Source of the DNA: Candidatus Poseidoniaceae archaeon
GTDB lineage: Archaea > Thermoplasmatota > Poseidoniia > Poseidoniales > Poseidoniaceae
Direction: 5' to 3'
Assembly: GCA_030747695.1 (NCBI GenBank)
Contig: JASLKG010000002.1
Span: 101,502 to 165,501 of the forward strand
Length of the DNA: 64,000 nt
The notes below the pieces were generated by a model. The model worked only from the letters and a program-made list of their open reading frames with translations, ran no database searches and was not told where the DNA came from. Position numbers and translations under genes: made by a program. Positions 1 through 64,000 of the stretch are shown here, one piece after another. How positions within the stretch are numbered: position 1 is the first letter of the stretch; each line of letters begins with the position of its first letter.

Positions 1-2
1 TA

Positions 3-452
3 CCAGGAACTAATCAGGAATGGGGAGGAATAATCAGGCATGGGGCGAAATTACTCTATGCCTATGCTGAAGCAACTGTACCTAAACTAACTGTAATCTT
101 GCGGAAGGCCTATGGTGGAGCATACGATGTAATGAGTTCCAAACACATACGTGGCGATTATAATGTTGCATGGCCAAGTGCAGAATTAGCAGTGATGGGG
201 GCTGAAGGTGCGGTGCAAATTATTCATCGTAATAGATTGCTTAATGCAAGAGATCCTGATGGTGAAAGAGAAAGATTGATTGAAGATTTTGAAGAAACTT
301 TTGCTAACCCATACAAAGCTGCAGCCCTAGGATACCTCGATGATGTTATCGAACCTAATCAAACAAGAGATAAGCTATGTAAAGCACTAGAGATGTTATT
401 AGACAAAGAAGAATTGAGACCAGCCCGTAAACACGGAAATATACCACTTTGA
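3..452 (+). CDS. pccB: Acyl-CoA (propionyl-/methylmalonyl-type) carboxylase carboxyltransferase subunit, C-terminal part; 5' end outside window
   Basis: Frame open from base 3 ([52 protein letters not shown]...), characteristic C-terminus of the PccB/MmdA carboxyltransferase family; followed by BCCP. Confidence 0.93.
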
Positions 453-461
453 GGAGAGAAT

Positions 462-647
462 ATGACTGATATCAAAGTGCTCAAAATTGCTGCAATCACT
501 GCAGTTATAGCAACAATTGGGAATAGCGATGATCCTTCCCAGATTGGAAGAAAGATGGGTGAGTCTTGGGCACATGATCATCGAAGAATGAATATGGGAA
601 TGTCATCGTTGATGCACAAAAAAAGTTCTCGTTCTACATGGAGATGA
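462..647 (+). CDS. Small 61-aa protein between carboxyltransferase and BCCP genes, unknown (possible carboxylase accessory subunit)
   Basis: ORF tightly spaced between pccB and BCCP genes, preceded by aggagag-type RBS; N-terminal hydrophobic stretch KVLKIAAITAVIATIG. Confidence 0.6.
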   Translation: MTDIKVLKIAAITAVIATIGNSDDPSQIGRKMGESWAHDHRRMNMGMSSLMHKKSSRSTWR

Positions 648-651
648 TTTA

Positions 652-1053
652 ATGTCTGAAATCAAAAAGGTCATCGTTGATGGAAAAGAGTTTGCTGTCG
701 AATTAGAAGTTGATGGAGATGTCTGGAAAGCAACTGTTGAAGGTGAAACATTTGAAATCGTCATTCCTAACTCGGGACCAAATCCAAAACAGCGAAGAAG
801 TTCGGGTGGTAAATCAAAGAAATCTGGTAAAGTAAGTGCTAACATCCCCGGCAAAGTAGTAACTGTTGAAGTTAGCGTAGGTGATATTGTTACTGAAGGA
901 CAAGTTGTAATGATACTTGAGGCCATGAAAATGCAAAATGAAATTCAAGCACCTATTAGTGGCACTGTGACTGAAATTCACTGCGCAGAAGGGCAATCAA
1001 TAGAAGCAAATATCCCATTATTGATTATTACTTCACCAGATGAAGATAAGTAA
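652..1053 (+). CDS. Biotin carboxyl carrier protein / acyl-CoA carboxylase biotin-containing subunit
   Basis: Biotinylation motif EAMKMQNEI, lipoyl/biotinyl fold VSANIPGKVVTVEVSVGDIVTEGQVVMILEAMKM. Confidence 0.92.
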   Translation: MSEIKKVIVDGKEFAVELEVDGDVWKATVEGETFEIVIPNSGPNPKQRRSSGGKSKKSGKVSANIPGKVVTVEVSVGDIVTEGQVVMILEAMKMQNEIQAPISGTVTEIHCAEGQSIEANIPLLIITSPDEDK

Positions 1054-1339
1054 ACAAAAAAATGCAATGGTTAAAGCAATACAGAAGTTAGGTGAAATTA
1101 TGGGAGAAGAGGCCGTTTGTGATTATCCTGGTTGTGGTTCAATCGGCGATATTATCTCAAGACTCTCCCCGGAAGGTTACTTAGTAGCAACTGGCAAGAA
1201 AGCTTATTCATTCCGTGAAGCATATCGCCGGTTCCACTATTGTGGTCCACATCATGATGAACTAATGGGTGGAGTTTGGTCTCGAGTTCGAAAACCTGAT
1301 GACAAGGATGATGGACATATTGCACCAACTGCAATTTAA
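1040..1339 (+). CDS. Small putative zinc-binding protein, unknown
   Basis: Overlaps the BCCP 3' end by 14 nt; CDYPGCG and FHYCGPHHDE Cys/His pairs. Confidence 0.6.
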   Translation: MKISKQKNAMVKAIQKLGEIMGEEAVCDYPGCGSIGDIISRLSPEGYLVATGKKAYSFREAYRRFHYCGPHHDELMGGVWSRVRKPDDKDDGHIAPTAI

Positions 1340-1377
1340 ATAACTAAATCGGTGAAGATCTTTTGATCTATTATTAA

Positions 1378-2778
<1,401 letters not shown>

Positions 2779-2817
2779 CTATAGGGGCTTTAGAAACATT
2801 CCCTACTCTAGGATAGC

Positions 2818-3303
2818 CTAGCAGTATGGACATACAACATTGAATCTAGCCAGACGTTCTAATCTACGCTCACCGTTTTCATCTGTTTCTGCCATTGCAC
2901 GAATTGCTTCTTCAATCAGTGCATGCTGGTCAGATTGAATTCCCAACAAATTCCTCAATGTATCCACTAGTGCCCATTCTTCTTCAGTGATAATCTCATC
3001 ATCCAAAGCTGCAACCAATGCTGTTTGATAGATAGTCGCATCTCCAATGTGATGCCCTGAGAACTGTGAACCATCTTCAAATGGAGAAGGATCGATTCCT
3101 TTTGCTACATCCATAGCCATGCCTACATCAAATGGCGACACACCTAGTGAAGTAGCTAGAACTTTCATTATTGACGCTTCGTCATCTGTGACAATTCCAT
3201 CATCTAATGCTGTCTTCATTAACTCGAGATAAAGGTGTAATCCGCGACTTGGTATTAGCGCCATAATTGCCGTTGATGGGCTATACGGTTTGAGGATTGC
3301 CAT
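2818..3303 (-). CDS. TerB-like (tellurite-resistance-fold) acidic helical protein with C-terminal CPYC
   Basis: Two repeats of the type ALDDGIVTDDEASIMKVLATSLGVS / ALDDEIITEEEWALVDTLRNLLGI. Confidence 0.6.
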   Translation of the reverse strand: MAILKPYSPSTAIMALIPSRGLHLYLELMKTALDDGIVTDDEASIMKVLATSLGVSPFDVGMAMDVAKGIDPSPFEDGSQFSGHHIGDATIYQTALVAALDDEIITEEEWALVDTLRNLLGIQSDQHALIEEAIRAMAETDENGERRLERLARFNVVCPYC

Positions 3304-3352
3304 TGAATGAAAATATTTTTTAACACATATGTAATCAACTGTATTTCAATTT

Positions 3353-3370
3353 GTATTACAATTGTGATAC
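3353..3370. promoter_or_regulatory. Imperfect palindrome GTATTACAATTGTGATAC upstream of RHH gene; candidate operator
   Basis: 16 of 18 positions are symmetrical; 47 nt upstream of RHH ATG, in divergent intergenic region. Confidence 0.45.
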
Positions 3371-3416
3371 ATTTATGTACTTGAGGTTGGGTGGATACTC
3401 TACAGGAGACCTACTG

Positions 3417-3791
3417 ATGAACACTCCAAGCACGCTCGTTTCGCTAAGAATAACCGACGAAGAGTTGGCACTACTTGATGCACGCGTAGGATTAGATGGG
3501 ACAAGGAATCGCAGCGACGTCATTCGTTCAGCGATTAGAAATTTATTATCTGGGCAACCGCTACTTCCTGAAATGGACAGTGTTACAATCCCTATTGGCA
3601 GGTCTATGAAAAATAGACTTGGACAGTTGTATGAGTTACAAGGCATTAGCCCTGAGCAGGCAACACAACAGGGATTGCAAGATTATGTTCGTCGCTTAAT
3701 AGCAGAAGAAGCTGTACTAAATGATATACTCGAAAAAGATCTAGAGAATTCAAGATCTAAGACAATAGGACGTAAGGAGTTCACTGAGTGA
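3417..3791 (+). CDS. Ribbon-helix-helix (CopG/NikR-like) DNA-binding protein
   Basis: MNTPSTLVSLRITDEELALLDARVGLDGTRNRSDVIRSAIRNLLSG; ATG at 3417. Confidence 0.8.
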   Translation: MNTPSTLVSLRITDEELALLDARVGLDGTRNRSDVIRSAIRNLLSGQPLLPEMDSVTIPIGRSMKNRLGQLYELQGISPEQATQQGLQDYVRRLIAEEAVLNDILEKDLENSRSKTIGRKEFTE

Positions 3792-3811
3792 ATACTGGGT
3801 GAGAGCCACAT

Positions 3812-4059
3812 AAGGAGGGGATGGGAAAATGCGAAGGAATACAATCCACAACAACGGAAATGATTCCTCCTTCCAAACCGATATTGCAATGCCAGGCAGT
3901 ATCAGTTTCGTTGCACTACGTCTTCGTGCAAAATTTGCACAAACTGGCAAAAACCCAACACACGTCCCCCTGGATTCCGACCAGGGGGACTCCGATTCCA
4001 CTCCTGTTTGCTGATAGGAGTTGTACCACACGCATCCGGGCCCCCAAATTCCCGGGTGC
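3812..4059. ncRNA. Candidate structured non-coding RNA region (multiple consecutive inverted repeats), strand undetermined
   Basis: AAGGAGG/CCTCCTT; GATATTGC-8nt-GCAGTATC; CAGTTT..TGCAC-9nt-GTGCA..AAACTG; GTCCCCCTGG-7nt-CCAGGGGGAC; ACTCCT-10nt-AGGAGT; GCATCCGGG-10nt-CCCGGGTGC, all in the intergenic gap. Confidence 0.5.
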
Positions 4060-4127
4060 AATTTAGATGACTAGTGCGACCGCGCTTAATCCTCAACCTT
4101 AAGGCCCTTCGACAAAGGCAAGCGTGT

Positions 4128-6185
4128 ATGCACGCCAATGAAGTTACACATTGGCTGGCCCATCCAATTCCAAGAGAAGGACAACTTGACATGGTTACTT
4201 CGTGCATAGACACTATGTTGGAGGGAAAAACACATTTGGCTAGTGCACCAACTGGTGTTGGAAAAACAGCTGCTGCATTAGCAGCAGCACTAGATATTGC
4301 TCAAAAATCAAATGAACGTAAAACGATAATGTTCGTCACACCAAGACAAAGTCAACATAAAATTGTAGTAGATACTGTTCGACAAATAAACGATCGGAAT
4401 CCTGAGAATAAACTTACTCTTGTCGATATGATTGGCCAATCGGGAATGTGTGTTGAGCCCTTTGCAGGAAATTCAGGTCCAGCCTTCTCATTAATGTGCT
4501 CACAGCATCGGAAAAATAAGCAATGTAAACCCTGGTTGACCAATGCTCCTGACTTTATCAAGCGAATACTGTCAGATCCCTTGCACGTGGGTGAGCTTGT
4601 GGAAATGTCCAAAATACATCGTGAACATGGTGAAAAATTACAAACCTGCCCATGGAAAGCAGCAAGAACTGCAGCAAAAAGTGCTGATATTGTTGTATGC
4701 GATTATAATCATCTCTTCATTGATGAAGTACGTACAGCTTCATTGAAAGCAATGGAATTAGATTTGCAGGATTTAATTGTCATTGTTGATGAGGGACACA
4801 ATTTACCAGATAGAGTGCGTATGGGTATGAAGAGAACTCTCACTCCAACAATGGTTAGAAATGCTGCCACTGAAGTTGAAGAGCACCTAGGCCATATAGA
4901 AAAATCATCTAGAATAAATAGCGATGCAGCAGAAGCTTTACAACTAAAAAGGTGGAATTTTGAAGTTTGCAAAGAGTTGCGAAAGGTTTTGAATCGTGAA
5001 TTTAAAAATTTACTTGGAGAATTAGTTGATTCAAATGAACTAAAGGTTGATGCCAAAGATATCATCTCATGGGTTGATGAAGCATTTGATGCTGTTGCTG
5101 CAATAGTCAATCAATCCACACTAACAGGCGAAGGACCACCATTCACGCCGCCTCACAAAGATGAAAGATGGTATCTGATGAAAACACTGTTGGCCAGTAA
5201 TGAAGTTGATGTAGATGAAAATGGGGAAAATGAGCCGTCTGCTCATCTACTTGCTGATTTATTTGATGTAATATTACGCTTTGGAAATACTACTGCTTTG
5301 TGTTTAGTCTTTGAAGGAGAAGGGAGAGATGGAAGAATTATTTCTCATCTACTTGATGCAGGCCTAGTTGCTGGACCGATTTTTGAAAAAACATACTGTG
5401 CAATGATGATGAGTGGAACTCTTGATCCGCCCCATATGTTTGCTGATTTACTTGGAATTGAAAATGAGAAACGAGGAGAAAGCGTCCACCCCTCGCCATT
5501 TGCTAAAGAAAGAAGACCGATTGTGGTTGCAACTGATGTAACAACTCTGTGGAAAGAAAGAGGTTTCGAAAATACACGTAAGATACGAGAACATATCATC
5601 AAATTATCTCAGTCAACACCTGGTAATGTTGCTGCATTTGTACCATCATACAAAATTCTTGAAGAGATTTTTACCGATCTACATATTCCTGGATTAAAAA
5701 AGATGACTGAATCAAGAAAATGGAGCAAGCAAGATATTGACTCACTACTAGTTGAACTTGAAGATTCTAAAAAAATAGGATCACGCATACTATTGGCAGG
5801 TGTATTTAACGGGAAATTATCAGAAGGTATTGATTACAAAGGAGGGATGTTGGATGCTGTGATTTGCATAGGGATTCCAAACGCTCCACCCTCGGTATAC
5901 CATAATGCCTTAGGTGATTACATTAGCCAAAAATTTGGCTCAGAAAAAAAATGGAGATACACAACCATACAACCCTCTGTTAATTCAATATTACAGGCAA
6001 TGGGGAGGCCTATACGTGCCATGGGAGACAGAGCCCTTATTTTGTTACTAGATCGTAGGAATTCAGAGAGAACTTACAAAATATGCTACCCCCCTGACAC
6101 AATGATGAATCCAGTTTCTAACGCAGACTCAACTGCAAGATTTGCAAAACGTTTCTTTTCTAAAGTGAAATGGGAAGAGTCGTAG
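4128..6185 (+). CDS. ATP-dependent DNA helicase, XPD/Rad3/DinG-type superfamily 2
   Basis: Walker A ASAPTGVGKTAAALAAALD, DEGH box (IVDEGHNLPDRV), C-terminal ILQAMGRPIRAMGDRALILLLDRR. Confidence 0.9.
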   Translation: MHANEVTHWLAHPIPREGQLDMVTSCIDTMLEGKTHLASAPTGVGKTAAALAAALDIAQKSNERKTIMFVTPRQSQHKIVVDTVRQINDRNPENKLTLVDMIGQSGMCVEPFAGNSGPAFSLMCSQHRKNKQCKPWLTNAPDFIKRILSDPLHVGELVEMSKIHREHGEKLQTCPWKAARTAAKSADIVVCDYNHLFIDEVRTASLKAMELDLQDLIVIVDEGHNLPDRVRMGMKRTLTPTMVRNAATEVEEHLGHIEKSSRINSDAAEALQLKRWNFEVCKELRKVLNREFKNLLGELVDSNELKVDAKDIISWVDEAFDAVAAIVNQSTLTGEGPPFTPPHKDERWYLMKTLLASNEVDVDENGENEPSAHLLADLFDVILRFGNTTALCLVFEGEGRDGRIISHLLDAGLVAGPIFEKTYCAMMMSGTLDPPHMFADLLGIENEKRGESVHPSPFAKERRPIVVATDVTTLWKERGFENTRKIREHIIKLSQSTPGNVAAFVPSYKILEEIFTDLHIPGLKKMTESRKWSKQDIDSLLVELEDSKKIGSRILLAGVFNGKLSEGIDYKGGMLDAVICIGIPNAPPSVYHNALGDYISQKFGSEKKWRYTTIQPSVNSILQAMGRPIRAMGDRALILLLDRRNSERTYKICYPPDTMMNPVSNADSTARFAKRFFSKVKWEES

Positions 6186-6217
6186 AGTTCATTATACTCC
6201 ACCGTAGAGGCCCGTGC

Positions 6218-6640
6218 ATGCAAGAGTGGGATGAAGTCGAAATTCAAACTGTTTCAGATGGCCTTGATGCATCTCCGCGGGAATTACATGCATCGTTTGA
6301 GATTACTGGAGATCACCTTGCAGAGGTTAGAGATCGACACACTATGATGTTAGTAGCATCTGGAGAATTACCAGAATCTCACATTGCAGAAATCGCACCA
6401 GAGAGGCGCCTTGATTGGATGATTGAAGAATTGAATGGAAGAAAATTTAGCGATGGTTTGTCTATTCCACTACATGGTGCAGATGATTCAATCATAGAAT
6501 TATCTCGGGGAGAAATCGAGGGTCATAGCATTTTACGACTTAAAGTTGGATCTGACTTTGAGCGCAAGTTACCACTTCCTAAAGATATCGAGTCAATAGA
6601 TGCTACATTGGAAGATGGCATCCTAAATGTCAGATGGTAA
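6218..6640 (+). CDS. Hsp20/alpha-crystallin-like (sHSP/CS fold) protein
   Basis: C-terminal LPLPKDIESIDATLEDGILNVRW typical of sHSP beta-sandwich; adjacent to helicase stop. Confidence 0.6.
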   Translation: MQEWDEVEIQTVSDGLDASPRELHASFEITGDHLAEVRDRHTMMLVASGELPESHIAEIAPERRLDWMIEELNGRKFSDGLSIPLHGADDSIIELSRGEIEGHSILRLKVGSDFERKLPLPKDIESIDATLEDGILNVRW

Positions 6641-6641
6641 T

Positions 6642-9600
6642 TCAACGATTAGGTATTTCTGGCATCTGTGTGATCTCATCTGCAACACGTGTCAGTGCTC
6701 TTTGCGCATTGACCTTATGTGATTCATTCATTTCATGACGACTATATCTCGCTTCTTCGAATACTGAATCTAACGCGGTTAATGATTCTTCAGAGATTTG
6801 TGGCAATGCTTGACGTATAGCCATTTCGAACTCTCTTACGGTCTCGAAATCACGGCGTAAGAATCCTCTTTGCATTAGTACATGGACAAGACTCTCATAG
6901 CAATTGAAAATTGCTTCCCTCATTGCATCACCAGCAGCCAATAACTCAGCCGTATATGAGAATATATCTGCAAGTTCCTTTGCCGCTTCTGCAGCTCTTC
7001 GTCTTAGAATAACAAATGCTGCTAAAGCACCTGCAACAATAACCACGAGTGCATACATCCACCAAGGCACTCCAGACCCTTCATCATTGTATGAATAACT
7101 TAGTTCCGTACCGACACTATATTCTGCATTGAAATTAGTAACAGATGTATCTGATAGAATTCCACCACTAGATGTTGTAATAATTATGGTTAATTCACCC
7201 CATGTAGATGTGTCCCCATATGGCGGATCTGAATTGAACTCAAAGACGGCAACACCATCTTCATTTGTAACGATTCTTTTGTTTGCAAGTATAGTCTCAT
7301 TTTCGTGTTCAATGAATACTTCAAATGCAATATTTGCAACACCTAGGCCAGTATCTTTAGCAGATACAATGATTTCACCCATAACAACTTCTTGTTTATC
7401 TTCAACAATTGGTTCAACTTCAACATCGATTGAAGCATCAATAGTAATTGGTATCTCATCTGTCCATATGTCACTTGCTCTTAGGAACAGTGATGTATTT
7501 TCAGGAGTGTGAACATTTAGTGATATTGCACCGGGTTCCAACCACGAAGGTGCAATTGCAGTCATGGTAAATTCGCCACTATTCCACAATATGCTGCTCG
7601 CAACTATACAACGGTAATCGCTTCCTGTTTGTGAACAATATGGGCCTTCTCCAAGTGAAAGTATTGCATTATCTATACTGATTTCTTGCCCTCCAACTTC
7701 AGAAACCCGACCAGTTATGACAATTGGATAATTGATTCCATCACTACGCACTACTTCGGTCGAAATTTGATTTATAGTGATAATAACATCTGCCCAAACA
7801 CGTACAGTTTTTGTGTCTTCAACAGGAAGATGTCCTGAACTACCATCAAACTTGAATGTCAAGTTATGCAAACCTCGAGCATACGTAGATTCTGCTCTTA
7901 TTGAAGCACTCCAAGCTCCTGTTATGTCAGTTTGAGCATATCCAACCTGTTGCCCATCCAAGAATATGTAAATGGTTTCACTGGACAAACCATCATTGTT
8001 AGCTGTATCAAGATCATATAGCGTACCACTTATCTCCCAGAAATCATCTCTTGTAACATCAAAGTCTACTATATTTACATCTATTCCAGTTCTATGCGCG
8101 AGGAAGAAAGTAGTATTACCTTGGCCTGCCCTATACCATCCTTGTGTAGGAACACTTGCAACCACTGTGTGTGTACCGTCAGTGAAAATGTTAGGGACGG
8201 TCCAATTTATTGTGAAATTACCATTTTCATCTGTGGTACCATTACCAATCTGTATTCCTTCTACAGTAATGAAAACTGTCATTCCAGACAAAGGTGATAA
8301 TTGATTGTCTCCCACAAATCCATCTATTACAGTGTTATCTGCAACAGCAAGTTGTTCAGGAATATGTACTTCTACATAGATTCTAGAATAGATATTCCAA
8401 GTTCCACTATCGTTACTTGGTAAGTAATATTGAGTTCCAGGGAATGATGCTTCCATGACTAATGGTCCAAGAGTTGCGTCTGCAGGCATAGTATGCACTG
8501 CAGTAAATCCTCCATCCGCACTTGTAGTGACGTTTGTTATCAAAATTCCACCAAGATAAATCTGTATTGTTTCACCCTCAAGTGGATTGTCAACTAAGTC
8601 AAGTAATCTGCCTTGAATTGTTAGAACATCTTCACGATTCACTTCTCCTCCACTTGTTAATAGCAAAATCTTAGTTGGCACAGCAACTGAGAAATTTGAA
8701 ACATCGCTACTAGGATGATAGAAATCAGGATTTGAACTGTCTCCAATACCTATTGGATCAACCCAATCTCTTCCGCCTGTAAATTCAACTTGTATGTCAT
8801 GAGGTCCTGCTGAAATACTGGAAGGTGAGGTCCATGCAAATCCGAATTGTCCTGTGGTTGCATTTGATTCTACGCTGGCAATAGGAACACCGTCGACATG
8901 AAGATAAATAACAGCCCCTGAATTCTCACCATTCTCTTGAAGTGGCAAACCTAGATCATCAAGTAGTGTTCCATTAACATATAGTGTATCTCCTGCAACG
9001 ATAGATGTAGAGTGTTCTAATATCGTCATAATAGTTTCTGCAAGCACTACAAATTTCATTTCAGCATCATCGCCGACCAAACCAGTTGTTCCAGGAGTGC
9101 CAGAGAAATTTGCACTAAGATCATGGAATCCTGGAATCAAATCTGATGGAGATGTTAATGAGATGTTAGCAAATCCATTAGAGTCAGTGCTGCCTGTTCC
9201 TGTAACTATGGTTCCATTTAACACCACACTAACTTGTACACCACTCACCGGAGAGCCAGTATTATCGATTAATAACAAACGAATATCAATATCATCTCCC
9301 CTGTCAACACGATCGTTTAGCGAAGGTTGTCCTGCGCCATCAAATACAGGATCTAGGAATGTCAAAGTAGTAAATCCTTTACTGTCAAAGCTTTGATTGG
9401 CTTGAGACCCTGAATAATAATTGACCGAAGGAATATAGCTTGCCTCAGCCACATGGGTACCTGCTGGGAAGCTTGAATCTAGAGTAATTATAGCAGTCCA
9501 TGTTCCATCCGGTTGCACAGAACCATTAGACAATTGGAATCCTGTAGCAAGACCATCAATTGTGAACAATATGTTTGCCTGTAAAGGATTACCATTTCTT

Positions 9601-12600
9601 ATCTCCAATGAACTTCCATTATCACTTTCAATAGTACCGTTTACATTGAAAGATTCTCCAGCAACTGGATTGGCACTGATTGAATTGACCACAAGTATAG
9701 TCGTGGAACGAACAGTAATAGTGGATAAGTTTCGTTGGCATGACAGAAGATCAATACTTCCATTGAACAGGTATGATACTGTAATTAATCCTAGAGGTTG
9801 ATCAAATGGTATTGTGTGTGAAAAATTAGCTCTACCATTTTCATCTGTAGTATTAGAATTGAGCCATGTTTCATCAAATAATACATCTATAGTATAATTG
9901 CCCAATGCTTGCCACATATTTGAAGACTCAACCATTTGGAGACTCAAATTGACACCTTCTCCTCGATTTACAATTATTGGATTTAGAGGTTGCATGCCTT
10001 CAAATGTAGTAACACCCATAACTTGTATTGAATGATTACTGATATCAGAAATGTAGAATGGTGATGAGTCTTCAACGACAGTTATTACAAAAATTCTCGG
10101 ACCTCTTACGGTTCCATTGTTTAGTATATCTGTTGGAACTGAAAGATTGAAACTTCCATTAGTAGAAGTAAATACGCCATTGATTAAAATCTCATCTGGA
10201 TTATCTTCCCAAAACATTTCCAAAGCAACAGCTGATACTAATGGTCGACTTTGATTGTCTCCATCTTCAATTTGGCCAATTACTTGGAAATTTACTCCTG
10301 CTGTGATTACTGAAGGAATACTATCAACTCTTATGTTTGAAGGTGCTTGTATTGTAATGTTTATCTCAGTATAATTTCCTAAATGTCTTGTAGAACCTGC
10401 GGTTTTAGGGTCTGTAACATCATCTTGGATTTCCATTCTCATAACATAAAGTCCTGGGTCAACTCCACTTACAAGCCATTGGAATGTAGTATTACCATCA
10501 GCACCTGAAATCGAAGTTCCTATCGAGAGGTTGGCGCCTCCATAATCAAAAATATAGTCAACGGAAGATCCTGAAACATTAGACTCATCAGCAATATCTG
10601 AAACAAATACTGGAAGATCTACTGTAGAATTGATCTCTGCAACCAAATCAGAAGTTGTTTCCAACTCAATCCAAGAAGGTCTTAATTTGACCTCTGACTC
10701 AATACCCCAAGTTACCGAGGGTATATTTGGTAAGGCAGGAGGAACTGCTGTATCCACCCATTCCCAATAGGTCCCACCTTCAGGTGCCATTGCATTAAAA
10801 TCTGCTAGTACTTCGATCGTATATACACTAGAAGGAAGAGTTGTTGGAGCTGTTATAGTTATGTTGAATGTGCCTGTTGTATTGTTCAACATTGTAGTTC
10901 CCACATCAAAGAATCCTTGTTCGGTGACTAGTGTAGCTATGATTACCGAATCATTATTCAATACTGCAGTATTATGAACAGCATCTGTTATTGACCCAAC
11001 TATCCATGTTGTATTACCCAAATGCGTCCAATCATCAACAATAGTCAAAGCAACGTCAATATTTCCTTGGATTCTTAGCAAGGATGTACCTGATGATACT
11101 TGATACCATCTGTTCCCACCAAATGCCATATCAAATTGATAATCACCTGCAAGCAAATTAGAATTTGTTGAAAATGTTGGAGATAATGTAGATGTTGAAG
11201 GATCAATTGTCTGATTTACCTGAGATCCGTCGAAATCAAAACTAAATGTGCCATTCAATATTAAATCAAACATACTTCCAAGGTGATCAGTCACTTGTAC
11301 TACAACTGCTGCAGGATTACCACGCAATTGTGGTGTTGCTTGTAATTCAAAGAATAACAAACCTTCCAGCCACCACTCGGTTCCAGAAGTGTTTAGTGAA
11401 TCTGTAGCATTTAATGCATCAGGGTAAAAGGTAAGTGATAGTTCAATCTCACCAGCCTTAACTCTCGTTATATTGCTAATCAATTGCTGTGAAATTTGGA
11501 ATGAACCTGTAACCGAGACATTGAATAATTCAACAAAGGTACCTCCTCCGTTTAATTCCCTCATTCCAAATGATAAGTTACCAGATAATTGTGTTGGACT
11601 TAATCCAAAGGACATTGCAGACCCATTTATGTAAACCATCTGGCCAACTTGTAAAATCGAATTATTGAGTCCCGGTCCTTCTATTGTAGCGGTCAGATTT
11701 GGAGCATCCCGGACATCCATTGTAATGTTATGTGTTGAAGGTCTCAAATGATATAGAGGACCCCCCACACTCTGAGAAGTATCTTGCCATCCATCGAAGC
11801 CAATGGTTGCTGAAATGTTACCTTTAGATTCTAATTCATCTAATGTGACATTAATTTCCCAATAGCCCCCAGAACCTACTACACCTGTAAGATTAGTAGA
11901 CCCAGTTACAGAAGAGGTAAAGTCTAACCAGACCGTCAAATTACCAAGTTTTTCAGAACCTTCTGTTTCATTGTTCTCAAATAGTAGCTTACCCGATATT
12001 ACAGTTGTAGCCCCTGCTCCAAGCACAGGAGCATCTATTGCAGATGGTGATTCATGCGTGATGTTTGAATCATCTGTTATATTTACAAACACACCAACGT
12101 CAATTGCGTCATGTGAGACATAACCGCTTTCCATATGTTCAATCATTATTGCAGCATAACCAGGCAATGAGGGAGTACCAACGGTTCCGTTCATCGTAAA
12201 TGTTCCATTTGCATCTGTGGTTGCAGTACCAAATAGATACTCTCCGCCACCGGCAGAGCCAGGGACATTAACTACATCTGCGACACTAACCATGTGTCCA
12301 AACAAACTAATATCTGGTATTACAGTACTATTTTCCACGTATCTCAAAACACCACTAACTATAACTTCTGTAGATCCATTACGATCATATGTAGTTGGAG
12401 TCCAAGTAAGATTTACAATTTCTACTTCTTCTGGAGGTGGACAAGCATCAAATGGAATCCATCCTAAATCATCACCGCCACTTCCTTGACTCATCTCTAA
12501 TCTAACCTCTCCCCATGTAGAATAGTGTTCACCGAACACATCGTAACCATTACCATTCCAATTTCCTGATGCATAACCATTAACATATCTGGCAGGTAGA

Positions 12601-15533
12601 CCTGCAGTTCTAGCCATTGTCACAAACACTGTAGTAAATTCAGCACACGTACCTTCATGAAGTATATCCAAAAATTGGTACACCAAATCATCTGATGGAT
12701 CAGAATTGCTTCCATTATAATTACGTTTGAAATCTATTGTCGCATTTCCTTCGCGCAAGAATGTTGCTATTGCTTCGGCCTTAGAATATGCATCTGTAGC
12801 TCCTGCAGAATTTATTACTTCATTTGTAACATTACTTACCAATGATGTTGGTTCACTAACGTTATTGTACAAATCTGGAAGTATAATACTGTAGCTAGAA
12901 TTAGTTCCCGCTATTGTGTTCGCAGAAAGTGTTGACCAGTCGAACCAATACTCATGTTGTTCGACCCAAAAATTATCCAATGATCCTGTGATAAGTTCCC
13001 AAGTATGTGTATCATTGGTTCTAGAGATTTGTGAATTTGCGTCCTGCCACAATGTGATATTGTATTGATAAGCAGGCAGAGGTATTTTTGATCCAGGTGT
13101 CATAATTGGCAAATTATAACTTATCATCCATGAAACAGTATCATTTGCATAATTTGATGAAGCAAGGTGTGTGAGATTAGTATATGGAATTGTCACCTCT
13201 TCCTCAGTATGTACGCCTGTAGCCAAACCATATGCTGCACCTGTATAATAATCGAAGGTGTTTAATCTCCAATAATGGATCTTATTCTCATCAACAACTC
13301 CACTAGTATTGTTGGCCCAAAATATAATCTCATTAGGGGTTAGGTCGTCTGATGGATCCCAAGGATTGAATGGAGCACCTGCACACTGAACAAACCAAAA
13401 TAATTCAGGGCATTCCTCTCCATCCATAAGACCCCCGCCATCAGTGTCAGGATTACGCCAATCAGTTCCTGTCATATTTTCTATGATATCTGGAATTCCA
13501 TCGCCATCAAAATCGTCAGGTAATACGTCATCTGAAGCATTACTTTCAGGATTAGTTGAATCGAAATATTCCTGCTTATCACTTACTCCACCTCCATCGG
13601 TATCTGTATCATTTTCCGAAGTGGACCAAATGTCCTGTGAGCCATTTGTAATTCCAATCCATGCATTGTCACAACCCGTACTTACTTCGAAATAATCATT
13701 CAAAGCATCTCCATCAGAATCAAGTAAATTATCACATGGCTCTAGCGGATCTGTCGAAGACATAACCTCATCGTAATCAGTTACACCATCGCCATCAGAA
13801 TCAACAAGTGTAGGATTTGAAAAGAATCCGTATACACCTAGGGTTTCTTCCCAATCTGCAAGGCCATCTCCATCAGAATCACTGTAATCATCATCACAAT
13901 AGTTTGCGAAAGGCCCTCCTGAAGCATCATGACACCAAGAACCATTACGATTCATTGCTATTGAGGCAGCACCGGGACCATTTGGAACACCTTGTAAAAC
14001 ATCATTCAAAACTGTGGCATAAGTAAATGAGGTCAAGGTTCCAGAATTATTGTAATACCCAACACCCCCTGCAGATGAAAAACCACTTCCGTCGAGTACT
14101 GTTAACTGATTTGTACCGCTATTGTATGACACTATAGATGTCGAATAATCTATCATCGAGTCACACGGATCGGTACCATGAGTAACATTTGATTCGTCTC
14201 CATCATTGACTCCACCGAAGTCACTATCTGCCACATTCCATAATGAACATGATAGATTCTCTTGCCAATTTTCAAGACCATCATTATCGAAATCACCCGA
14301 ATCTTCTCGACGAGTTGGATCTGTTTCGTTTGCGTCTATCAAACCGTTGCCATTCTTGTCTTCCTGACCGTCATCAAATTCATCACCATCAGTATTGTTT
14401 GAACGTGGATCTGAAGCTTGTGGAGGATTACCATACTGTCCTGTTACTTCCACCCCATCATCAATTCCATCAGAATCTGTATCTGGATTTGTAGGGTCTG
14501 TAAGTAATGTAAGGGCTTCATAAGAGTCGTTTAGGCCATCATTGTCTGTATCTGCATCATTGGGGTTAGTAGAAGTTATACTATCAGTTTCAGCAGTAAG
14601 TGTAAGACATCCACCAGGACCCGCCCCAGTAACTGGGTCACAGGGTGATACAGTTTCGGTAAATGAACCATCAGGTCCAGGTTCGTAACAAGGTTGCCCT
14701 CCGCAAGTTGTAGTCCATGAAGGATTTACATATTCATAGAGGTTGATTAGTCCATCGCCATCAGGATCGCCATCTTTGCCATCAGCACCAGAAGGTGAAG
14801 TAGCATCAAGACTGTTTGAAGCTTCCCAGCCATCAGGCATACCATCGCCGTCTGTATCCCAACCCATCGGGTCTTCGTCGATTAGCCCATCACCGTCATC
14901 ATCATCGCTGAGACAATCTGCATCTCCATCGCCGTCATTATCGCCTGAATCTACCATGCCATCCTTGTCATTATCGAGTCCATCAGTACAGATATTCCCC
15001 ATGGGGTCTTCATCACATAGAATTGTATTTCCGGTTCCATCCGAACCAGAATCACCACAACCTGGCTGATTATACTGCATTGCATTTTCTTCATCCCAGT
15101 TATTTACAGGCACTGTTCCATTCCACCAAACGCCATTGTCCAAAACACTAGGTGTTGATGACAAATCCCAATTTTGAGGAGATTTGTAAGTATACTCTTG
15201 AAGATTAGAAAACCCATCTCCATCAGGGTCGCCTATTGCTCCATCATCGTTCGATGATGAAAGCGGGTCAAGCCCATATTGCCATTCCCAACCATCAGGA
15301 AGTTGATCATTATCAGAATCCCAATCATTTGGTTGCGTATTCATAAGATATTCCAAACCATATGTCAGACCATCTCCATCTTGATCTGTAGCTGCTAATG
15401 CATTGAAGGAAACAAATTCTATTGAAGCTAAAGTAGATAGCAACATAAGCACAGAAAGTGCCAACGATGAAATCTTCTTTTTGTCTATTTCGCGTAGCAG
15501 AATTGGACGCGCCGCAGATGGGTTAGATTGCAT
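6642..15533 (-). CDS. Giant (~2960 aa) secreted/membrane-anchored surface protein: signal peptide, thrombospondin type 3 repeats, transglutaminase-like domain, multiple Ig-like domains, TM helix, DUF4129-like cytoplasmic domain
   Basis: Single uninterrupted ORF (15551 GTG or 15533 ATG start); DxDxDGxxD repeats; EGTCAEFTTVFVTMARTAGLPARYVNGYASG, EHYSTWGEV, WIPFDACPP; WWMYALVVIVAGALAAFVILRRRAAE TM segment. Confidence 0.9.
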   Translation of the reverse strand: MQSNPSAARPILLREIDKKKISSLALSVLMLLSTLASIEFVSFNALAATDQDGDGLTYGLEYLMNTQPNDWDSDNDQLPDGWEWQYGLDPLSSSNDDGAIGDPDGDGFSNLQEYTYKSPQNWDLSSTPSVLDNGVWWNGTVPVNNWDEENAMQYNQPGCGDSGSDGTGNTILCDEDPMGNICTDGLDNDKDGMVDSGDNDGDGDADCLSDDDDGDGLIDEDPMGWDTDGDGMPDGWEASNSLDATSPSGADGKDGDPDGDGLINLYEYVNPSWTTTCGGQPCYEPGPDGSFTETVSPCDPVTGAGPGGCLTLTAETDSITSTNPNDADTDNDGLNDSYEALTLLTDPTNPDTDSDGIDDGVEVTGQYGNPPQASDPRSNNTDGDEFDDGQEDKNGNGLIDANETDPTRREDSGDFDNDGLENWQENLSCSLWNVADSDFGGVNDGDESNVTHGTDPCDSMIDYSTSIVSYNSGTNQLTVLDGSGFSSAGGVGYYNNSGTLTSFTYATVLNDVLQGVPNGPGAASIAMNRNGSWCHDASGGPFANYCDDDYSDSDGDGLADWEETLGVYGFFSNPTLVDSDGDGVTDYDEVMSSTDPLEPCDNLLDSDGDALNDYFEVSTGCDNAWIGITNGSQDIWSTSENDTDTDGGGVSDKQEYFDSTNPESNASDDVLPDDFDGDGIPDIIENMTGTDWRNPDTDGGGLMDGEECPELFWFVQCAGAPFNPWDPSDDLTPNEIIFWANNTSGVVDENKIHYWRLNTFDYYTGAAYGLATGVHTEEEVTIPYTNLTHLASSNYANDTVSWMISYNLPIMTPGSKIPLPAYQYNITLWQDANSQISRTNDTHTWELITGSLDNFWVEQHEYWFDWSTLSANTIAGTNSSYSIILPDLYNNVSEPTSLVSNVTNEVINSAGATDAYSKAEAIATFLREGNATIDFKRNYNGSNSDPSDDLVYQFLDILHEGTCAEFTTVFVTMARTAGLPARYVNGYASGNWNGNGYDVFGEHYSTWGEVRLEMSQGSGGDDLGWIPFDACPPPEEVEIVNLTWTPTTYDRNGSTEVIVSGVLRYVENSTVIPDISLFGHMVSVADVVNVPGSAGGGEYLFGTATTDANGTFTMNGTVGTPSLPGYAAIMIEHMESGYVSHDAIDVGVFVNITDDSNITHESPSAIDAPVLGAGATTVISGKLLFENNETEGSEKLGNLTVWLDFTSSVTGSTNLTGVVGSGGYWEINVTLDELESKGNISATIGFDGWQDTSQSVGGPLYHLRPSTHNITMDVRDAPNLTATIEGPGLNNSILQVGQMVYINGSAMSFGLSPTQLSGNLSFGMRELNGGGTFVELFNVSVTGSFQISQQLISNITRVKAGEIELSLTFYPDALNATDSLNTSGTEWWLEGLLFFELQATPQLRGNPAAVVVQVTDHLGSMFDLILNGTFSFDFDGSQVNQTIDPSTSTLSPTFSTNSNLLAGDYQFDMAFGGNRWYQVSSGTSLLRIQGNIDVALTIVDDWTHLGNTTWIVGSITDAVHNTAVLNNDSVIIATLVTEQGFFDVGTTMLNNTTGTFNITITAPTTLPSSVYTIEVLADFNAMAPEGGTYWEWVDTAVPPALPNIPSVTWGIESEVKLRPSWIELETTSDLVAEINSTVDLPVFVSDIADESNVSGSSVDYIFDYGGANLSIGTSISGADGNTTFQWLVSGVDPGLYVMRMEIQDDVTDPKTAGSTRHLGNYTEINITIQAPSNIRVDSIPSVITAGVNFQVIGQIEDGDNQSRPLVSAVALEMFWEDNPDEILINGVFTSTNGSFNLSVPTDILNNGTVRGPRIFVITVVEDSSPFYISDISNHSIQVMGVTTFEGMQPLNPIIVNRGEGVNLSLQMVESSNMWQALGNYTIDVLFDETWLNSNTTDENGRANFSHTIPFDQPLGLITVSYLFNGSIDLLSCQRNLSTITVRSTTILVVNSISANPVAGESFNVNGTIESDNGSSLEIRNGNPLQANILFTIDGLATGFQLSNGSVQPDGTWTAIITLDSSFPAGTHVAEASYIPSVNYYSGSQANQSFDSKGFTTLTFLDPVFDGAGQPSLNDRVDRGDDIDIRLLLIDNTGSPVSGVQVSVVLNGTIVTGTGSTDSNGFANISLTSPSDLIPGFHDLSANFSGTPGTTGLVGDDAEMKFVVLAETIMTILEHSTSIVAGDTLYVNGTLLDDLGLPLQENGENSGAVIYLHVDGVPIASVESNATTGQFGFAWTSPSSISAGPHDIQVEFTGGRDWVDPIGIGDSSNPDFYHPSSDVSNFSVAVPTKILLLTSGGEVNREDVLTIQGRLLDLVDNPLEGETIQIYLGGILITNVTTSADGGFTAVHTMPADATLGPLVMEASFPGTQYYLPSNDSGTWNIYSRIYVEVHIPEQLAVADNTVIDGFVGDNQLSPLSGMTVFITVEGIQIGNGTTDENGNFTINWTVPNIFTDGTHTVVASVPTQGWYRAGQGNTTFFLAHRTGIDVNIVDFDVTRDDFWEISGTLYDLDTANNDGLSSETIYIFLDGQQVGYAQTDITGAWSASIRAESTYARGLHNLTFKFDGSSGHLPVEDTKTVRVWADVIITINQISTEVVRSDGINYPIVITGRVSEVGGQEISIDNAILSLGEGPYCSQTGSDYRCIVASSILWNSGEFTMTAIAPSWLEPGAISLNVHTPENTSLFLRASDIWTDEIPITIDASIDVEVEPIVEDKQEVVMGEIIVSAKDTGLGVANIAFEVFIEHENETILANKRIVTNEDGVAVFEFNSDPPYGDTSTWGELTIIITTSSGGILSDTSVTNFNAEYSVGTELSYSYNDEGSGVPWWMYALVVIVAGALAAFVILRRRAAEAAKELADIFSYTAELLAAGDAMREAIFNCYESLVHVLMQRGFLRRDFETVREFEMAIRQALPQISEESLTALDSVFEEARYSRHEMNESHKVNAQRALTRVADEITQMPEIPNR

Positions 15534-15619
15534 ATTCAGGGCTGACACCAATCAATCGGCTAATTTCAAGCCTATTAAGGGAAATGGAACGATGTTCATA
15601 CATTGCTCGATATTTTGAG

Positions 15620-15636
15620 TCTCCCCTACGGGGAGA
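15620..15636. terminator. Perfect inverted repeat TCTCCCC-TAC-GGGGAGA between two minus-strand surface-protein genes
   Basis: 7-bp stem, 3-nt loop, just after the 965-aa ORF stop in minus orientation. Confidence 0.4.
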
Positions 15637-15645
15637 AACCGGGGT

Positions 15646-18531
15646 TCAGAGGTCCTCTAATTCCTCTAATAGCTCTAAATCATCCTCAAGATCTTCTTCA
15701 TCAAATACAGGATCAGGAATCTCGTCCATCCACACACCTACCTGATCTATCATACTGTCTTCATAAATCAGAGCATTTTTGATTCTAGCAGAAGATTGCC
15801 CTCTACGATATACTGCAAGGAAAATTATCAATATTATGCCGACATACAAGCCAATAGTCTGTGGATTGTCAAAGTCAAATAGTGCATTGGTTAAACAAGT
15901 AATTCCTTCACAATCAGTTGCAAAAGGTACTTTGTACTCTTGAATCAAAGTACTATCTTGAACTTCAGAATCCATTGGTTGTACTTGCAAAGTTACAATT
16001 GCGTCTTCCCCACCGACAAGATCTTCTGATGCCCTCAAATTCATAGTGAATTCACTTGTTGAGAAAGCTGGGATCTCCAGAAGAACCACATTCCCAACTA
16101 CACCTTGATTACCACTCGTGGACATGGAAGCATCCCATCCAGTAGGTAAATCAGAAATTGAGATAATGACATCTAAAATTACGTTGTTTGTATTTTCAAC
16201 ACGGAATTCAACTTGTTGTTCTGCACCTGCCAAAAATGGCACCAATTCCGTTGCCCTCTCTACCAATATATTTCCGGCTTTAACTACTTCATCGACGTTA
16301 ATAATAAGCGGTAAATCAAAATAACGTGGTTCGTCATCTATATTTTCCTCTTCTATCCTGAGATAGATTGTATGATTCCCGGCTTCTACAGAATCTCGCA
16401 TTTCAATTTCAACTTCAATATCTGATGTTTCTCCTGAGGACATACGCAAAGCTACTACATCTGTACCATTATCATCTGTAATTGAATACTCCCAAGTGCC
16501 ATATGCAGGATCATTATCGATATTTTTCTGTAATGATCCTGGTGACTTTACTCTCCAAGTGTTCTGACCTGAACCTACATCCGTGCTATCTGTTATTCTA
16601 ACATCGAATGAAACAGTGCTTCCAGGATTTACTGGCCCAACAATTCCTATATCTGGGCCATCTGAATCTGAAATTACTTCAGCAAGTATTCCGAATGTCC
16701 TATGTACCGTAAATGCGACTAAGGAATTCTTATCAGAATCACCAACACTAGAACACCTAACCGATACCAAACCGATATCAACATCATCTCTTGATGATGG
16801 AGGATAGATCTTCATTACTACATCCAAAATTTCATGCGACCCTATGTCTGGAGTTATAGCATGTATTCCTTCAGTGACTAATTCAGCACCTGTATCATTG
16901 TCATAGAAAACATATTGCCATCCCTCTGGCATGTCTTCGACTTTCAAACGGAATGTGTCAGTATCAAAACCTGCATTGAAAACTTCTACGAAAAATTCAC
17001 CAACTTCAGCTTGATCTATATAATGAGATATTGAGGGGTCAAATGCCTCTGGTCTTTCTGAATCTGCAATCTGTAATTGATGTTCGTAATCTTCGTATAC
17101 ATTCATCCTTGGAGGTGCGAATACACCAACTTCTTCAACAGATAGTGTTATTCTTTCAATTGCTACTTCCTCTACAATACCTTCATTGTTTTCAGCATAT
17201 GCTCTTGCAGTAACTTCCAAATTTTCGGGAGCATCTGTCAAATCATTGGGAGCTTCTATGCTCAGTATAGGCTTCGCAAATGAACCTCCTCCGTTCAGAG
17301 TATAGCCGCCTGGTTGATCCCACACAGGATCTGACCATTCTGGATCTAAATTGGTATCTAATTCAAACTCAACATCCATTGTGATACCGGCGGATCCTGT
17401 ATGTTCAATCATAAATTCAACACTACTAATTTGCCCTGGCGCTATCAAAACAGTATCTGGTTGTTCGGAAGGCAATGAAAGGTACATTCCATGTTCAACA
17501 AATTCAATTCCCTGATGAGTATACACCACATTGTGACCTTGAACATCAACAATCTCTAATTGAAGAGGATATTGTCCTGCGGCTATACCTGCATCATATG
17601 TCCAAGAATAATTACCGACCAAACCATTGTTATCTAAACGTAAGTCGTCATCTTCAAATTCCTTGTCAAATACTGCATTTGTTCCAGAAGGAGTAGACAA
17701 AATCAAACTAACTGAGTGGATGTCATCACGTCCAAAAGCATCCCTAACATCAACAGAAAACTGTATTGTTCTATACTCAGGACGATGGTTTGGCGACCAC
17801 TCGAGGACTTCATCATCAGTCCACATCATGCCAACAGCATGTACCCTAACACTTGAATCTGACAAAGCATTTGCTTTCAATTCTAAACGCGAATAACCGT
17901 CTGTTTGTTCAACATCCCCATAAGCGATTAAAACATCACAATCATTGCCCTGGCCAATTCCTCCTTGTCCTTCACATGATGCTGAACCATCAATTTGTAA
18001 ACGTAATTGTGCACCCTTTTCAACTGTGAATCCATCCTCAGGAACATCAAAAAATACTTCGTTAACTGTCCATGAACAATCATTGTTCAAGAATCCAGGA
18101 TTACATGGATCGTCAAGTGTCTTGGTTTCAGTATATGTCGAACCTCCAACAGCATTCAAAGTAAATGTCAAATCTGCAGTGGATTGATCTTGGCCTTTGA
18201 ATTGAAGGTAAACTGAAAATCTTATTTTTGAAGCACTTCCTTCGCCATATATTGTCAAATCACTAATCAAATCCATTGAACGAAATTCCACACCGGATAA
18301 CACGCTAGCTTCCTTATGCGCACCTGAAGGCTCAATCGTAGTTATTGAACCATCACCTCCACTGCTACTCGATTCATCAAGATACAAATCGTAACCTTCC
18401 AAATTTGCAGGCACATTGTCCGCAGAAAGTTCTCTTAATTCGCTTGGCACATCGACCATTGGCAATGTCGAAGTAGTTAGGAGCATCAATACGAAAACTG
18501 GGATTAGACGTGTTCGCAACATACGCACCAT
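15646..18531 (-). CDS. Large secreted/membrane-anchored surface protein (NEW3-/Ig-like beta-sandwich repeats) with acidic cytoplasmic tail
   Basis: N-terminal signal (MLRTRLIPVFVLMLLTTSTLPMV), C-terminal TM (TIGLYVGIILIIFLAVYRRG), tail DPVFDEEDLEDDLELLEELEDL; start chosen at MVRMLRTRL. Confidence 0.85.
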   Translation of the reverse strand: MVRMLRTRLIPVFVLMLLTTSTLPMVDVPSELRELSADNVPANLEGYDLYLDESSSSGGDGSITTIEPSGAHKEASVLSGVEFRSMDLISDLTIYGEGSASKIRFSVYLQFKGQDQSTADLTFTLNAVGGSTYTETKTLDDPCNPGFLNNDCSWTVNEVFFDVPEDGFTVEKGAQLRLQIDGSASCEGQGGIGQGNDCDVLIAYGDVEQTDGYSRLELKANALSDSSVRVHAVGMMWTDDEVLEWSPNHRPEYRTIQFSVDVRDAFGRDDIHSVSLILSTPSGTNAVFDKEFEDDDLRLDNNGLVGNYSWTYDAGIAAGQYPLQLEIVDVQGHNVVYTHQGIEFVEHGMYLSLPSEQPDTVLIAPGQISSVEFMIEHTGSAGITMDVEFELDTNLDPEWSDPVWDQPGGYTLNGGGSFAKPILSIEAPNDLTDAPENLEVTARAYAENNEGIVEEVAIERITLSVEEVGVFAPPRMNVYEDYEHQLQIADSERPEAFDPSISHYIDQAEVGEFFVEVFNAGFDTDTFRLKVEDMPEGWQYVFYDNDTGAELVTEGIHAITPDIGSHEILDVVMKIYPPSSRDDVDIGLVSVRCSSVGDSDKNSLVAFTVHRTFGILAEVISDSDGPDIGIVGPVNPGSTVSFDVRITDSTDVGSGQNTWRVKSPGSLQKNIDNDPAYGTWEYSITDDNGTDVVALRMSSGETSDIEVEIEMRDSVEAGNHTIYLRIEEENIDDEPRYFDLPLIINVDEVVKAGNILVERATELVPFLAGAEQQVEFRVENTNNVILDVIISISDLPTGWDASMSTSGNQGVVGNVVLLEIPAFSTSEFTMNLRASEDLVGGEDAIVTLQVQPMDSEVQDSTLIQEYKVPFATDCEGITCLTNALFDFDNPQTIGLYVGIILIIFLAVYRRGQSSARIKNALIYEDSMIDQVGVWMDEIPDPVFDEEDLEDDLELLEELEDL

Positions 18532-18540
18532 GTTACCCCT

Positions 18541-18553
18541 CACCCTTCGGGTG
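18541..18553. promoter_or_regulatory. Inverted repeat CACCC-TTC-GGGTG immediately upstream of the 965-aa gene start
   Basis: 5-bp stem, 3-nt loop overlapping the likely 5' UTR/RBS. Confidence 0.3.
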
Positions 18554-18588
18554 TTAAACGGTTTTGCACATAATGTGTACGAAATAAG

Positions 18589-18603
18589 TCACCCTACGGG
18601 TGA
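18589..18603. terminator. Inverted repeat TCACCC-TAC-GGGTGA downstream of the YHYH-protein gene (minus strand)
   Basis: 6-bp stem with TAC/GTA triloop 3 nt beyond the stop codon. Confidence 0.4.
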
Positions 18604-18605
18604 AA

Positions 18606-20825
18606 TTATCTACGCCGGAAGCGCAATGATAGCATCAATCCTAGCAAAACGATTCCAATGACAAATGGTTCATACAAAATGTATGAGATTTCTTCACCGA
18701 ATGCTTGCTGACCAGATCCTCCTCCACAACCAGGAGGAGGGGGGCCAATACCAGGACCCCAAGTCTCACCATATCCGGCACAAGGATCTTCCCCCCTACT
18801 GTCTTCTGGAACTTCACCATGGTAACAAATAAGGAAATATGGAAAGCCCATATCGCCATCGCCATTTTGCATAGTTGAATGATAGTGATAAATCCCTTGA
18901 GGGAAATCAGGAGTTGGTCCAAAATGGCCATTGCATACGTCTAAATGTCCAAGTCCTTCTGTATATTTGTAATCATCAATACCGTTGTAACCAGTTTCCC
19001 CTTCCTTCAATTCATATGAACTCTTCATCTCAACAACATTCATCTGGTCGTCGTAACCCCAAAATCCATAGATAGGATAACCATCAAATGCCACACCTAT
19101 TACTTTGGAATGGTTGCCATCATAGGTATTAGGAGCTACTTTATTTGGAGCAGAATCATCATAATCATCTTTGATATTTTCACCTTCATCTGGGTGCCAG
19201 TGCATGCAATTTGCATCTGCATGGTAATGATATGTACCTCCTTGAGCAGCATGACCGTGGCATACTCCAAGTTCAATCGGTTGTCTATCTTCATTGTATG
19301 CTCCATGTTCAGCTGATACTGCATCGCCTCCAGGGCCATCTTCTGGCCCATAGAGAGGTACCCCATTCAGTGCTATCGCAATAGAACCTCTATCTGGAGC
19401 ACAAGCATAGTCGCCATTTGCTTCGGGACAATTTGTACTATCATGATTACCAGTTGTATCATTAGTTGGATTTCTTGGAATGGACCAAGTGTAATCCTTT
19501 TCCGAGGTACAATCACCTCCTTGAGAGCATGCCAAAGTTGATTCAAAGTCGTGATTTGGTATCCCATTTGTATTGATCAAAAGATGAGTTTCATTCAAGG
19601 TAATAGTAATTTCACACTGTAGTGTTTCTTCGCCCGAAGTAGTAAGGTCATCAACAATAGGACTATCGTCAGTAGTTTGACAAAAGAAGAAATCCAGCCA
19701 AAATTGTGCTAAATCAGTCGGATCATAACCTGATTCAATAACTGATAATGTAACTATTGCATTTACTGAACCTGCAGAATTGTTGGCATAAATTACAAAA
19801 TCAGTTTCATCCATATTTTCGGTGGGAATACCACTCAACTTACCAGAATTTGTATCAAAAATTATCCCATCAGGCAAACTACCTACTATTTCCCAACTTG
19901 TAATTGAACCCCCTAAACTCAAAAATGTTATTTCATCCATTGGGTTGTCTTTGTATATTTCTTGGGATATACTTGTAGGAGAAATTTCAGGTGGAGATAT
20001 TATTGATGTGTATGTCACATTAGATTTGCAATAATCTGTGCCATCATCAACATAAAATTGAATTGTATAATTACCAATAACATCAGGATTAAATTCTGCA
20101 ATAATGTTTGAAGGATTGGTTATTTCCGAATTTGAATCTTCAGGTTTGTCAACAAATGTCCACAACGGATTTTCCAGATTATCACCATCTGAATCTGCAC
20201 TATTCGACGCATCCAATACAACAACTTGACCTACTTCAACTGTTGAATCAATACCTATGTCACACACAGGAGGATTATTTGTACTATTTTCACTATTTGT
20301 TTGGTTATTTGAATCTCCTGAGTTGTTATTATTGTCGTTATCAGTATTATTGTTGTTATCTTCTTCATCATTATTATCCTCGTCAATGACTTCATCTGCT
20401 TCAATAATGAATGTCAAATTTTCTGACCAAGTGTCTTCAGGTAAATTGTGGGCTCTAAAGGTAATCGTAATATTTTCACTTCTGTCTTCTATTTCTATCT
20501 CGAAATCCCAAGCCCCTTCCATATCTGTTGAAATCAAATCCGAATCTTCGCCCTCTGCAGATATTATCGAAACTTCTATTCTTACCTCCATCGGATGATC
20601 ATGAATTACATTACCTGAAATAAATTGATCCCCTTCAAATTCCACTAAGAGGGCTTCTAATTCTGGAGGTTCATGAAGATGTTTTGAGTGATCTACTATC
20701 TCCTCTTCTCCTTCAACTATCTCTTCAACTTCATCATTAGAAGAATCTGAATATGAATATACAATATAACCCATCGGTCCCAATACTACTATAGCAGCCA
20801 ATATGGCAGTTGCAATCTTATCCAT
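18606..20825 (-). CDS. YHYH-domain surface protein with Ig/PKD-like and putative-Ig domains, Asn/Asp-rich linker, C-terminal TM
   Basis: GVCHGHAAQGGTYHYHADANCMHWHPDEG and NGHFGPTPDFPQGIYHYHSTMQNG; N-terminal and C-terminal hydrophobic segments; ends RFRRR. Confidence 0.85.
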   Translation of the reverse strand: MDKIATAILAAIVVLGPMGYIVYSYSDSSNDEVEEIVEGEEEIVDHSKHLHEPPELEALLVEFEGDQFISGNVIHDHPMEVRIEVSIISAEGEDSDLISTDMEGAWDFEIEIEDRSENITITFRAHNLPEDTWSENLTFIIEADEVIDEDNNDEEDNNNNTDNDNNNNSGDSNNQTNSENSTNNPPVCDIGIDSTVEVGQVVVLDASNSADSDGDNLENPLWTFVDKPEDSNSEITNPSNIIAEFNPDVIGNYTIQFYVDDGTDYCKSNVTYTSIISPPEISPTSISQEIYKDNPMDEITFLSLGGSITSWEIVGSLPDGIIFDTNSGKLSGIPTENMDETDFVIYANNSAGSVNAIVTLSVIESGYDPTDLAQFWLDFFFCQTTDDSPIVDDLTTSGEETLQCEITITLNETHLLINTNGIPNHDFESTLACSQGGDCTSEKDYTWSIPRNPTNDTTGNHDSTNCPEANGDYACAPDRGSIAIALNGVPLYGPEDGPGGDAVSAEHGAYNEDRQPIELGVCHGHAAQGGTYHYHADANCMHWHPDEGENIKDDYDDSAPNKVAPNTYDGNHSKVIGVAFDGYPIYGFWGYDDQMNVVEMKSSYELKEGETGYNGIDDYKYTEGLGHLDVCNGHFGPTPDFPQGIYHYHSTMQNGDGDMGFPYFLICYHGEVPEDSRGEDPCAGYGETWGPGIGPPPPGCGGGSGQQAFGEEISYILYEPFVIGIVLLGLMLSLRFRRR

Positions 20826-20912
20826 GACACGCGTCTATGCAATATAGTACATAATAGATAGGTGTAATTGCACCGCCTTATTGATTAACAATCAACATAG
20901 CCGCCAAACCAA

Positions 20913-20998
20913 GCAGGGGTTGCCGAGTTGGTCAAAGGCGCCGGGCTTAAGATCCGGTCTCGATGGGTTCGTGAGTTCAAATCTCACCCCCTGCACCA
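20913..20998 (+). tRNA. tRNA-Leu (anticodon TAA), CCA encoded
   Basis: GCAGGGGTTGCCGAGTTGGTCAAAGGCGCCGGGCTTAAGATCCGGT...GTGAGTTCAAATCTCACCCCCTGCACCA; acceptor GCAGGGG/CCCCTGC, anticodon loop CTTAAGA, class II variable arm. Confidence 0.97.
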
Positions 20999-20999
20999 C

Positions 21000-21713
21000 T
21001 TAGGTTAACGACCAACCACCATCTACTGGAAGAATATAGCCCGTAATGTAATCTGCGTTGTATAAAAATTCAATCGCTTTTGCAATGTCTAAAGGATCAC
21101 CAGGACGTCCCAATGGGACTTTCCTTACGATTTCATTGAATCTCTCTTTCTCCCAAGATGCTGCAATTATTGCACCCGGAGCAATGCCATTTACTCTTAT
21201 TTCTGGAGCTAATTCACCTGCTAAATTGACAATTAATTGCCGCAAAGAACCCTTTGTCGCAGTATAATGTGAAAGATCTTTCCAAGCATGATTCCAACTA
21301 GTATCTACAATACCAATAACGCAACCTTTTTTCTTCTTTAATTTCGGAGATAATCCTTGGGTTATGAAAAATGGTGCATCCAAATGTATCCTACTAAATC
21401 TACGTAATTCTTGAGGAGTTATTGTCGAGAAGTCCTCTTGTTTATAGATTGAAGCATTATGGATTAAGAGATCAATTCCACCTTCACTTTCAACCAATTT
21501 GTGTCCATCAATTTCTTCAATTATTCTGAACAAATCATCATCATTTGAAAGGTCTCCTTTTACCAATCCCCCTCTCCCTTTTTGCAGCAATTGTTTTGCT
21601 TGTACTACACTATTATTGCAATGTAATATTACTATCCAACCTTGGTCTAGTAAATGACTCGTTATTGCAGCTCCAATTCTTCGAGCACCGCCAGTGATTA
21701 CTGCAAGAGGCAT
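21000..21713 (-). CDS. SDR-family oxidoreductase, pteridine reductase/FolM-like
   Basis: MPLAVITGGARRIGAAITSHL (TGGARRIG), HNASIY, YTATKGSLRQLIVNLAGELAPEIRVNGIAPGAI, VDGGWSLT. Confidence 0.85.
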   Translation of the reverse strand: MPLAVITGGARRIGAAITSHLLDQGWIVILHCNNSVVQAKQLLQKGRGGLVKGDLSNDDDLFRIIEEIDGHKLVESEGGIDLLIHNASIYKQEDFSTITPQELRRFSRIHLDAPFFITQGLSPKLKKKKGCVIGIVDTSWNHAWKDLSHYTATKGSLRQLIVNLAGELAPEIRVNGIAPGAIIAASWEKERFNEIVRKVPLGRPGDPLDIAKAIEFLYNADYITGYILPVDGGWSLT

Positions 21714-21774
21714 GTTAGTGCGAGTAGGGTTTACTGCTTGAATCCTCGTACATAACATCCAACCCTTTTACGAT

Positions 21775-21793
21775 ACCATCCCTTCGGGATGGT
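21775..21793. promoter_or_regulatory. Perfect inverted repeat ACCATCCC-TTC-GGGATGGT between divergent SDR and lipA genes
   Basis: 8-bp stem, 3-nt loop. Confidence 0.45.
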
Positions 21794-21832
21794 TACAGGG
21801 GGGGCATCATATTGACCGTTAGAAAACTCGCG

Positions 21833-22741
21833 ATGGCCGATAAAAGACCTAGACTCCCTGAGTGGTTTCGTACAAGATTACCTAGCGGAGAACTCCAACA
21901 AAAATTCAATGAGACAAAATTAACTGTCGAAGAAAATATGCTAAATACTGTCTGCCAAGAAGCAAAATGCCCCAATATTCACGAATGTTGGGCAGCAAAA
22001 GATGCCACTTTCATGGTAGCTGGCCAAGAGTGTACACGTGGTTGTAGATTTTGCGCGGTTGGAACAATAAAACGACCTCCACCCTTGGACCTACAAGAAC
22101 CTACCAAACTTGCGGAGGCTATTTCAAAAATGGGATTACGTCATGCAGTTATTACTGTTGTTAATCGCGACGACTTACCGGACAGTGGTGCATCTCACTA
22201 CAAGGAATGTCTAATCAGAGTTAGAGAGTCATGTCCTGATGTTACTCTTGAATTACTATGCTCTGATTTAGCAGGTGACCATGTTGCACTTGCATATTTA
22301 TTGGAAAATCTCGAGTTAGAAGTTTTCGCACACAATGTAGAATGCGTTCCCAGACTTGACAAGATCGTCAGAGATTCAAGGGCATCGTTCAAGCAATCTA
22401 TTGACCTCCTAATGGAAGCTAAAAGAATTCGTCCAGATATTCTTACAAAATCATCGATAATGGTAGGACTTGGTGAAACAGATGATGAAATAACTGAAGC
22501 ATTGATAATGCTTAGAGAAGCAAATGTTGATCTTGTTACAATCGGGCAATACCTTGCCCCTAGTTCTAAGCACCTTCCGATTGATAGATTCCCAAATCCT
22601 ACACAATTTGACGATTGGGCTGCCCAAATAGAAAAATTAGGATTCTTAGGGTGGGCGTGTGGACCCCTAGTAAGATCATCATACCGAGCAGGTGATTTGC
22701 TCATCAGAGCATCGGCAAGGCTTAGAACAGACGGGGAGTGA
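21833..22741 (+). CDS. lipA: Lipoyl synthase
   Basis: NTVCQEAKCPNIHECWAAKDATFMVAGQECTRGCRFCAVGT (dual Cys motifs); start at ATG of MADKRPRLPEW (ORF from TTG 21812). Confidence 0.96.
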   Translation: MADKRPRLPEWFRTRLPSGELQQKFNETKLTVEENMLNTVCQEAKCPNIHECWAAKDATFMVAGQECTRGCRFCAVGTIKRPPPLDLQEPTKLAEAISKMGLRHAVITVVNRDDLPDSGASHYKECLIRVRESCPDVTLELLCSDLAGDHVALAYLLENLELEVFAHNVECVPRLDKIVRDSRASFKQSIDLLMEAKRIRPDILTKSSIMVGLGETDDEITEALIMLREANVDLVTIGQYLAPSSKHLPIDRFPNPTQFDDWAAQIEKLGFLGWACGPLVRSSYRAGDLLIRASARLRTDGE

Positions 22742-22748
22742 CAGCACC

Positions 22749-23990
22749 ATGACGGAAGATTCGAGGGGAGGTTTGGAACCATACTCTGTGCCCACAGCAC
22801 CTTTCCGTCCTGGTGATGAAGCTGATTTCGGAGGTGCTTGGAAAGAAAAACCTGGTGACCTTTCTAGACCAGACCCAGTAACTTGCGAAGCACAGGAAAC
22901 TCACAAACATGCCCATGGACTAATACGTGTTCTAGATGATGACCATTCCGCAAGTGGGGAGTGGAATCCACAATTAAATGCTGAAACATTAATTGAAGGA
23001 TTAGAAATGATGATGCGTTTGAGAATTTTTGATGATAGGATGATGAAGATGCAAAGGACTGGTAAATTATCATTCTACATGCGATCTTTTGGTGAAGAAG
23101 CAATTGCTATTGCACAAACAATGGCTCTCGAAAAAACTGATTGGATTTTCCCTTCATATCGACAGCCTGGAGCTCAATTTGTACGTGGGCGTGACATGGT
23201 TAGTATGATTTGTCATTGTATAGGCAATACCGAAGATAATGTGCGTGGACGTCAAATGCCTGTGCACTACACCTGGAAAGAAGGGTATTTCATTTCAATT
23301 TCTAGCCCAGTAGGAACCCAATTTTCACAGGCAGTAGGTGTTGCAATGGCCTCTGCATACAAGGGTGATGATCAAGCCACAATTACTTGGCTAGGAGATG
23401 GCACCAGTGCACAAGGAGATTATCACTATGGATTGAACTTTGCATCAGTTTTCAAACCACCTGTAATTCTAAATGTAGTAAACAATCAATGGGCAATATC
23501 TACTCATCGTAATGTTGCAACTGGCGGAGATAATTTTGCTGCTAGGGGACTTGCATATGACATACCCTCTTTACGGGTGGATGGAAATGATTTCTTGGCG
23601 TTATATTCAGTAACAAAATGGGCACGAGAACGTGCAAGCGCTGGTAAAGGTGCAACTCATATTGAAGTTTACACCTATAGGGCTGGAGCACATTCTTCAT
23701 CTGACGATCCAAGCCGTTACCGCCCTGGTGATGAATTCAACTGCTGGCCAGGTGGAGATCCAGTTGATCGATTAAAACAACATCTGATTAAAATTGGTGC
23801 CTGGTCTGAAGAAAAAGATGCTGAATTAGTAGAAAAAATTGACTCTGAAGTGATGGCTGCTTACAAAGAAGCTTGCACATATGGAGATTTAGCTAGTGGA
23901 CCATATCCTCCATCATCAACCATATTTACAGAAGTTTATGAAAATGTTCCTTGGCATGTTCAAGAACAACGTGAGGAACTTGGAGTTTGA
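22749..23990 (+). CDS. 2-oxoacid dehydrogenase E1 component alpha subunit (branched-chain/pyruvate type)
   Basis: TPP motif GDGTSAQGDYHYGLNFASVFKPPVILNVVNNQWAIST; YRAGAHSSSDDPSRYRP resembles BCKDH E1alpha. Confidence 0.93.
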   Translation: MTEDSRGGLEPYSVPTAPFRPGDEADFGGAWKEKPGDLSRPDPVTCEAQETHKHAHGLIRVLDDDHSASGEWNPQLNAETLIEGLEMMMRLRIFDDRMMKMQRTGKLSFYMRSFGEEAIAIAQTMALEKTDWIFPSYRQPGAQFVRGRDMVSMICHCIGNTEDNVRGRQMPVHYTWKEGYFISISSPVGTQFSQAVGVAMASAYKGDDQATITWLGDGTSAQGDYHYGLNFASVFKPPVILNVVNNQWAISTHRNVATGGDNFAARGLAYDIPSLRVDGNDFLALYSVTKWARERASAGKGATHIEVYTYRAGAHSSSDDPSRYRPGDEFNCWPGGDPVDRLKQHLIKIGAWSEEKDAELVEKIDSEVMAAYKEACTYGDLASGPYPPSSTIFTEVYENVPWHVQEQREELGV

Positions 23991-23997
23991 GGTGATC

Positions 23998-25011
23998 ATG
24001 ATGGCTGAAATGAACATGATACAATCTCTGAATAGTGCGCTTGATACACTATTAGAAAAAGATGACAATGTGGTAATCTTCGGAGAAGATGTTGGATATT
24101 TTGGTGGAGTTTTCAGAGTAACTGATGGTTTACAAGAAAAGCATGGTGACCATAGAGTATTTGATGCCCCACTAGCAGAAGGGGGAATCGCAGCAATAGC
24201 TTTTGGTATGGGACTAAATGGTTTGAGACCTGTAGCGGAAATACAATTTGCAGATTACATATTCCCTGCTTACGACCAGATTGTAAATGAAATCGCAAAA
24301 TTAAGGCATCGTAGTGGTGGAGAATTTTCGACACCAGTCACTATCCGCACACCTGCTGGCGGAGGAATCAAGGGAGGACATCATCACTCTCAATCTCCAG
24401 AAGCGCAGTTCACCCATACTCCTGGTTTGAAGGTTGTTTATTGTTCAAATCCTAGAAACGCCAAAGGATTACTTACAAGTGCAATTGAATGTAATGATCC
24501 TGTTATTTTCTTTGAACCAAAAAGATGTTACAGAGGTCCTTTCTATGGCGACCCTCATAATGTTCCAACTTGGAAAGGGCACAGAGATTGTGAAGTTGAA
24601 GAAGGATACTATTCCATACCTCTTGAAGAAGCCGAAATTGTGCAAGAAGGTGACAGTTGCACTGTTATTGCTTGGGGAGCTATGGTCCATGTTGCCGAAC
24701 AAGGAATAAAAGATTCTGGGATAGATTGTGAATTGATTGATTTACAAACACTTGTCCCATGGGATAGAGATACTGTAGTCAAATCCGTAAACAAAACGGG
24801 TAGATGTGTAATTGTACATGAAGCGCCAAAGACTAGTGGTTTTGGAGCAGAAATGTGTGCATCTATACAAGAAAGGTGTTTTTGGCATCTAGAGACTCCA
24901 ATTGAAAGAGTAACCGGCTGGGATACACCATTCCCTCACACAACAGAATGGGATTATCTTCCAAGCCCTGAAAGAATTTCAGCGGCTATCAAGAAAACAC
25001 AGGAGGCATAA
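23998..25011 (+). CDS. 2-oxoacid dehydrogenase E1 component beta subunit
   Basis: MNMIQSLNSALDTLLEKDDNVVIFGEDVGYFGGVFRVTDGLQEKHGDHRVFDAPLAEGGIAAIAFGMGLNGLRPVAEIQFADYIFPAYDQ. Confidence 0.95.
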   Translation: MMAEMNMIQSLNSALDTLLEKDDNVVIFGEDVGYFGGVFRVTDGLQEKHGDHRVFDAPLAEGGIAAIAFGMGLNGLRPVAEIQFADYIFPAYDQIVNEIAKLRHRSGGEFSTPVTIRTPAGGGIKGGHHHSQSPEAQFTHTPGLKVVYCSNPRNAKGLLTSAIECNDPVIFFEPKRCYRGPFYGDPHNVPTWKGHRDCEVEEGYYSIPLEEAEIVQEGDSCTVIAWGAMVHVAEQGIKDSGIDCELIDLQTLVPWDRDTVVKSVNKTGRCVIVHEAPKTSGFGAEMCASIQERCFWHLETPIERVTGWDTPFPHTTEWDYLPSPERISAAIKKTQEA

Positions 25012-25013
25012 AT

Positions 25014-26261
25014 ATGGGAGTTTTTGCATTTAAATTACCAGATATAGGAGAAGGAGTAGTAGAAGGAGAAGTAGTAGAATGGATGGTCAAAGTTGGTGAC
25101 TCGATTAATGAAGATGAGCCAATTCTATCAGTGATGACTGACAAAGCGACTGTGGAGATACCATCGCCTGTGGACGGTGTTGTCAAATCAATCGTAGGAG
25201 AGCCGGGAACCATACTAGCAGTTGGACAAGTTTGTATTGAGTTTGAAACTGATGGTGAAAGCACTCCTGTCGAATCCAAAGAAGAAGAGGAAGAAGTAGA
25301 TGAAGAATCTGTAGAGGAAATTGTCGATGTTGAACCCGAACCGGCTCCAAAAGCCAAACCTAAATCTACTCCCGTAGTAGTCTCAGCGCCAGGCACAAGA
25401 CCACTAGCATCTCCTGCGGTTAGACAACGCGCTAGAGAAAGTGGAATTAATCTTTCAACAGTTTCTGGTTCAGGGCCAGCTGGTAGAATCACACATGCTG
25501 ACCTTGATTCTTGGAAAGATGCCGGTAGTCCAGTCGCTGCTGCAGGTCCATCTAGAACTGCACTTACTGGTACCACTGAAATTCCTGTGATCGGACTTCG
25601 CAGAAAGATTGCTGAGTCGATGACTGAATCATACAGTACAATACCTCATTTCTCATACTTCGAAGAAGTTGATATTACTGATTTGGAAACGCTACGCTTG
25701 CACCTTAATTCTACTAAGAATGAAGATCAACCTAAGTTAACTTACTTGCCATTCATTATGCAAGGTCTTGTTAAGGCACTTGGAGAAAATCCAGTATGTA
25801 ATGCACTTTATGATGATGAAAAAGGTGTTGTTACGCGCCACGATGCTGTACACTTAGGTATTGCCACTCAAACTGAAAGAGGTTTGTATGTACCTGTGGT
25901 AAAACATGTTGAAGCACAAGACGTTTGGGAATCTGCTTCAGAAATGCAACGTGTTAGCCAAGCCGCACGTGATGGTACTGCAAATTTGGATGAATTATCA
26001 GGTTCTACATTTACTATAACAAGTCTGGGAAGAATGGGTGGACTTGGAGCGACTCCAATCATTAACAAACCGGAAGTAGGGATTCTTGGAGTTCATAATG
26101 CAGTTGATACACCTGTAGTGCGTAATGGGCAGATTGTAGTTCGCAAAATGTTGCGTCTTTCATCGTCATGGGATCACCGTGTTGTTGATGGATGGGATGG
26201 CGCAGTTTTAGTTCAAAGACTCAAAACTTTGCTTGAGAACCCTGCTACTATCTTTATGTGA
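25014..26261 (+). CDS. 2-oxoacid dehydrogenase E2 (dihydrolipoamide acyltransferase)
   Basis: Lipoyl domain MTDKATVEIPSP, peripheral-subunit binding region ASPAVRQRARESGINLSTVSGSGPAGRITHADL, catalytic DHRVVDGWDGA. Confidence 0.96.
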   Translation: MGVFAFKLPDIGEGVVEGEVVEWMVKVGDSINEDEPILSVMTDKATVEIPSPVDGVVKSIVGEPGTILAVGQVCIEFETDGESTPVESKEEEEEVDEESVEEIVDVEPEPAPKAKPKSTPVVVSAPGTRPLASPAVRQRARESGINLSTVSGSGPAGRITHADLDSWKDAGSPVAAAGPSRTALTGTTEIPVIGLRRKIAESMTESYSTIPHFSYFEEVDITDLETLRLHLNSTKNEDQPKLTYLPFIMQGLVKALGENPVCNALYDDEKGVVTRHDAVHLGIATQTERGLYVPVVKHVEAQDVWESASEMQRVSQAARDGTANLDELSGSTFTITSLGRMGGLGATPIINKPEVGILGVHNAVDTPVVRNGQIVVRKMLRLSSSWDHRVVDGWDGAVLVQRLKTLLENPATIFM

Positions 26262-26271
26262 GGCTGAGACA

Positions 26272-27690
26272 ATGAAAACTCGAAAATGTAAGGTTCTAGT
26301 TATTGGTGCGGGACCTGGTGGATACGTTGCAGCAATACGTTCTTCTCAACTAGGATTAGATACAGTAATTGTAGAGGGAGAAAGAGCTGGCGGTACTTGT
26401 CTCATTAGAGGATGTATACCTTCTAAAGCAATGATTCATGCAGCACACAAATTCCACGATTTAGCAGCACACGCAAAAAAAGGAGGACACATGGGAATTT
26501 CAATTCCAGGCCCAGCGGAACTTGAAATGGCTGCGCTGAAGGGTTGGAAGGACGATATAGTCGATAGATTGAATAAAGGTGTAGAACATCTACTGAAATC
26601 ATCAGGTGCTGAATTAATTACAGGTTGGGCTGAATTCAAAGATGCGAAAACTGTAACAGTCGGAAATTTGCAAATAGAGGCAGAATTTGTCATCCTTGCT
26701 AATGGAAGTGTACCTATAGAATTGCCATTTATGAAATATGGAGATGGAGTTATTTCTAGTCGAGAAGCTTTAGATATCGACAAAAAAATAGAGCATTTGG
26801 TCGTTGTTGGAGGAGGATATATTGGCCTTGAATTAGGTATTGTCCACCGTATGTTAGGTGCTCAAGTAACAGTTGTTGAGGCAATGGATAGCGTACTTCC
26901 AATATTTGATAAAGAATTACGTAGGCCTCTCGAATTATTCCTAAAGAAAAACAAAGTTAAAGTTCATACTGGAGTTTTTGCCAAGGGTGTTGAAAAGATG
27001 AAAAATGGTAAACTAAAACTAAATTTCATTGATAAGAATTCAAAAGAAGATTCTGATATGCAATCTGTTGAAGCAGATATGGTTCTTGTTACTGTTGGTA
27101 GGCGACCCCGTAGTGAAGGCCTTGCAACAACAGGAATTGCACTAGATGAAAGTGGGTTTGTCAAAGTAAATGAGCAATGTCAAACCAACATGAAGGGCGT
27201 TTATGCAATAGGAGACCTCACAAACATGGGTGAAATGTTGGCGCATGTTGCCTCATTCCAAGGAGAGATGGTTGCAGAGATTATTGCAGGTAAAAACAGG
27301 ATTTACAATCCTGTTGCAGTTCCAGCAATTGTTTTTACTGAACCTGAAATTGTCTCTGTAGGAATGTCTCCAGAGGAAGCAAAAGATGCTGGTCACCCAG
27401 TACTTGTAGGGAAATTCCCCCTAGCAGCAAATGGAAGATCACTAACGCAGGAAGCCGAAAGAACTGGTGGTTTTGTGAGGGTTGTTGCCCGTGAAGATGA
27501 CCATAGAATCCTTGGTATTCAAGCAGTTGGCACACATGTTAGTGAATTAGTAGGCGAATGGACTCTAGCTCTAGAAATGGGAGCTTTACTGGAGGATATT
27601 GCTGGAACAATACATGCACATCCTACTATGACAGAGATGACTCATGAAGCCGTATTAGCGACTCTTGGGCATGCAATACATATTGCTTGA
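26272..27690 (+). CDS. lpdA: Dihydrolipoamide dehydrogenase (E3)
   Basis: CKVLVIGAGPGGYVAAIRSSQLG, GGTCLIRGCIPSKAMIHAAH redox Cys motif, C-terminal HAHPTMTEMTHEAVL. Confidence 0.96.
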   Translation: MKTRKCKVLVIGAGPGGYVAAIRSSQLGLDTVIVEGERAGGTCLIRGCIPSKAMIHAAHKFHDLAAHAKKGGHMGISIPGPAELEMAALKGWKDDIVDRLNKGVEHLLKSSGAELITGWAEFKDAKTVTVGNLQIEAEFVILANGSVPIELPFMKYGDGVISSREALDIDKKIEHLVVVGGGYIGLELGIVHRMLGAQVTVVEAMDSVLPIFDKELRRPLELFLKKNKVKVHTGVFAKGVEKMKNGKLKLNFIDKNSKEDSDMQSVEADMVLVTVGRRPRSEGLATTGIALDESGFVKVNEQCQTNMKGVYAIGDLTNMGEMLAHVASFQGEMVAEIIAGKNRIYNPVAVPAIVFTEPEIVSVGMSPEEAKDAGHPVLVGKFPLAANGRSLTQEAERTGGFVRVVAREDDHRILGIQAVGTHVSELVGEWTLALEMGALLEDIAGTIHAHPTMTEMTHEAVLATLGHAIHIA

Positions 27691-27702
27691 TTAGCAATTG
27701 GT

Positions 27703-30117
27703 TCACGAACCACACATAAGACAGTCATCTGGAGCGTCTAGGCTACATGCTATTGCTTCCAAACTAGTTGCTTCGTCGGCACGACTAGCTAAACCTTCGA
27801 CTGTTTCATCGTTTACTTTCTGTTCAACTGTAAATTGTATAGCGTCTGTAGCAGCCTTAGTCCTTAGATAGTACATACCTGTCTTTAGGCCTTTTCTCCA
27901 ACCATAAAAGTGCATTGATGTAACCTTAGCGGGATTTGCATCTGTCATGTGAATGTTTAGCGATTGTGATTGGTCTATATATGCACCTCTATCAGCTGCC
28001 ATATCAATGACATGCCGTTGCCTTATTTCCCATGTAGTCTTATACAATTCTTTGATATCTTCTGGAATTCTTTCAATCGCTTGAACTGAACCTCTTTGAC
28101 GTAAGATCTCGTCCTTCATTTCAAAAGACCACAAATTGCGTTCAATTAAATCACTAACTAAATGCCTATTTGGCACAATAAATTCTCCAGATAATGTTCT
28201 ACGCACATATAAATTCGAAGTAAAGGCTTCAAAGCATTCATTGTTTCCGAGTATTTGGCTAGTTGAAGCAGTGGGCATAGGGGCAAGTAGTAACGAATTT
28301 CTCATTCCATTCTCTACAATTTCCTTCCTTAGAGTATCCCAATCCCATCTCCCTGAATGTTCGGTCATGCCCCACAAATCAGGCTGTAGTATGCCTTTAC
28401 TTGCAGGTGATCCCTCGAAAGTAGAATATGGTCCTTCTAACTTTGCAGCATCTAAACTTGCTTGGCATGCTGCGAAATATATTGTTTCGAAGATTTCTTT
28501 ATTCAACTGCTTGGCCCCATCGGACTCAAATGGTAATTTCAACATTGCAAATGTATCAGCCAAACCTTGAACACCAAGTCCTATTGGCCGATGGCGCATG
28601 TTAGAATTTCTTGCTTCCTCTACTGGATAGAAATTAACATCAATTACTCTATTCAAATTACCTGTTGCATGATAGGTTACTTCATACAATTTTTTATGGT
28701 CATATGTCATAGATGCTAAGTCAACAAATTTTGGAAGTGCTATCGATGCCAGATTACAAACAGCAACTTCATCTGGTGCAGTATATTCAATAATCTCTGT
28801 GCAAAGATTTGATGAACGTATTGTCCCTAAATTTTTCTGATTGGATTTTTCATTACAGGCGTCTTTATACAACATATATGGCGTTCCTGTTTCAATTTGT
28901 GATTGAGTTATTGCATCCCAAAGATCTCGTGCTTTAACCGTCTTTCTTGCCCTACCTTCAGACTCATATTTTGCATATAACTCTCTGAAGTCATCTCCAT
29001 AAGTGTCGTGTAGTCCTGGGCATTCATTTGGACAAAATAGTGACCATTCAGCATTACCTTCGACTCTTTCCATGAACAAATCAGGAGTCCAAAGAGCATA
29101 GAACAAATCCCTTGCACGCATTTCTTCCTTTCCATGATTTTTACGCAAATCCAAAAATTCAAAAATATCTGGATGCCAAGGTTCTAGATAAATTGCAATT
29201 GAGCCTTTTCTCTTGCCTCCTCCCTGGTCAACATATCTAGCTGTCTGATCAAACACCTTCAACATTGGAACTAAGCCATTCGAAGTCCCATTTGTGCCCT
29301 TAATATACGAACCTTTAGACCTTATTTGGTGCACTGAGAGGCCAATTCCTCCTGCTGATTTTGAGATTCTTGCACATTGATGAAGTGTATCATATATTCC
29401 ATCAAGTGAATCATCTTGCATAGTTAGCAAGAAACATGAGGACATCTGAGGAGTAGGTGTACCTGAATTAAATAGTGTAGGTGTTGCATGAGTAAACCAC
29501 CCCTCACTCATCAGATCATAAGTCTTGAGAGCGTTCTCAATGTTATCATGATGTATCCCTACAGATACTCTCATCAGCATGTGCTGAGGTCTTTCAGCCA
29601 CCTCGCCATTAAGTCGGAGCATATATGAGCGTTCTAGAGTTTTGAATCCAAAATAATCATAATTATGATCACGGTCATAATCTATGTGATTATCTAGAAT
29701 TTCTTTGTTATCCATTATTATTTTGTAAACTTCTTCTGAGATTAACGGTGCATGCTTACCTGATTCTGGATCTATATAGCTGCGCAAATCTTCTGTGACA
29801 TCACTAAACTTATCTTTAGTTGATCTGTGAAGGTTATCGATACAAATACGAGCTGCTAATTTTGAATAATCTGGATGATTTGCTGCTAATGATGCTGCTG
29901 TTTCGGCTGCTAATTCATCTAATTCCGAGGTAGTGACACCATCATATAGCCCCTCAATAACTAATTTTGCCACATATCCATGGTCTACCCAATCTGGATT
30001 AAGTCCATGAGATAATTTTGCAAGTTTTTCCTGAATCGCGTCAAATCTAACATCCTCTTTTTCGCCATTTCTCTTTACAACTTGTAAGCCCAAATTTATC
30101 CCTCCAGTATGTGTCAT
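27703..30117 (-). CDS. nrdA: Ribonucleoside-diphosphate reductase, class Ia large subunit (eukaryote-like)
   Basis: ATP-cone N-terminus, [39 protein letters not shown]-terminal CLMCGS. Confidence 0.96.
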
Positions 30118-30152
30118 GTAAGCGCGAGTAACCGTCTTCGTACGCGGACGGT

Positions 30153-31187
30153 TTAGAAGTCTTCCTCCATGGAGAAGCGTTGTTGTACCGCTCCTAAAGA
30201 GGAACTAGCTTTTACGCCCGCTTTTTGATATTCCCCAACTCTCTTTTCAAAGAAATTGGTTTTACCTTGCATAGAAATCATTTCCATCCAAGGGAAGGGG
30301 TTTTCAGCATTATACAGCTTAGTAACTCCCAAAGAAAGTAATAATCTATCGGCAACAAATTCGATATATTGATTCATGTGTTTTGAATTCATCCCAATTA
30401 ATGAAACCGGTAAGGCCTTAGTCACAAATTCTTTTTCGATTTCAACTGCTTCGGAAATGATCTGTCTAATTTTCATTTCTCCAGCTCCTCTAACTAATTT
30501 TGAATGTAAAAGGCATGCAAAATCACAATGTAATCCTTCATCTCGACTGATCAATTCATTAGAAAATGTCAAGCCTGGCATCAGGCCTCTTTTCTTGAGC
30601 CAAAATATTGCACAAAAAGATCCAGAAAAGAATATTCCTTCAACCGCAGCAAATGCCACTAACCTTTCTGCAAATGAGCCTTTCTTACGCTCAAGCCATT
30701 TCAATGCCCAATTACCTTTCTTCTTAACTGATGGTACCGTTTCTAGTGCTTTGAATAGGTGATCCTTTTCAATGGGGTCTTTGATGTATGTATCTATCAA
30801 TAAGGAATATGTTTCTGCATGAATATTCTCCATCATAATTTGGAACCCATAAAAGCATCTGGCTTCGGGCCACTGAACTTCATTTGAAAAATTCATCACT
30901 AGATTCTCATTCACTATGCCGTCTGATGCGGCGAAAAAGGCCAATACATGCTTGAGGAAATGTTGCTCATCTGGCGTCATTTTTGCCCAATCTTTTGGGT
31001 CTTCTCCGAGATCGATTTCTTCGGCAGTCCAAAAAGCAGCAGCATGATCCTTGTACATCTCCCAGATATCTGAATGGACAATTGGGAATAGGACGAATCT
31101 ATCGAGATTCTCTTCAAGCATCGGTTCTACGAACTCTGCTGAAAGGTCTAAATTGAACCCGTCTGTACTTTCTGTTTCTGGCTGCAA
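30153..31187 (-). CDS. nrdB: Ribonucleoside-diphosphate reductase small subunit (eukaryote-like)
   Basis: [83 protein letters not shown]. Confidence 0.96.
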
Positions 31188-31266
31188 TCATCTCCCTCCC
31201 TATCATTATGACAATCTCACACTCGCGGTGGAGTTTGTTGGCCGTTCAAAGTAGCCTATAAGCATA

Positions 31267-31284
31267 CACTATGGTAACATAGTG
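31267..31284. promoter_or_regulatory. Perfect inverted repeat CACTATG-GTAA-CATAGTG in the divergent nrdB/dut intergenic region
   Basis: 7-bp arms, 4-nt spacer, close to a CCTATAAGC TATA-like stretch. Confidence 0.5.
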
Positions 31285-31429
31285 AGGATGTGAATTAAGC
31301 TGCACTTTGAAGATGGTTCGGCTCGCATAATACCAGTGTCAAGGGTTTATGATTTCTATCAATAAATCAAATGACTAAAGTAAAAAAAAGAACAAAAGTA
31401 TTGAGTGCATCCTTCACTTGGGTTACACT

Positions 31430-31882
31430 ATGTCCAGAGATGAGGTTGATGTTCTCTTTGCGAAACTAGATCCTGAAGCACATGCACCAACTAGGGGTTC
31501 AAATGCTGCGGCAGGGTGGGATCTTAGAGCATTAGAAGAAACAACTGTCTTAAAGGGTAAATCTACCAAAATAAGAACGGGTTTGGCTGTAGCGATACCA
31601 GATGGCTGGGAAGGTCAAATAAGATCACGATCATCATTAGGCGCTAAAGGTATGATTATGCCAAATGGAGTTGGGACTATTGACTCAGATTATCGCGGTG
31701 AATTGTTAGTCCTAGCTACATGGATTGGAGAAGGTGAAGCCTTCACTATTGCAAAAAATGAACGGATTGCTCAAATGCTTATTGCACCTGTTCCAATAAC
31801 GACCTATACCGAAGTTGATTTTGAGAGCCTATCCAACACCGAAAGAGGAGATGGTGGTTTTGGCTCTAGTGGTCGGTTTTGA
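31430..31882 (+). CDS. dut: dUTP diphosphatase (dUTPase)
   Basis: AGWDLRALEET, RSSLGAKGMIMPNGVGTIDSDYRGEL, ERGDGGFGSSGRF motifs. Confidence 0.95.
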   Translation: MSRDEVDVLFAKLDPEAHAPTRGSNAAAGWDLRALEETTVLKGKSTKIRTGLAVAIPDGWEGQIRSRSSLGAKGMIMPNGVGTIDSDYRGELLVLATWIGEGEAFTIAKNERIAQMLIAPVPITTYTEVDFESLSNTERGDGGFGSSGRF

Positions 31883-31891
31883 GGAATAGAT

Positions 31892-32521
31892 ATGCGAAAT
31901 ATCTCCATTAATAAAATTGGCCTAATAGAACATTCAGAGGCTGATAAACTAATGCGTGATTTACAGAAAAAAAGAATTGATAACCGAATTGAAGATACTC
32001 TATTAATTTGTGAGCATCCAGAGATAGTTACAATTGGACCTAGAGCAATTAATGATGGTATAAAGGCTCCTCTAGGTTATGATTCCACTCCAGTTGACAG
32101 GGGAGGAGGTTTGACGTGGCATGGCCCTGGACAATTGATTATCTATCCAATAATTAAGTGGGATTTAGAAGGTGAATCAAATGTTAAATCTATAATTTCA
32201 TTAATTGAGCAGTGGGTAATCAATGCATTAGAAAAATTGGGGATCAAGGGAACCAGAAATAAAAAAATGCAAGGTGTATGGATAAATCAAAACAAAATAT
32301 GCTCAATAGGATTATCTTTCTTAAGGTGGACAAGTAGACACGGATTTACAATAAATTGCAACACACCATCTGGTAGATTAGAGGGAGTTAGCGGTTGTGG
32401 TTTAGGTGCTGAAACAACAACTAGTCTTTCAGCTCTCGGGTATGAGATAAAAACTGAAGAAATATGTGAATCGTTAATTTCAACAATAGACACAATTAAC
32501 AGGACGGTAAAGAATGACTAG
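31892..32521 (+). CDS. lipB: Lipoyl(octanoyl) transferase
   Basis: VDRGGGLTWHGPGQLIIYPI, GVWINQNKICSIGLSFLRWTSRHGFTINCNT. Confidence 0.94.
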   Translation: MRNISINKIGLIEHSEADKLMRDLQKKRIDNRIEDTLLICEHPEIVTIGPRAINDGIKAPLGYDSTPVDRGGGLTWHGPGQLIIYPIIKWDLEGESNVKSIISLIEQWVINALEKLGIKGTRNKKMQGVWINQNKICSIGLSFLRWTSRHGFTINCNTPSGRLEGVSGCGLGAETTTSLSALGYEIKTEEICESLISTIDTINRTVKND

Positions 32522-33626
32522 TTTTCATCCAGAAGTTGGTGCTGCGGCGAAAGGCGAAGAGATACCACCAGTATCTTATCTAGATTGGTACATACCAAAA
32601 ATAAGGGAAAATAGGCCATATGATTTATCCCGAAGCGGTTTGCAATTTGAGTGGGATCTGTCTGAAGTAAAAGAGGCTTGGAAAGATCATAGAAGGTTTG
32701 GAGGAGACGAACGAAATTTAGTTGCAAGTAGATATGATGTCGATGTCGACAATGTTCAATTGTGCCATGGTGCTACTCAGGGATTGACTCTGGCGATATT
32801 AGCCGCATCCAAGGGAGGGCGTGTTGCTGTAGAAATGCCCTCTTATGGTCCTGTAAGCCAAACTGCACGCATCTTGGGTTTAGAGACAATAGCAATTAAT
32901 CGGGTTCCAAAAAAAGGCTATTGGCCTATAGAAAGGGAAACATGGGCTAGAATAATACCTGATGTTGACATGGTAGTAATCACATCTCATCTGAATCCAA
33001 CAGGGTGGCCACTAAGTCTTAATGACCGTGAGTGGTTGAGCAATTTATGCAGGGAAAATGATACAATAATTGTATGTGATGAAGTTTATGCTGACGCTGA
33101 TCCAAAATGGACACCTATGCATCAAGAAGGTGAGCATTGTATTACAATTAATTCACTAACCAAGGTTCATGGTTTAGGAGTTTTACGATATGGATGGATT
33201 ATCGGAAGTGAAGAGATTATTATTCGCGTCCGTAGAGCTTTCCATAATTTCGAAGGAATGATGGCTTCACCAAGCATACAATATGCTGAAATGGCTTTCC
33301 AAAAACTTGACAACACAATTGACCGTATATTGCGCTATAGAACAAACAACTTAAGCAAGTTAAACTCAATGTTAGAACGCCTTGAAATCGACTGGATTCC
33401 CCCCCCTTGTGGAGTTTTTGGGGCTTTTAGATTACCTGGTATTGACACTATGGAAATGATCGAAACAATAGGAACTGAGAGGGGTTTTCTAGCTGTACCG
33501 GGGTGTATGTTTGGAAAAGGCTTGGAAGATTGGCTAAGAGTTGCATGGTCGGTTGATGAGACTAGTTTCGAAAAATCACTAGAGGTTTTGGAATCTGTGC
33601 TACGCACAGCAATGAACATAACTTGA
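32514..33626 (+). CDS. Pyridoxal-phosphate aminotransferase, class I/II
   Basis: LCHGATQGLTLAIL, VVITSHLNPTGWPLS, ITINSLTKVHGLGVLRYGWIIG (Lys in SLTK). Confidence 0.9.
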   Translation: MTSFHPEVGAAAKGEEIPPVSYLDWYIPKIRENRPYDLSRSGLQFEWDLSEVKEAWKDHRRFGGDERNLVASRYDVDVDNVQLCHGATQGLTLAILAASKGGRVAVEMPSYGPVSQTARILGLETIAINRVPKKGYWPIERETWARIIPDVDMVVITSHLNPTGWPLSLNDREWLSNLCRENDTIIVCDEVYADADPKWTPMHQEGEHCITINSLTKVHGLGVLRYGWIIGSEEIIIRVRRAFHNFEGMMASPSIQYAEMAFQKLDNTIDRILRYRTNNLSKLNSMLERLEIDWIPPPCGVFGAFRLPGIDTMEMIETIGTERGFLAVPGCMFGKGLEDWLRVAWSVDETSFEKSLEVLESVLRTAMNIT

Positions 33627-33653
33627 TACGATATTGCATCCGGGAGTATATTG

Positions 33654-34220
33654 ATGGGCGAGACCGTTCTAGTGATATCTGGTGCTTCTGGCGCCATTTA
33701 CGGTGTAAGACTCGCTGAAATATTAGGTCCAAAAGCACGACTTGTAGTTACTGATGCTGGCAGACTTACATTAAAACATGAATGTGAAGGTTTAACTCCT
33801 GAAGAACTTGCGGAAAGAACTGGTTCTACTTTAGAATCTAATGATGATATTGCGGCAAAATCCGCGTCTGGTTCTGCACAAATAGATGCAGTTGTAATTT
33901 GTCCATGCAGTGGAACAACACTTGGGAAGTTAGCATCGGGAATTGGTGACAATTTGGCTACAAGGTCAGGAATCGTTGCACTTAAGGAAAAGAGGAAGTT
34001 GATTATAGTGCCACGTGAAACACCATATGCAACTGTGCATTTAGAAAATTTAACAAAACTATCTTCATGGGGAGCTATAGTTTTACCCGCATCTCCTGGG
34101 TTCTACAATCTTCCAAAAACAATAGATGATATGGTTGATTTCGTGGTATCTAGAATTCTTGATCACTTAGGACACAATAATGATTTGTCAAAACGTTGGA
34201 CTGGGGAGGAATTAACTTGA
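33654..34220 (+). CDS. ubiX: UbiX/Pad1-family flavin prenyltransferase
   Basis: VLVISGASGAIYGVRLAEIL, CPCSGTTLGKLASGIGDNLATR, PRETPYATVHLENLTKLSSWGAIVLPASPGFY. Confidence 0.93.
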   Translation: MGETVLVISGASGAIYGVRLAEILGPKARLVVTDAGRLTLKHECEGLTPEELAERTGSTLESNDDIAAKSASGSAQIDAVVICPCSGTTLGKLASGIGDNLATRSGIVALKEKRKLIIVPRETPYATVHLENLTKLSSWGAIVLPASPGFYNLPKTIDDMVDFVVSRILDHLGHNNDLSKRWTGEELT

Positions 34221-35824
34221 GTGATGAACCCTATGAAGCAGAATTAGTTGATTTTGAAGTAGCGGATTTGTCAAGAGAAAAGGATCTCTTTAAGCCATTG
34301 TTCGATAGGATCTTACTTGGCACATTTGTTGTATTGTTTCTTACATCTGCAACGCTATATTATGTACTTTCAGATTCCGAGATGATAAATTACTCACAGC
34401 CTGATTTCGATCAAGAAAGCGCACGCACATACGCAGAAGATCTGATTGCACTTGGGCACCCTGACTGGAAAGGTAGGATGTCCGGATCCGCAGAAGAGTT
34501 AGCCACTGCTGAATACATAATACAACACTTCGAGGATTTAGGGTATCAGCCCCAATTAAACACTTACCAAGTTCCTATGCACAGCATAGATGGTGAGCCT
34601 AGTTTGAGTGTGTGCACCCCTGGAAGTACTTCTGGTCTAATAGTTCCCTGTTCGCCTGCTGATTTTGGAGCCAATATTCAAACATTCAATCACCGTATGG
34701 ATTATGTAATACAGGGATTTTCAGGTCGAGAGGACATAGGATTCGGAGACAATGTTGATGTTATACACTTGGGTAATGGAAGTGATGATTCGCTTTGGGC
34801 TGCGGCCTCAGGTAGCGTAGGATATATCGTTGGCGGAGGTTCAATTGGAGGTAACACCCAAATCATGACTAAAGCTATTGAAAATGGGCTTACTTCCGTC
34901 ATACGTGTAAACAAGGATTACAATTGTGGAAAAATAGAGGGTAATGATTGTGTACCAATTTTCAAAGGAACAAGCATCGATGCAATGAAGGAAGCAAATG
35001 GTGGAACTATTCCAAATGATATTGCGTTTATTGCCATGAGTAAGGATGCTGGAGAGATATTTGAAGAAATTGTGATTAATGGGTCAGGTAGATTAGAAAT
35101 GATGATTGATGTTACCAATGACAATGATTTGACAATTAGAGTTCCTTGCGGTATAATGTATGGCACAACTGAAGAGTTATTGATTGTTGGAGGGCACCAC
35201 GATACTGTTTATCATGGGCCTGGAGCAGTAGATGACACCTCTGGAACTGCCAGTGTATTGGAAATGGCGAGAATGTTTTCAGAAATCTTTGCGGAGAAAG
35301 GCATACCTGATCGTACAGTTAAATTTTGTACATGGGGAGGTGAAGAAGAAGGTTTGTGGGGAAGTACTTACTACGTTAATGATAACAAAGAAGACTTAAC
35401 AAAAAACTTGAGACTTTATGTTAATTTAGACATGAACCATGTAGACATAGACTATTCTGAAAGGGGCAATACTGTCAGACTATTTGCAAACCATCCTGAA
35501 GATTATCAACACATAAGTGACATTACAGTACAATACCTAGATGATAATCCTGATATTGCCTCGAAATATGAAATACTATTGTATCTCCTTGATGGCGACC
35601 AAGGTAGTGACAAAGAAATGCCTTGCAATTCAGATCACTGCCCCTTTGTATACCAATTAGATGATGGAAAAAGAGGACGAGCAGCAGTTTGCTATGGTAG
35701 TGGTTCTTGGGAATATCACACATATCTTGATGATATTGATAGATTTAATGAAGAAAGTTTGGGTATTTCGGTTACAATATATGGAGCATATATTCAATAT
35801 TTAGCCTACAATATCGAATCCTGA
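34217..35824 (+). CDS. Membrane-anchored M28-family zinc aminopeptidase
   Basis: N-terminal TM; GGHHDTVYHGPGAVDDTSGTASVLEMARMF, GGEEEGLWGSTYYV; TTG start at 34217 overlaps the ubiX stop. Confidence 0.9.
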   Translation: MSDEPYEAELVDFEVADLSREKDLFKPLFDRILLGTFVVLFLTSATLYYVLSDSEMINYSQPDFDQESARTYAEDLIALGHPDWKGRMSGSAEELATAEYIIQHFEDLGYQPQLNTYQVPMHSIDGEPSLSVCTPGSTSGLIVPCSPADFGANIQTFNHRMDYVIQGFSGREDIGFGDNVDVIHLGNGSDDSLWAAASGSVGYIVGGGSIGGNTQIMTKAIENGLTSVIRVNKDYNCGKIEGNDCVPIFKGTSIDAMKEANGGTIPNDIAFIAMSKDAGEIFEEIVINGSGRLEMMIDVTNDNDLTIRVPCGIMYGTTEELLIVGGHHDTVYHGPGAVDDTSGTASVLEMARMFSEIFAEKGIPDRTVKFCTWGGEEEGLWGSTYYVNDNKEDLTKNLRLYVNLDMNHVDIDYSERGNTVRLFANHPEDYQHISDITVQYLDDNPDIASKYEILLYLLDGDQGSDKEMPCNSDHCPFVYQLDDGKRGRAAVCYGSGSWEYHTYLDDIDRFNEESLGISVTIYGAYIQYLAYNIES

Positions 35825-35825
35825 G

Positions 35826-36122
35826 GTGATTTATGTGGTCAAACCAAGTGCTCATGCTAGTCACATACTGGTAAAAAGTAAGGGAGAGGCTTCGCAATTA
35901 GCTTCTAATATTTCGAAACTAAAAGACTTTCAAAAATACGCTAGGAAAAAATCTGAATGCCCCTCAAGGCACAAAGGCGGTGACCTCGGTTGGTTTAGGC
36001 AGGGGCAAATGGTTTCTGCATTTGATCAAGCTGTTTGGTCGACTCCTGTAAAAACAGTATCTTTACCCATAAAAACTCAATTTGGATATCATTTGATATG
36101 GGTTCATGAAAGAGAAGAGTGA
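35826..36122 (+). CDS. Parvulin-type peptidyl-prolyl cis-trans isomerase
   Basis: AHASHILVKSKGEASQLA...GGDLGWFRQGQMVSAFDQAVW...KTQFGYHLIWV. Confidence 0.93.
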   Translation: MIYVVKPSAHASHILVKSKGEASQLASNISKLKDFQKYARKKSECPSRHKGGDLGWFRQGQMVSAFDQAVWSTPVKTVSLPIKTQFGYHLIWVHEREE

Positions 36123-36127
36123 TAATT

Positions 36128-36487
36128 ATGGTTACACGTGTAGGGCTTGAATCATATGAAGTTCTAGCTAAGCATGGAGCATACGATTTTGAGCATGAAA
36201 ATAAGCAGCCTTTTATTGTCAGTATTTGGGCAGAATTAACTGACAACATAAGTGAAGATGATCTTAATGCAACGCTTAATTATGCTGACTTACAAAAAAT
36301 AATACACAAAAATATTGTAGATTCAAAACCAGTAAAATTGATGGAAACACTTTGCAGCAATATCATAACTGACCTAGTTTCAAATAAATTAATTTCCTCA
36401 ATTTCAATACGCATTGAAAAACCAAATGCAAAATTGCCCTTCACTGGTGGATTGGCAGTTGTTGAGCATGAATGGGCGAGGGATTGA
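36128..36487 (+). CDS. folB: Dihydroneopterin aldolase-like protein
   Basis: VGLESYEVLAKHGAYDFEHENKQPFIVSIWAEL... NYADLQKIIHKNIVDSKPVKLMETLCSNI ... IEKPNAKLPFTGG. Confidence 0.85.
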   Translation: MVTRVGLESYEVLAKHGAYDFEHENKQPFIVSIWAELTDNISEDDLNATLNYADLQKIIHKNIVDSKPVKLMETLCSNIITDLVSNKLISSISIRIEKPNAKLPFTGGLAVVEHEWARD

Positions 36488-36513
36488 AGGGCCTTACCCC
36501 CACACGCCATTTT

Positions 36514-36990
36514 ATGAGTTCACCAAAACGTGTATTCGTTCCGTCGGTTACCGAGGAAAATGGAAACACAATTGGATTAGGTGTCTTTAGTTCTGAAGAA
36601 ACCGCTTGGAATGTTTTGAGGAGGTTTCTCAGAAAGTCACATCTCATGGCACTAAAGAGGTCAGATGTAGTGATCTGGGACGTTGACATTGTAGGTGAAG
36701 ATGGTATGACTGTTCTTTCTAGTATGCATTGCAGAGATTGTCCCGTCTGCGCACGTCGGACATTTTGGATAGACCTAGATACATTTTCAGCAATGTGCAC
36801 AGGTGTTGCATGTGAAGCTTGGATTGAGGATTCCACTATTGAACCTGGTAAGATCGATCTTGGTTGGCCTCCTACTCGATTCTTAAAACGTGTAGAAGAT
36901 GTAGAAGATGCATTAAGAGAACTGAAAAACCTTGGTGCTGAATTACAAGCTGCAGGTAATACCCCTTCTGAGCCATCACATGGATTCTAA
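36514..36990 (+). CDS. Conserved hypothetical protein with CRDCPVCARRTFW cysteine cluster
   Basis: ORF in line with the dut-folB gene string, 3' end overlapping argS convergently by 15 nt; CxxCxxC motif. Confidence 0.65.
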   Translation: MSSPKRVFVPSVTEENGNTIGLGVFSSEETAWNVLRRFLRKSHLMALKRSDVVIWDVDIVGEDGMTVLSSMHCRDCPVCARRTFWIDLDTFSAMCTGVACEAWIEDSTIEPGKIDLGWPPTRFLKRVEDVEDALRELKNLGAELQAAGNTPSEPSHGF

Positions 36991-38685
36991 TGGTATAACT
37001 CCAAGAGCATTCATTCCTTGTTCCAACATTACTCTCGCCCTTTCACTAATGCAAAAGTTGAATTCGTTTACTACACCCTCATTGATCACGTGACAATCTC
37101 TGTAAAAAGCATTGTATGCGGTTGCTAATTCTAGCATTTGCGTTGCATAAATGTGTGGCTTGTTGCCATTGACTGCCCTAGAAAGACGATCATGGTTTAT
37201 TGCCATAATTCGAAGTAATTCATACATTGAATCTCCAATCTCTCCGATCTCACATTCTGAAGGTTTTCGCCCTACCTTTTTTGCTATAGAACATGCCCTT
37301 GTATGAGAATACATGACAAATGGTGCGGATTCACCTTCGAAGGATAATGCCTCTTCCCAACGGAATGTAAAACCCTTATCTGGACTTACCTTGATAATAT
37401 TAAACCTAACTGCAGAAACACCTACTGCTTCAGCAATATGATTTATTTCTTCTTCACTTAAATCAGAACGTAAATCTCTAACTATTTTTGCTGCGTGTTC
37501 TTTAGCTTCCTCTAACAAATCATCCATGTAAACTACATTACCACGTCTCGTACTCATTTTCCCTTCTGGCAACTTAATGAACGCATAGAACATTACTTCT
37601 GGGACTTTATACCCTAACTCCTGCAATGTCAATCCTACCTGTTTAGATTGTAATTTGTGATCTTCGCCTAAGACATTTATCAATTTATCACATTGTCCCC
37701 ATTTCCATATATGGTAGGCTATATCTCTGGTTGCATATAGTGAAGATCCATCTCCTCGTCTGTAGAAAAATTCTGTTTTCCCCTTTAATCCTCTTTGACC
37801 TAGATCAAGAAATTTAGCGCCATTGTCCGCAGTACCAACAATTTCTAAATTTTCAAATGCTTCCATTAGTCTAGAAACGCTACCATCTACAACAAATTTA
37901 GATTCCTTAGTAAAGGTATCAAATTCAATTCCAAGCCTTGAAAGTGTCGCTAACATGCCATCCAATACTGGCGAATATGAATCTTCAAATTTGCTCAATA
38001 CTGTGTCGTCTCCGTTTTCTGAAGCATGTACCATACGACTAATCTCTGATTCGATTTCCTGATCCCCTTCCTGTCTTAACAGTTGAGCCGCCTGGTACCA
38101 TTTGACTGTCTCGTGATCAGATTTACCTTCCCATCTAGAATCTGAATCGGTGTTAGAATTAAGAATTTGATCTACTTTCTCTTTTGTTAAATTATCCAAA
38201 GCCCAAGCAAGTACTCCTACTTGCTTACCCATGTCATCAACGTAATATTCTGACCGTACAATATTCCCATAGTACCTGTGTAAGCGAACAAGTGAGTCAC
38301 CCAATATCGCGTTCCGTGCCCTTCCCACATGGAATGGGCCATTTGGATTAGCGCTTGTATGTTCAATTAGTACATTGGATTCTCCTGCATGTTCAAATCC
38401 TTTGATTACTTCTGCTGCAAGCCATTTTTTGTCTGCCCTGAAATTTAGATACCCTCCTACGGAATGAACATTACATTTGTCCGATAAGATTTCAGCAAGC
38501 TTTTTTGCGATCTCATTTGGGTCCTTTGACATCTCCTTAGCAAAAGAAAAACAAGGCAATGATAAGTCACCTTGATCTCTTTCCCTACTTTGACTAAGTG
38601 ATTTTTTCCAGTAGTCAGTATTGATCCCCAATTCTTCAAGGGCATCTCCGAGTAAAGGTTCGATTACTTTTCGCAATATTTCCAT
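36976..38685 (-). CDS. argS: Arginyl-tRNA synthetase
   Basis: EHTSANPNGPFHVGRARNAILGDSLVRLHRYYG (HIGH variant HVGR), KMSTRRGNVVYMDDLL. Confidence 0.97.
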   Translation of the reverse strand: MEILRKVIEPLLGDALEELGINTDYWKKSLSQSRERDQGDLSLPCFSFAKEMSKDPNEIAKKLAEILSDKCNVHSVGGYLNFRADKKWLAAEVIKGFEHAGESNVLIEHTSANPNGPFHVGRARNAILGDSLVRLHRYYGNIVRSEYYVDDMGKQVGVLAWALDNLTKEKVDQILNSNTDSDSRWEGKSDHETVKWYQAAQLLRQEGDQEIESEISRMVHASENGDDTVLSKFEDSYSPVLDGMLATLSRLGIEFDTFTKESKFVVDGSVSRLMEAFENLEIVGTADNGAKFLDLGQRGLKGKTEFFYRRGDGSSLYATRDIAYHIWKWGQCDKLINVLGEDHKLQSKQVGLTLQELGYKVPEVMFYAFIKLPEGKMSTRRGNVVYMDDLLEEAKEHAAKIVRDLRSDLSEEEINHIAEAVGVSAVRFNIIKVSPDKGFTFRWEEALSFEGESAPFVMYSHTRACSIAKKVGRKPSECEIGEIGDSMYELLRIMAINHDRLSRAVNGNKPHIYATQMLELATAYNAFYRDCHVINEGVVNEFNFCISERARVMLEQGMNALGVIPLESM

Positions 38686-38694
38686 TCTCTCACC

Positions 38695-39942
38695 TCACAT
38701 TATCGGATACCTTAATACAGCTGCTAAACCACCAAATCCAGCCATCAATTGTGTCCCTTCTTCAGAATCCAAAGAAATAAAATGGACTTCAGCACGACCT
38801 TTTGCCGCGAGCATTGAATATTCATCAATCAATGATTTTGAAGAGATCTCTTTGATGTTATCTCCTTCAGCATTGCAAGATGGGCATTCAGGTAGTGCTG
38901 ATGTGCGACCTAAACTGGCCTCCCAGTCATTTGAACATGAGTTACAGTGAAGTTGAAACAAAACCTTTCGCATACCCTCACTTATCAACAATTTTGAAAC
39001 TGCACCTTGATTCAAAGCCTGCTTTATCATCAATTCCCCATAGGTTGCCTTTGGACTTTGCTTTACCAATTCTTCAAGGAATTCGTTAACTTTATCGCGT
39101 TCGGCTTCAAGTTCGATTTCGCCCATCAAACCGCCTGCATTACCCACTAATTCACGCACTCCGCTTTCGTTAGAGTATCCTACATCAAAAGTAGTCTTAG
39201 CAATTTTCTTTGCTATTTCATGGTGGAAATAGTCATTTTTCACAACGTAATCCTTAGTGGCACCTGGTCCGCCGATAATTATTGCCTGTATATTTTGTAA
39301 TTCTGGCAACCAATAGGAACTTGCATGCTCCGTCGCTCGTTTGTAGAAATTATGTGCTGCTTCTTCAATTAGTCTTTCAAAACGTTGCGCGGATTGGCCT
39401 CCTTGTCGATGCTTACCCATTATATTGGAAACAAGGTACTCCTGAACATGTATTCTTTTACCTGATGCTATGCCATATGCTGCTTCAGCACGGTCAATAA
39501 CAAAAAGTCCGTATGATTTTTTATCAATAAGCATGTCTTGTAGTTGTGTCAACTCGAATACTGAATCACACCTATATCTGAATGATAACAAGGGTTGAGG
39601 AAGATCATCAACTACAACTGTTACATGACGTGTTTTATTGTTACCAACAATAATTGCACCAGTGAATAACGCAACACCATTAGCACCAGCATCTCTGTAC
39701 TTTGACAATGCCGAGATTGCAGATTCTATCGCGCCCTGTACATTCTTCTTTGTCGATTTTGATTTTATGTTAGCCGCCTGGCCATGTTCATTCTGTAATA
39801 ACTGACGCGCATCAGAGATTTGACGATCAGGTGGGATTATTACTGTGACCAATTCAGTACCATAACCCTTCATTTCACTAAGATCTTCTAATGAAAGTTT
39901 GAGCTTTAAACGGCGGGTTGCCTGCTCTTGATCTTCATCCAT
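38695..39942 (-). CDS. prf1: Archaeal peptide chain release factor 1
   Basis: TELVTVIIPPDRQISDARQLLQNEHGQAANIKSKSTKKNVQGAIESAI (NIKS motif), GKHRQGGQSAQRFERLIEE (GGQ motif). Confidence 0.97.
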   Translation of the reverse strand: MDEDQEQATRRLKLKLSLEDLSEMKGYGTELVTVIIPPDRQISDARQLLQNEHGQAANIKSKSTKKNVQGAIESAISALSKYRDAGANGVALFTGAIIVGNNKTRHVTVVVDDLPQPLLSFRYRCDSVFELTQLQDMLIDKKSYGLFVIDRAEAAYGIASGKRIHVQEYLVSNIMGKHRQGGQSAQRFERLIEEAAHNFYKRATEHASSYWLPELQNIQAIIIGGPGATKDYVVKNDYFHHEIAKKIAKTTFDVGYSNESGVRELVGNAGGLMGEIELEAERDKVNEFLEELVKQSPKATYGELMIKQALNQGAVSKLLISEGMRKVLFQLHCNSCSNDWEASLGRTSALPECPSCNAEGDNIKEISSKSLIDEYSMLAAKGRAEVHFISLDSEEGTQLMAGFGGLAAVLRYPIM

Positions 39943-40033
39943 GTTGGGTCCTCCGGCCCAAAGGGCTGAGACGACGACTTTCAAGGCTTTGGAGTGGTAA
40001 CCATCATCAACGGCCCAGTTCTAGCACCAATTG

Positions 40034-40741
40034 ATGACAACCCACATTGTAGCCTTGGGAGGTTCTGTTCTACGCCCTGAAGGTGATAATGCAGCTTCCG
40101 AAACATGGTTTGGCAAATTACGGCAATTGGTGGTCCACATTGAAGGAAATGGAAGGCGCATGGGTATAGTTGTTGGAGGAGGATCGCCTGCAAGGGAAGG
40201 AATAATTCTTGCAAGAAATTCTTTTACAGATCGCTATAGACTAGACAACGTGGGGATTGCGGCTACAAGGCTAAATGCAACAATATTACAACAATCGCTA
40301 CTGGATATTGGATGTGATGTATGTCCAATAATACCAAAATCTACAGATGAAGCTGCTGAATTACTCACAGAGCACCACATAGTCATAATGGGTGGAACTA
40401 AGCCTGGACACACAACAGATGCTGTTGCAGTAGCTTTGGCAAGAGATTCTGGGGCTTCACACTGTGTCATTGCTACTAATGTTTCACATGTTTATGATTC
40501 GGATCCAAATAAAAATGAAAATGCAAAACCATTCGACATTATGACGTTAGGTGAATTGTCAAAACTCACAGGGGATACTGCACTCGAACCAGGAGGTTCT
40601 GCAGCAGTAGACCCAATAGCTGTAAATTGGGCTATCGAATCATGCATAAATTTAGCAATAATCGATGGTAGAGATTTGAAAATACTGGAAGATGCAATCG
40701 AGGGTAGGCCCTTTGTTGGTACTTTAGTTAAGGTGGAGTGA
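40034..40741 (+). CDS. pyrH: Uridylate kinase (archaeal type)
   Basis: HIVALGGSVLRPEG, VVGGGSPAREGI, MGGTKPGHTTDAVAVALARDSGASHCVIATNVSHVYDSDP. Confidence 0.93.
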   Translation: MTTHIVALGGSVLRPEGDNAASETWFGKLRQLVVHIEGNGRRMGIVVGGGSPAREGIILARNSFTDRYRLDNVGIAATRLNATILQQSLLDIGCDVCPIIPKSTDEAAELLTEHHIVIMGGTKPGHTTDAVAVALARDSGASHCVIATNVSHVYDSDPNKNENAKPFDIMTLGELSKLTGDTALEPGGSAAVDPIAVNWAIESCINLAIIDGRDLKILEDAIEGRPFVGTLVKVE

Positions 40742-40746
40742 TATAG

Positions 40747-41022
40747 ATGGTTGATGCTAAGGCAGTTAAGGAAAGAGTTGCGAAAAAGAATAGTAATAGT
40801 CGTACGAGAAATAATAGTGGAAACAGCCCACATAAACACTGTCGTATTTGTGGAGTAGACATAAACATCAAATCTGAATCAAGGGTTTGTAATGATCAAG
40901 ACTGCAATAAAAAATTGGAAAAACAAGAAAAAAATGATCGCATGATGAGAATCATGTTCTTCATTTTCGCTTTTGCAATCGCCGCTCCCATATTGCTACA
41001 ACTTATGGGTTACGGGAAATAA
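40747..41022 (+). CDS. Zinc-ribbon plus single-TM small protein (DUF2116-like)
   Basis: HCRICGVDINIKSESRVCNDQDCNKKLEKQEKNDRMMRIMFFIFAFAIAAPILLQLMGYG. Confidence 0.7.
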   Translation: MVDAKAVKERVAKKNSNSRTRNNSGNSPHKHCRICGVDINIKSESRVCNDQDCNKKLEKQEKNDRMMRIMFFIFAFAIAAPILLQLMGYGK

Positions 41023-42123
41023 CTAATCACGATGCCAACCTTCTGGCAAAGACATCGGGTCGTTTTGCATATTTTCTTTGCATCTCCTTACCATTTCCAA
41101 TCTTAATGCAATTATCCCGACATTGTTTATCGCAGAAATCGTAACACACCCTTCTTCATCAAGTAATACCGGTAGTAATGGCTCTCCCTCTCCATCCCAA
41201 TTCGCCTCAGCATCGGAAACTTCATCCCAATTATTAGGCAATGGATTCATTAGGTCACCTTTACTAACAACTACCATCATGTCGATATCTGGTAGTAAAC
41301 GTTTAATCTCTTCTAACAAATTATGCTGCTCATCAAGTGTAGTTCCACAATCTTCGGATAAATCCATTAAGAATATACACAAATCACCGACATTTTCTAT
41401 CGCCGCAATTGCCTGCATCTCAATAGCATTTCGCGAATCCATTGGCCGATCTAACAAACCAGGAGTATCTACCATTTGGTGAGGTACTCTCCTATGTACA
41501 AAGTGTCCAACATGCAACTGTTTTGTTGTAAAGGGATAATGATTGACTTCCATATTCCCACTAGATAAAGAAGATATGAATGCGCTTTTACCTACATTTG
41601 GAGCTCCGCATACAACTATTGTGGGGTTTACCTGATCAATAACTGGTAATTGCCGTAAGATCATTCTGCTTTCATGTAGCCAATCCAATGAAGATCCAAC
41701 TCTCCTCATTATCGAGGAGATTCGACCATAAGCTTCTTTCCTAGCATCATGCATTATCTCAAATCTAGCAGTGCGTATGATTTTTGCAGCATTCTGTTTG
41801 GCGATTTTTCGCATTTGTTTTGCACCCCAGCCCAACATTGAGAGATGATGGCGATAATCATCACAACCAACGCATGCATCAACCATTGCACGGTCAAATA
41901 AAGGCATTTGATCTAAACTTGGCCAACTCTTTCCAGTATCTTCAAGATATTGACTCATCACATCAGAAGCGGTCTGCACCATTCGAGTCAATTGTTTACG
42001 GACACGGAAAACTTTGACTGGGTCATCAACCCTATCAGCAGCTTTCTTTGCACGACTAAATCCCTTATCTAGGACTTCTTCTTCAGTGAGAACTGTTGTC
42101 AAATCACGCCATACAACCTTCAA
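41023..42123 (-). CDS. Nog1-like GTP-binding protein
   Basis: IVVCGAPNVGKSAFISSLSSGNMEVNHYPFTTKQLHVGHF, DTPGLLDRP, VVSKGD. Confidence 0.92.
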   Translation of the reverse strand: MKVVWRDLTTVLTEEEVLDKGFSRAKKAADRVDDPVKVFRVRKQLTRMVQTASDVMSQYLEDTGKSWPSLDQMPLFDRAMVDACVGCDDYRHHLSMLGWGAKQMRKIAKQNAAKIIRTARFEIMHDARKEAYGRISSIMRRVGSSLDWLHESRMILRQLPVIDQVNPTIVVCGAPNVGKSAFISSLSSGNMEVNHYPFTTKQLHVGHFVHRRVPHQMVDTPGLLDRPMDSRNAIEMQAIAAIENVGDLCIFLMDLSEDCGTTLDEQHNLLEEIKRLLPDIDMMVVVSKGDLMNPLPNNWDEVSDAEANWDGEGEPLLPVLLDEEGCVTISAINNVGIIALRLEMVRRCKENMQNDPMSLPEGWHRD

Positions 42124-42223
42124 AGCCTCACCTCTGTATCATCCGTCACGCCTCCCCCTCTTCAAAGGAATGGGTTCTATTGTATCCGTCAGACCTTAGA
42201 AGGAGGAGTGTTAACAGCGGCTC

Positions 42224-42649
42224 ATGGCGGAACTACCGAAGTGGGCAAAGAGCATGTGGGAAGAACTTGGATCTCCCGATTTAGAAGGTCTCAAAAGCAA
42301 ACACACGGGAGACCTAATGGATAGAAGACATGGACTTCGTAGAGATGACCTCATCGAAATACAACTTGATTCAAGAGCACTTAGTGAAGGAGAAGAATGT
42401 TGGACAAGAGGACGTCTTCTTTCATCTGGAAAAACCTCTATAGAATTGCTAACTGAAGGCGGCAACCACACATACATAGCACGTGATGTTATTGTCAGAG
42501 TGATACTAGTAGCTCATACTAGGCCTGCATATATTGATGATAAAGAATTACTCAAATTTGAAAGGGCGGATCAAAAAAGAAGATCTAATCTGCACGAGAA
42601 GGTGGAAAAACAAACCAAAGGCGATGATGACTCACATTTGTGGGGATGA
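42224..42649 (+). CDS. Conserved hypothetical protein (beta-rich)
   Basis: 141-aa ORF MAELPKWAKSMWEELGSPDLEGLKSKHTGDLMDRRHGLRRDDLIEIQL..., overlapping the downstream PCD gene start. Confidence 0.6.
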   Translation: MAELPKWAKSMWEELGSPDLEGLKSKHTGDLMDRRHGLRRDDLIEIQLDSRALSEGEECWTRGRLLSSGKTSIELLTEGGNHTYIARDVIVRVILVAHTRPAYIDDKELLKFERADQKRRSNLHEKVEKQTKGDDDSHLWG

Positions 42650-42890
42650 TTATTTGGTTTGGACATTAATTGATTCTCACCATTTGGAGAAACGTTTTGA
42701 GTTTCCTGATTTTGCATCTGCATTAAAATTTGTAAATGAGGCTGGGGAGATTTGTGAAAACGTAAACCATCATGCACAATTTATCTTAAACTGGGGTTTT
42801 GTAATTGTTAAAACATGGAGTCATGATGTTAACTCAGTTACTGAACGCGACCATAAATTATCAAAATTAATTGATGAGTTGATTTCATGA
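42624..42890 (+). CDS. Pterin-4a-carbinolamine dehydratase-like protein
   Basis: LEKRFEFPDFASALKFVNEAGEICENVNHHAQFILNWGFVIVKTWSHDVNSVTERDHKLSKLIDEL matches the PCD/DCoH signature pattern. Confidence 0.85.
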   Translation: MMTHICGDDYLVWTLIDSHHLEKRFEFPDFASALKFVNEAGEICENVNHHAQFILNWGFVIVKTWSHDVNSVTERDHKLSKLIDELIS

Positions 42891-43243
42891 AAGATCCAAA
42901 AGGACGAATTGAACCAGGATATGTCATGCATGCTTTCGTATGCGGGCATAGTAGGCCTGAAAATTCTGCAAGACCGTCTTGTTCAGCAAAAGGTAGTCTT
43001 GAACTTCTAAGGAATTTTAAGACATTAGCATTAGAACATGGCTTAACTGGCATTCGAATCCAAAAATCAGGATGTTTAGATTTTTGTGAATTCGGACCGA
43101 GTTGTGTAATTTACCCACAGGGAGAATGGTTCACTATTAGCGAGGAGTCCATTCCTTCGTTGATTGAATACCTAGATGGAGGATTATTGCCAACTAAATA
43201 CTCTATGAACATCTGCAACCAAACACCATTAGATGAGGATTGA
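42887..43243 (+). CDS. (2Fe-2S) thioredoxin-like ferredoxin
   Basis: HAFVCGHSRPENSARPSCSAKGSLELLRNF...IRIQKSGCLDFCEFGPSCVIYPQGEWF. Confidence 0.9.
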   Translation: MKDPKGRIEPGYVMHAFVCGHSRPENSARPSCSAKGSLELLRNFKTLALEHGLTGIRIQKSGCLDFCEFGPSCVIYPQGEWFTISEESIPSLIEYLDGGLLPTKYSMNICNQTPLDED

Positions 43244-43278
43244 GATGTTACTTGTGAATTGAACATGAGGAATAACTG

Positions 43279-44019
43279 ATGACCAAGGATTTCGACTCTA
43301 ATGATTTCAGTTCCTTTGTTTCCTCACGTCGATCGACAAGAGATTTCCAATCAACTCCAATTCCAGATAAATTGATTGAGGAAATCATTGCTGATGGACT
43401 CACATCTCCAAGTTGGAGTAATACAAGGCCGTTCGTAGTTGCAGTTGCGAAGGATGATGTCAGAGACAGAATTTCAAAGGAGTTTCTTAGTCGCTTTGAA
43501 GCAATCAAAAGTGCTCGAGGAGAAGGTTTTTTCGCTAAAATAAAAGCGATATTACGAAGAAAGGGTCTGCCCACTAGCAATTGGTTAATCATCCGGCCAT
43601 ATCACAAAGATTTGGTACCTCGGTCAAAACGAGTAGGAAAAGAAATGTTGGCCCATATTGGAATCGAACGAGGTGACAAGGAGGGAAGAGATGCCTTCTG
43701 GGCTAGGAATTACGAATTCTTTGGAGCGCCTGTAGAAATGTTCGTTTTCACGCATAAAAGTCTGGGTAAATTTGCCACCTCAGATGCTGGACTTTTTATG
43801 CAAAATCTAATGTTATCAGCCCATTCAAAGGGATTAGGTACCTGTGCACAAGGTTCAGTAGCTGTTTGGGAAGATGTGGTCCGTAAAGAGTTCTCAATCA
43901 GCAAAAAATATTCCTTGCTATGCGGCATCTGTTTAGGATATCCAAGTGAGGGTAAAATAAATTCTTTTAACGCGCATAGAATCGCTCCTTCGGAAATAAT
44001 TGCTCCAGTCAAAAAATAA
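43279..44019 (+). CDS. Nitroreductase-family flavoprotein
   Basis: SSRRSTRDFQSTPIPDKLIEEIIADGLTSPSWSNTRPF; SAHSKGLGTCAQGSVAVW; GICLGYPSEGKINSF. Confidence 0.9.
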   Translation: MTKDFDSNDFSSFVSSRRSTRDFQSTPIPDKLIEEIIADGLTSPSWSNTRPFVVAVAKDDVRDRISKEFLSRFEAIKSARGEGFFAKIKAILRRKGLPTSNWLIIRPYHKDLVPRSKRVGKEMLAHIGIERGDKEGRDAFWARNYEFFGAPVEMFVFTHKSLGKFATSDAGLFMQNLMLSAHSKGLGTCAQGSVAVWEDVVRKEFSISKKYSLLCGICLGYPSEGKINSFNAHRIAPSEIIAPVKK

Positions 44020-44041
44020 AACAAGTTGTCAACTCACACTA

Positions 44042-44452
44042 TCAGAGTTTGACCGGGCGTGTTGCACCACAAGCCTGGCACTTCAGTAGCGTAGTTCTAT
44101 CTTGTTTAATGAAATGTGTATCTGGAGCATTACATTGCACACATTTGATATATGTATTAACATAATTGACTATTGTCTTCTTTAGCCTTTTAGGAGGAAT
44201 TCTTCCTTTGAATCGTACACGCGGGCCGTCCCTGGATCCAGATGTACCAAGTTCATTGAGCATGAATTGGTAGACATGATTGTCATCCCTTTCCATGTGG
44301 TTAACTACTTCTGAAAAGTTACGGAATATTGTATTTGAACCTTCAATCAAAATTTGCGGTTCGGGTAAAGTCCAACGCGCTCGATTAGAGATTTCTTCAG
44401 GGATATTCGAACGCGCTCGGTCCAGCAAATCCTCGTATCCAAAGTCAGCCAT
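44042..44452 (-). CDS. Translation initiation factor aIF2 subunit beta
   Basis: YEDLLDRARSNIPEE...RFKGRIPPKRLKKTIVNYVNTYIKCVQCNAPDTHFIKQDRTTLLKCQACGATRPV. Confidence 0.96.
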   Translation of the reverse strand: MADFGYEDLLDRARSNIPEEISNRARWTLPEPQILIEGSNTIFRNFSEVVNHMERDDNHVYQFMLNELGTSGSRDGPRVRFKGRIPPKRLKKTIVNYVNTYIKCVQCNAPDTHFIKQDRTTLLKCQACGATRPVKL

Positions 44453-44523
44453 TAGTCACGACCCCCGTGCCCGTCACTTTTGAGGGTTTCCGCACTTAGA
44501 GGTCAAAGTTCAACGATGGTTTG

Positions 44524-44538
44524 ATGTCCTAAGGACAT
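44524..44538. promoter_or_regulatory. Perfect inverted repeat ATGTCC-TAA-GGACAT upstream of the GfcR/PyrE-like regulator; candidate operator
   Basis: 6-bp arms 14 nt before the ATG of the HTH-PRTase gene. Confidence 0.4.
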
Positions 44539-44551
44539 TGCAGGTGTAAGT

Positions 44552-45136
44552 ATGGAGACCGGAATGAGTATTGAAGAGTTGCGTGCTTTAGCGACTAATT
44601 TACGTAAGGAAGGATTGAATACGCAACAAATTGCAGATGAATTATCCCTATCTCAGGACACTATCGCATGGCTCCTTGCAGGATCAAGCGATGAAAAACC
44701 AAAAGACATACAAATCGGCTGGAGGACAATAGGGGTAAGACCTAGTAGAATTGCTGCCATAGGACATATTATGGCAGATGTAGCAACTGAAGAATGTGGA
44801 GATAAATTAGACACAGTAGTTGGAATTTCAATTAACGGAATATTATTCGCAAATGAAGTTGCTAGCCAACTGGATTGCGATGTTGCAATTCATCGCAATG
44901 TAGATGGAGGTGCAGGACATGGTTCTTTGTCAAACAAATATGGACAAGTTTCTGGTAAAAGAGTAATGATAGTTGACGATGTGTTATCCACAGGTGTTAC
45001 AATCAAGCGTACAATTGAATCTATGCGAGAAGCAGGCGCAGAAGTTGCACTCTGTGTAGTCTTAGTAAACAAAACTGGACGTAATGAAATCGAAGGTGTG
45101 CCTCTACGAGGTATTATTCGTGCAGCTGTAGTTTGA
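44552..45136 (+). CDS. HTH plus orotate phosphoribosyltransferase-like transcriptional regulator (GfcR/PyrE2-like)
   Basis: N-terminal HTH LRKEGLNTQQIADELSLSQDTIAWLLAG; PRTase motif RVMIVDDVLSTGVTIKRTIESM. Confidence 0.85.
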   Translation: METGMSIEELRALATNLRKEGLNTQQIADELSLSQDTIAWLLAGSSDEKPKDIQIGWRTIGVRPSRIAAIGHIMADVATEECGDKLDTVVGISINGILFANEVASQLDCDVAIHRNVDGGAGHGSLSNKYGQVSGKRVMIVDDVLSTGVTIKRTIESMREAGAEVALCVVLVNKTGRNEIEGVPLRGIIRAAVV

Positions 45137-45145
45137 GGTGTAAAA

Positions 45146-46666
45146 ATGCACTGGGCCGACTTCATGGCAACTAAACTTGCCGAAAGAGGAGGTAAGCACA
45201 TCATCGCTTCGGGCATCACTCCAAGTGGTGAATTTCACATAGGTCATCTACGTGAAATCTTAACGGGAGACATGATTGTAAGAGCGTGCAAGGAAGCAGG
45301 AATGGATGCTGAATCAGTATTCATAGTAGATACTGCTGATCCATTAAGGAAAGTATACTCATTTCTTTCTGATGATTATGAAAAATACATTGGCTGCCCA
45401 CTAGCCGAAATACCTGCTCCAGATTCTGAAGGTAAACCCTCAACTGATGGGCGCAATTATGCAGAGCATTTTCTTGAACCATTTCTGAATGCATTGGAAC
45501 AAATTGATGTTCGTCCAAGAATAATTGATAATTACTCATCTTATGCAAATGGAGAGTTTGCAGTTAGATCCAAAATCGCATGTGAAAAAGCAAATGAAAT
45601 TAAGGAAATTATTGAACGTATAAGTGGGAGGGAGCTTCCAGAAAATTGGTTTCCATACAACCCTTACGGGCATGATGGTTCACTAGATGGAGTGACTGTT
45701 ACTGGATTTGAATGGCCATTTGTTCATTGGGAGCAAAATGGTGAATCTGGTAAATCCGATTTGCGAAAGGCCGAAGGGAAGTTACCCTGGAGAGTTGATT
45801 GGCCAGCTAAGTGGGGAGGGATTGGAGTAACTTGCGAACCATTTGGAAAAGACCACGGTGCTGCAGGTGGTTCTTACGCTACCGGTAAAGAAATATCTCA
45901 ACTTTTTGGAGACAACCCTCCAATGCCTCTTGTTTATGAATGGATTTCACTAAAAGGTAAAGGCGCAATGTCATCATCTACAGGTAATACAATTGGTCCT
46001 TTAGAGGCATTGCAACTAGTTCCTCCTGAAATCCTGAGATACCTTATTGCATCTACAAAACCAAAGAAAGCAATAGAATTTGACACTGGAATGAGCCTAG
46101 TAGAATTAGCAGATGAATATGAGAGGCTATTATCGAGAGACTTTGATCTTGAACTTAGTGATGAAACTCTCTCACGTAGACAAAAAGTAGCAATTGAAGA
46201 TGCAAGAGGTGCATTACGCATGAGTAGAATAGGAGATTCTTCACAATCATCAATAAGTTTCAGACATCTTTCAATGTTAGCTCAAGTAAAAAACGATGAA
46301 GAAATTATTTCTCTAATTGGGGAGAGTATTTTCCAGAGACTAAAACAAATGAGAAATTGGATTAATGGACCACACTTTCCTGATGAATTAAGGATCTCTG
46401 TAAATAAAACTCCAATGGATGATCTTGATTCTAATATAACATCTGCACTGAGGTCAAGTTTGAGTGATTGCGAATGGAATGCAAATACAATCAAAGCAAC
46501 GATTTCTTCGACATTTAAAAATAACGGCATTGAAATGAAAACAGGGTTCCAAACGCTGTACTTGGCAATACTTGGTTCGGAAAAAGGACCTAGACTGGCA
46601 CCAATAATTGCCGAATTAGAAAGAGATCAGGTATTGCATCTACTCGGAGAACCTAAAGATTGCTAA
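45146..46666 (+). CDS. lysS: Lysyl-tRNA synthetase, class I
   Basis: IIASGITPSGEFHIGHLREILTGDMIVRA (HIGH), EWISLKGKGAMSSSTGNTI (KMSKS-like). Confidence 0.96.
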   Translation: MHWADFMATKLAERGGKHIIASGITPSGEFHIGHLREILTGDMIVRACKEAGMDAESVFIVDTADPLRKVYSFLSDDYEKYIGCPLAEIPAPDSEGKPSTDGRNYAEHFLEPFLNALEQIDVRPRIIDNYSSYANGEFAVRSKIACEKANEIKEIIERISGRELPENWFPYNPYGHDGSLDGVTVTGFEWPFVHWEQNGESGKSDLRKAEGKLPWRVDWPAKWGGIGVTCEPFGKDHGAAGGSYATGKEISQLFGDNPPMPLVYEWISLKGKGAMSSSTGNTIGPLEALQLVPPEILRYLIASTKPKKAIEFDTGMSLVELADEYERLLSRDFDLELSDETLSRRQKVAIEDARGALRMSRIGDSSQSSISFRHLSMLAQVKNDEEIISLIGESIFQRLKQMRNWINGPHFPDELRISVNKTPMDDLDSNITSALRSSLSDCEWNANTIKATISSTFKNNGIEMKTGFQTLYLAILGSEKGPRLAPIIAELERDQVLHLLGEPKDC

Positions 46667-46730
46667 AATTAGCACAGATACAAATTATCTGACCGGTCGA
46701 TTGAAAGAGGCAAGGGGGGTTTGCGATAAC

Positions 46731-47918
46731 ATGGGCGGGGTATATTGTCCGGGTTGTGAGGCTTTAGTCGAGCCAGCAGCAAAGTTTTGTCTCGCCTGTG
46801 GTAATGACCTTACAATACATGGTCCTATTACTGCAACTGGACACGATTTAAACCAGTTGAAGGATGTAATTAGGACTCGTGATGACCTTTCTATGGCCGA
46901 AAAATTTGATATGATTGCTAAGGTGGAAGATGGTGCAAATCCTATACTTCTTGGCATTGCTGCGCCGGCAGATGGAGATGATACGGAAATAGAAATCACA
47001 TCGGAAGGTGACGAAGATTCTGCTGATGATTCTTCCAATGTATTCAAACACTACCAATTCGGTGAATCTGCTGCTGCATCTGCCGCGGTAAGAGCAACTG
47101 TCAGAGGAACAGATGGGTGGGTGTTAGTACAAAAAGGAACTCTAGATTTATCCGAAGGTATGTTTAGAGATGCGATGAACCTTGGAATGGAGGCAAGTAC
47201 GCATATTCATGATGTTTCAAGTGGTGAACATGAAGGCATAGATCCTGAAGCTATGAGATCAATTCCTGTTCTCAAACCACCAAAACGCAGCTTCTGCCCA
47301 AAATGTGGTTCAGATATTCATGCAAACACGATGCTACAATGGAGAAAGTGGAGAGATTCCTCTGGAGATGTTGTTTCAATGCAACTTGAAGCATCGATGG
47401 AAACTGCTCTAATCCAAGTGGCATCTCATTACTTGACTGTCATTGACAATATTAAATCGGAAAATGACTCTGTCGATGAAGAAGCAATTAGGAAGAAAAT
47501 TGAGAAAGAAGTACGAGCAGAACTTGAAGAAGAGTTTGAAGGACGCGGGGTGGCGCAAAAGAAAACTACTGCTACTAAATCTTCAAAGCAATCTAAATCC
47601 AAGCCTAAAGAAACTAAAAGTAAACCAAAGAAAGCAGGTGGATTATTTGGTGCAAAGAAACCAAAAAGAACTTTTGAAGGTGAGCCCGGAGATAAAGCCG
47701 ATTGGTTCCTTGCAGACGCATTGGATACGGTTTATGATCCACATGGGACAGGTAAGGTACTGAAACCTAAGACTATTGTTGCACGTTCTAGTGAAGGGAA
47801 CGTTAGAGTCCAAGATATTGTTAGAATTTACCATGCTGATGGAAGAGATGGAATTAGTGATTTAGCATGGACGAGCCCACTTACTGAATATATCATTGAA
47901 GCTTTTGATGAATGTTGA
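46731..47918 (+). CDS. Zinc-ribbon protein of unknown function with Lys/Ser-rich linker
   Basis: YCPGCEALVEPAAKFCLACGNDL and FCPKCGSDIH; linker KKTTATKSSKQSKSKPKETKSKPKKAGG. Confidence 0.75.
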   Translation: MGGVYCPGCEALVEPAAKFCLACGNDLTIHGPITATGHDLNQLKDVIRTRDDLSMAEKFDMIAKVEDGANPILLGIAAPADGDDTEIEITSEGDEDSADDSSNVFKHYQFGESAAASAAVRATVRGTDGWVLVQKGTLDLSEGMFRDAMNLGMEASTHIHDVSSGEHEGIDPEAMRSIPVLKPPKRSFCPKCGSDIHANTMLQWRKWRDSSGDVVSMQLEASMETALIQVASHYLTVIDNIKSENDSVDEEAIRKKIEKEVRAELEEEFEGRGVAQKKTTATKSSKQSKSKPKETKSKPKKAGGLFGAKKPKRTFEGEPGDKADWFLADALDTVYDPHGTGKVLKPKTIVARSSEGNVRVQDIVRIYHADGRDGISDLAWTSPLTEYIIEAFDEC

Positions 47919-50900
47919 TTAGTAATTAACTTCCAATTTTACTGGTTCTAATTTACATTCTCTGTTTGCTCTGATTGCATTAACTTCCATAGTTGCACCA
48001 CTCATTGTAGTTACAAAGGGGATATTCATCTCAACAGCAAGTCTTCTCATCATATTTCCATCTCGCACTGCACCTCCTGAGATTGTGGGAACATTTACTA
48101 TGAAATTTACAAGACCTTTTCTCATCAAATCTAAAGCATCTGGATGCTTTCTTTCTGCGATTCTATATACGGTTTGTACTTCTATCTGATTTGCGCGTAA
48201 AACGTCTGAAGTTCCAGGTGTTGCATAAAGCGTGAAGCCCATTTTGTATAGTTCCATAGCAACATCAACCAAATTTTGCTTATCTTCATCACGAACTGTC
48301 AAGTAAACACCACCTTCCGAAGCAACTGGGATCTCAGTAGCAAGTCTTGCTTTCAAATAAGCTACATCAGGACTTTTGTCAGAACCATAAACTTCTCCTG
48401 TTGATTTCATTTCTGGCCCTGGAGCAGGGTCTAATCCCTGTAGTTTTATGAATGGGAATACAGGTGCTTTCACTGAAACATGGCCGCTTGTCGGTTCGGG
48501 TATTTCCTGACTAGAAAGAGGTATACCAAGTGTAACCCTTGCAGCAATTCTAGCCATTGGCACTCCTGTAGCCTTAGCCACAAATGGTACTGTCCTACTA
48601 CTCCTAGGATTAACTTCCAAACAGTACAAATTTTCACCTTGTATTGCAAATTGAATATTGAAACATCCTTTGATCCCTAATCCAATCCCTATTTTTTTGG
48701 TTTCCATTCTTACTCTTTCAAGCATTTCTGCATCTATATTTTGCGTTGGTATGAAACAAGTAGAGTCCCCTGAATGAATTCCTGCTTCTTCCAGATGCTC
48801 CATTATTGCTCCTATTAATACATCTTCTCCATCCGATGCAGCATCTACATCTAATTCAATTGCATGACCAAGATATTCATCCACTAGTAAGGGTTTATCA
48901 GGTGCAAGGTAAGCCTCTTCCAAATATGCTTCTAATTGCTTTTCATTAGAGAGAATTTCCATACCTCTACCTCCTAGGACATAAGATGGCCTTATCAAAA
49001 CTGGAAATCCAATTTCTTCAACTGATTTTCTAACATCATCTGAACTAGTTCCAGTTGAACCCCTTGGCATTTTCAAATTGATACTCCGGGCAAATTCTTC
49101 AAATCTTTCTCTATCACTTGCTTGATCGATGGAATCACAGGATGTACCTAAAATCTGTACATCCAAATCGAGTGAAGGCAGTCTAGAGTGAAGAGGAAGT
49201 GCCAAATTTATTGCAGTTTGACCACCGAATTGTAATAAAACCCCATGAGCCCTCTCTCTAAGCAATACCTCTGTTACATATTCCAAGGTCAATGGCTCGA
49301 AATAAAGGCGATCTGATGTGTCAAAGTCTGTCGATACTGTTTCGGGATTGTTATTCATCAATACAGCGTCCATTCCGGCTTCACGGATCGCTTTAACAGC
49401 ATGTACACATCCATAATCGAACTCAATACCTTGTCCTATACGAATTGGGCCTGACCCAATAACGACTTGCCTTGTTTTTGTACGGCTTTCGATATCAGGA
49501 AGTAAATCAATTTGATTAGCGCCATTTGGTTCATAAGTCGAATAATAATATGGAGTTTTGGCAGCGAATTCAGCAGCACAAGAATCTACCATCCTATAGA
49601 TTGGATGGATTGAATTTGCATGCCTAATAGTCATAACTGCTTTTTCACCGCGATTCGCAGGTATCTCCTTCAAACCTAATGGAGGGAAACCAGATAACGC
49701 ATCTGCAATATGCCCATCTGTCATACCATGTGATTTCCATCTTCTTACCTGTTTGGCTGTTAACTCAGAAGGCATACACCCTGCTTTTACTACTTCTAAC
49801 TCAAGATTCGCAATCTTCTCAAATCCGTACAAAAACCATCTAGTTATTCTAGTAATTTCATGTACTTTCTCAACCGACCATCCTCTTCTAAATGCCTCAA
49901 TCAAGGCACCCATTCTTCGATCTGTTGCAATATTAAGCCAATCTACCAATACGCTGTCAGGTAACGACTCATGAGCTCTTTCAGCCATTCCTTCTCCTTC
50001 TGATTCGTCAGCCTTTGTAAGTGGCCTTGGATGCGGAGAACCTTGCTCGAGTGAAGCCCATGCCTTGAGGAATGCTTCTTCAAAACAACGCCCTATAGCC
50101 ATAACTTCGCCTGTTGATTTCATTGAAGTTCCAAGAGTTCTATCTGCGGTTCTAAATTTGTCGAATGGCCACCTTGGTATCTTAACCACACAATAATCCA
50201 ATGTTGGTTCGAAAGCAGCTGTAGTTCCCTCACCTGTGATTGGATTAGGTAATTCATCTAAAGTATAACCTACAGCAATCTTAGCTGCCATTCTTGCGAT
50301 TGGATAGCCTGTAGCTTTAGATGCTAATGCAGAAGACCGTGAGACTCTTGGATTAACCTCAATAACTCTCACTTCACCTGTTGATTGGTTGACTGCAAAC
50401 TGAACATTGCAACCTCCCTTAATATTCAATGCTCGAATCAATGATAGAGACATATCTCGTAACATCATGTGATCCCTATCTGAAAGTGATTGTACCGGCG
50501 CTACTACCGTGGATTCACCTGTATGCACACCCATCGGATCGATATTTTCCATTGTACATACTATTGTACAATTATCTGCAGTGTCTCGCATTACTTCATA
50601 CTCATATTCCTGCCAACCAAGAATACTTTCCTCAATCAAAACCTGTCCAATTCTACTATTCCTTAGACCAAGGGTTGCAATTTCAACCAATTCTCCTGTA
50701 TTCCAGGCAGTGCCTCCGCCTAATCCCCCTAGGGTGAATGCTGGCCTGATCAAGATTGGCCAACTACCTATGTTCTCAGCCGCATCAATTACTTCAGACA
50801 TTGAATTACAGGCTATTGCATCCGAGATAGGGAGATCTATATCCAAGCATACTTGGTTAAACAAATCTCTATCTTCCGCTTTATCAATTGCGTCTAAATC

Positions 50901-51254
50901 TGAGCCAATAAGTTCGACTCCAAGTTTTTCTAAGACACCACTGTGTGCTAATTCACTTGCTATATTTAATGCCGTTTGGCCACCCATTCCTGCTAGAAGA
51001 GCATCCGGTCTCTCTATCTCCAATATTCGTGTAATTGAATCAGGTAATAACGGTTCGATGTAAACCACATCCGCCATTTCTGGATCATTTTGAATTGTAG
51101 CCGGATTAGAATTAACCAAGATTACCTTGTAACCATCTTCCCTTAATGCTTGAACAGCTTGTGAACCTGAAAAATCAAACTCAGCTGCTTGTCCTATTTT
51201 TATAGGACCCGAACCAAGAACAAGAATCGATTCTATGTCGTCACGACGAGGCAT
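47919..51254 (-). CDS. carB: Carbamoyl-phosphate synthase large subunit
   Basis: ILVLGSGPIKIGQAAEFDFSGSQAVQALREDGYKVILVNSNPATIQNDP; duplicated ATP-grasp halves; C-terminal MGS domain. Confidence 0.98.
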   Translation of the reverse strand: MPRRDDIESILVLGSGPIKIGQAAEFDFSGSQAVQALREDGYKVILVNSNPATIQNDPEMADVVYIEPLLPDSITRILEIERPDALLAGMGGQTALNIASELAHSGVLEKLGVELIGSDLDAIDKAEDRDLFNQVCLDIDLPISDAIACNSMSEVIDAAENIGSWPILIRPAFTLGGLGGGTAWNTGELVEIATLGLRNSRIGQVLIEESILGWQEYEYEVMRDTADNCTIVCTMENIDPMGVHTGESTVVAPVQSLSDRDHMMLRDMSLSLIRALNIKGGCNVQFAVNQSTGEVRVIEVNPRVSRSSALASKATGYPIARMAAKIAVGYTLDELPNPITGEGTTAAFEPTLDYCVVKIPRWPFDKFRTADRTLGTSMKSTGEVMAIGRCFEEAFLKAWASLEQGSPHPRPLTKADESEGEGMAERAHESLPDSVLVDWLNIATDRRMGALIEAFRRGWSVEKVHEITRITRWFLYGFEKIANLELEVVKAGCMPSELTAKQVRRWKSHGMTDGHIADALSGFPPLGLKEIPANRGEKAVMTIRHANSIHPIYRMVDSCAAEFAAKTPYYYSTYEPNGANQIDLLPDIESRTKTRQVVIGSGPIRIGQGIEFDYGCVHAVKAIREAGMDAVLMNNNPETVSTDFDTSDRLYFEPLTLEYVTEVLLRERAHGVLLQFGGQTAINLALPLHSRLPSLDLDVQILGTSCDSIDQASDRERFEEFARSINLKMPRGSTGTSSDDVRKSVEEIGFPVLIRPSYVLGGRGMEILSNEKQLEAYLEEAYLAPDKPLLVDEYLGHAIELDVDAASDGEDVLIGAIMEHLEEAGIHSGDSTCFIPTQNIDAEMLERVRMETKKIGIGLGIKGCFNIQFAIQGENLYCLEVNPRSSRTVPFVAKATGVPMARIAARVTLGIPLSSQEIPEPTSGHVSVKAPVFPFIKLQGLDPAPGPEMKSTGEVYGSDKSPDVAYLKARLATEIPVASEGGVYLTVRDEDKQNLVDVAMELYKMGFTLYATPGTSDVLRANQIEVQTVYRIAERKHPDALDLMRKGLVNFIVNVPTISGGAVRDGNMMRRLAVEMNIPFVTTMSGATMEVNAIRANRECKLEPVKLEVNY

Positions 51255-52563
51255 TTTCATAACCTCCAAGATGTGTATCTACTGTGTCCCTGAATCTTCT
51301 AAAAAGGGGATAAGCGTCATGCGGCCCAGGAGCTGCTTCTGGATGAAACTGTACTGTAAAAACTGGTTTATCCTTGATGTCCAAACCTTCTACTGTACGG
51401 TCATTAGCATTAACAAATCTAACTACTGCTTCACCACCATGCATATTTGGACCGGGGTCAGAACATGCACCAGAAGGATGAGCTGCAAGCATTCCAGAAT
51501 TAGGATCTGCTACTGCAAACCCGTGATTTTGACTAGTTATCCAAACTCTTCCACTTTGCAAATCGACACAGGGTTGGTTTGCACCTCTGTGACCATATTT
51601 CATTTTGTAAGTTTGCAAGCCACTAGCCAATCCAAGCAATTGGTGCCCTAAACATATACCCATCACAGGCATACCTGATTTTATTGCATCTGCAAGTGTA
51701 TTACGGGCTAAAGTGGCTTTTCCAGGATGGGCTGGATCCCCAGGCCCATTTGAACAGAATAAAGCCACAATATCGTATGACTTCGCTTCAGTAAAAGATG
51801 TGTTTGGTGGGCACCAAACTACTTCAAAATAACTACATAGAGACCTCAAAATGTTATATTTTATTCCACAGTCTAAGGCTGCTATACGAGGAAGTGGGTT
51901 GCCGAAACTATCTTTGGAATTTGGATTAATTATGACCGGCTCATCTATTGAAACTTCATCAACGAGATCTTCCAACTCAGGCGAAGTCATTGTCTCTAGA
52001 TGCTTTCTCAAATCTTCTTCTTCTTCTAACGGACCAAATACACATAATACACAACCATGTTCCCTTACCCTTCGTGTAATTGCTCTTGTGTCTATATTCT
52101 CAATCCCAGGAACGCCATGAAATGAAAGAAAATCTGAAATGGAAGCTATAGAATCTCTATGATCTGGATTTTTCATGGCATGCCTTACTACAACACCCCT
52201 TGGCCAAACGTTGGATGATTCACTAATGCCTTGGTGTATACCGTAATTACCAATCAGGGGATATGTAAATGTCAAAACTTGACCTGCAAAGGAAGGATCG
52301 GTTAGTGATTCCTGATAACCGGTCATACCTGTTGTGAAAACTAATTCCCCTGCTCCCCATGATTTTGCTCCAAAGAGTGTGCCTGTATACCGGCCGCCAT
52401 CCGCCATCAATAATACGCCTTTACCTGATGCAGAATCAGGTATTTCGCCACCAGATATTATCTCATCAGTTGCATCTGGAAATACGATATTATCGCCGCC
52501 AAGAGTATCTCTTTTCTGAGACCAAGCAGCCGACATCGCCTTTGCTGAATTGATAGGGGTCAT
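51241..52563 (-). CDS. carA: Carbamoyl-phosphate synthase small (glutaminase) subunit
   Basis: LLMADGGRYTGTLFGAKSWGAGELVFTTGMTGYQESLTDPSFAGQVLTFTYPLIGNYG; GICLGHQLLGLA; VQFHPEAAPGPHDA; overlaps carB start. Confidence 0.97.
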   Translation of the reverse strand: MTPINSAKAMSAAWSQKRDTLGGDNIVFPDATDEIISGGEIPDSASGKGVLLMADGGRYTGTLFGAKSWGAGELVFTTGMTGYQESLTDPSFAGQVLTFTYPLIGNYGIHQGISESSNVWPRGVVVRHAMKNPDHRDSIASISDFLSFHGVPGIENIDTRAITRRVREHGCVLCVFGPLEEEEDLRKHLETMTSPELEDLVDEVSIDEPVIINPNSKDSFGNPLPRIAALDCGIKYNILRSLCSYFEVVWCPPNTSFTEAKSYDIVALFCSNGPGDPAHPGKATLARNTLADAIKSGMPVMGICLGHQLLGLASGLQTYKMKYGHRGANQPCVDLQSGRVWITSQNHGFAVADPNSGMLAAHPSGACSDPGPNMHGGEAVVRFVNANDRTVEGLDIKDKPVFTVQFHPEAAPGPHDAYPLFRRFRDTVDTHLGGYENASS

Positions 52564-52661
52564 AATCATTCGCAGTAATGCACAAAGAATACACGCATTT
52601 TTCTCGCGCACACACGCACGTGAGCAATGAGGGTACTTCTAGTTAGTAAGTAGTATTTTAC

Positions 52662-53204
52662 TTATTTTGTATCATCGGATAAGTCATGTACAACCTTTCC
52701 ATTATTCACACCTTCAATCACAAGCCGAGCATCTTCAAATTGCCGAACACTGGCCGCCTCTCCAAACCATGCATCCATGAACAATGCTAGAGCTGCTACT
52801 TCAGAATGTGGTTGATTACCAACTGCTACATTGTGCTGACATAATTTGTAAACGTCTCCTGGCACTTTTGCACCTCCAACTATAATCAACACTGATTTAT
52901 CCCTGCGGATCTTTGGAATAGCTTCCCTAAATGGTTCTCCATACATGGTTAGATGGATTGCTACACCACCATTTTCTACATGTTTTCGAAGATAACTCAT
53001 ACCGGAAACATGGTTGCAATCTAGCTTACCTCCAAACCTGTCACTGACAGAACCCAAATTAGAAAATAACTCTTTGTCTTCATCACCAGATAGAAAGAAA
53101 CCATCGGCCCCAAATGCACGAGAAACTAGCCCAAGATGTGTTGTAATCCTAGGATCTCGTCCCTTGCGGTAACCCAAACGAAGCACATCTAGACGTTCTG
53201 GCAT
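52662..53204 (-). CDS. tRNA (cytidine(56)-2'-O)-methyltransferase (aTrm56)
   Basis: LDVLRLGYRKGRDPRITTHLGLVSRAFGADGFFLSGDED...LIIVGGAKVPGDVYKLCQHNVAVGNQPHSEVAALALFMD. Confidence 0.94.
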   Translation of the reverse strand: MPERLDVLRLGYRKGRDPRITTHLGLVSRAFGADGFFLSGDEDKELFSNLGSVSDRFGGKLDCNHVSGMSYLRKHVENGGVAIHLTMYGEPFREAIPKIRRDKSVLIIVGGAKVPGDVYKLCQHNVAVGNQPHSEVAALALFMDAWFGEAASVRQFEDARLVIEGVNNGKVVHDLSDDTK

Positions 53205-53229
53205 GATTCGGACGAGAGCGTACAGGATT

Positions 53230-53859
53230 TCAAGCCTCGGTATCTGCCACTAGTGCCTCTTCCTCGATAATTTCGGGTTCTGAGAAATCTAATTCGGGAT
53301 ATGATTCCATTAGTGCTTTTACCCATCCAAGTAGCCATGCATCGATGAGAAGTTTTGCTGCAAACCATGTTGTAGAACACAAAATCAACAATCTTACTGT
53401 CATCCATAATGCAGATGAAATTGAAATGTCGTCTACCATTCCAAGTACCGCTGGCTCACAGACATACAAGACTGCAAATACAAACATTACGCCACTAACT
53501 AAGCCAGGGAACAACTTGCCCATTTCTCTGCTGAAATCTGACAATAATGAACCCATAAATACCAATAAGGGAGCTAATATTGAAATCAATAAAAAGTCTG
53601 GTCCAAAGAATATAGATTCAAAGCCATTATCTCCAGCCTGTTGGACTGTTAACCACCAAAAGACCATCCAACCAGCAATTATTGATCCTACATATTTTGC
53701 TTTAGTGTGTATCATTTTAGGAATAGCAGCTCTATGAGGCGGATTTAACCGTGCAATAATTCGCTCCGCCAACTCAAGCTGTTCCTCATTTGGAAGCAAT
53801 GATAATTCTGAAATCTCCTCCTCTACGACCTCATCAATCGTAGCGTCGGCCTCAGACAT
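53230..53859 (-). CDS. Multi-TM membrane protein, unknown
   Basis: Several hydrophobic segments (YVGSIIAGWMVFWWLTV, LLISILAPLLVFMGSLL, VSGVMFVFAVLYV); start set at MSEADATIDEV so it does not overlap divergent folP. Confidence 0.7.
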   Translation of the reverse strand: MSEADATIDEVVEEEISELSLLPNEEQLELAERIIARLNPPHRAAIPKMIHTKAKYVGSIIAGWMVFWWLTVQQAGDNGFESIFFGPDFLLISILAPLLVFMGSLLSDFSREMGKLFPGLVSGVMFVFAVLYVCEPAVLGMVDDISISSALWMTVRLLILCSTTWFAAKLLIDAWLLGWVKALMESYPELDFSEPEIIEEEALVADTEA

Positions 53860-53914
53860 AGGGTACCGTCTCTCTCCACATCTCATAAAGGCTGCCGCAG
53901 ACAGGAGGTGCAAT

Positions 53915-54730
53915 ATGGCGAATCTAGGGGGGCGTGTTGAAAGCCGAGTAAAAGTCATGGGCATAATTAATGCGACTCCTGATTCCTTCCACCCAGCATC
54001 ACGTTTAGGTGATTTTGAGAGAGCAATGGAAATGATTGAAAATGGTGCTGACTGGATTGACATAGGTGGAGAGTCAACTAGGCCTGGCGCAAATACTATT
54101 TCTATAGAAGAAGAGACTTCAAGGATAATACCCCTTGTAGAGAAGGTTTCCAAACACTGCAAGGTATCTGCTGACACTAGAAATGTAATTGTTGCAAGGG
54201 CTGCATTAGATGCTGGTGCTATGATGATTAACGATGTTAATGGATTACGCAATGAAGAAATGATTGAATTGATTTTGGAAAAGGAATGTCATGTTTGCAT
54301 AATGCACATGAAAGGAGAACCAGGGAATATGCAGGATAACCCTGAATACGAAAATGTGACTTCTGAAGTATTACAATATTTACTTTCTAAGGCGAATTAT
54401 TTAGTTTCCAGAGGCCATCCTGTAGACAAAATTTTCCTTGATCCAGGAATCGGTTTTGGCAAGAATCTAAATCACAATATTGAACTATTGAAATTAAGTT
54501 CTGAATTACGGCCATACTCCATACTATGGGGTGTTTCTAGAAAATCAATGATTGGACAGATTTGTGAACAATCATCAAGTGACAACCGGCTTGCAGGTAG
54601 CCTTGCAGTTGCAGCATACGCATTTGATCAAGGAATAAATATGATTAGAGTTCATGATGTAAGAGAACATGTTGACTTATTCAAAGTATTAAGAGTTCTA
54701 AAATCTCCTAGAGGTGTAAATGATGGCTGA
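53915..54730 (+). CDS. folP: Dihydropteroate synthase
   Basis: VMGIINATPDSFHPASRLGDFERAMEMIENGADWIDIGGESTRPGA; MHMKGEPGNMQDNPEY; FLDPGIGFGKNLNHN. Confidence 0.96.
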   Translation: MANLGGRVESRVKVMGIINATPDSFHPASRLGDFERAMEMIENGADWIDIGGESTRPGANTISIEEETSRIIPLVEKVSKHCKVSADTRNVIVARAALDAGAMMINDVNGLRNEEMIELILEKECHVCIMHMKGEPGNMQDNPEYENVTSEVLQYLLSKANYLVSRGHPVDKIFLDPGIGFGKNLNHNIELLKLSSELRPYSILWGVSRKSMIGQICEQSSSDNRLAGSLAVAAYAFDQGINMIRVHDVREHVDLFKVLRVLKSPRGVNDG

Positions 54731-55877
54731 ACCAATTGTCGACGTTGATGAAAATCTACGATTAATTGGAACCGCTCATGTTGCGACAGCATCTGTAAAA
54801 CTTGTTGAGGAACAAATTGATGAATGGAAACCTGACATCGTTGCTGTTGAATTATGTGCCAGCCGTTATTCTGCACTGACTCAGGAAAGACGATTGGACC
54901 AAGAAGGTCTTCTGAAAGTAATAAAGGAGGGGAAGGCTCCTATGGTTTTACTACAATCATTGCTCGCAGCTGAACAAAGAAGACTAGGAATTGATGAGGG
55001 GCAGCAACCTGGCGCGGAATTGCTTGCAGCTGTTAATGCAGCAAAAAAATGTGACATAGATGTTGAATTGGTAGATCGAGACATACAAGTAACTTTGAGA
55101 AGGGCCTGGAAAAAAATGCGTCTCAGAGAACGATTTAAGTTGATTTGGGCATTATTGTCTGAAGATGATGATGACGAAGAAATTGATCTTGAAACTATGC
55201 TTGATGACAAGGATCTGTTGACCTCACTTATGGAAGATTTGAGAGAATTGTCACCAGGTGCAGGACAAGTATTGATTGATGAGAGAGACGAATACATTTC
55301 AAGTAAAATATCCCGAGTAAGAGGAAAGGGTAGAGTTCTTGCAGTTCTTGGTGCAGGACACTTATCGGGAGTTGCTAAAAACCTGGCAACAAATAATGGC
55401 TATGTTGAATCTCGCATCACAAAACTATCAGAAGTGCCAGCATCTGGTAAACTATTCAAAACAATGACTTGGATGATTCCACTAGCCATTATTGCACTTT
55501 TAGGCTGGTTTGCATACAATGGGGATCTTGCTGCAATTAAAGAAAATGGTATCTATTGGATTGCGGGTAATATGATTGCTGCTGCGTTTTTCTGTATAAT
55601 TGCAGGTGGCCATCCAATACCAGTAATTGTAGCAGCCCTAGCAAGTCCCATTACATCATTAAATCCAGCACTAGCTGCTGGATGGTTTGCCGGCTATGCT
55701 CAACTAAAGATTAAGGAACCCTCTGGTGAAGATTTGACTGAATTCTTAAAATTAGATTCTGTTAAATTATTCTGGACAAATAGAGCTGGACGCGTCCTAT
55801 TAGTGACCGCACTAACCAACTTGGGCTCCATGACTGGAGCGTGGATTGCAATGGCATTGATTGCGATTGGACTTTAA
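54723..55877 (+). CDS. TraB/PrgY-family membrane protein
   Basis: LRLIGTAHVATASVKLVEEQIDEWKPDIVAVELCASRYSAL...VLAVLGAGHLSGV plus C-terminal TM helices. Confidence 0.9.
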   Translation: MAEPIVDVDENLRLIGTAHVATASVKLVEEQIDEWKPDIVAVELCASRYSALTQERRLDQEGLLKVIKEGKAPMVLLQSLLAAEQRRLGIDEGQQPGAELLAAVNAAKKCDIDVELVDRDIQVTLRRAWKKMRLRERFKLIWALLSEDDDDEEIDLETMLDDKDLLTSLMEDLRELSPGAGQVLIDERDEYISSKISRVRGKGRVLAVLGAGHLSGVAKNLATNNGYVESRITKLSEVPASGKLFKTMTWMIPLAIIALLGWFAYNGDLAAIKENGIYWIAGNMIAAAFFCIIAGGHPIPVIVAALASPITSLNPALAAGWFAGYAQLKIKEPSGEDLTEFLKLDSVKLFWTNRAGRVLLVTALTNLGSMTGAWIAMALIAIGL

Positions 55878-56452
55878 TCAAAAGAAATTGCCACTGCTTC
55901 ACGCTGTACAGGATCATTAACTTCGAAAAGGTCACTTCTGCAACAATTTTTCATTCCTGCAACAATATTAGTAGGTATCATCTGTATTGCTGCGTTCCAA
56001 TTTGTTGCTGAAGCATTGTAAAACTCTCGGCGATCTGAAACCTGATTTTCAATTGCAACCAACTGGTTTTGTAAATTCACAAAACTTGTATCGGCCTTAA
56101 GTTCGGGATATTGCTCAGCCACCATGTTAATTTTTGGTAGCATTCCTGTAAGCATACCTTCTGCAGCGCCTAATCCTTTAATATCCCCACTAGACAAAGC
56201 GCCTGAAGCCATCATTCTTGCTTCTGCAAATTTCTCAAATAATTCACTCTCATGATCAGCATAACCCTTGACTATGTTAACTAGATTTGGTAACATGTCA
56301 TACCTTTGCTTCAATAAAACATCTATATCTGCCCAAGATTTGTTTACATTTTCTTCAAGCCTAACCAATCTGTTCCAAGTACTAATGAACCATATTACAA
56401 CAACTAGAAGCAAAAAACTAACTGCGGCTCCAATAATTAACGCGGCGCTCAT
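55874..56452 (-). CDS. LemA-family protein
   Basis: N-terminal TM then WNRLVRLEENVNKSWADIDVLLKQRYDMLPNLVNIVKGYADHESELFEKFAEAR. Confidence 0.93.
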   Translation of the reverse strand: MSAALIIGAAVSFLLLVVVIWFISTWNRLVRLEENVNKSWADIDVLLKQRYDMLPNLVNIVKGYADHESELFEKFAEARMMASGALSSGDIKGLGAAEGMLTGMLPKINMVAEQYPELKADTSFVNLQNQLVAIENQVSDRREFYNASATNWNAAIQMIPTNIVAGMKNCCRSDLFEVNDPVQREAVAISFD

Positions 56453-56502
56453 GCCTCACCGACTATGCATTCACTCTTCAAGCATTCCGGTATACAAAAT
56501 GA

Positions 56503-57285
56503 TTAAATTAGATAGTCAGAAATATCTAAACAATATTTTATTAATACCAATCCCAAAACTAAAACAAAAATGTACATGACAGCTATATCACTAAATCTCA
56601 AACCAAATTTAGCCCCAATCATTGAACCCATTAATACTGCTAATGGAAGTATAATAATCACAAATAGTGATGTAAATTCTCCATCCAGTAACATTGCATG
56701 AGTAACAAATGCCACGGGTATAACAACCATCATCGTTGCATATGAACAACCTATTGCTACCCGATGTGACAATTCAGCATATGTGCGATATGTAGGGACA
56801 TATATTGCGCCAGAGCCCATTGCCAGTATAGAGCATAACATCCCGCCTATTCCTGAACCCATCTGTAGTTTTGCAATATTGTAACCTAATTTTTCTTCAT
56901 TCTTTTCAAGACCAATTATACGGTTATACATCTTCCATATCGCCCAAAAAATTAGAATCATAGCTAATAATTTAAAGATAATATTCAAATTGTCACCTGC
57001 CATATTGACAATAATTACTCCGATTATTGAACCTGGTATAGCTCCAAATAACCCTTTACGGATTATCTCATTATTCCACAAACCTTCTCTTCTATGTGTA
57101 ATTCCTGATCCATATGCAGTCATTGCTGTTAAACAAAGAGAGATTAGAAGCGTAGAGGGCGTAATTGGCAATTCTCCGACATAATGCAATATTGGGATAA
57201 AAAGTAATCCTCCTCCTAATCCCAGTGGCGCAAAAAGGAAACCTGTGAAAAAAACACACGTAGCAACAAGCCAAATATCTTCCAA
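56503..57285 (-). CDS. TauE/SafE-family (sulfite exporter-like) membrane permease
   Basis: LFAPLGLGGGLLFIPILHYV...TAYGSGITHRREGLWNNEIIRKGLFGAIPGSIIGVII; second half GSGIGGMLCSILAMGSGAIYVPTY. Confidence 0.88.
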   Translation of the reverse strand: MEDIWLVATCVFFTGFLFAPLGLGGGLLFIPILHYVGELPITPSTLLISLCLTAMTAYGSGITHRREGLWNNEIIRKGLFGAIPGSIIGVIIVNMAGDNLNIIFKLLAMILIFWAIWKMYNRIIGLEKNEEKLGYNIAKLQMGSGIGGMLCSILAMGSGAIYVPTYRTYAELSHRVAIGCSYATMMVVIPVAFVTHAMLLDGEFTSLFVIIILPLAVLMGSMIGAKFGLRFSDIAVMYIFVLVLGLVLIKYCLDISDYLI

Positions 57286-57294
57286 AAATACACC

Positions 57295-58515
57295 TCAAAT
57301 AGACTCGATTACCATTGCAATGCCTTGTCCGCCGCCAATACATGCTGTAGCAACGCCATATTTGCCACCACACCTTTTCAGTTCGTGTGCTAATGTCAAT
57401 ACTAGTCTCGTACCAGTAGCTGCTAATGGATGACCAATACCTACGGCACCTCCATTTACATTTACCTTACTAATATCCAATCCTAAATCCTTGATACAAG
57501 CAACAGCCTGTCCTGCAAATGCTTCATTTATTTCCCATCGATCTATATCAGAAATGGTCAATCCCGCTTTAGTAAGTGCCAACTTACTAGAGGGTACTGG
57601 GCCGTATGCCATTATTGCAGGATCTAATCCCACAATTCCCCAACTAACGATTCGAGCTAAGGGTTGGTCTCCATCCTTCTTCGCCTTATGTGATGATTTA
57701 ATCACAATAGCTGCAGCGCCATCTACTACTCCAGATGCATTGCCTGCAGTAACCAAGCTATCAGGTCCGAAAGCAGTACGTAATTCTGAAAGTGATTCAA
57801 CAGTGCATCCTGGGACAACATGATCCTCATCTTTATGGCCTATTTCGCCTACCTTGACAATCTCTTGTTCCCAAACATCATTTTGAATTGAAGTCAAAGA
57901 CCTTGAATGTGAGAGGGCTGCAAATTGGTCTGTTTCTTCACGTGTGATCCCTTTACGTTTACAAATTTCATCACTGGTTTGTGCCATAAAAGAACCGCAA
58001 AAGCTGTCAAGTAAATTTGTAAAAAGATAATCTTCCATATCCTTCTCCAGTTCAATTCCTGCTTTCGGAGGACGGGCTAATTTGTACGTATCTCTCATTC
58101 CACGTAAAACGTGAGGAGCTTGTGACAAATTTTCCATGCCACCTGCAACAACTGTAGATGCTTCACCCAATTGTATCATTTGTGCACCAGATACAATTGA
58201 TTGAATTCCACTACCACAAATTCGAGAAAGAGTAAGCATTGGGACTTCTTGTGGAATTCCTGCACCTAACCCCGCATGTCTTGCACCAAATATTGCTTGA
58301 TCACATGTTTGTAATGCATAACCCATGACTACATGATCAATAGATTCCGGATCTGTTTCTGTTTTTTCAAGAGCGCCTTTAATTGCTATTTCTCCAAGTT
58401 TCAATGCACTAGTATCTTTGAGAAGTCCGCCTGGTTGCCCATCGCCCCGCTTACCACCTTGCCATTCACAAAAAGGGGTTCTTGCCCCTCCAAGAATAAC
58501 TACATCCTCTGCCAT
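57295..58515 (-). CDS. Thiolase / acetyl-CoA C-acyltransferase
   Basis: MAEDVVILGGARTPFC, SRICGSGIQSIVSGAQMI, NVNGGAVGIGHPLAATGTRL, GVATACIGGGQGIAMVIE. Confidence 0.96.
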   Translation of the reverse strand: MAEDVVILGGARTPFCEWQGGKRGDGQPGGLLKDTSALKLGEIAIKGALEKTETDPESIDHVVMGYALQTCDQAIFGARHAGLGAGIPQEVPMLTLSRICGSGIQSIVSGAQMIQLGEASTVVAGGMENLSQAPHVLRGMRDTYKLARPPKAGIELEKDMEDYLFTNLLDSFCGSFMAQTSDEICKRKGITREETDQFAALSHSRSLTSIQNDVWEQEIVKVGEIGHKDEDHVVPGCTVESLSELRTAFGPDSLVTAGNASGVVDGAAAIVIKSSHKAKKDGDQPLARIVSWGIVGLDPAIMAYGPVPSSKLALTKAGLTISDIDRWEINEAFAGQAVACIKDLGLDISKVNVNGGAVGIGHPLAATGTRLVLTLAHELKRCGGKYGVATACIGGGQGIAMVIESI

Positions 58516-58546
58516 GCTACTGCCACCCTGATTAACCAAATGAACT

Positions 58547-59890
58547 TCATGCCAACCCAAATAGGGCAATTCCTCCAAGCAACAACAATGCTGGAAGGGC
58601 AATCAATTCAAATCCTGAACGTGATTTTGCAAGATTTGATAGTTCTGTGCCTCGTTGAATTGTGCATCTCACACCTGGTGCATCTTGATCTCCCCAAACC
58701 TCAATTATGCTGTTTCCTAATGTCCCATCTAATCTTTCTTGAGTGATCGATTCTCGTGTGCGCGGTTTTGCTTCTCCTAGCAAATATACAGGATGGCCTA
58801 GCTTCAGGCCATATAAAGTCCATCTGTGATCTCTTGCTCCGGCTAAACTTGATAAAAATTCTTCACCAAGATTTCTTGCAAAAGCACTATCCCATCTTTT
58901 AAGATATTGACCCCACTCTTTTCTCTTGAATGTTTCAGTTAGAACTCTAACTCCTCCTGTTCCATCATGCAAGATGAAGGGACAGCCTCCGGAATCAGAA
59001 CGAACTGTTACCCAATGGCATTCTTCACGTGTACCATCTTTTGTATGTACGGTACGGCATCTATATTGTTCATAGGTCCAACTATATGCCACCATATTGT
59101 ACATAATCATACTTTTATTGCCATCAACAACTACTGTCAATACCCCTTCGGGACTAGGTCTTACTTGCCCTACCAATTCAGAATTTCCTACTGACATTGA
59201 CCTTACGAGGGAGGTTGGAGTATCTACCATCTGTTGTAACATTCTTGTGCGGAAATATCCAATCACGGTTGAAATTAATCCAATTACAATTACAGCTGCA
59301 GGTAAGTACCAATAGTCTGAATCCAAGGATTCTTGTCCTACTCGAAAAAGGTCTTCCATTAATGCAGATGCTAATAATAGTAAGAATCCAACAAGAAAAA
59401 TACCATAAACTCCATACAAAGTAATTGTTGCAGGAATAGGAGTTCCTACTTTAACTGGGTGTTCAGGTAAAGGTGAACCGTCTCCGTGAGGGCCGTATCT
59501 ATCTTCTTCATTCCAAGAAGCAGGACCTGGTGCAGGTAATATCCAATCGTTTGCATCAGTAGTGGGGACGTATGTAGTCTGTCTAAGAAACCAATTATCA
59601 ATACTTAAACCGCTTGCTTTGGCCTTAGCTTCTAATTCTTCAGGATCTATAGAACTCTTACGGACATTATGTAATTCAGATTCAAATGATCCAGGGCACA
59701 TAGTCATTAATATGATCAAACCAACAATTGGTATTGAAAAAATCCCAATTTCATCAATACCCATGAACAATAAGATAATTCCTACAATAAACATCAACAG
59801 ACCAAGGCCGAATGAAAGCCATCCCCAAAATGTATATGGAAGGGTAAGGCGGAATAGTCCACCATTCAAGTTGAGACTATCTAGCGCCAT
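58547..59890 (-). CDS. Membrane protein with GIDE-like extracytoplasmic/cytosolic domain, unknown
   Basis: Multiple TM segments; VRSMSVGNSELVGQVRPSPEGVL...YSWTYEQYRCRTVHTKDG...GCPFILHDGTGGVRVL reminiscent of the GIDE domain of MUL1-like proteins. Confidence 0.65.
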   Translation of the reverse strand: MALDSLNLNGGLFRLTLPYTFWGWLSFGLGLLMFIVGIILLFMGIDEIGIFSIPIVGLIILMTMCPGSFESELHNVRKSSIDPEELEAKAKASGLSIDNWFLRQTTYVPTTDANDWILPAPGPASWNEEDRYGPHGDGSPLPEHPVKVGTPIPATITLYGVYGIFLVGFLLLLASALMEDLFRVGQESLDSDYWYLPAAVIVIGLISTVIGYFRTRMLQQMVDTPTSLVRSMSVGNSELVGQVRPSPEGVLTVVVDGNKSMIMYNMVAYSWTYEQYRCRTVHTKDGTREECHWVTVRSDSGGCPFILHDGTGGVRVLTETFKRKEWGQYLKRWDSAFARNLGEEFLSSLAGARDHRWTLYGLKLGHPVYLLGEAKPRTRESITQERLDGTLGNSIIEVWGDQDAPGVRCTIQRGTELSNLAKSRSGFELIALPALLLLGGIALFGLA

Positions 59891-59927
59891 GATACTACCA
59901 AGAGTGGAATAGAAATGAACATTTTGA

Positions 59928-60344
59928 CTATTTCATGCTATCTGGTTTGTGATCCCATATCGCCCAAACACCTGTGGCTGTAGCGATTTTTCTTCCAGAA
60001 GAGACACATATATCCCCTGCTAAATGCGCTACATTTTTACCTCTTTTAACCACTTTACCAGTTGCAATTATTTCTTCACCCGGTTTTGCTGCAGAAATAA
60101 ATGAAATATTTAGTTGAGTTGTTGCACACCATTCTTCTACTGGTAGAATCGAAACCAGAGCCCCCCCTAATGCCATATCAAGCATCATTGTGTATAAGCC
60201 ACCGTGTGCGACACCTGCCTTGTTACAATGAGATTTGGAAACACCTAGCTTAAGTGAGGATTTACCATCACCCCAACCCAAACGTTCTATCCCCAAATTA
60301 ACTGCGATTTTATTCAAAGGTGCTGCTTTGGACAAGGTGACCAT
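59928..60344 (-). CDS. PaaI-type hotdog-fold thioesterase
   Basis: KSHCNKAGVAHGGLYTMMLDMALGGALVSILPVEEWCATTQLNISFISAAKPGEEIIATGKVVKRGKNVAHL. Confidence 0.92.
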   Translation of the reverse strand: MVTLSKAAPLNKIAVNLGIERLGWGDGKSSLKLGVSKSHCNKAGVAHGGLYTMMLDMALGGALVSILPVEEWCATTQLNISFISAAKPGEEIIATGKVVKRGKNVAHLAGDICVSSGRKIATATGVWAIWDHKPDSMK

Positions 60345-60805
60345 TAAACAACACCTACCACTTTCACCAGTATTCTTTTGCGACGCTGCCCATCAAATTC
60401 AGCATAGTGTATTTGTTCCCAATTTCCAAGATGTAGTCTCCCTTTCCTGACTGGCATTGTAACTTGTTGTCCCAGTAATTGACGCTTTAGGTGGGCGTCC
60501 CCATTATCTTCCCCAGTTTTATGATGATGATATTCTTCACCATTTTCACCGTCACGTCCATAATAAGGTGCCATTTTCTCCAACCATTTCATAATATCAT
60601 GATGTAGTCCGTATTCTAAATCATTGACATAACATGATGCCGTGATATGCATCGGATTAACTAAGACTAAACCATCTCTAATACCACTTTCAGAAACTAT
60701 CTTCTCAACATCCCTTGTTATACAGATAATCTGATAGCGTTCTTCCGTTTCTATCCAAAGTTCTTCAACGTAAGTTGCTGCTTGTCCAGTAATCAGCTCG
60801 CCCAT
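60344..60805 (-). CDS. YjbQ/UPF0047-family protein
   Basis: GLVLVNPMHITASCYVNDLEYGLHHDIMKWLEKMAPY...GDAHLKRQLLGQQVTMPVRKGRLHLGNWEQIHYAEFDGQRRKRILVKV. Confidence 0.93.
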   Translation of the reverse strand: MGELITGQAATYVEELWIETEERYQIICITRDVEKIVSESGIRDGLVLVNPMHITASCYVNDLEYGLHHDIMKWLEKMAPYYGRDGENGEEYHHHKTGEDNGDAHLKRQLLGQQVTMPVRKGRLHLGNWEQIHYAEFDGQRRKRILVKVVGVV

Positions 60806-60814
60806 CTTAAGACC

Positions 60815-61405
60815 TCACCCAAATAGAGATGTATCGTCTAATCCACTATTCGAGACCATCAACGGAATTGCAATTATTAAGCCGCATATTCCATTGCAAA
60901 CTACAATCATTATTGCACCGATTCCTGCAACAAGGCCTGAGGCATCTACTAGTTGCTCCCTTTCTTGTTCATTTAACCCTTCATCATCAGCAATTTGATC
61001 CATCATGTCTGGCATCATTGTCAGAGAAAGTACACCTATAATTGCACTAATCACGACAATTAGCAGTGAAATATGAATGCCTCGTTTCTGATATTTTGAA
61101 ATCATCGCTCCGCCAACAATTAGGCCTCCATTGAGTACCAAACTTGTAAGAGTGAATACAGCAAACAAACCACCATATAGGATCCCACTTGTACCCACTG
61201 CAAGATTATAAAATTCTCCAAGTACGCCGAATGCGCCTCCAATTATTACCAAAATTCCAACAACTAGAGGTGCAGAAGACCGTTGATTTATCACAATTAC
61301 ATTAGAAGGCATTCCTGTATTAGGATCAATCATTACGTTATATGGTTGGCCATATGGGTCATTTTGGGGCTGCATAAAATTCCCCAAAGGATGGAAGAAG
61401 TTCAA
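60815..61405 (-). CDS. Four-TM membrane protein, unknown
   Basis: Hydrophobic segments APLVVGILVIIGGAFGVLGEFY, GGLFAVFTLTSLVLNGGLIVGGAMI, GIHISLLIVVISAIIGVLSL, GIGAIMIVVCNGICGLIIAIPL. Confidence 0.7.
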   Translation of the reverse strand: MNFFHPLGNFMQPQNDPYGQPYNVMIDPNTGMPSNVIVINQRSSAPLVVGILVIIGGAFGVLGEFYNLAVGTSGILYGGLFAVFTLTSLVLNGGLIVGGAMISKYQKRGIHISLLIVVISAIIGVLSLTMMPDMMDQIADDEGLNEQEREQLVDASGLVAGIGAIMIVVCNGICGLIIAIPLMVSNSGLDDTSLFG

Positions 61406-61452
61406 TGTTTGGTAATAACCATACTCAAGAAGGAGCGCCTTTTCGAAACATC

Positions 61453-62295
61453 ATGGCCGATGTATTACTCGTGTTCAAAAAGAACTTTGAGGAGGTACAT
61501 GACAACTCATTAGAATCAATAAAGATGATTCTTCAAAATTACCAACAGCGAATTCGTGTCGATGTTCGTGCAAGAGAGAAAGTTAGGCGTGCTGATTTTA
61601 TTGGACGTGACCTTGTTATTGTTCTTGGCGGTGATGGGACCTTGACTTCTATATCACATAATATAGATTCTAACACGCCTGTAATGGGTGTAAATTCACA
61701 CCCCAGGAGTGGTGATCCTCTGGGTTCCTTTGGATTCTACATGGATAGCGACATAGATACATTTGAAGAAGATTTTATTGTAGCAATAGAAGGTAAAGCA
61801 ATTGTTAACCATTTACCAAGACTTCAAGCCACAATAGAGACTACCAGTGGTAACAGAATAAAAACAGACCCTGCGATGAATGATTTGCTTATTGCAAACA
61901 CCCATCAATATGCACCTTCGAAGTATCATTTAAGGCGAGGCGATTTAGATGTCATACAACATTCTAGTGGACTATTGTTTTCGACATGGCTTGGACAAGG
62001 TGCATGGTTTAACCAAATAGCTCGTAAGAAAAAGTTAGGAGATATTGGTCAAAGCGACACACACTATCTTGTAATTACTAGGGATATTTCTACAGACATA
62101 TTAGGTCCTGAATATTTAGATTGGACTAGTCAGCCAACAGTAATTACTAGTGACATGCATAGGGGTTATGTTGTTCCTGATGGATGGGATGAATATCAAT
62201 TCAACAGAGGAGCGACAATTACAGTGGATTTGTCTGGCCCTCCTCTAAAGCTTCTGACTTTTAGGAACAGCATGAAAGACCGAATCGCACTTTGA
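61453..62295 (+). CDS. NAD kinase-like protein (ATP-NAD kinase fold)
   Basis: DLVIVLGGDGTLTSISHNIDSNTPVMGVNSHPRSGDPLGSFGF (GGDGT motif). Confidence 0.85.
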   Translation: MADVLLVFKKNFEEVHDNSLESIKMILQNYQQRIRVDVRAREKVRRADFIGRDLVIVLGGDGTLTSISHNIDSNTPVMGVNSHPRSGDPLGSFGFYMDSDIDTFEEDFIVAIEGKAIVNHLPRLQATIETTSGNRIKTDPAMNDLLIANTHQYAPSKYHLRRGDLDVIQHSSGLLFSTWLGQGAWFNQIARKKKLGDIGQSDTHYLVITRDISTDILGPEYLDWTSQPTVITSDMHRGYVVPDGWDEYQFNRGATITVDLSGPPLKLLTFRNSMKDRIAL

Positions 62296-62302
62296 AGGTT
62301 TA

Positions 62303-62818
62303 ATGGACCTGAAAGAACACATTAGGGGGATCCCTGATTTTCCAATACCCGGCATATTGTTCTACGACATCTCAACAATATTAGCTAATCCTGAAGCATG
62401 GAGTCACACAATTGATCTAATCGAGAAATTAGTATTAGATTTGAAACCAGATGTAATAGCAGGAATTGAAGCAAGAGGCTTTCTGCTTGCATCAGCAATA
62501 GCAGATAGGACTTCAATACCGATGGTAATGATTAGAAAGGCGGGGAAGTTACCGGGTGATGTCATTAGTCACACATATGAGTTAGAATATGGCTCGGACA
62601 CAATAGAGATGCAATCGGATGCTCTCAAAGAAAATGAATCTGTACTAATACTCGATGATTTACTAGCAACAGGTGGCACAATTGCCGCTAGCATAAACCT
62701 GTGTGAAAAATTCAAAGCAAACATCTTAGGTTGTTGTTTCATAGTTGAATTGGATTTCCTTAAAGGTAGAGAAATGTTAGAAATTCCTGTGTTTTCTTTA
62801 GTTAATTACAACGAATAG
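62303..62818 (+). CDS. apt: Adenine phosphoribosyltransferase
   Basis: HIRGIPDFPIPGILFYDISTILANPEAW; IAGIEARGFLLASAIADR; VLILDDLLATGGTIAASINL. Confidence 0.95.
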   Translation: MDLKEHIRGIPDFPIPGILFYDISTILANPEAWSHTIDLIEKLVLDLKPDVIAGIEARGFLLASAIADRTSIPMVMIRKAGKLPGDVISHTYELEYGSDTIEMQSDALKENESVLILDDLLATGGTIAASINLCEKFKANILGCCFIVELDFLKGREMLEIPVFSLVNYNE

Positions 62819-62923
62819 TGGTGCCGCAACGGTGTTAATGAAAACACCTTGTGTGATAAAAAACACATGAAAAGCATCATAACCTGACAGTTTTCTCTTT
62901 CAAGCATCCAAGGAGATGGATTA

Positions 62924-64000
62924 ATGAGTGATATGGAAGAAAAAATGGCAGAGTACTTCGATTTTGAAGGAAATGAAACAGATATGAAAACTGAAGTTAT
63001 AGCAGGTGTGACAACTTTCTTGGCTACGATGTATATTATCATCGTAAACCCACAGATGCTATCGACTTGTATAGAAGGTGTAGTGTGCACAGGATTAGAT
63101 CAAAATCAACTTGTAACTGCTACCGTTCTAGTTGGAGCCTTTAGCAGCATAATGATGGGTGTTTGGGCAAAGAACCCGTACATAATGGCACCAGGCATGG
63201 GCCTTAACGCGTTCTTTGTGTGGACTGTAGTGATAAGTGGAACGAGTGCACAGGTTGCACTTGGAGCAGTATTCCTTTCTGGAATAATTTTCATCATCCT
63301 ATCAGTGCTAAACATCCGAACTGAAATCGTCAAAGCGGTACCTGCTTCAATGCGTAATGCAGTAGCTGCAGGAATTGGTTTGTTCATAGCATTCATAGGA
63401 TTGCAGGACTCTGGTTTCATCGTCGATAATGGTGCGACCCTAGTTGGGCAAGGTCAAGTATTTGGCAGTGGAGACACACTACAGGATTACCTGAATGGAA
63501 CTGACATGGGGATATTCCTATTCATGGCAGGATTAATTCTGTGCACCTTATTACTAAAGAGAGGAGTAAAAGCTGCAATGATAATCACGATTGCAACAAT
63601 CACTGTATTGTCAGTATTCCTATCCAGTATTGACATTATTCAGGAAGGAACTGCAGCATACGCAGTTATGCCCGATAGCATTACAGCAGACCCGGATTTC
63701 GGACTAATTTGGCAATTGGACATCGTAGGAGCACTTGCATTGAGTGCTTTACCAGTGGTCTTTACATTCCTGTTTACAGATATGTTTGATTCGATTTCTA
63801 CATTCGTAGGAGTATCTGAAGTAGCAGGGTTGAAAGATGAAGATGGTGAGCCACGAAATATCAAAGAAAGTTTGATCGTTGATGGTATCTCTACAACAAT
63901 TTCAGGACTATTCGGTTCTAGCAGTGGAACAACATACATTGAATCTGCTGCCGGTGTTGAACAAGGTGGAAGAAGTGGTATGACTGCTGTTGTAGCAGGT
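62924..64000 (+). CDS. NCS2-family nucleobase permease (AzgA-like), truncated by window end
   Basis: MSDMEEKMAEYFDFEGNETDMKTEVIAGVTTFLATMYIIIVNPQML...NPYIMAPGMGLNAFF...VFTFLFTDMFDSISTFVGVSEVAG; frame open to the window edge. Confidence 0.92.
   Translation, partial: MSDMEEKMAEYFDFEGNETDMKTEVIAGVTTFLATMYIIIVNPQMLSTCIEGVVCTGLDQNQLVTATVLVGAFSSIMMGVWAKNPYIMAPGMGLNAFFVWTVVISGTSAQVALGAVFLSGIIFIILSVLNIRTEIVKAVPASMRNAVAAGIGLFIAFIGLQDSGFIVDNGATLVGQGQVFGSGDTLQDYLNGTDMGIFLFMAGLILCTLLLKRGVKAAMIITIATITVLSVFLSSIDIIQEGTAAYAVMPDSITADPDFGLIWQLDIVGALALSALPVVFTFLFTDMFDSISTFVGVSEVAGLKDEDGEPRNIKESLIVDGISTTISGLFGSSSGTTYIESAAGVEQGGRSGMTAVVAG

Follow-up and report, generated by a model that had tools for sequence, protein, structure and literature searches.

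What occupies the gap between an RHH-type regulator gene and an XPD-like helicase gene in this Candidatus Poseidoniaceae genome: an RNA, a protein gene, or both? In the window, the stretch of 64,000 nucleotides that was analysed as a whole, the gap was read directly in the sequence and runs from the RHH stop codon (3789-3791) to the helicase ATG (4128-4130), as described in the first-pass annotation, which proposed that it holds an unannotated structured RNA or, as a possible alternative, a long 5' leader of the helicase mRNA. The parts of the locus, hairpins aside, are:

3417-3791 (+), RHH (CopG-type) regulator gene of 124 aa, the upstream neighbour (Pfam RHH_1, E 1.2e-5; same neighbour in relatives)
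3798-3825 (+), 5' conserved block GGTGAGAG..GGAGGGGATGGG with the putative ribosome-binding site of the small ORF (family conservation)
3829-4014 (+), unannotated conserved small ORF of 61 aa with the core motif G(F/L)xxLRxRAxxA (in-frame indels, frame-specific score, profile matches)
4094-4113 (+), CAA(C/T)C(C/T)T... element, at a near-fixed 33-36 nt upstream of the helicase ATG (spacing across loci)
4128-6185 (+), XPD/Rad3-like helicase gene, the downstream neighbour (Pfam Helicase_C_2 and DEAD_2)

The RHH gene, the small ORF and the helicase gene all lie on one strand, and their order is kept in the examined genera of the family wherever the contig permits, most of the compared sequences being incomplete metagenome assemblies. 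Within the genus, 21 further genomes carry the stretch, 72-79% identical along most of its extent, the hairpin model matches one copy per genome, and the distance from the small-ORF stop to the helicase ATG is mostly 104-122 nt across relatives, so the spacing to the helicase is constrained. The closest solved structures to the helicase are archaeal XPD proteins such as Ta0057; the RHH protein shows a weak likeness, below curated cut-offs, to aCcr1 and CdrS, which regulate the archaeal cell cycle. Further out, a divergent neighbour with a weak TerB-like stretch (2818-3303, -) adjoins the RHH gene in several genomes, and a 2969-aa ORF for a very large surface-type protein (6642-15551, -) is convergent with the helicase operon and has a homologue downstream of the helicase in several other genomes that were read.

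Known RNA families do not account for the gap. A search of it against all families of Rfam 15 returned nothing at gathering threshold (the only hits, at chance level, scored 17 and 13 bits where the threshold is 50), and the covariance models of archaeal RNase P RNA (RF00373) and archaeal SRP RNA (RF01857) found no match in it. Both RNAs have their own loci elsewhere in the genome (G000:C2:27742-28037 and G000:C4:151626-151929, respectively) and mark it as archaeal.

The ORFs of the gap had been set aside in the first-pass annotation as short and overlapping; this holds as far as length goes, yet the ORF at 3829-4014 (+) proves to be a conserved gene for the protein MRRNTIHNNGNDSSFQTDIAMPGSISFVALRLRAKFAQTGKNPTHVPLDSDQGDSDSTPVC. 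In plain nucleotide alignments, indels (counted as gap runs) inside this ORF are multiples of 3 in 13/13 cases, against 5/48 outside or downstream of it. Only its frame scores as coding, by conservative substitutions, in each of four genera taken separately (z 3.1-3.4), and in these genera it contains no in-frame stops, whereas the other frames are broken. Across the family, the protein profile has matches free of internal stops in most genomes, the strongest constraint falling on G(F/L)xxLRxRAxxA. Upstream, GAGGGGATGG of the 5' block is present in 59/59 family sequences, and the ORF is preceded by GGAGGGGATGGG, a good putative archaeal ribosome-binding site. The product had no match above cut-off in Pfam, NCBIfam or PADLOC, and its predicted structure has a single helix at residues 27-39 (low confidence, mean pLDDT 57). 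Taken across genera, these comparisons show 3829-4014 to be an overlooked protein gene, under selection as protein. In one relative (L014) the ORF is cut to 39 codons by single-base differences, which may be assembly errors or a real loss of the protein, and the hairpins are retained; another locus (L119, in G054) was left out, being a weak protein match (E 1e-3) away from that genome's helicase.

The RNA of the same stretch is also folded. The helices proposed in the first-pass annotation are indeed present where it had placed them, and the + strand of the gap folds at z -5.0 against dinucleotide shuffles, with 0/100 shuffles as good, versus z -1.4 and no better-than-shuffle folding on the - strand. 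Comparison across the family resolves the fold into five hairpins in or across the small ORF and one downstream:

3836-3840/3863-3867 (+), HPa, in the ORF near its start (pair conservation)
3880-3887/3896-3903 (+), HPb, in the ORF, with the strongest covariation (5 pairs significant, best E 2e-5)
3926-3931/3935-3940 (+), HPc, in the ORF over the LRxRA core codons (pair conservation)
3964-3973/3981-3990 (+), HP1, in the ORF (pair 3971/3983, E 8e-4)
4000-4006/4015-4021 (+), HP2, around the small-ORF stop codon at 4012-4014 (folding)
4032-4040/4051-4059 (+), HP3, downstream of the ORF, with a C-rich loop (6/9 pairs significant, best E 1e-5)

Covariation was assessed with a home-made, R-scape-style test in which substitutions are re-dealt along a FastTree tree, giving rough E-values, on an alignment of 59 family sequences guided by protein and sequence and not by structure. 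The family was chosen since the test lacked power within the genus, where no pair reached E<0.05. Across the family 12/45 proposed pairs covary at E<0.05, compared with 0-1 of 45 in a control with the partner slid by 1-4 columns. An unguided stem search was topped by HPb, HP3 and HP1 (scores of 21.9, 16.6 and 8.2, against a null maximum of 4.8 in 20 simulated alignments), leaving aside one alignment artefact, a high-scoring stem at 3787-3790/3914-3917 whose columns are not homologous across genera. RNAalifold on a sequence-only alignment gave 11/14 pairs doubly changed, and a covariance model built from five genera found the element in the unseeded genera g3 and g6. In stem columns on the + strand G-U outnumbers A-C by 71 to 20, so the constraint acts on + strand RNA and a function at the level of DNA, as a cruciform, is rejected. 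When synonymous codons were shuffled, the folding energy of the small ORF gave a mean z of -2.5 (about -5 in the window's genus, weak in several high-GC genera), compared with -1.75 for the RHH end and -0.9 for the helicase start. Pairing of the 5' block with the 3' motif, considered by eye as a closing helix, fails in the window's own genus and was discarded.

The hairpins differ in what they contribute. HPb, in the middle of the ORF, has arms that are wholly different between genera with the pairing retained, and HP3 shows double changes in a 37-sequence consensus fold. The central stem of HP1 is paired in 55-58 of 59 sequences, and within the genus its paired codons are almost without exception GTC, CCC, GGG, GAC and TCC, each rare (in the window's genes they account for 7-23% of the codons in their synonymous families). 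The outer two G-C pairs of HPa are present in 55/55 ungapped sequences, and it is this helix, at 3836-3840/3863-3867, that is conserved at the site where AAGGAGG had been paired with CCTCCTT. Similarly, where CAGTTT/AAACTG had been drawn enclosing TGCAC/GTGCA, the conserved pairing is that of HPc (3926-3931/3935-3940); its outer four pairs are formed in 55-59 of 59 sequences and, being nearly invariant, say little on selection, and its inner two are not kept family-wide. HP2 has at least 5 pairs around the stop in 58/59 sequences, as do 70% of shuffles, with a mean energy of -10.9 against -7.9 shuffled; the alignment slips here across genera, so that no pair covaries significantly, and its support comes from folding, not from alignment-based covariation. 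Comparison over the 59 sequences shows that the + strand RNA of the ORF plus ~45 nt downstream has been selected to form hairpins, strongly for HPb, HP1 and HP3 and more weakly for HPa, HPc and HP2.

The proposal of an unannotated structured RNA is thus upheld for its structure but not as a non-coding RNA, five of the six hairpins lying in or across a conserved small ORF. Covariation had been set beforehand as the confirming result and a coding signal as one of the refuting ones, and both were found. The alternative proposal, that the stretch is a leader of the helicase message, is a possible reading. We consider it very probable that this one stretch is under dual selection, for its protein and for its RNA structure.

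In the order's second family, six genera carry a weaker counterpart of the small ORF in the corresponding gap. These ORFs mostly carry an LRxRA-like core, with a GC-rich hairpin just past the start codon, in the place of HPa, and the 5' block GGTGAGAG is also present; g18 has a short version without HP1-HP3. These ORFs fall short of significance by profile alone (E no better than about 1e-3), and it is position, 5' block and core motif that argue for their homology. What the two families share is probably an RNA-folded small-protein gene that keeps its two neighbours throughout a large group of archaea, marine in all likelihood.

TATA-like boxes are found upstream of the RHH gene in 40/44 loci and in the gap in only 7/72, which favours a single operon. 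Adjoining the box upstream of the RHH gene is a near-perfect 20-bp palindrome (3352-3371, TGTATTACAATTGTGATACA, 18/20), a possible, putatively autoregulatory operator; many relatives retain a TGTAATCA..TGTAATACA arrangement upstream of the RHH gene. The CAA(C/T)C(C/T)T element lies 34 nt from the helicase ATG in g11, g4, g9 and most of g10, 33-35 nt in g1 and 36 nt in two second-family loci, too distant for a ribosome-binding site. It could represent a core promoter that serves the helicase separately, against a single operon, and the hairpins would then fall outside the helicase leader.

Our best explanation, held tentatively, combines dual selection with a structured, translated intercistronic segment that tunes the expression of the operon; the cis-regulatory role is an inference, as is binding of the peptide to RNA. 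The promoter upstream of the RHH gene would drive RHH gene, small ORF and helicase gene as one transcript, in which the hairpin-rich stretch would act in cis as a control segment between cistrons. Ribosomes on the small ORF would unfold HPa to HP2 but not HP3, and its translation would thereby be coupled to the folding of the RNA, the stability of the mRNA and the output of helicase. The Arg-rich helix (LRxRAR) might, more speculatively, bind the hairpins and autoregulate its own message. An order-wide RNA-protein unit, in which a conserved microprotein binds the hairpins of its own coding RNA (perhaps the RNA Tan1, described below) and regulates the RHH-helicase operon or the helicase, seems quite unlikely.

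The stretch could instead accumulate as a stable RNA of its own, arising by processing or from its own start, with a trans-acting function as well as a coding one. A Red Sea study describes Tan1 (Thalassoarchaea ncRNA 1) as a 229-nt structured RNA of MG-II archaea, called non-coding, which ranked fifth in RNA-Seq abundance and has homologues at 75-79% identity (PMC5069720). Set beside this description, our element has a similar length, identity range and complex conserved structure (PMC5069720): from the ATG to the end of HP3 it measures 231 nt, and its within-genus identity of 72-79% is close to that of the Tan1 homologues. The element may be Tan1, and so described before, though length and identity range give no more than a lead. 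However, no TATA-like box is conserved just upstream of the element, and a role in cis accounts better for its conserved linkage to the two neighbouring genes, so that we rate a separate RNA, whether or not it is Tan1, as possible but rather unlikely. An ordinary small-protein gene within an operon, whose hairpins only protect or punctuate the mRNA as decay barriers or 3'-end stabilisers with no regulation, would suit the clear coding signal and the placing of HP2 at and HP3 after the stop codon, the usual position of a decay barrier; it is unlikely, given the strong covariation of HPb in mid-ORF, which a simple 3' barrier would not need, and the rare codons retained in HP1.

Attenuation by a leader peptide, in which translation of the small ORF would switch the pairing of the G-rich ribosome-binding site with C-rich codons and so set helicase expression, draws on the AAGGAGG/CCTCCTT helix of the first-pass annotation. 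This pairing is perfect in the window and joins the ribosome-binding site to codons for Thr, Ser or Ala that retain CCNCC in 54/59 relatives, but most relatives have CCACC, a mismatch to GGAGG, and the perfect complement CCTCC occurs in 7/59; the ribosome-binding site is invariant, which places this pairing beyond the covariation test. The peptide, moreover, is conserved beyond the needs of a leader peptide, and we consider attenuation improbable in spite of a bacterial precedent in Sinorhizobium, where the C-rich codons of a uORF are masked by its own ribosome-binding site upstream of a DUF1127 gene (PMC12218461). A purely non-coding structured RNA with an accidental ORF would agree with the strong covariation and with the variable N-terminal residues that follow the stem arms; it is contradicted by the in-frame indels, the frame-specific scores, the conserved LRxRA core and the ribosome-binding site, and is highly improbable.

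SgrS/SgrT, RNAIII/delta-haemolysin and SR1/SR1P are dual-function (coding) regulatory RNAs, and mostly stand-alone base-pairing RNAs. The locus resembles them in that a single RNA is selected both for structure and for coding a small protein, and the marks of a dual-function RNA, a conserved coding sequence and an RNA structure selected apart from the protein, are found here; it differs in having its hairpins within the ORF and in its fixed place between two genes. In Sinorhizobium meliloti, attenuation by the uORF controls the DUF1127 gene, and our locus shares with it C-rich codons able to pair with their own ribosome-binding site upstream of another gene (PMC12218461). Unlike in that bacterial uORF, the perfect pairing with the ribosome-binding site is not conserved here and the product is a conserved protein.

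The locus represents a clean natural case of one sequence on which selection for protein and for RNA structure acts simultaneously, and it comes from uncultured archaea, probably marine, in which almost no regulatory RNA is understood. Such loci tend to escape both intergenic RNA surveys and gene callers, and, should the element prove to be Tan1, an RNA that ranks among the most abundant in MG-II would have been misread as non-coding.
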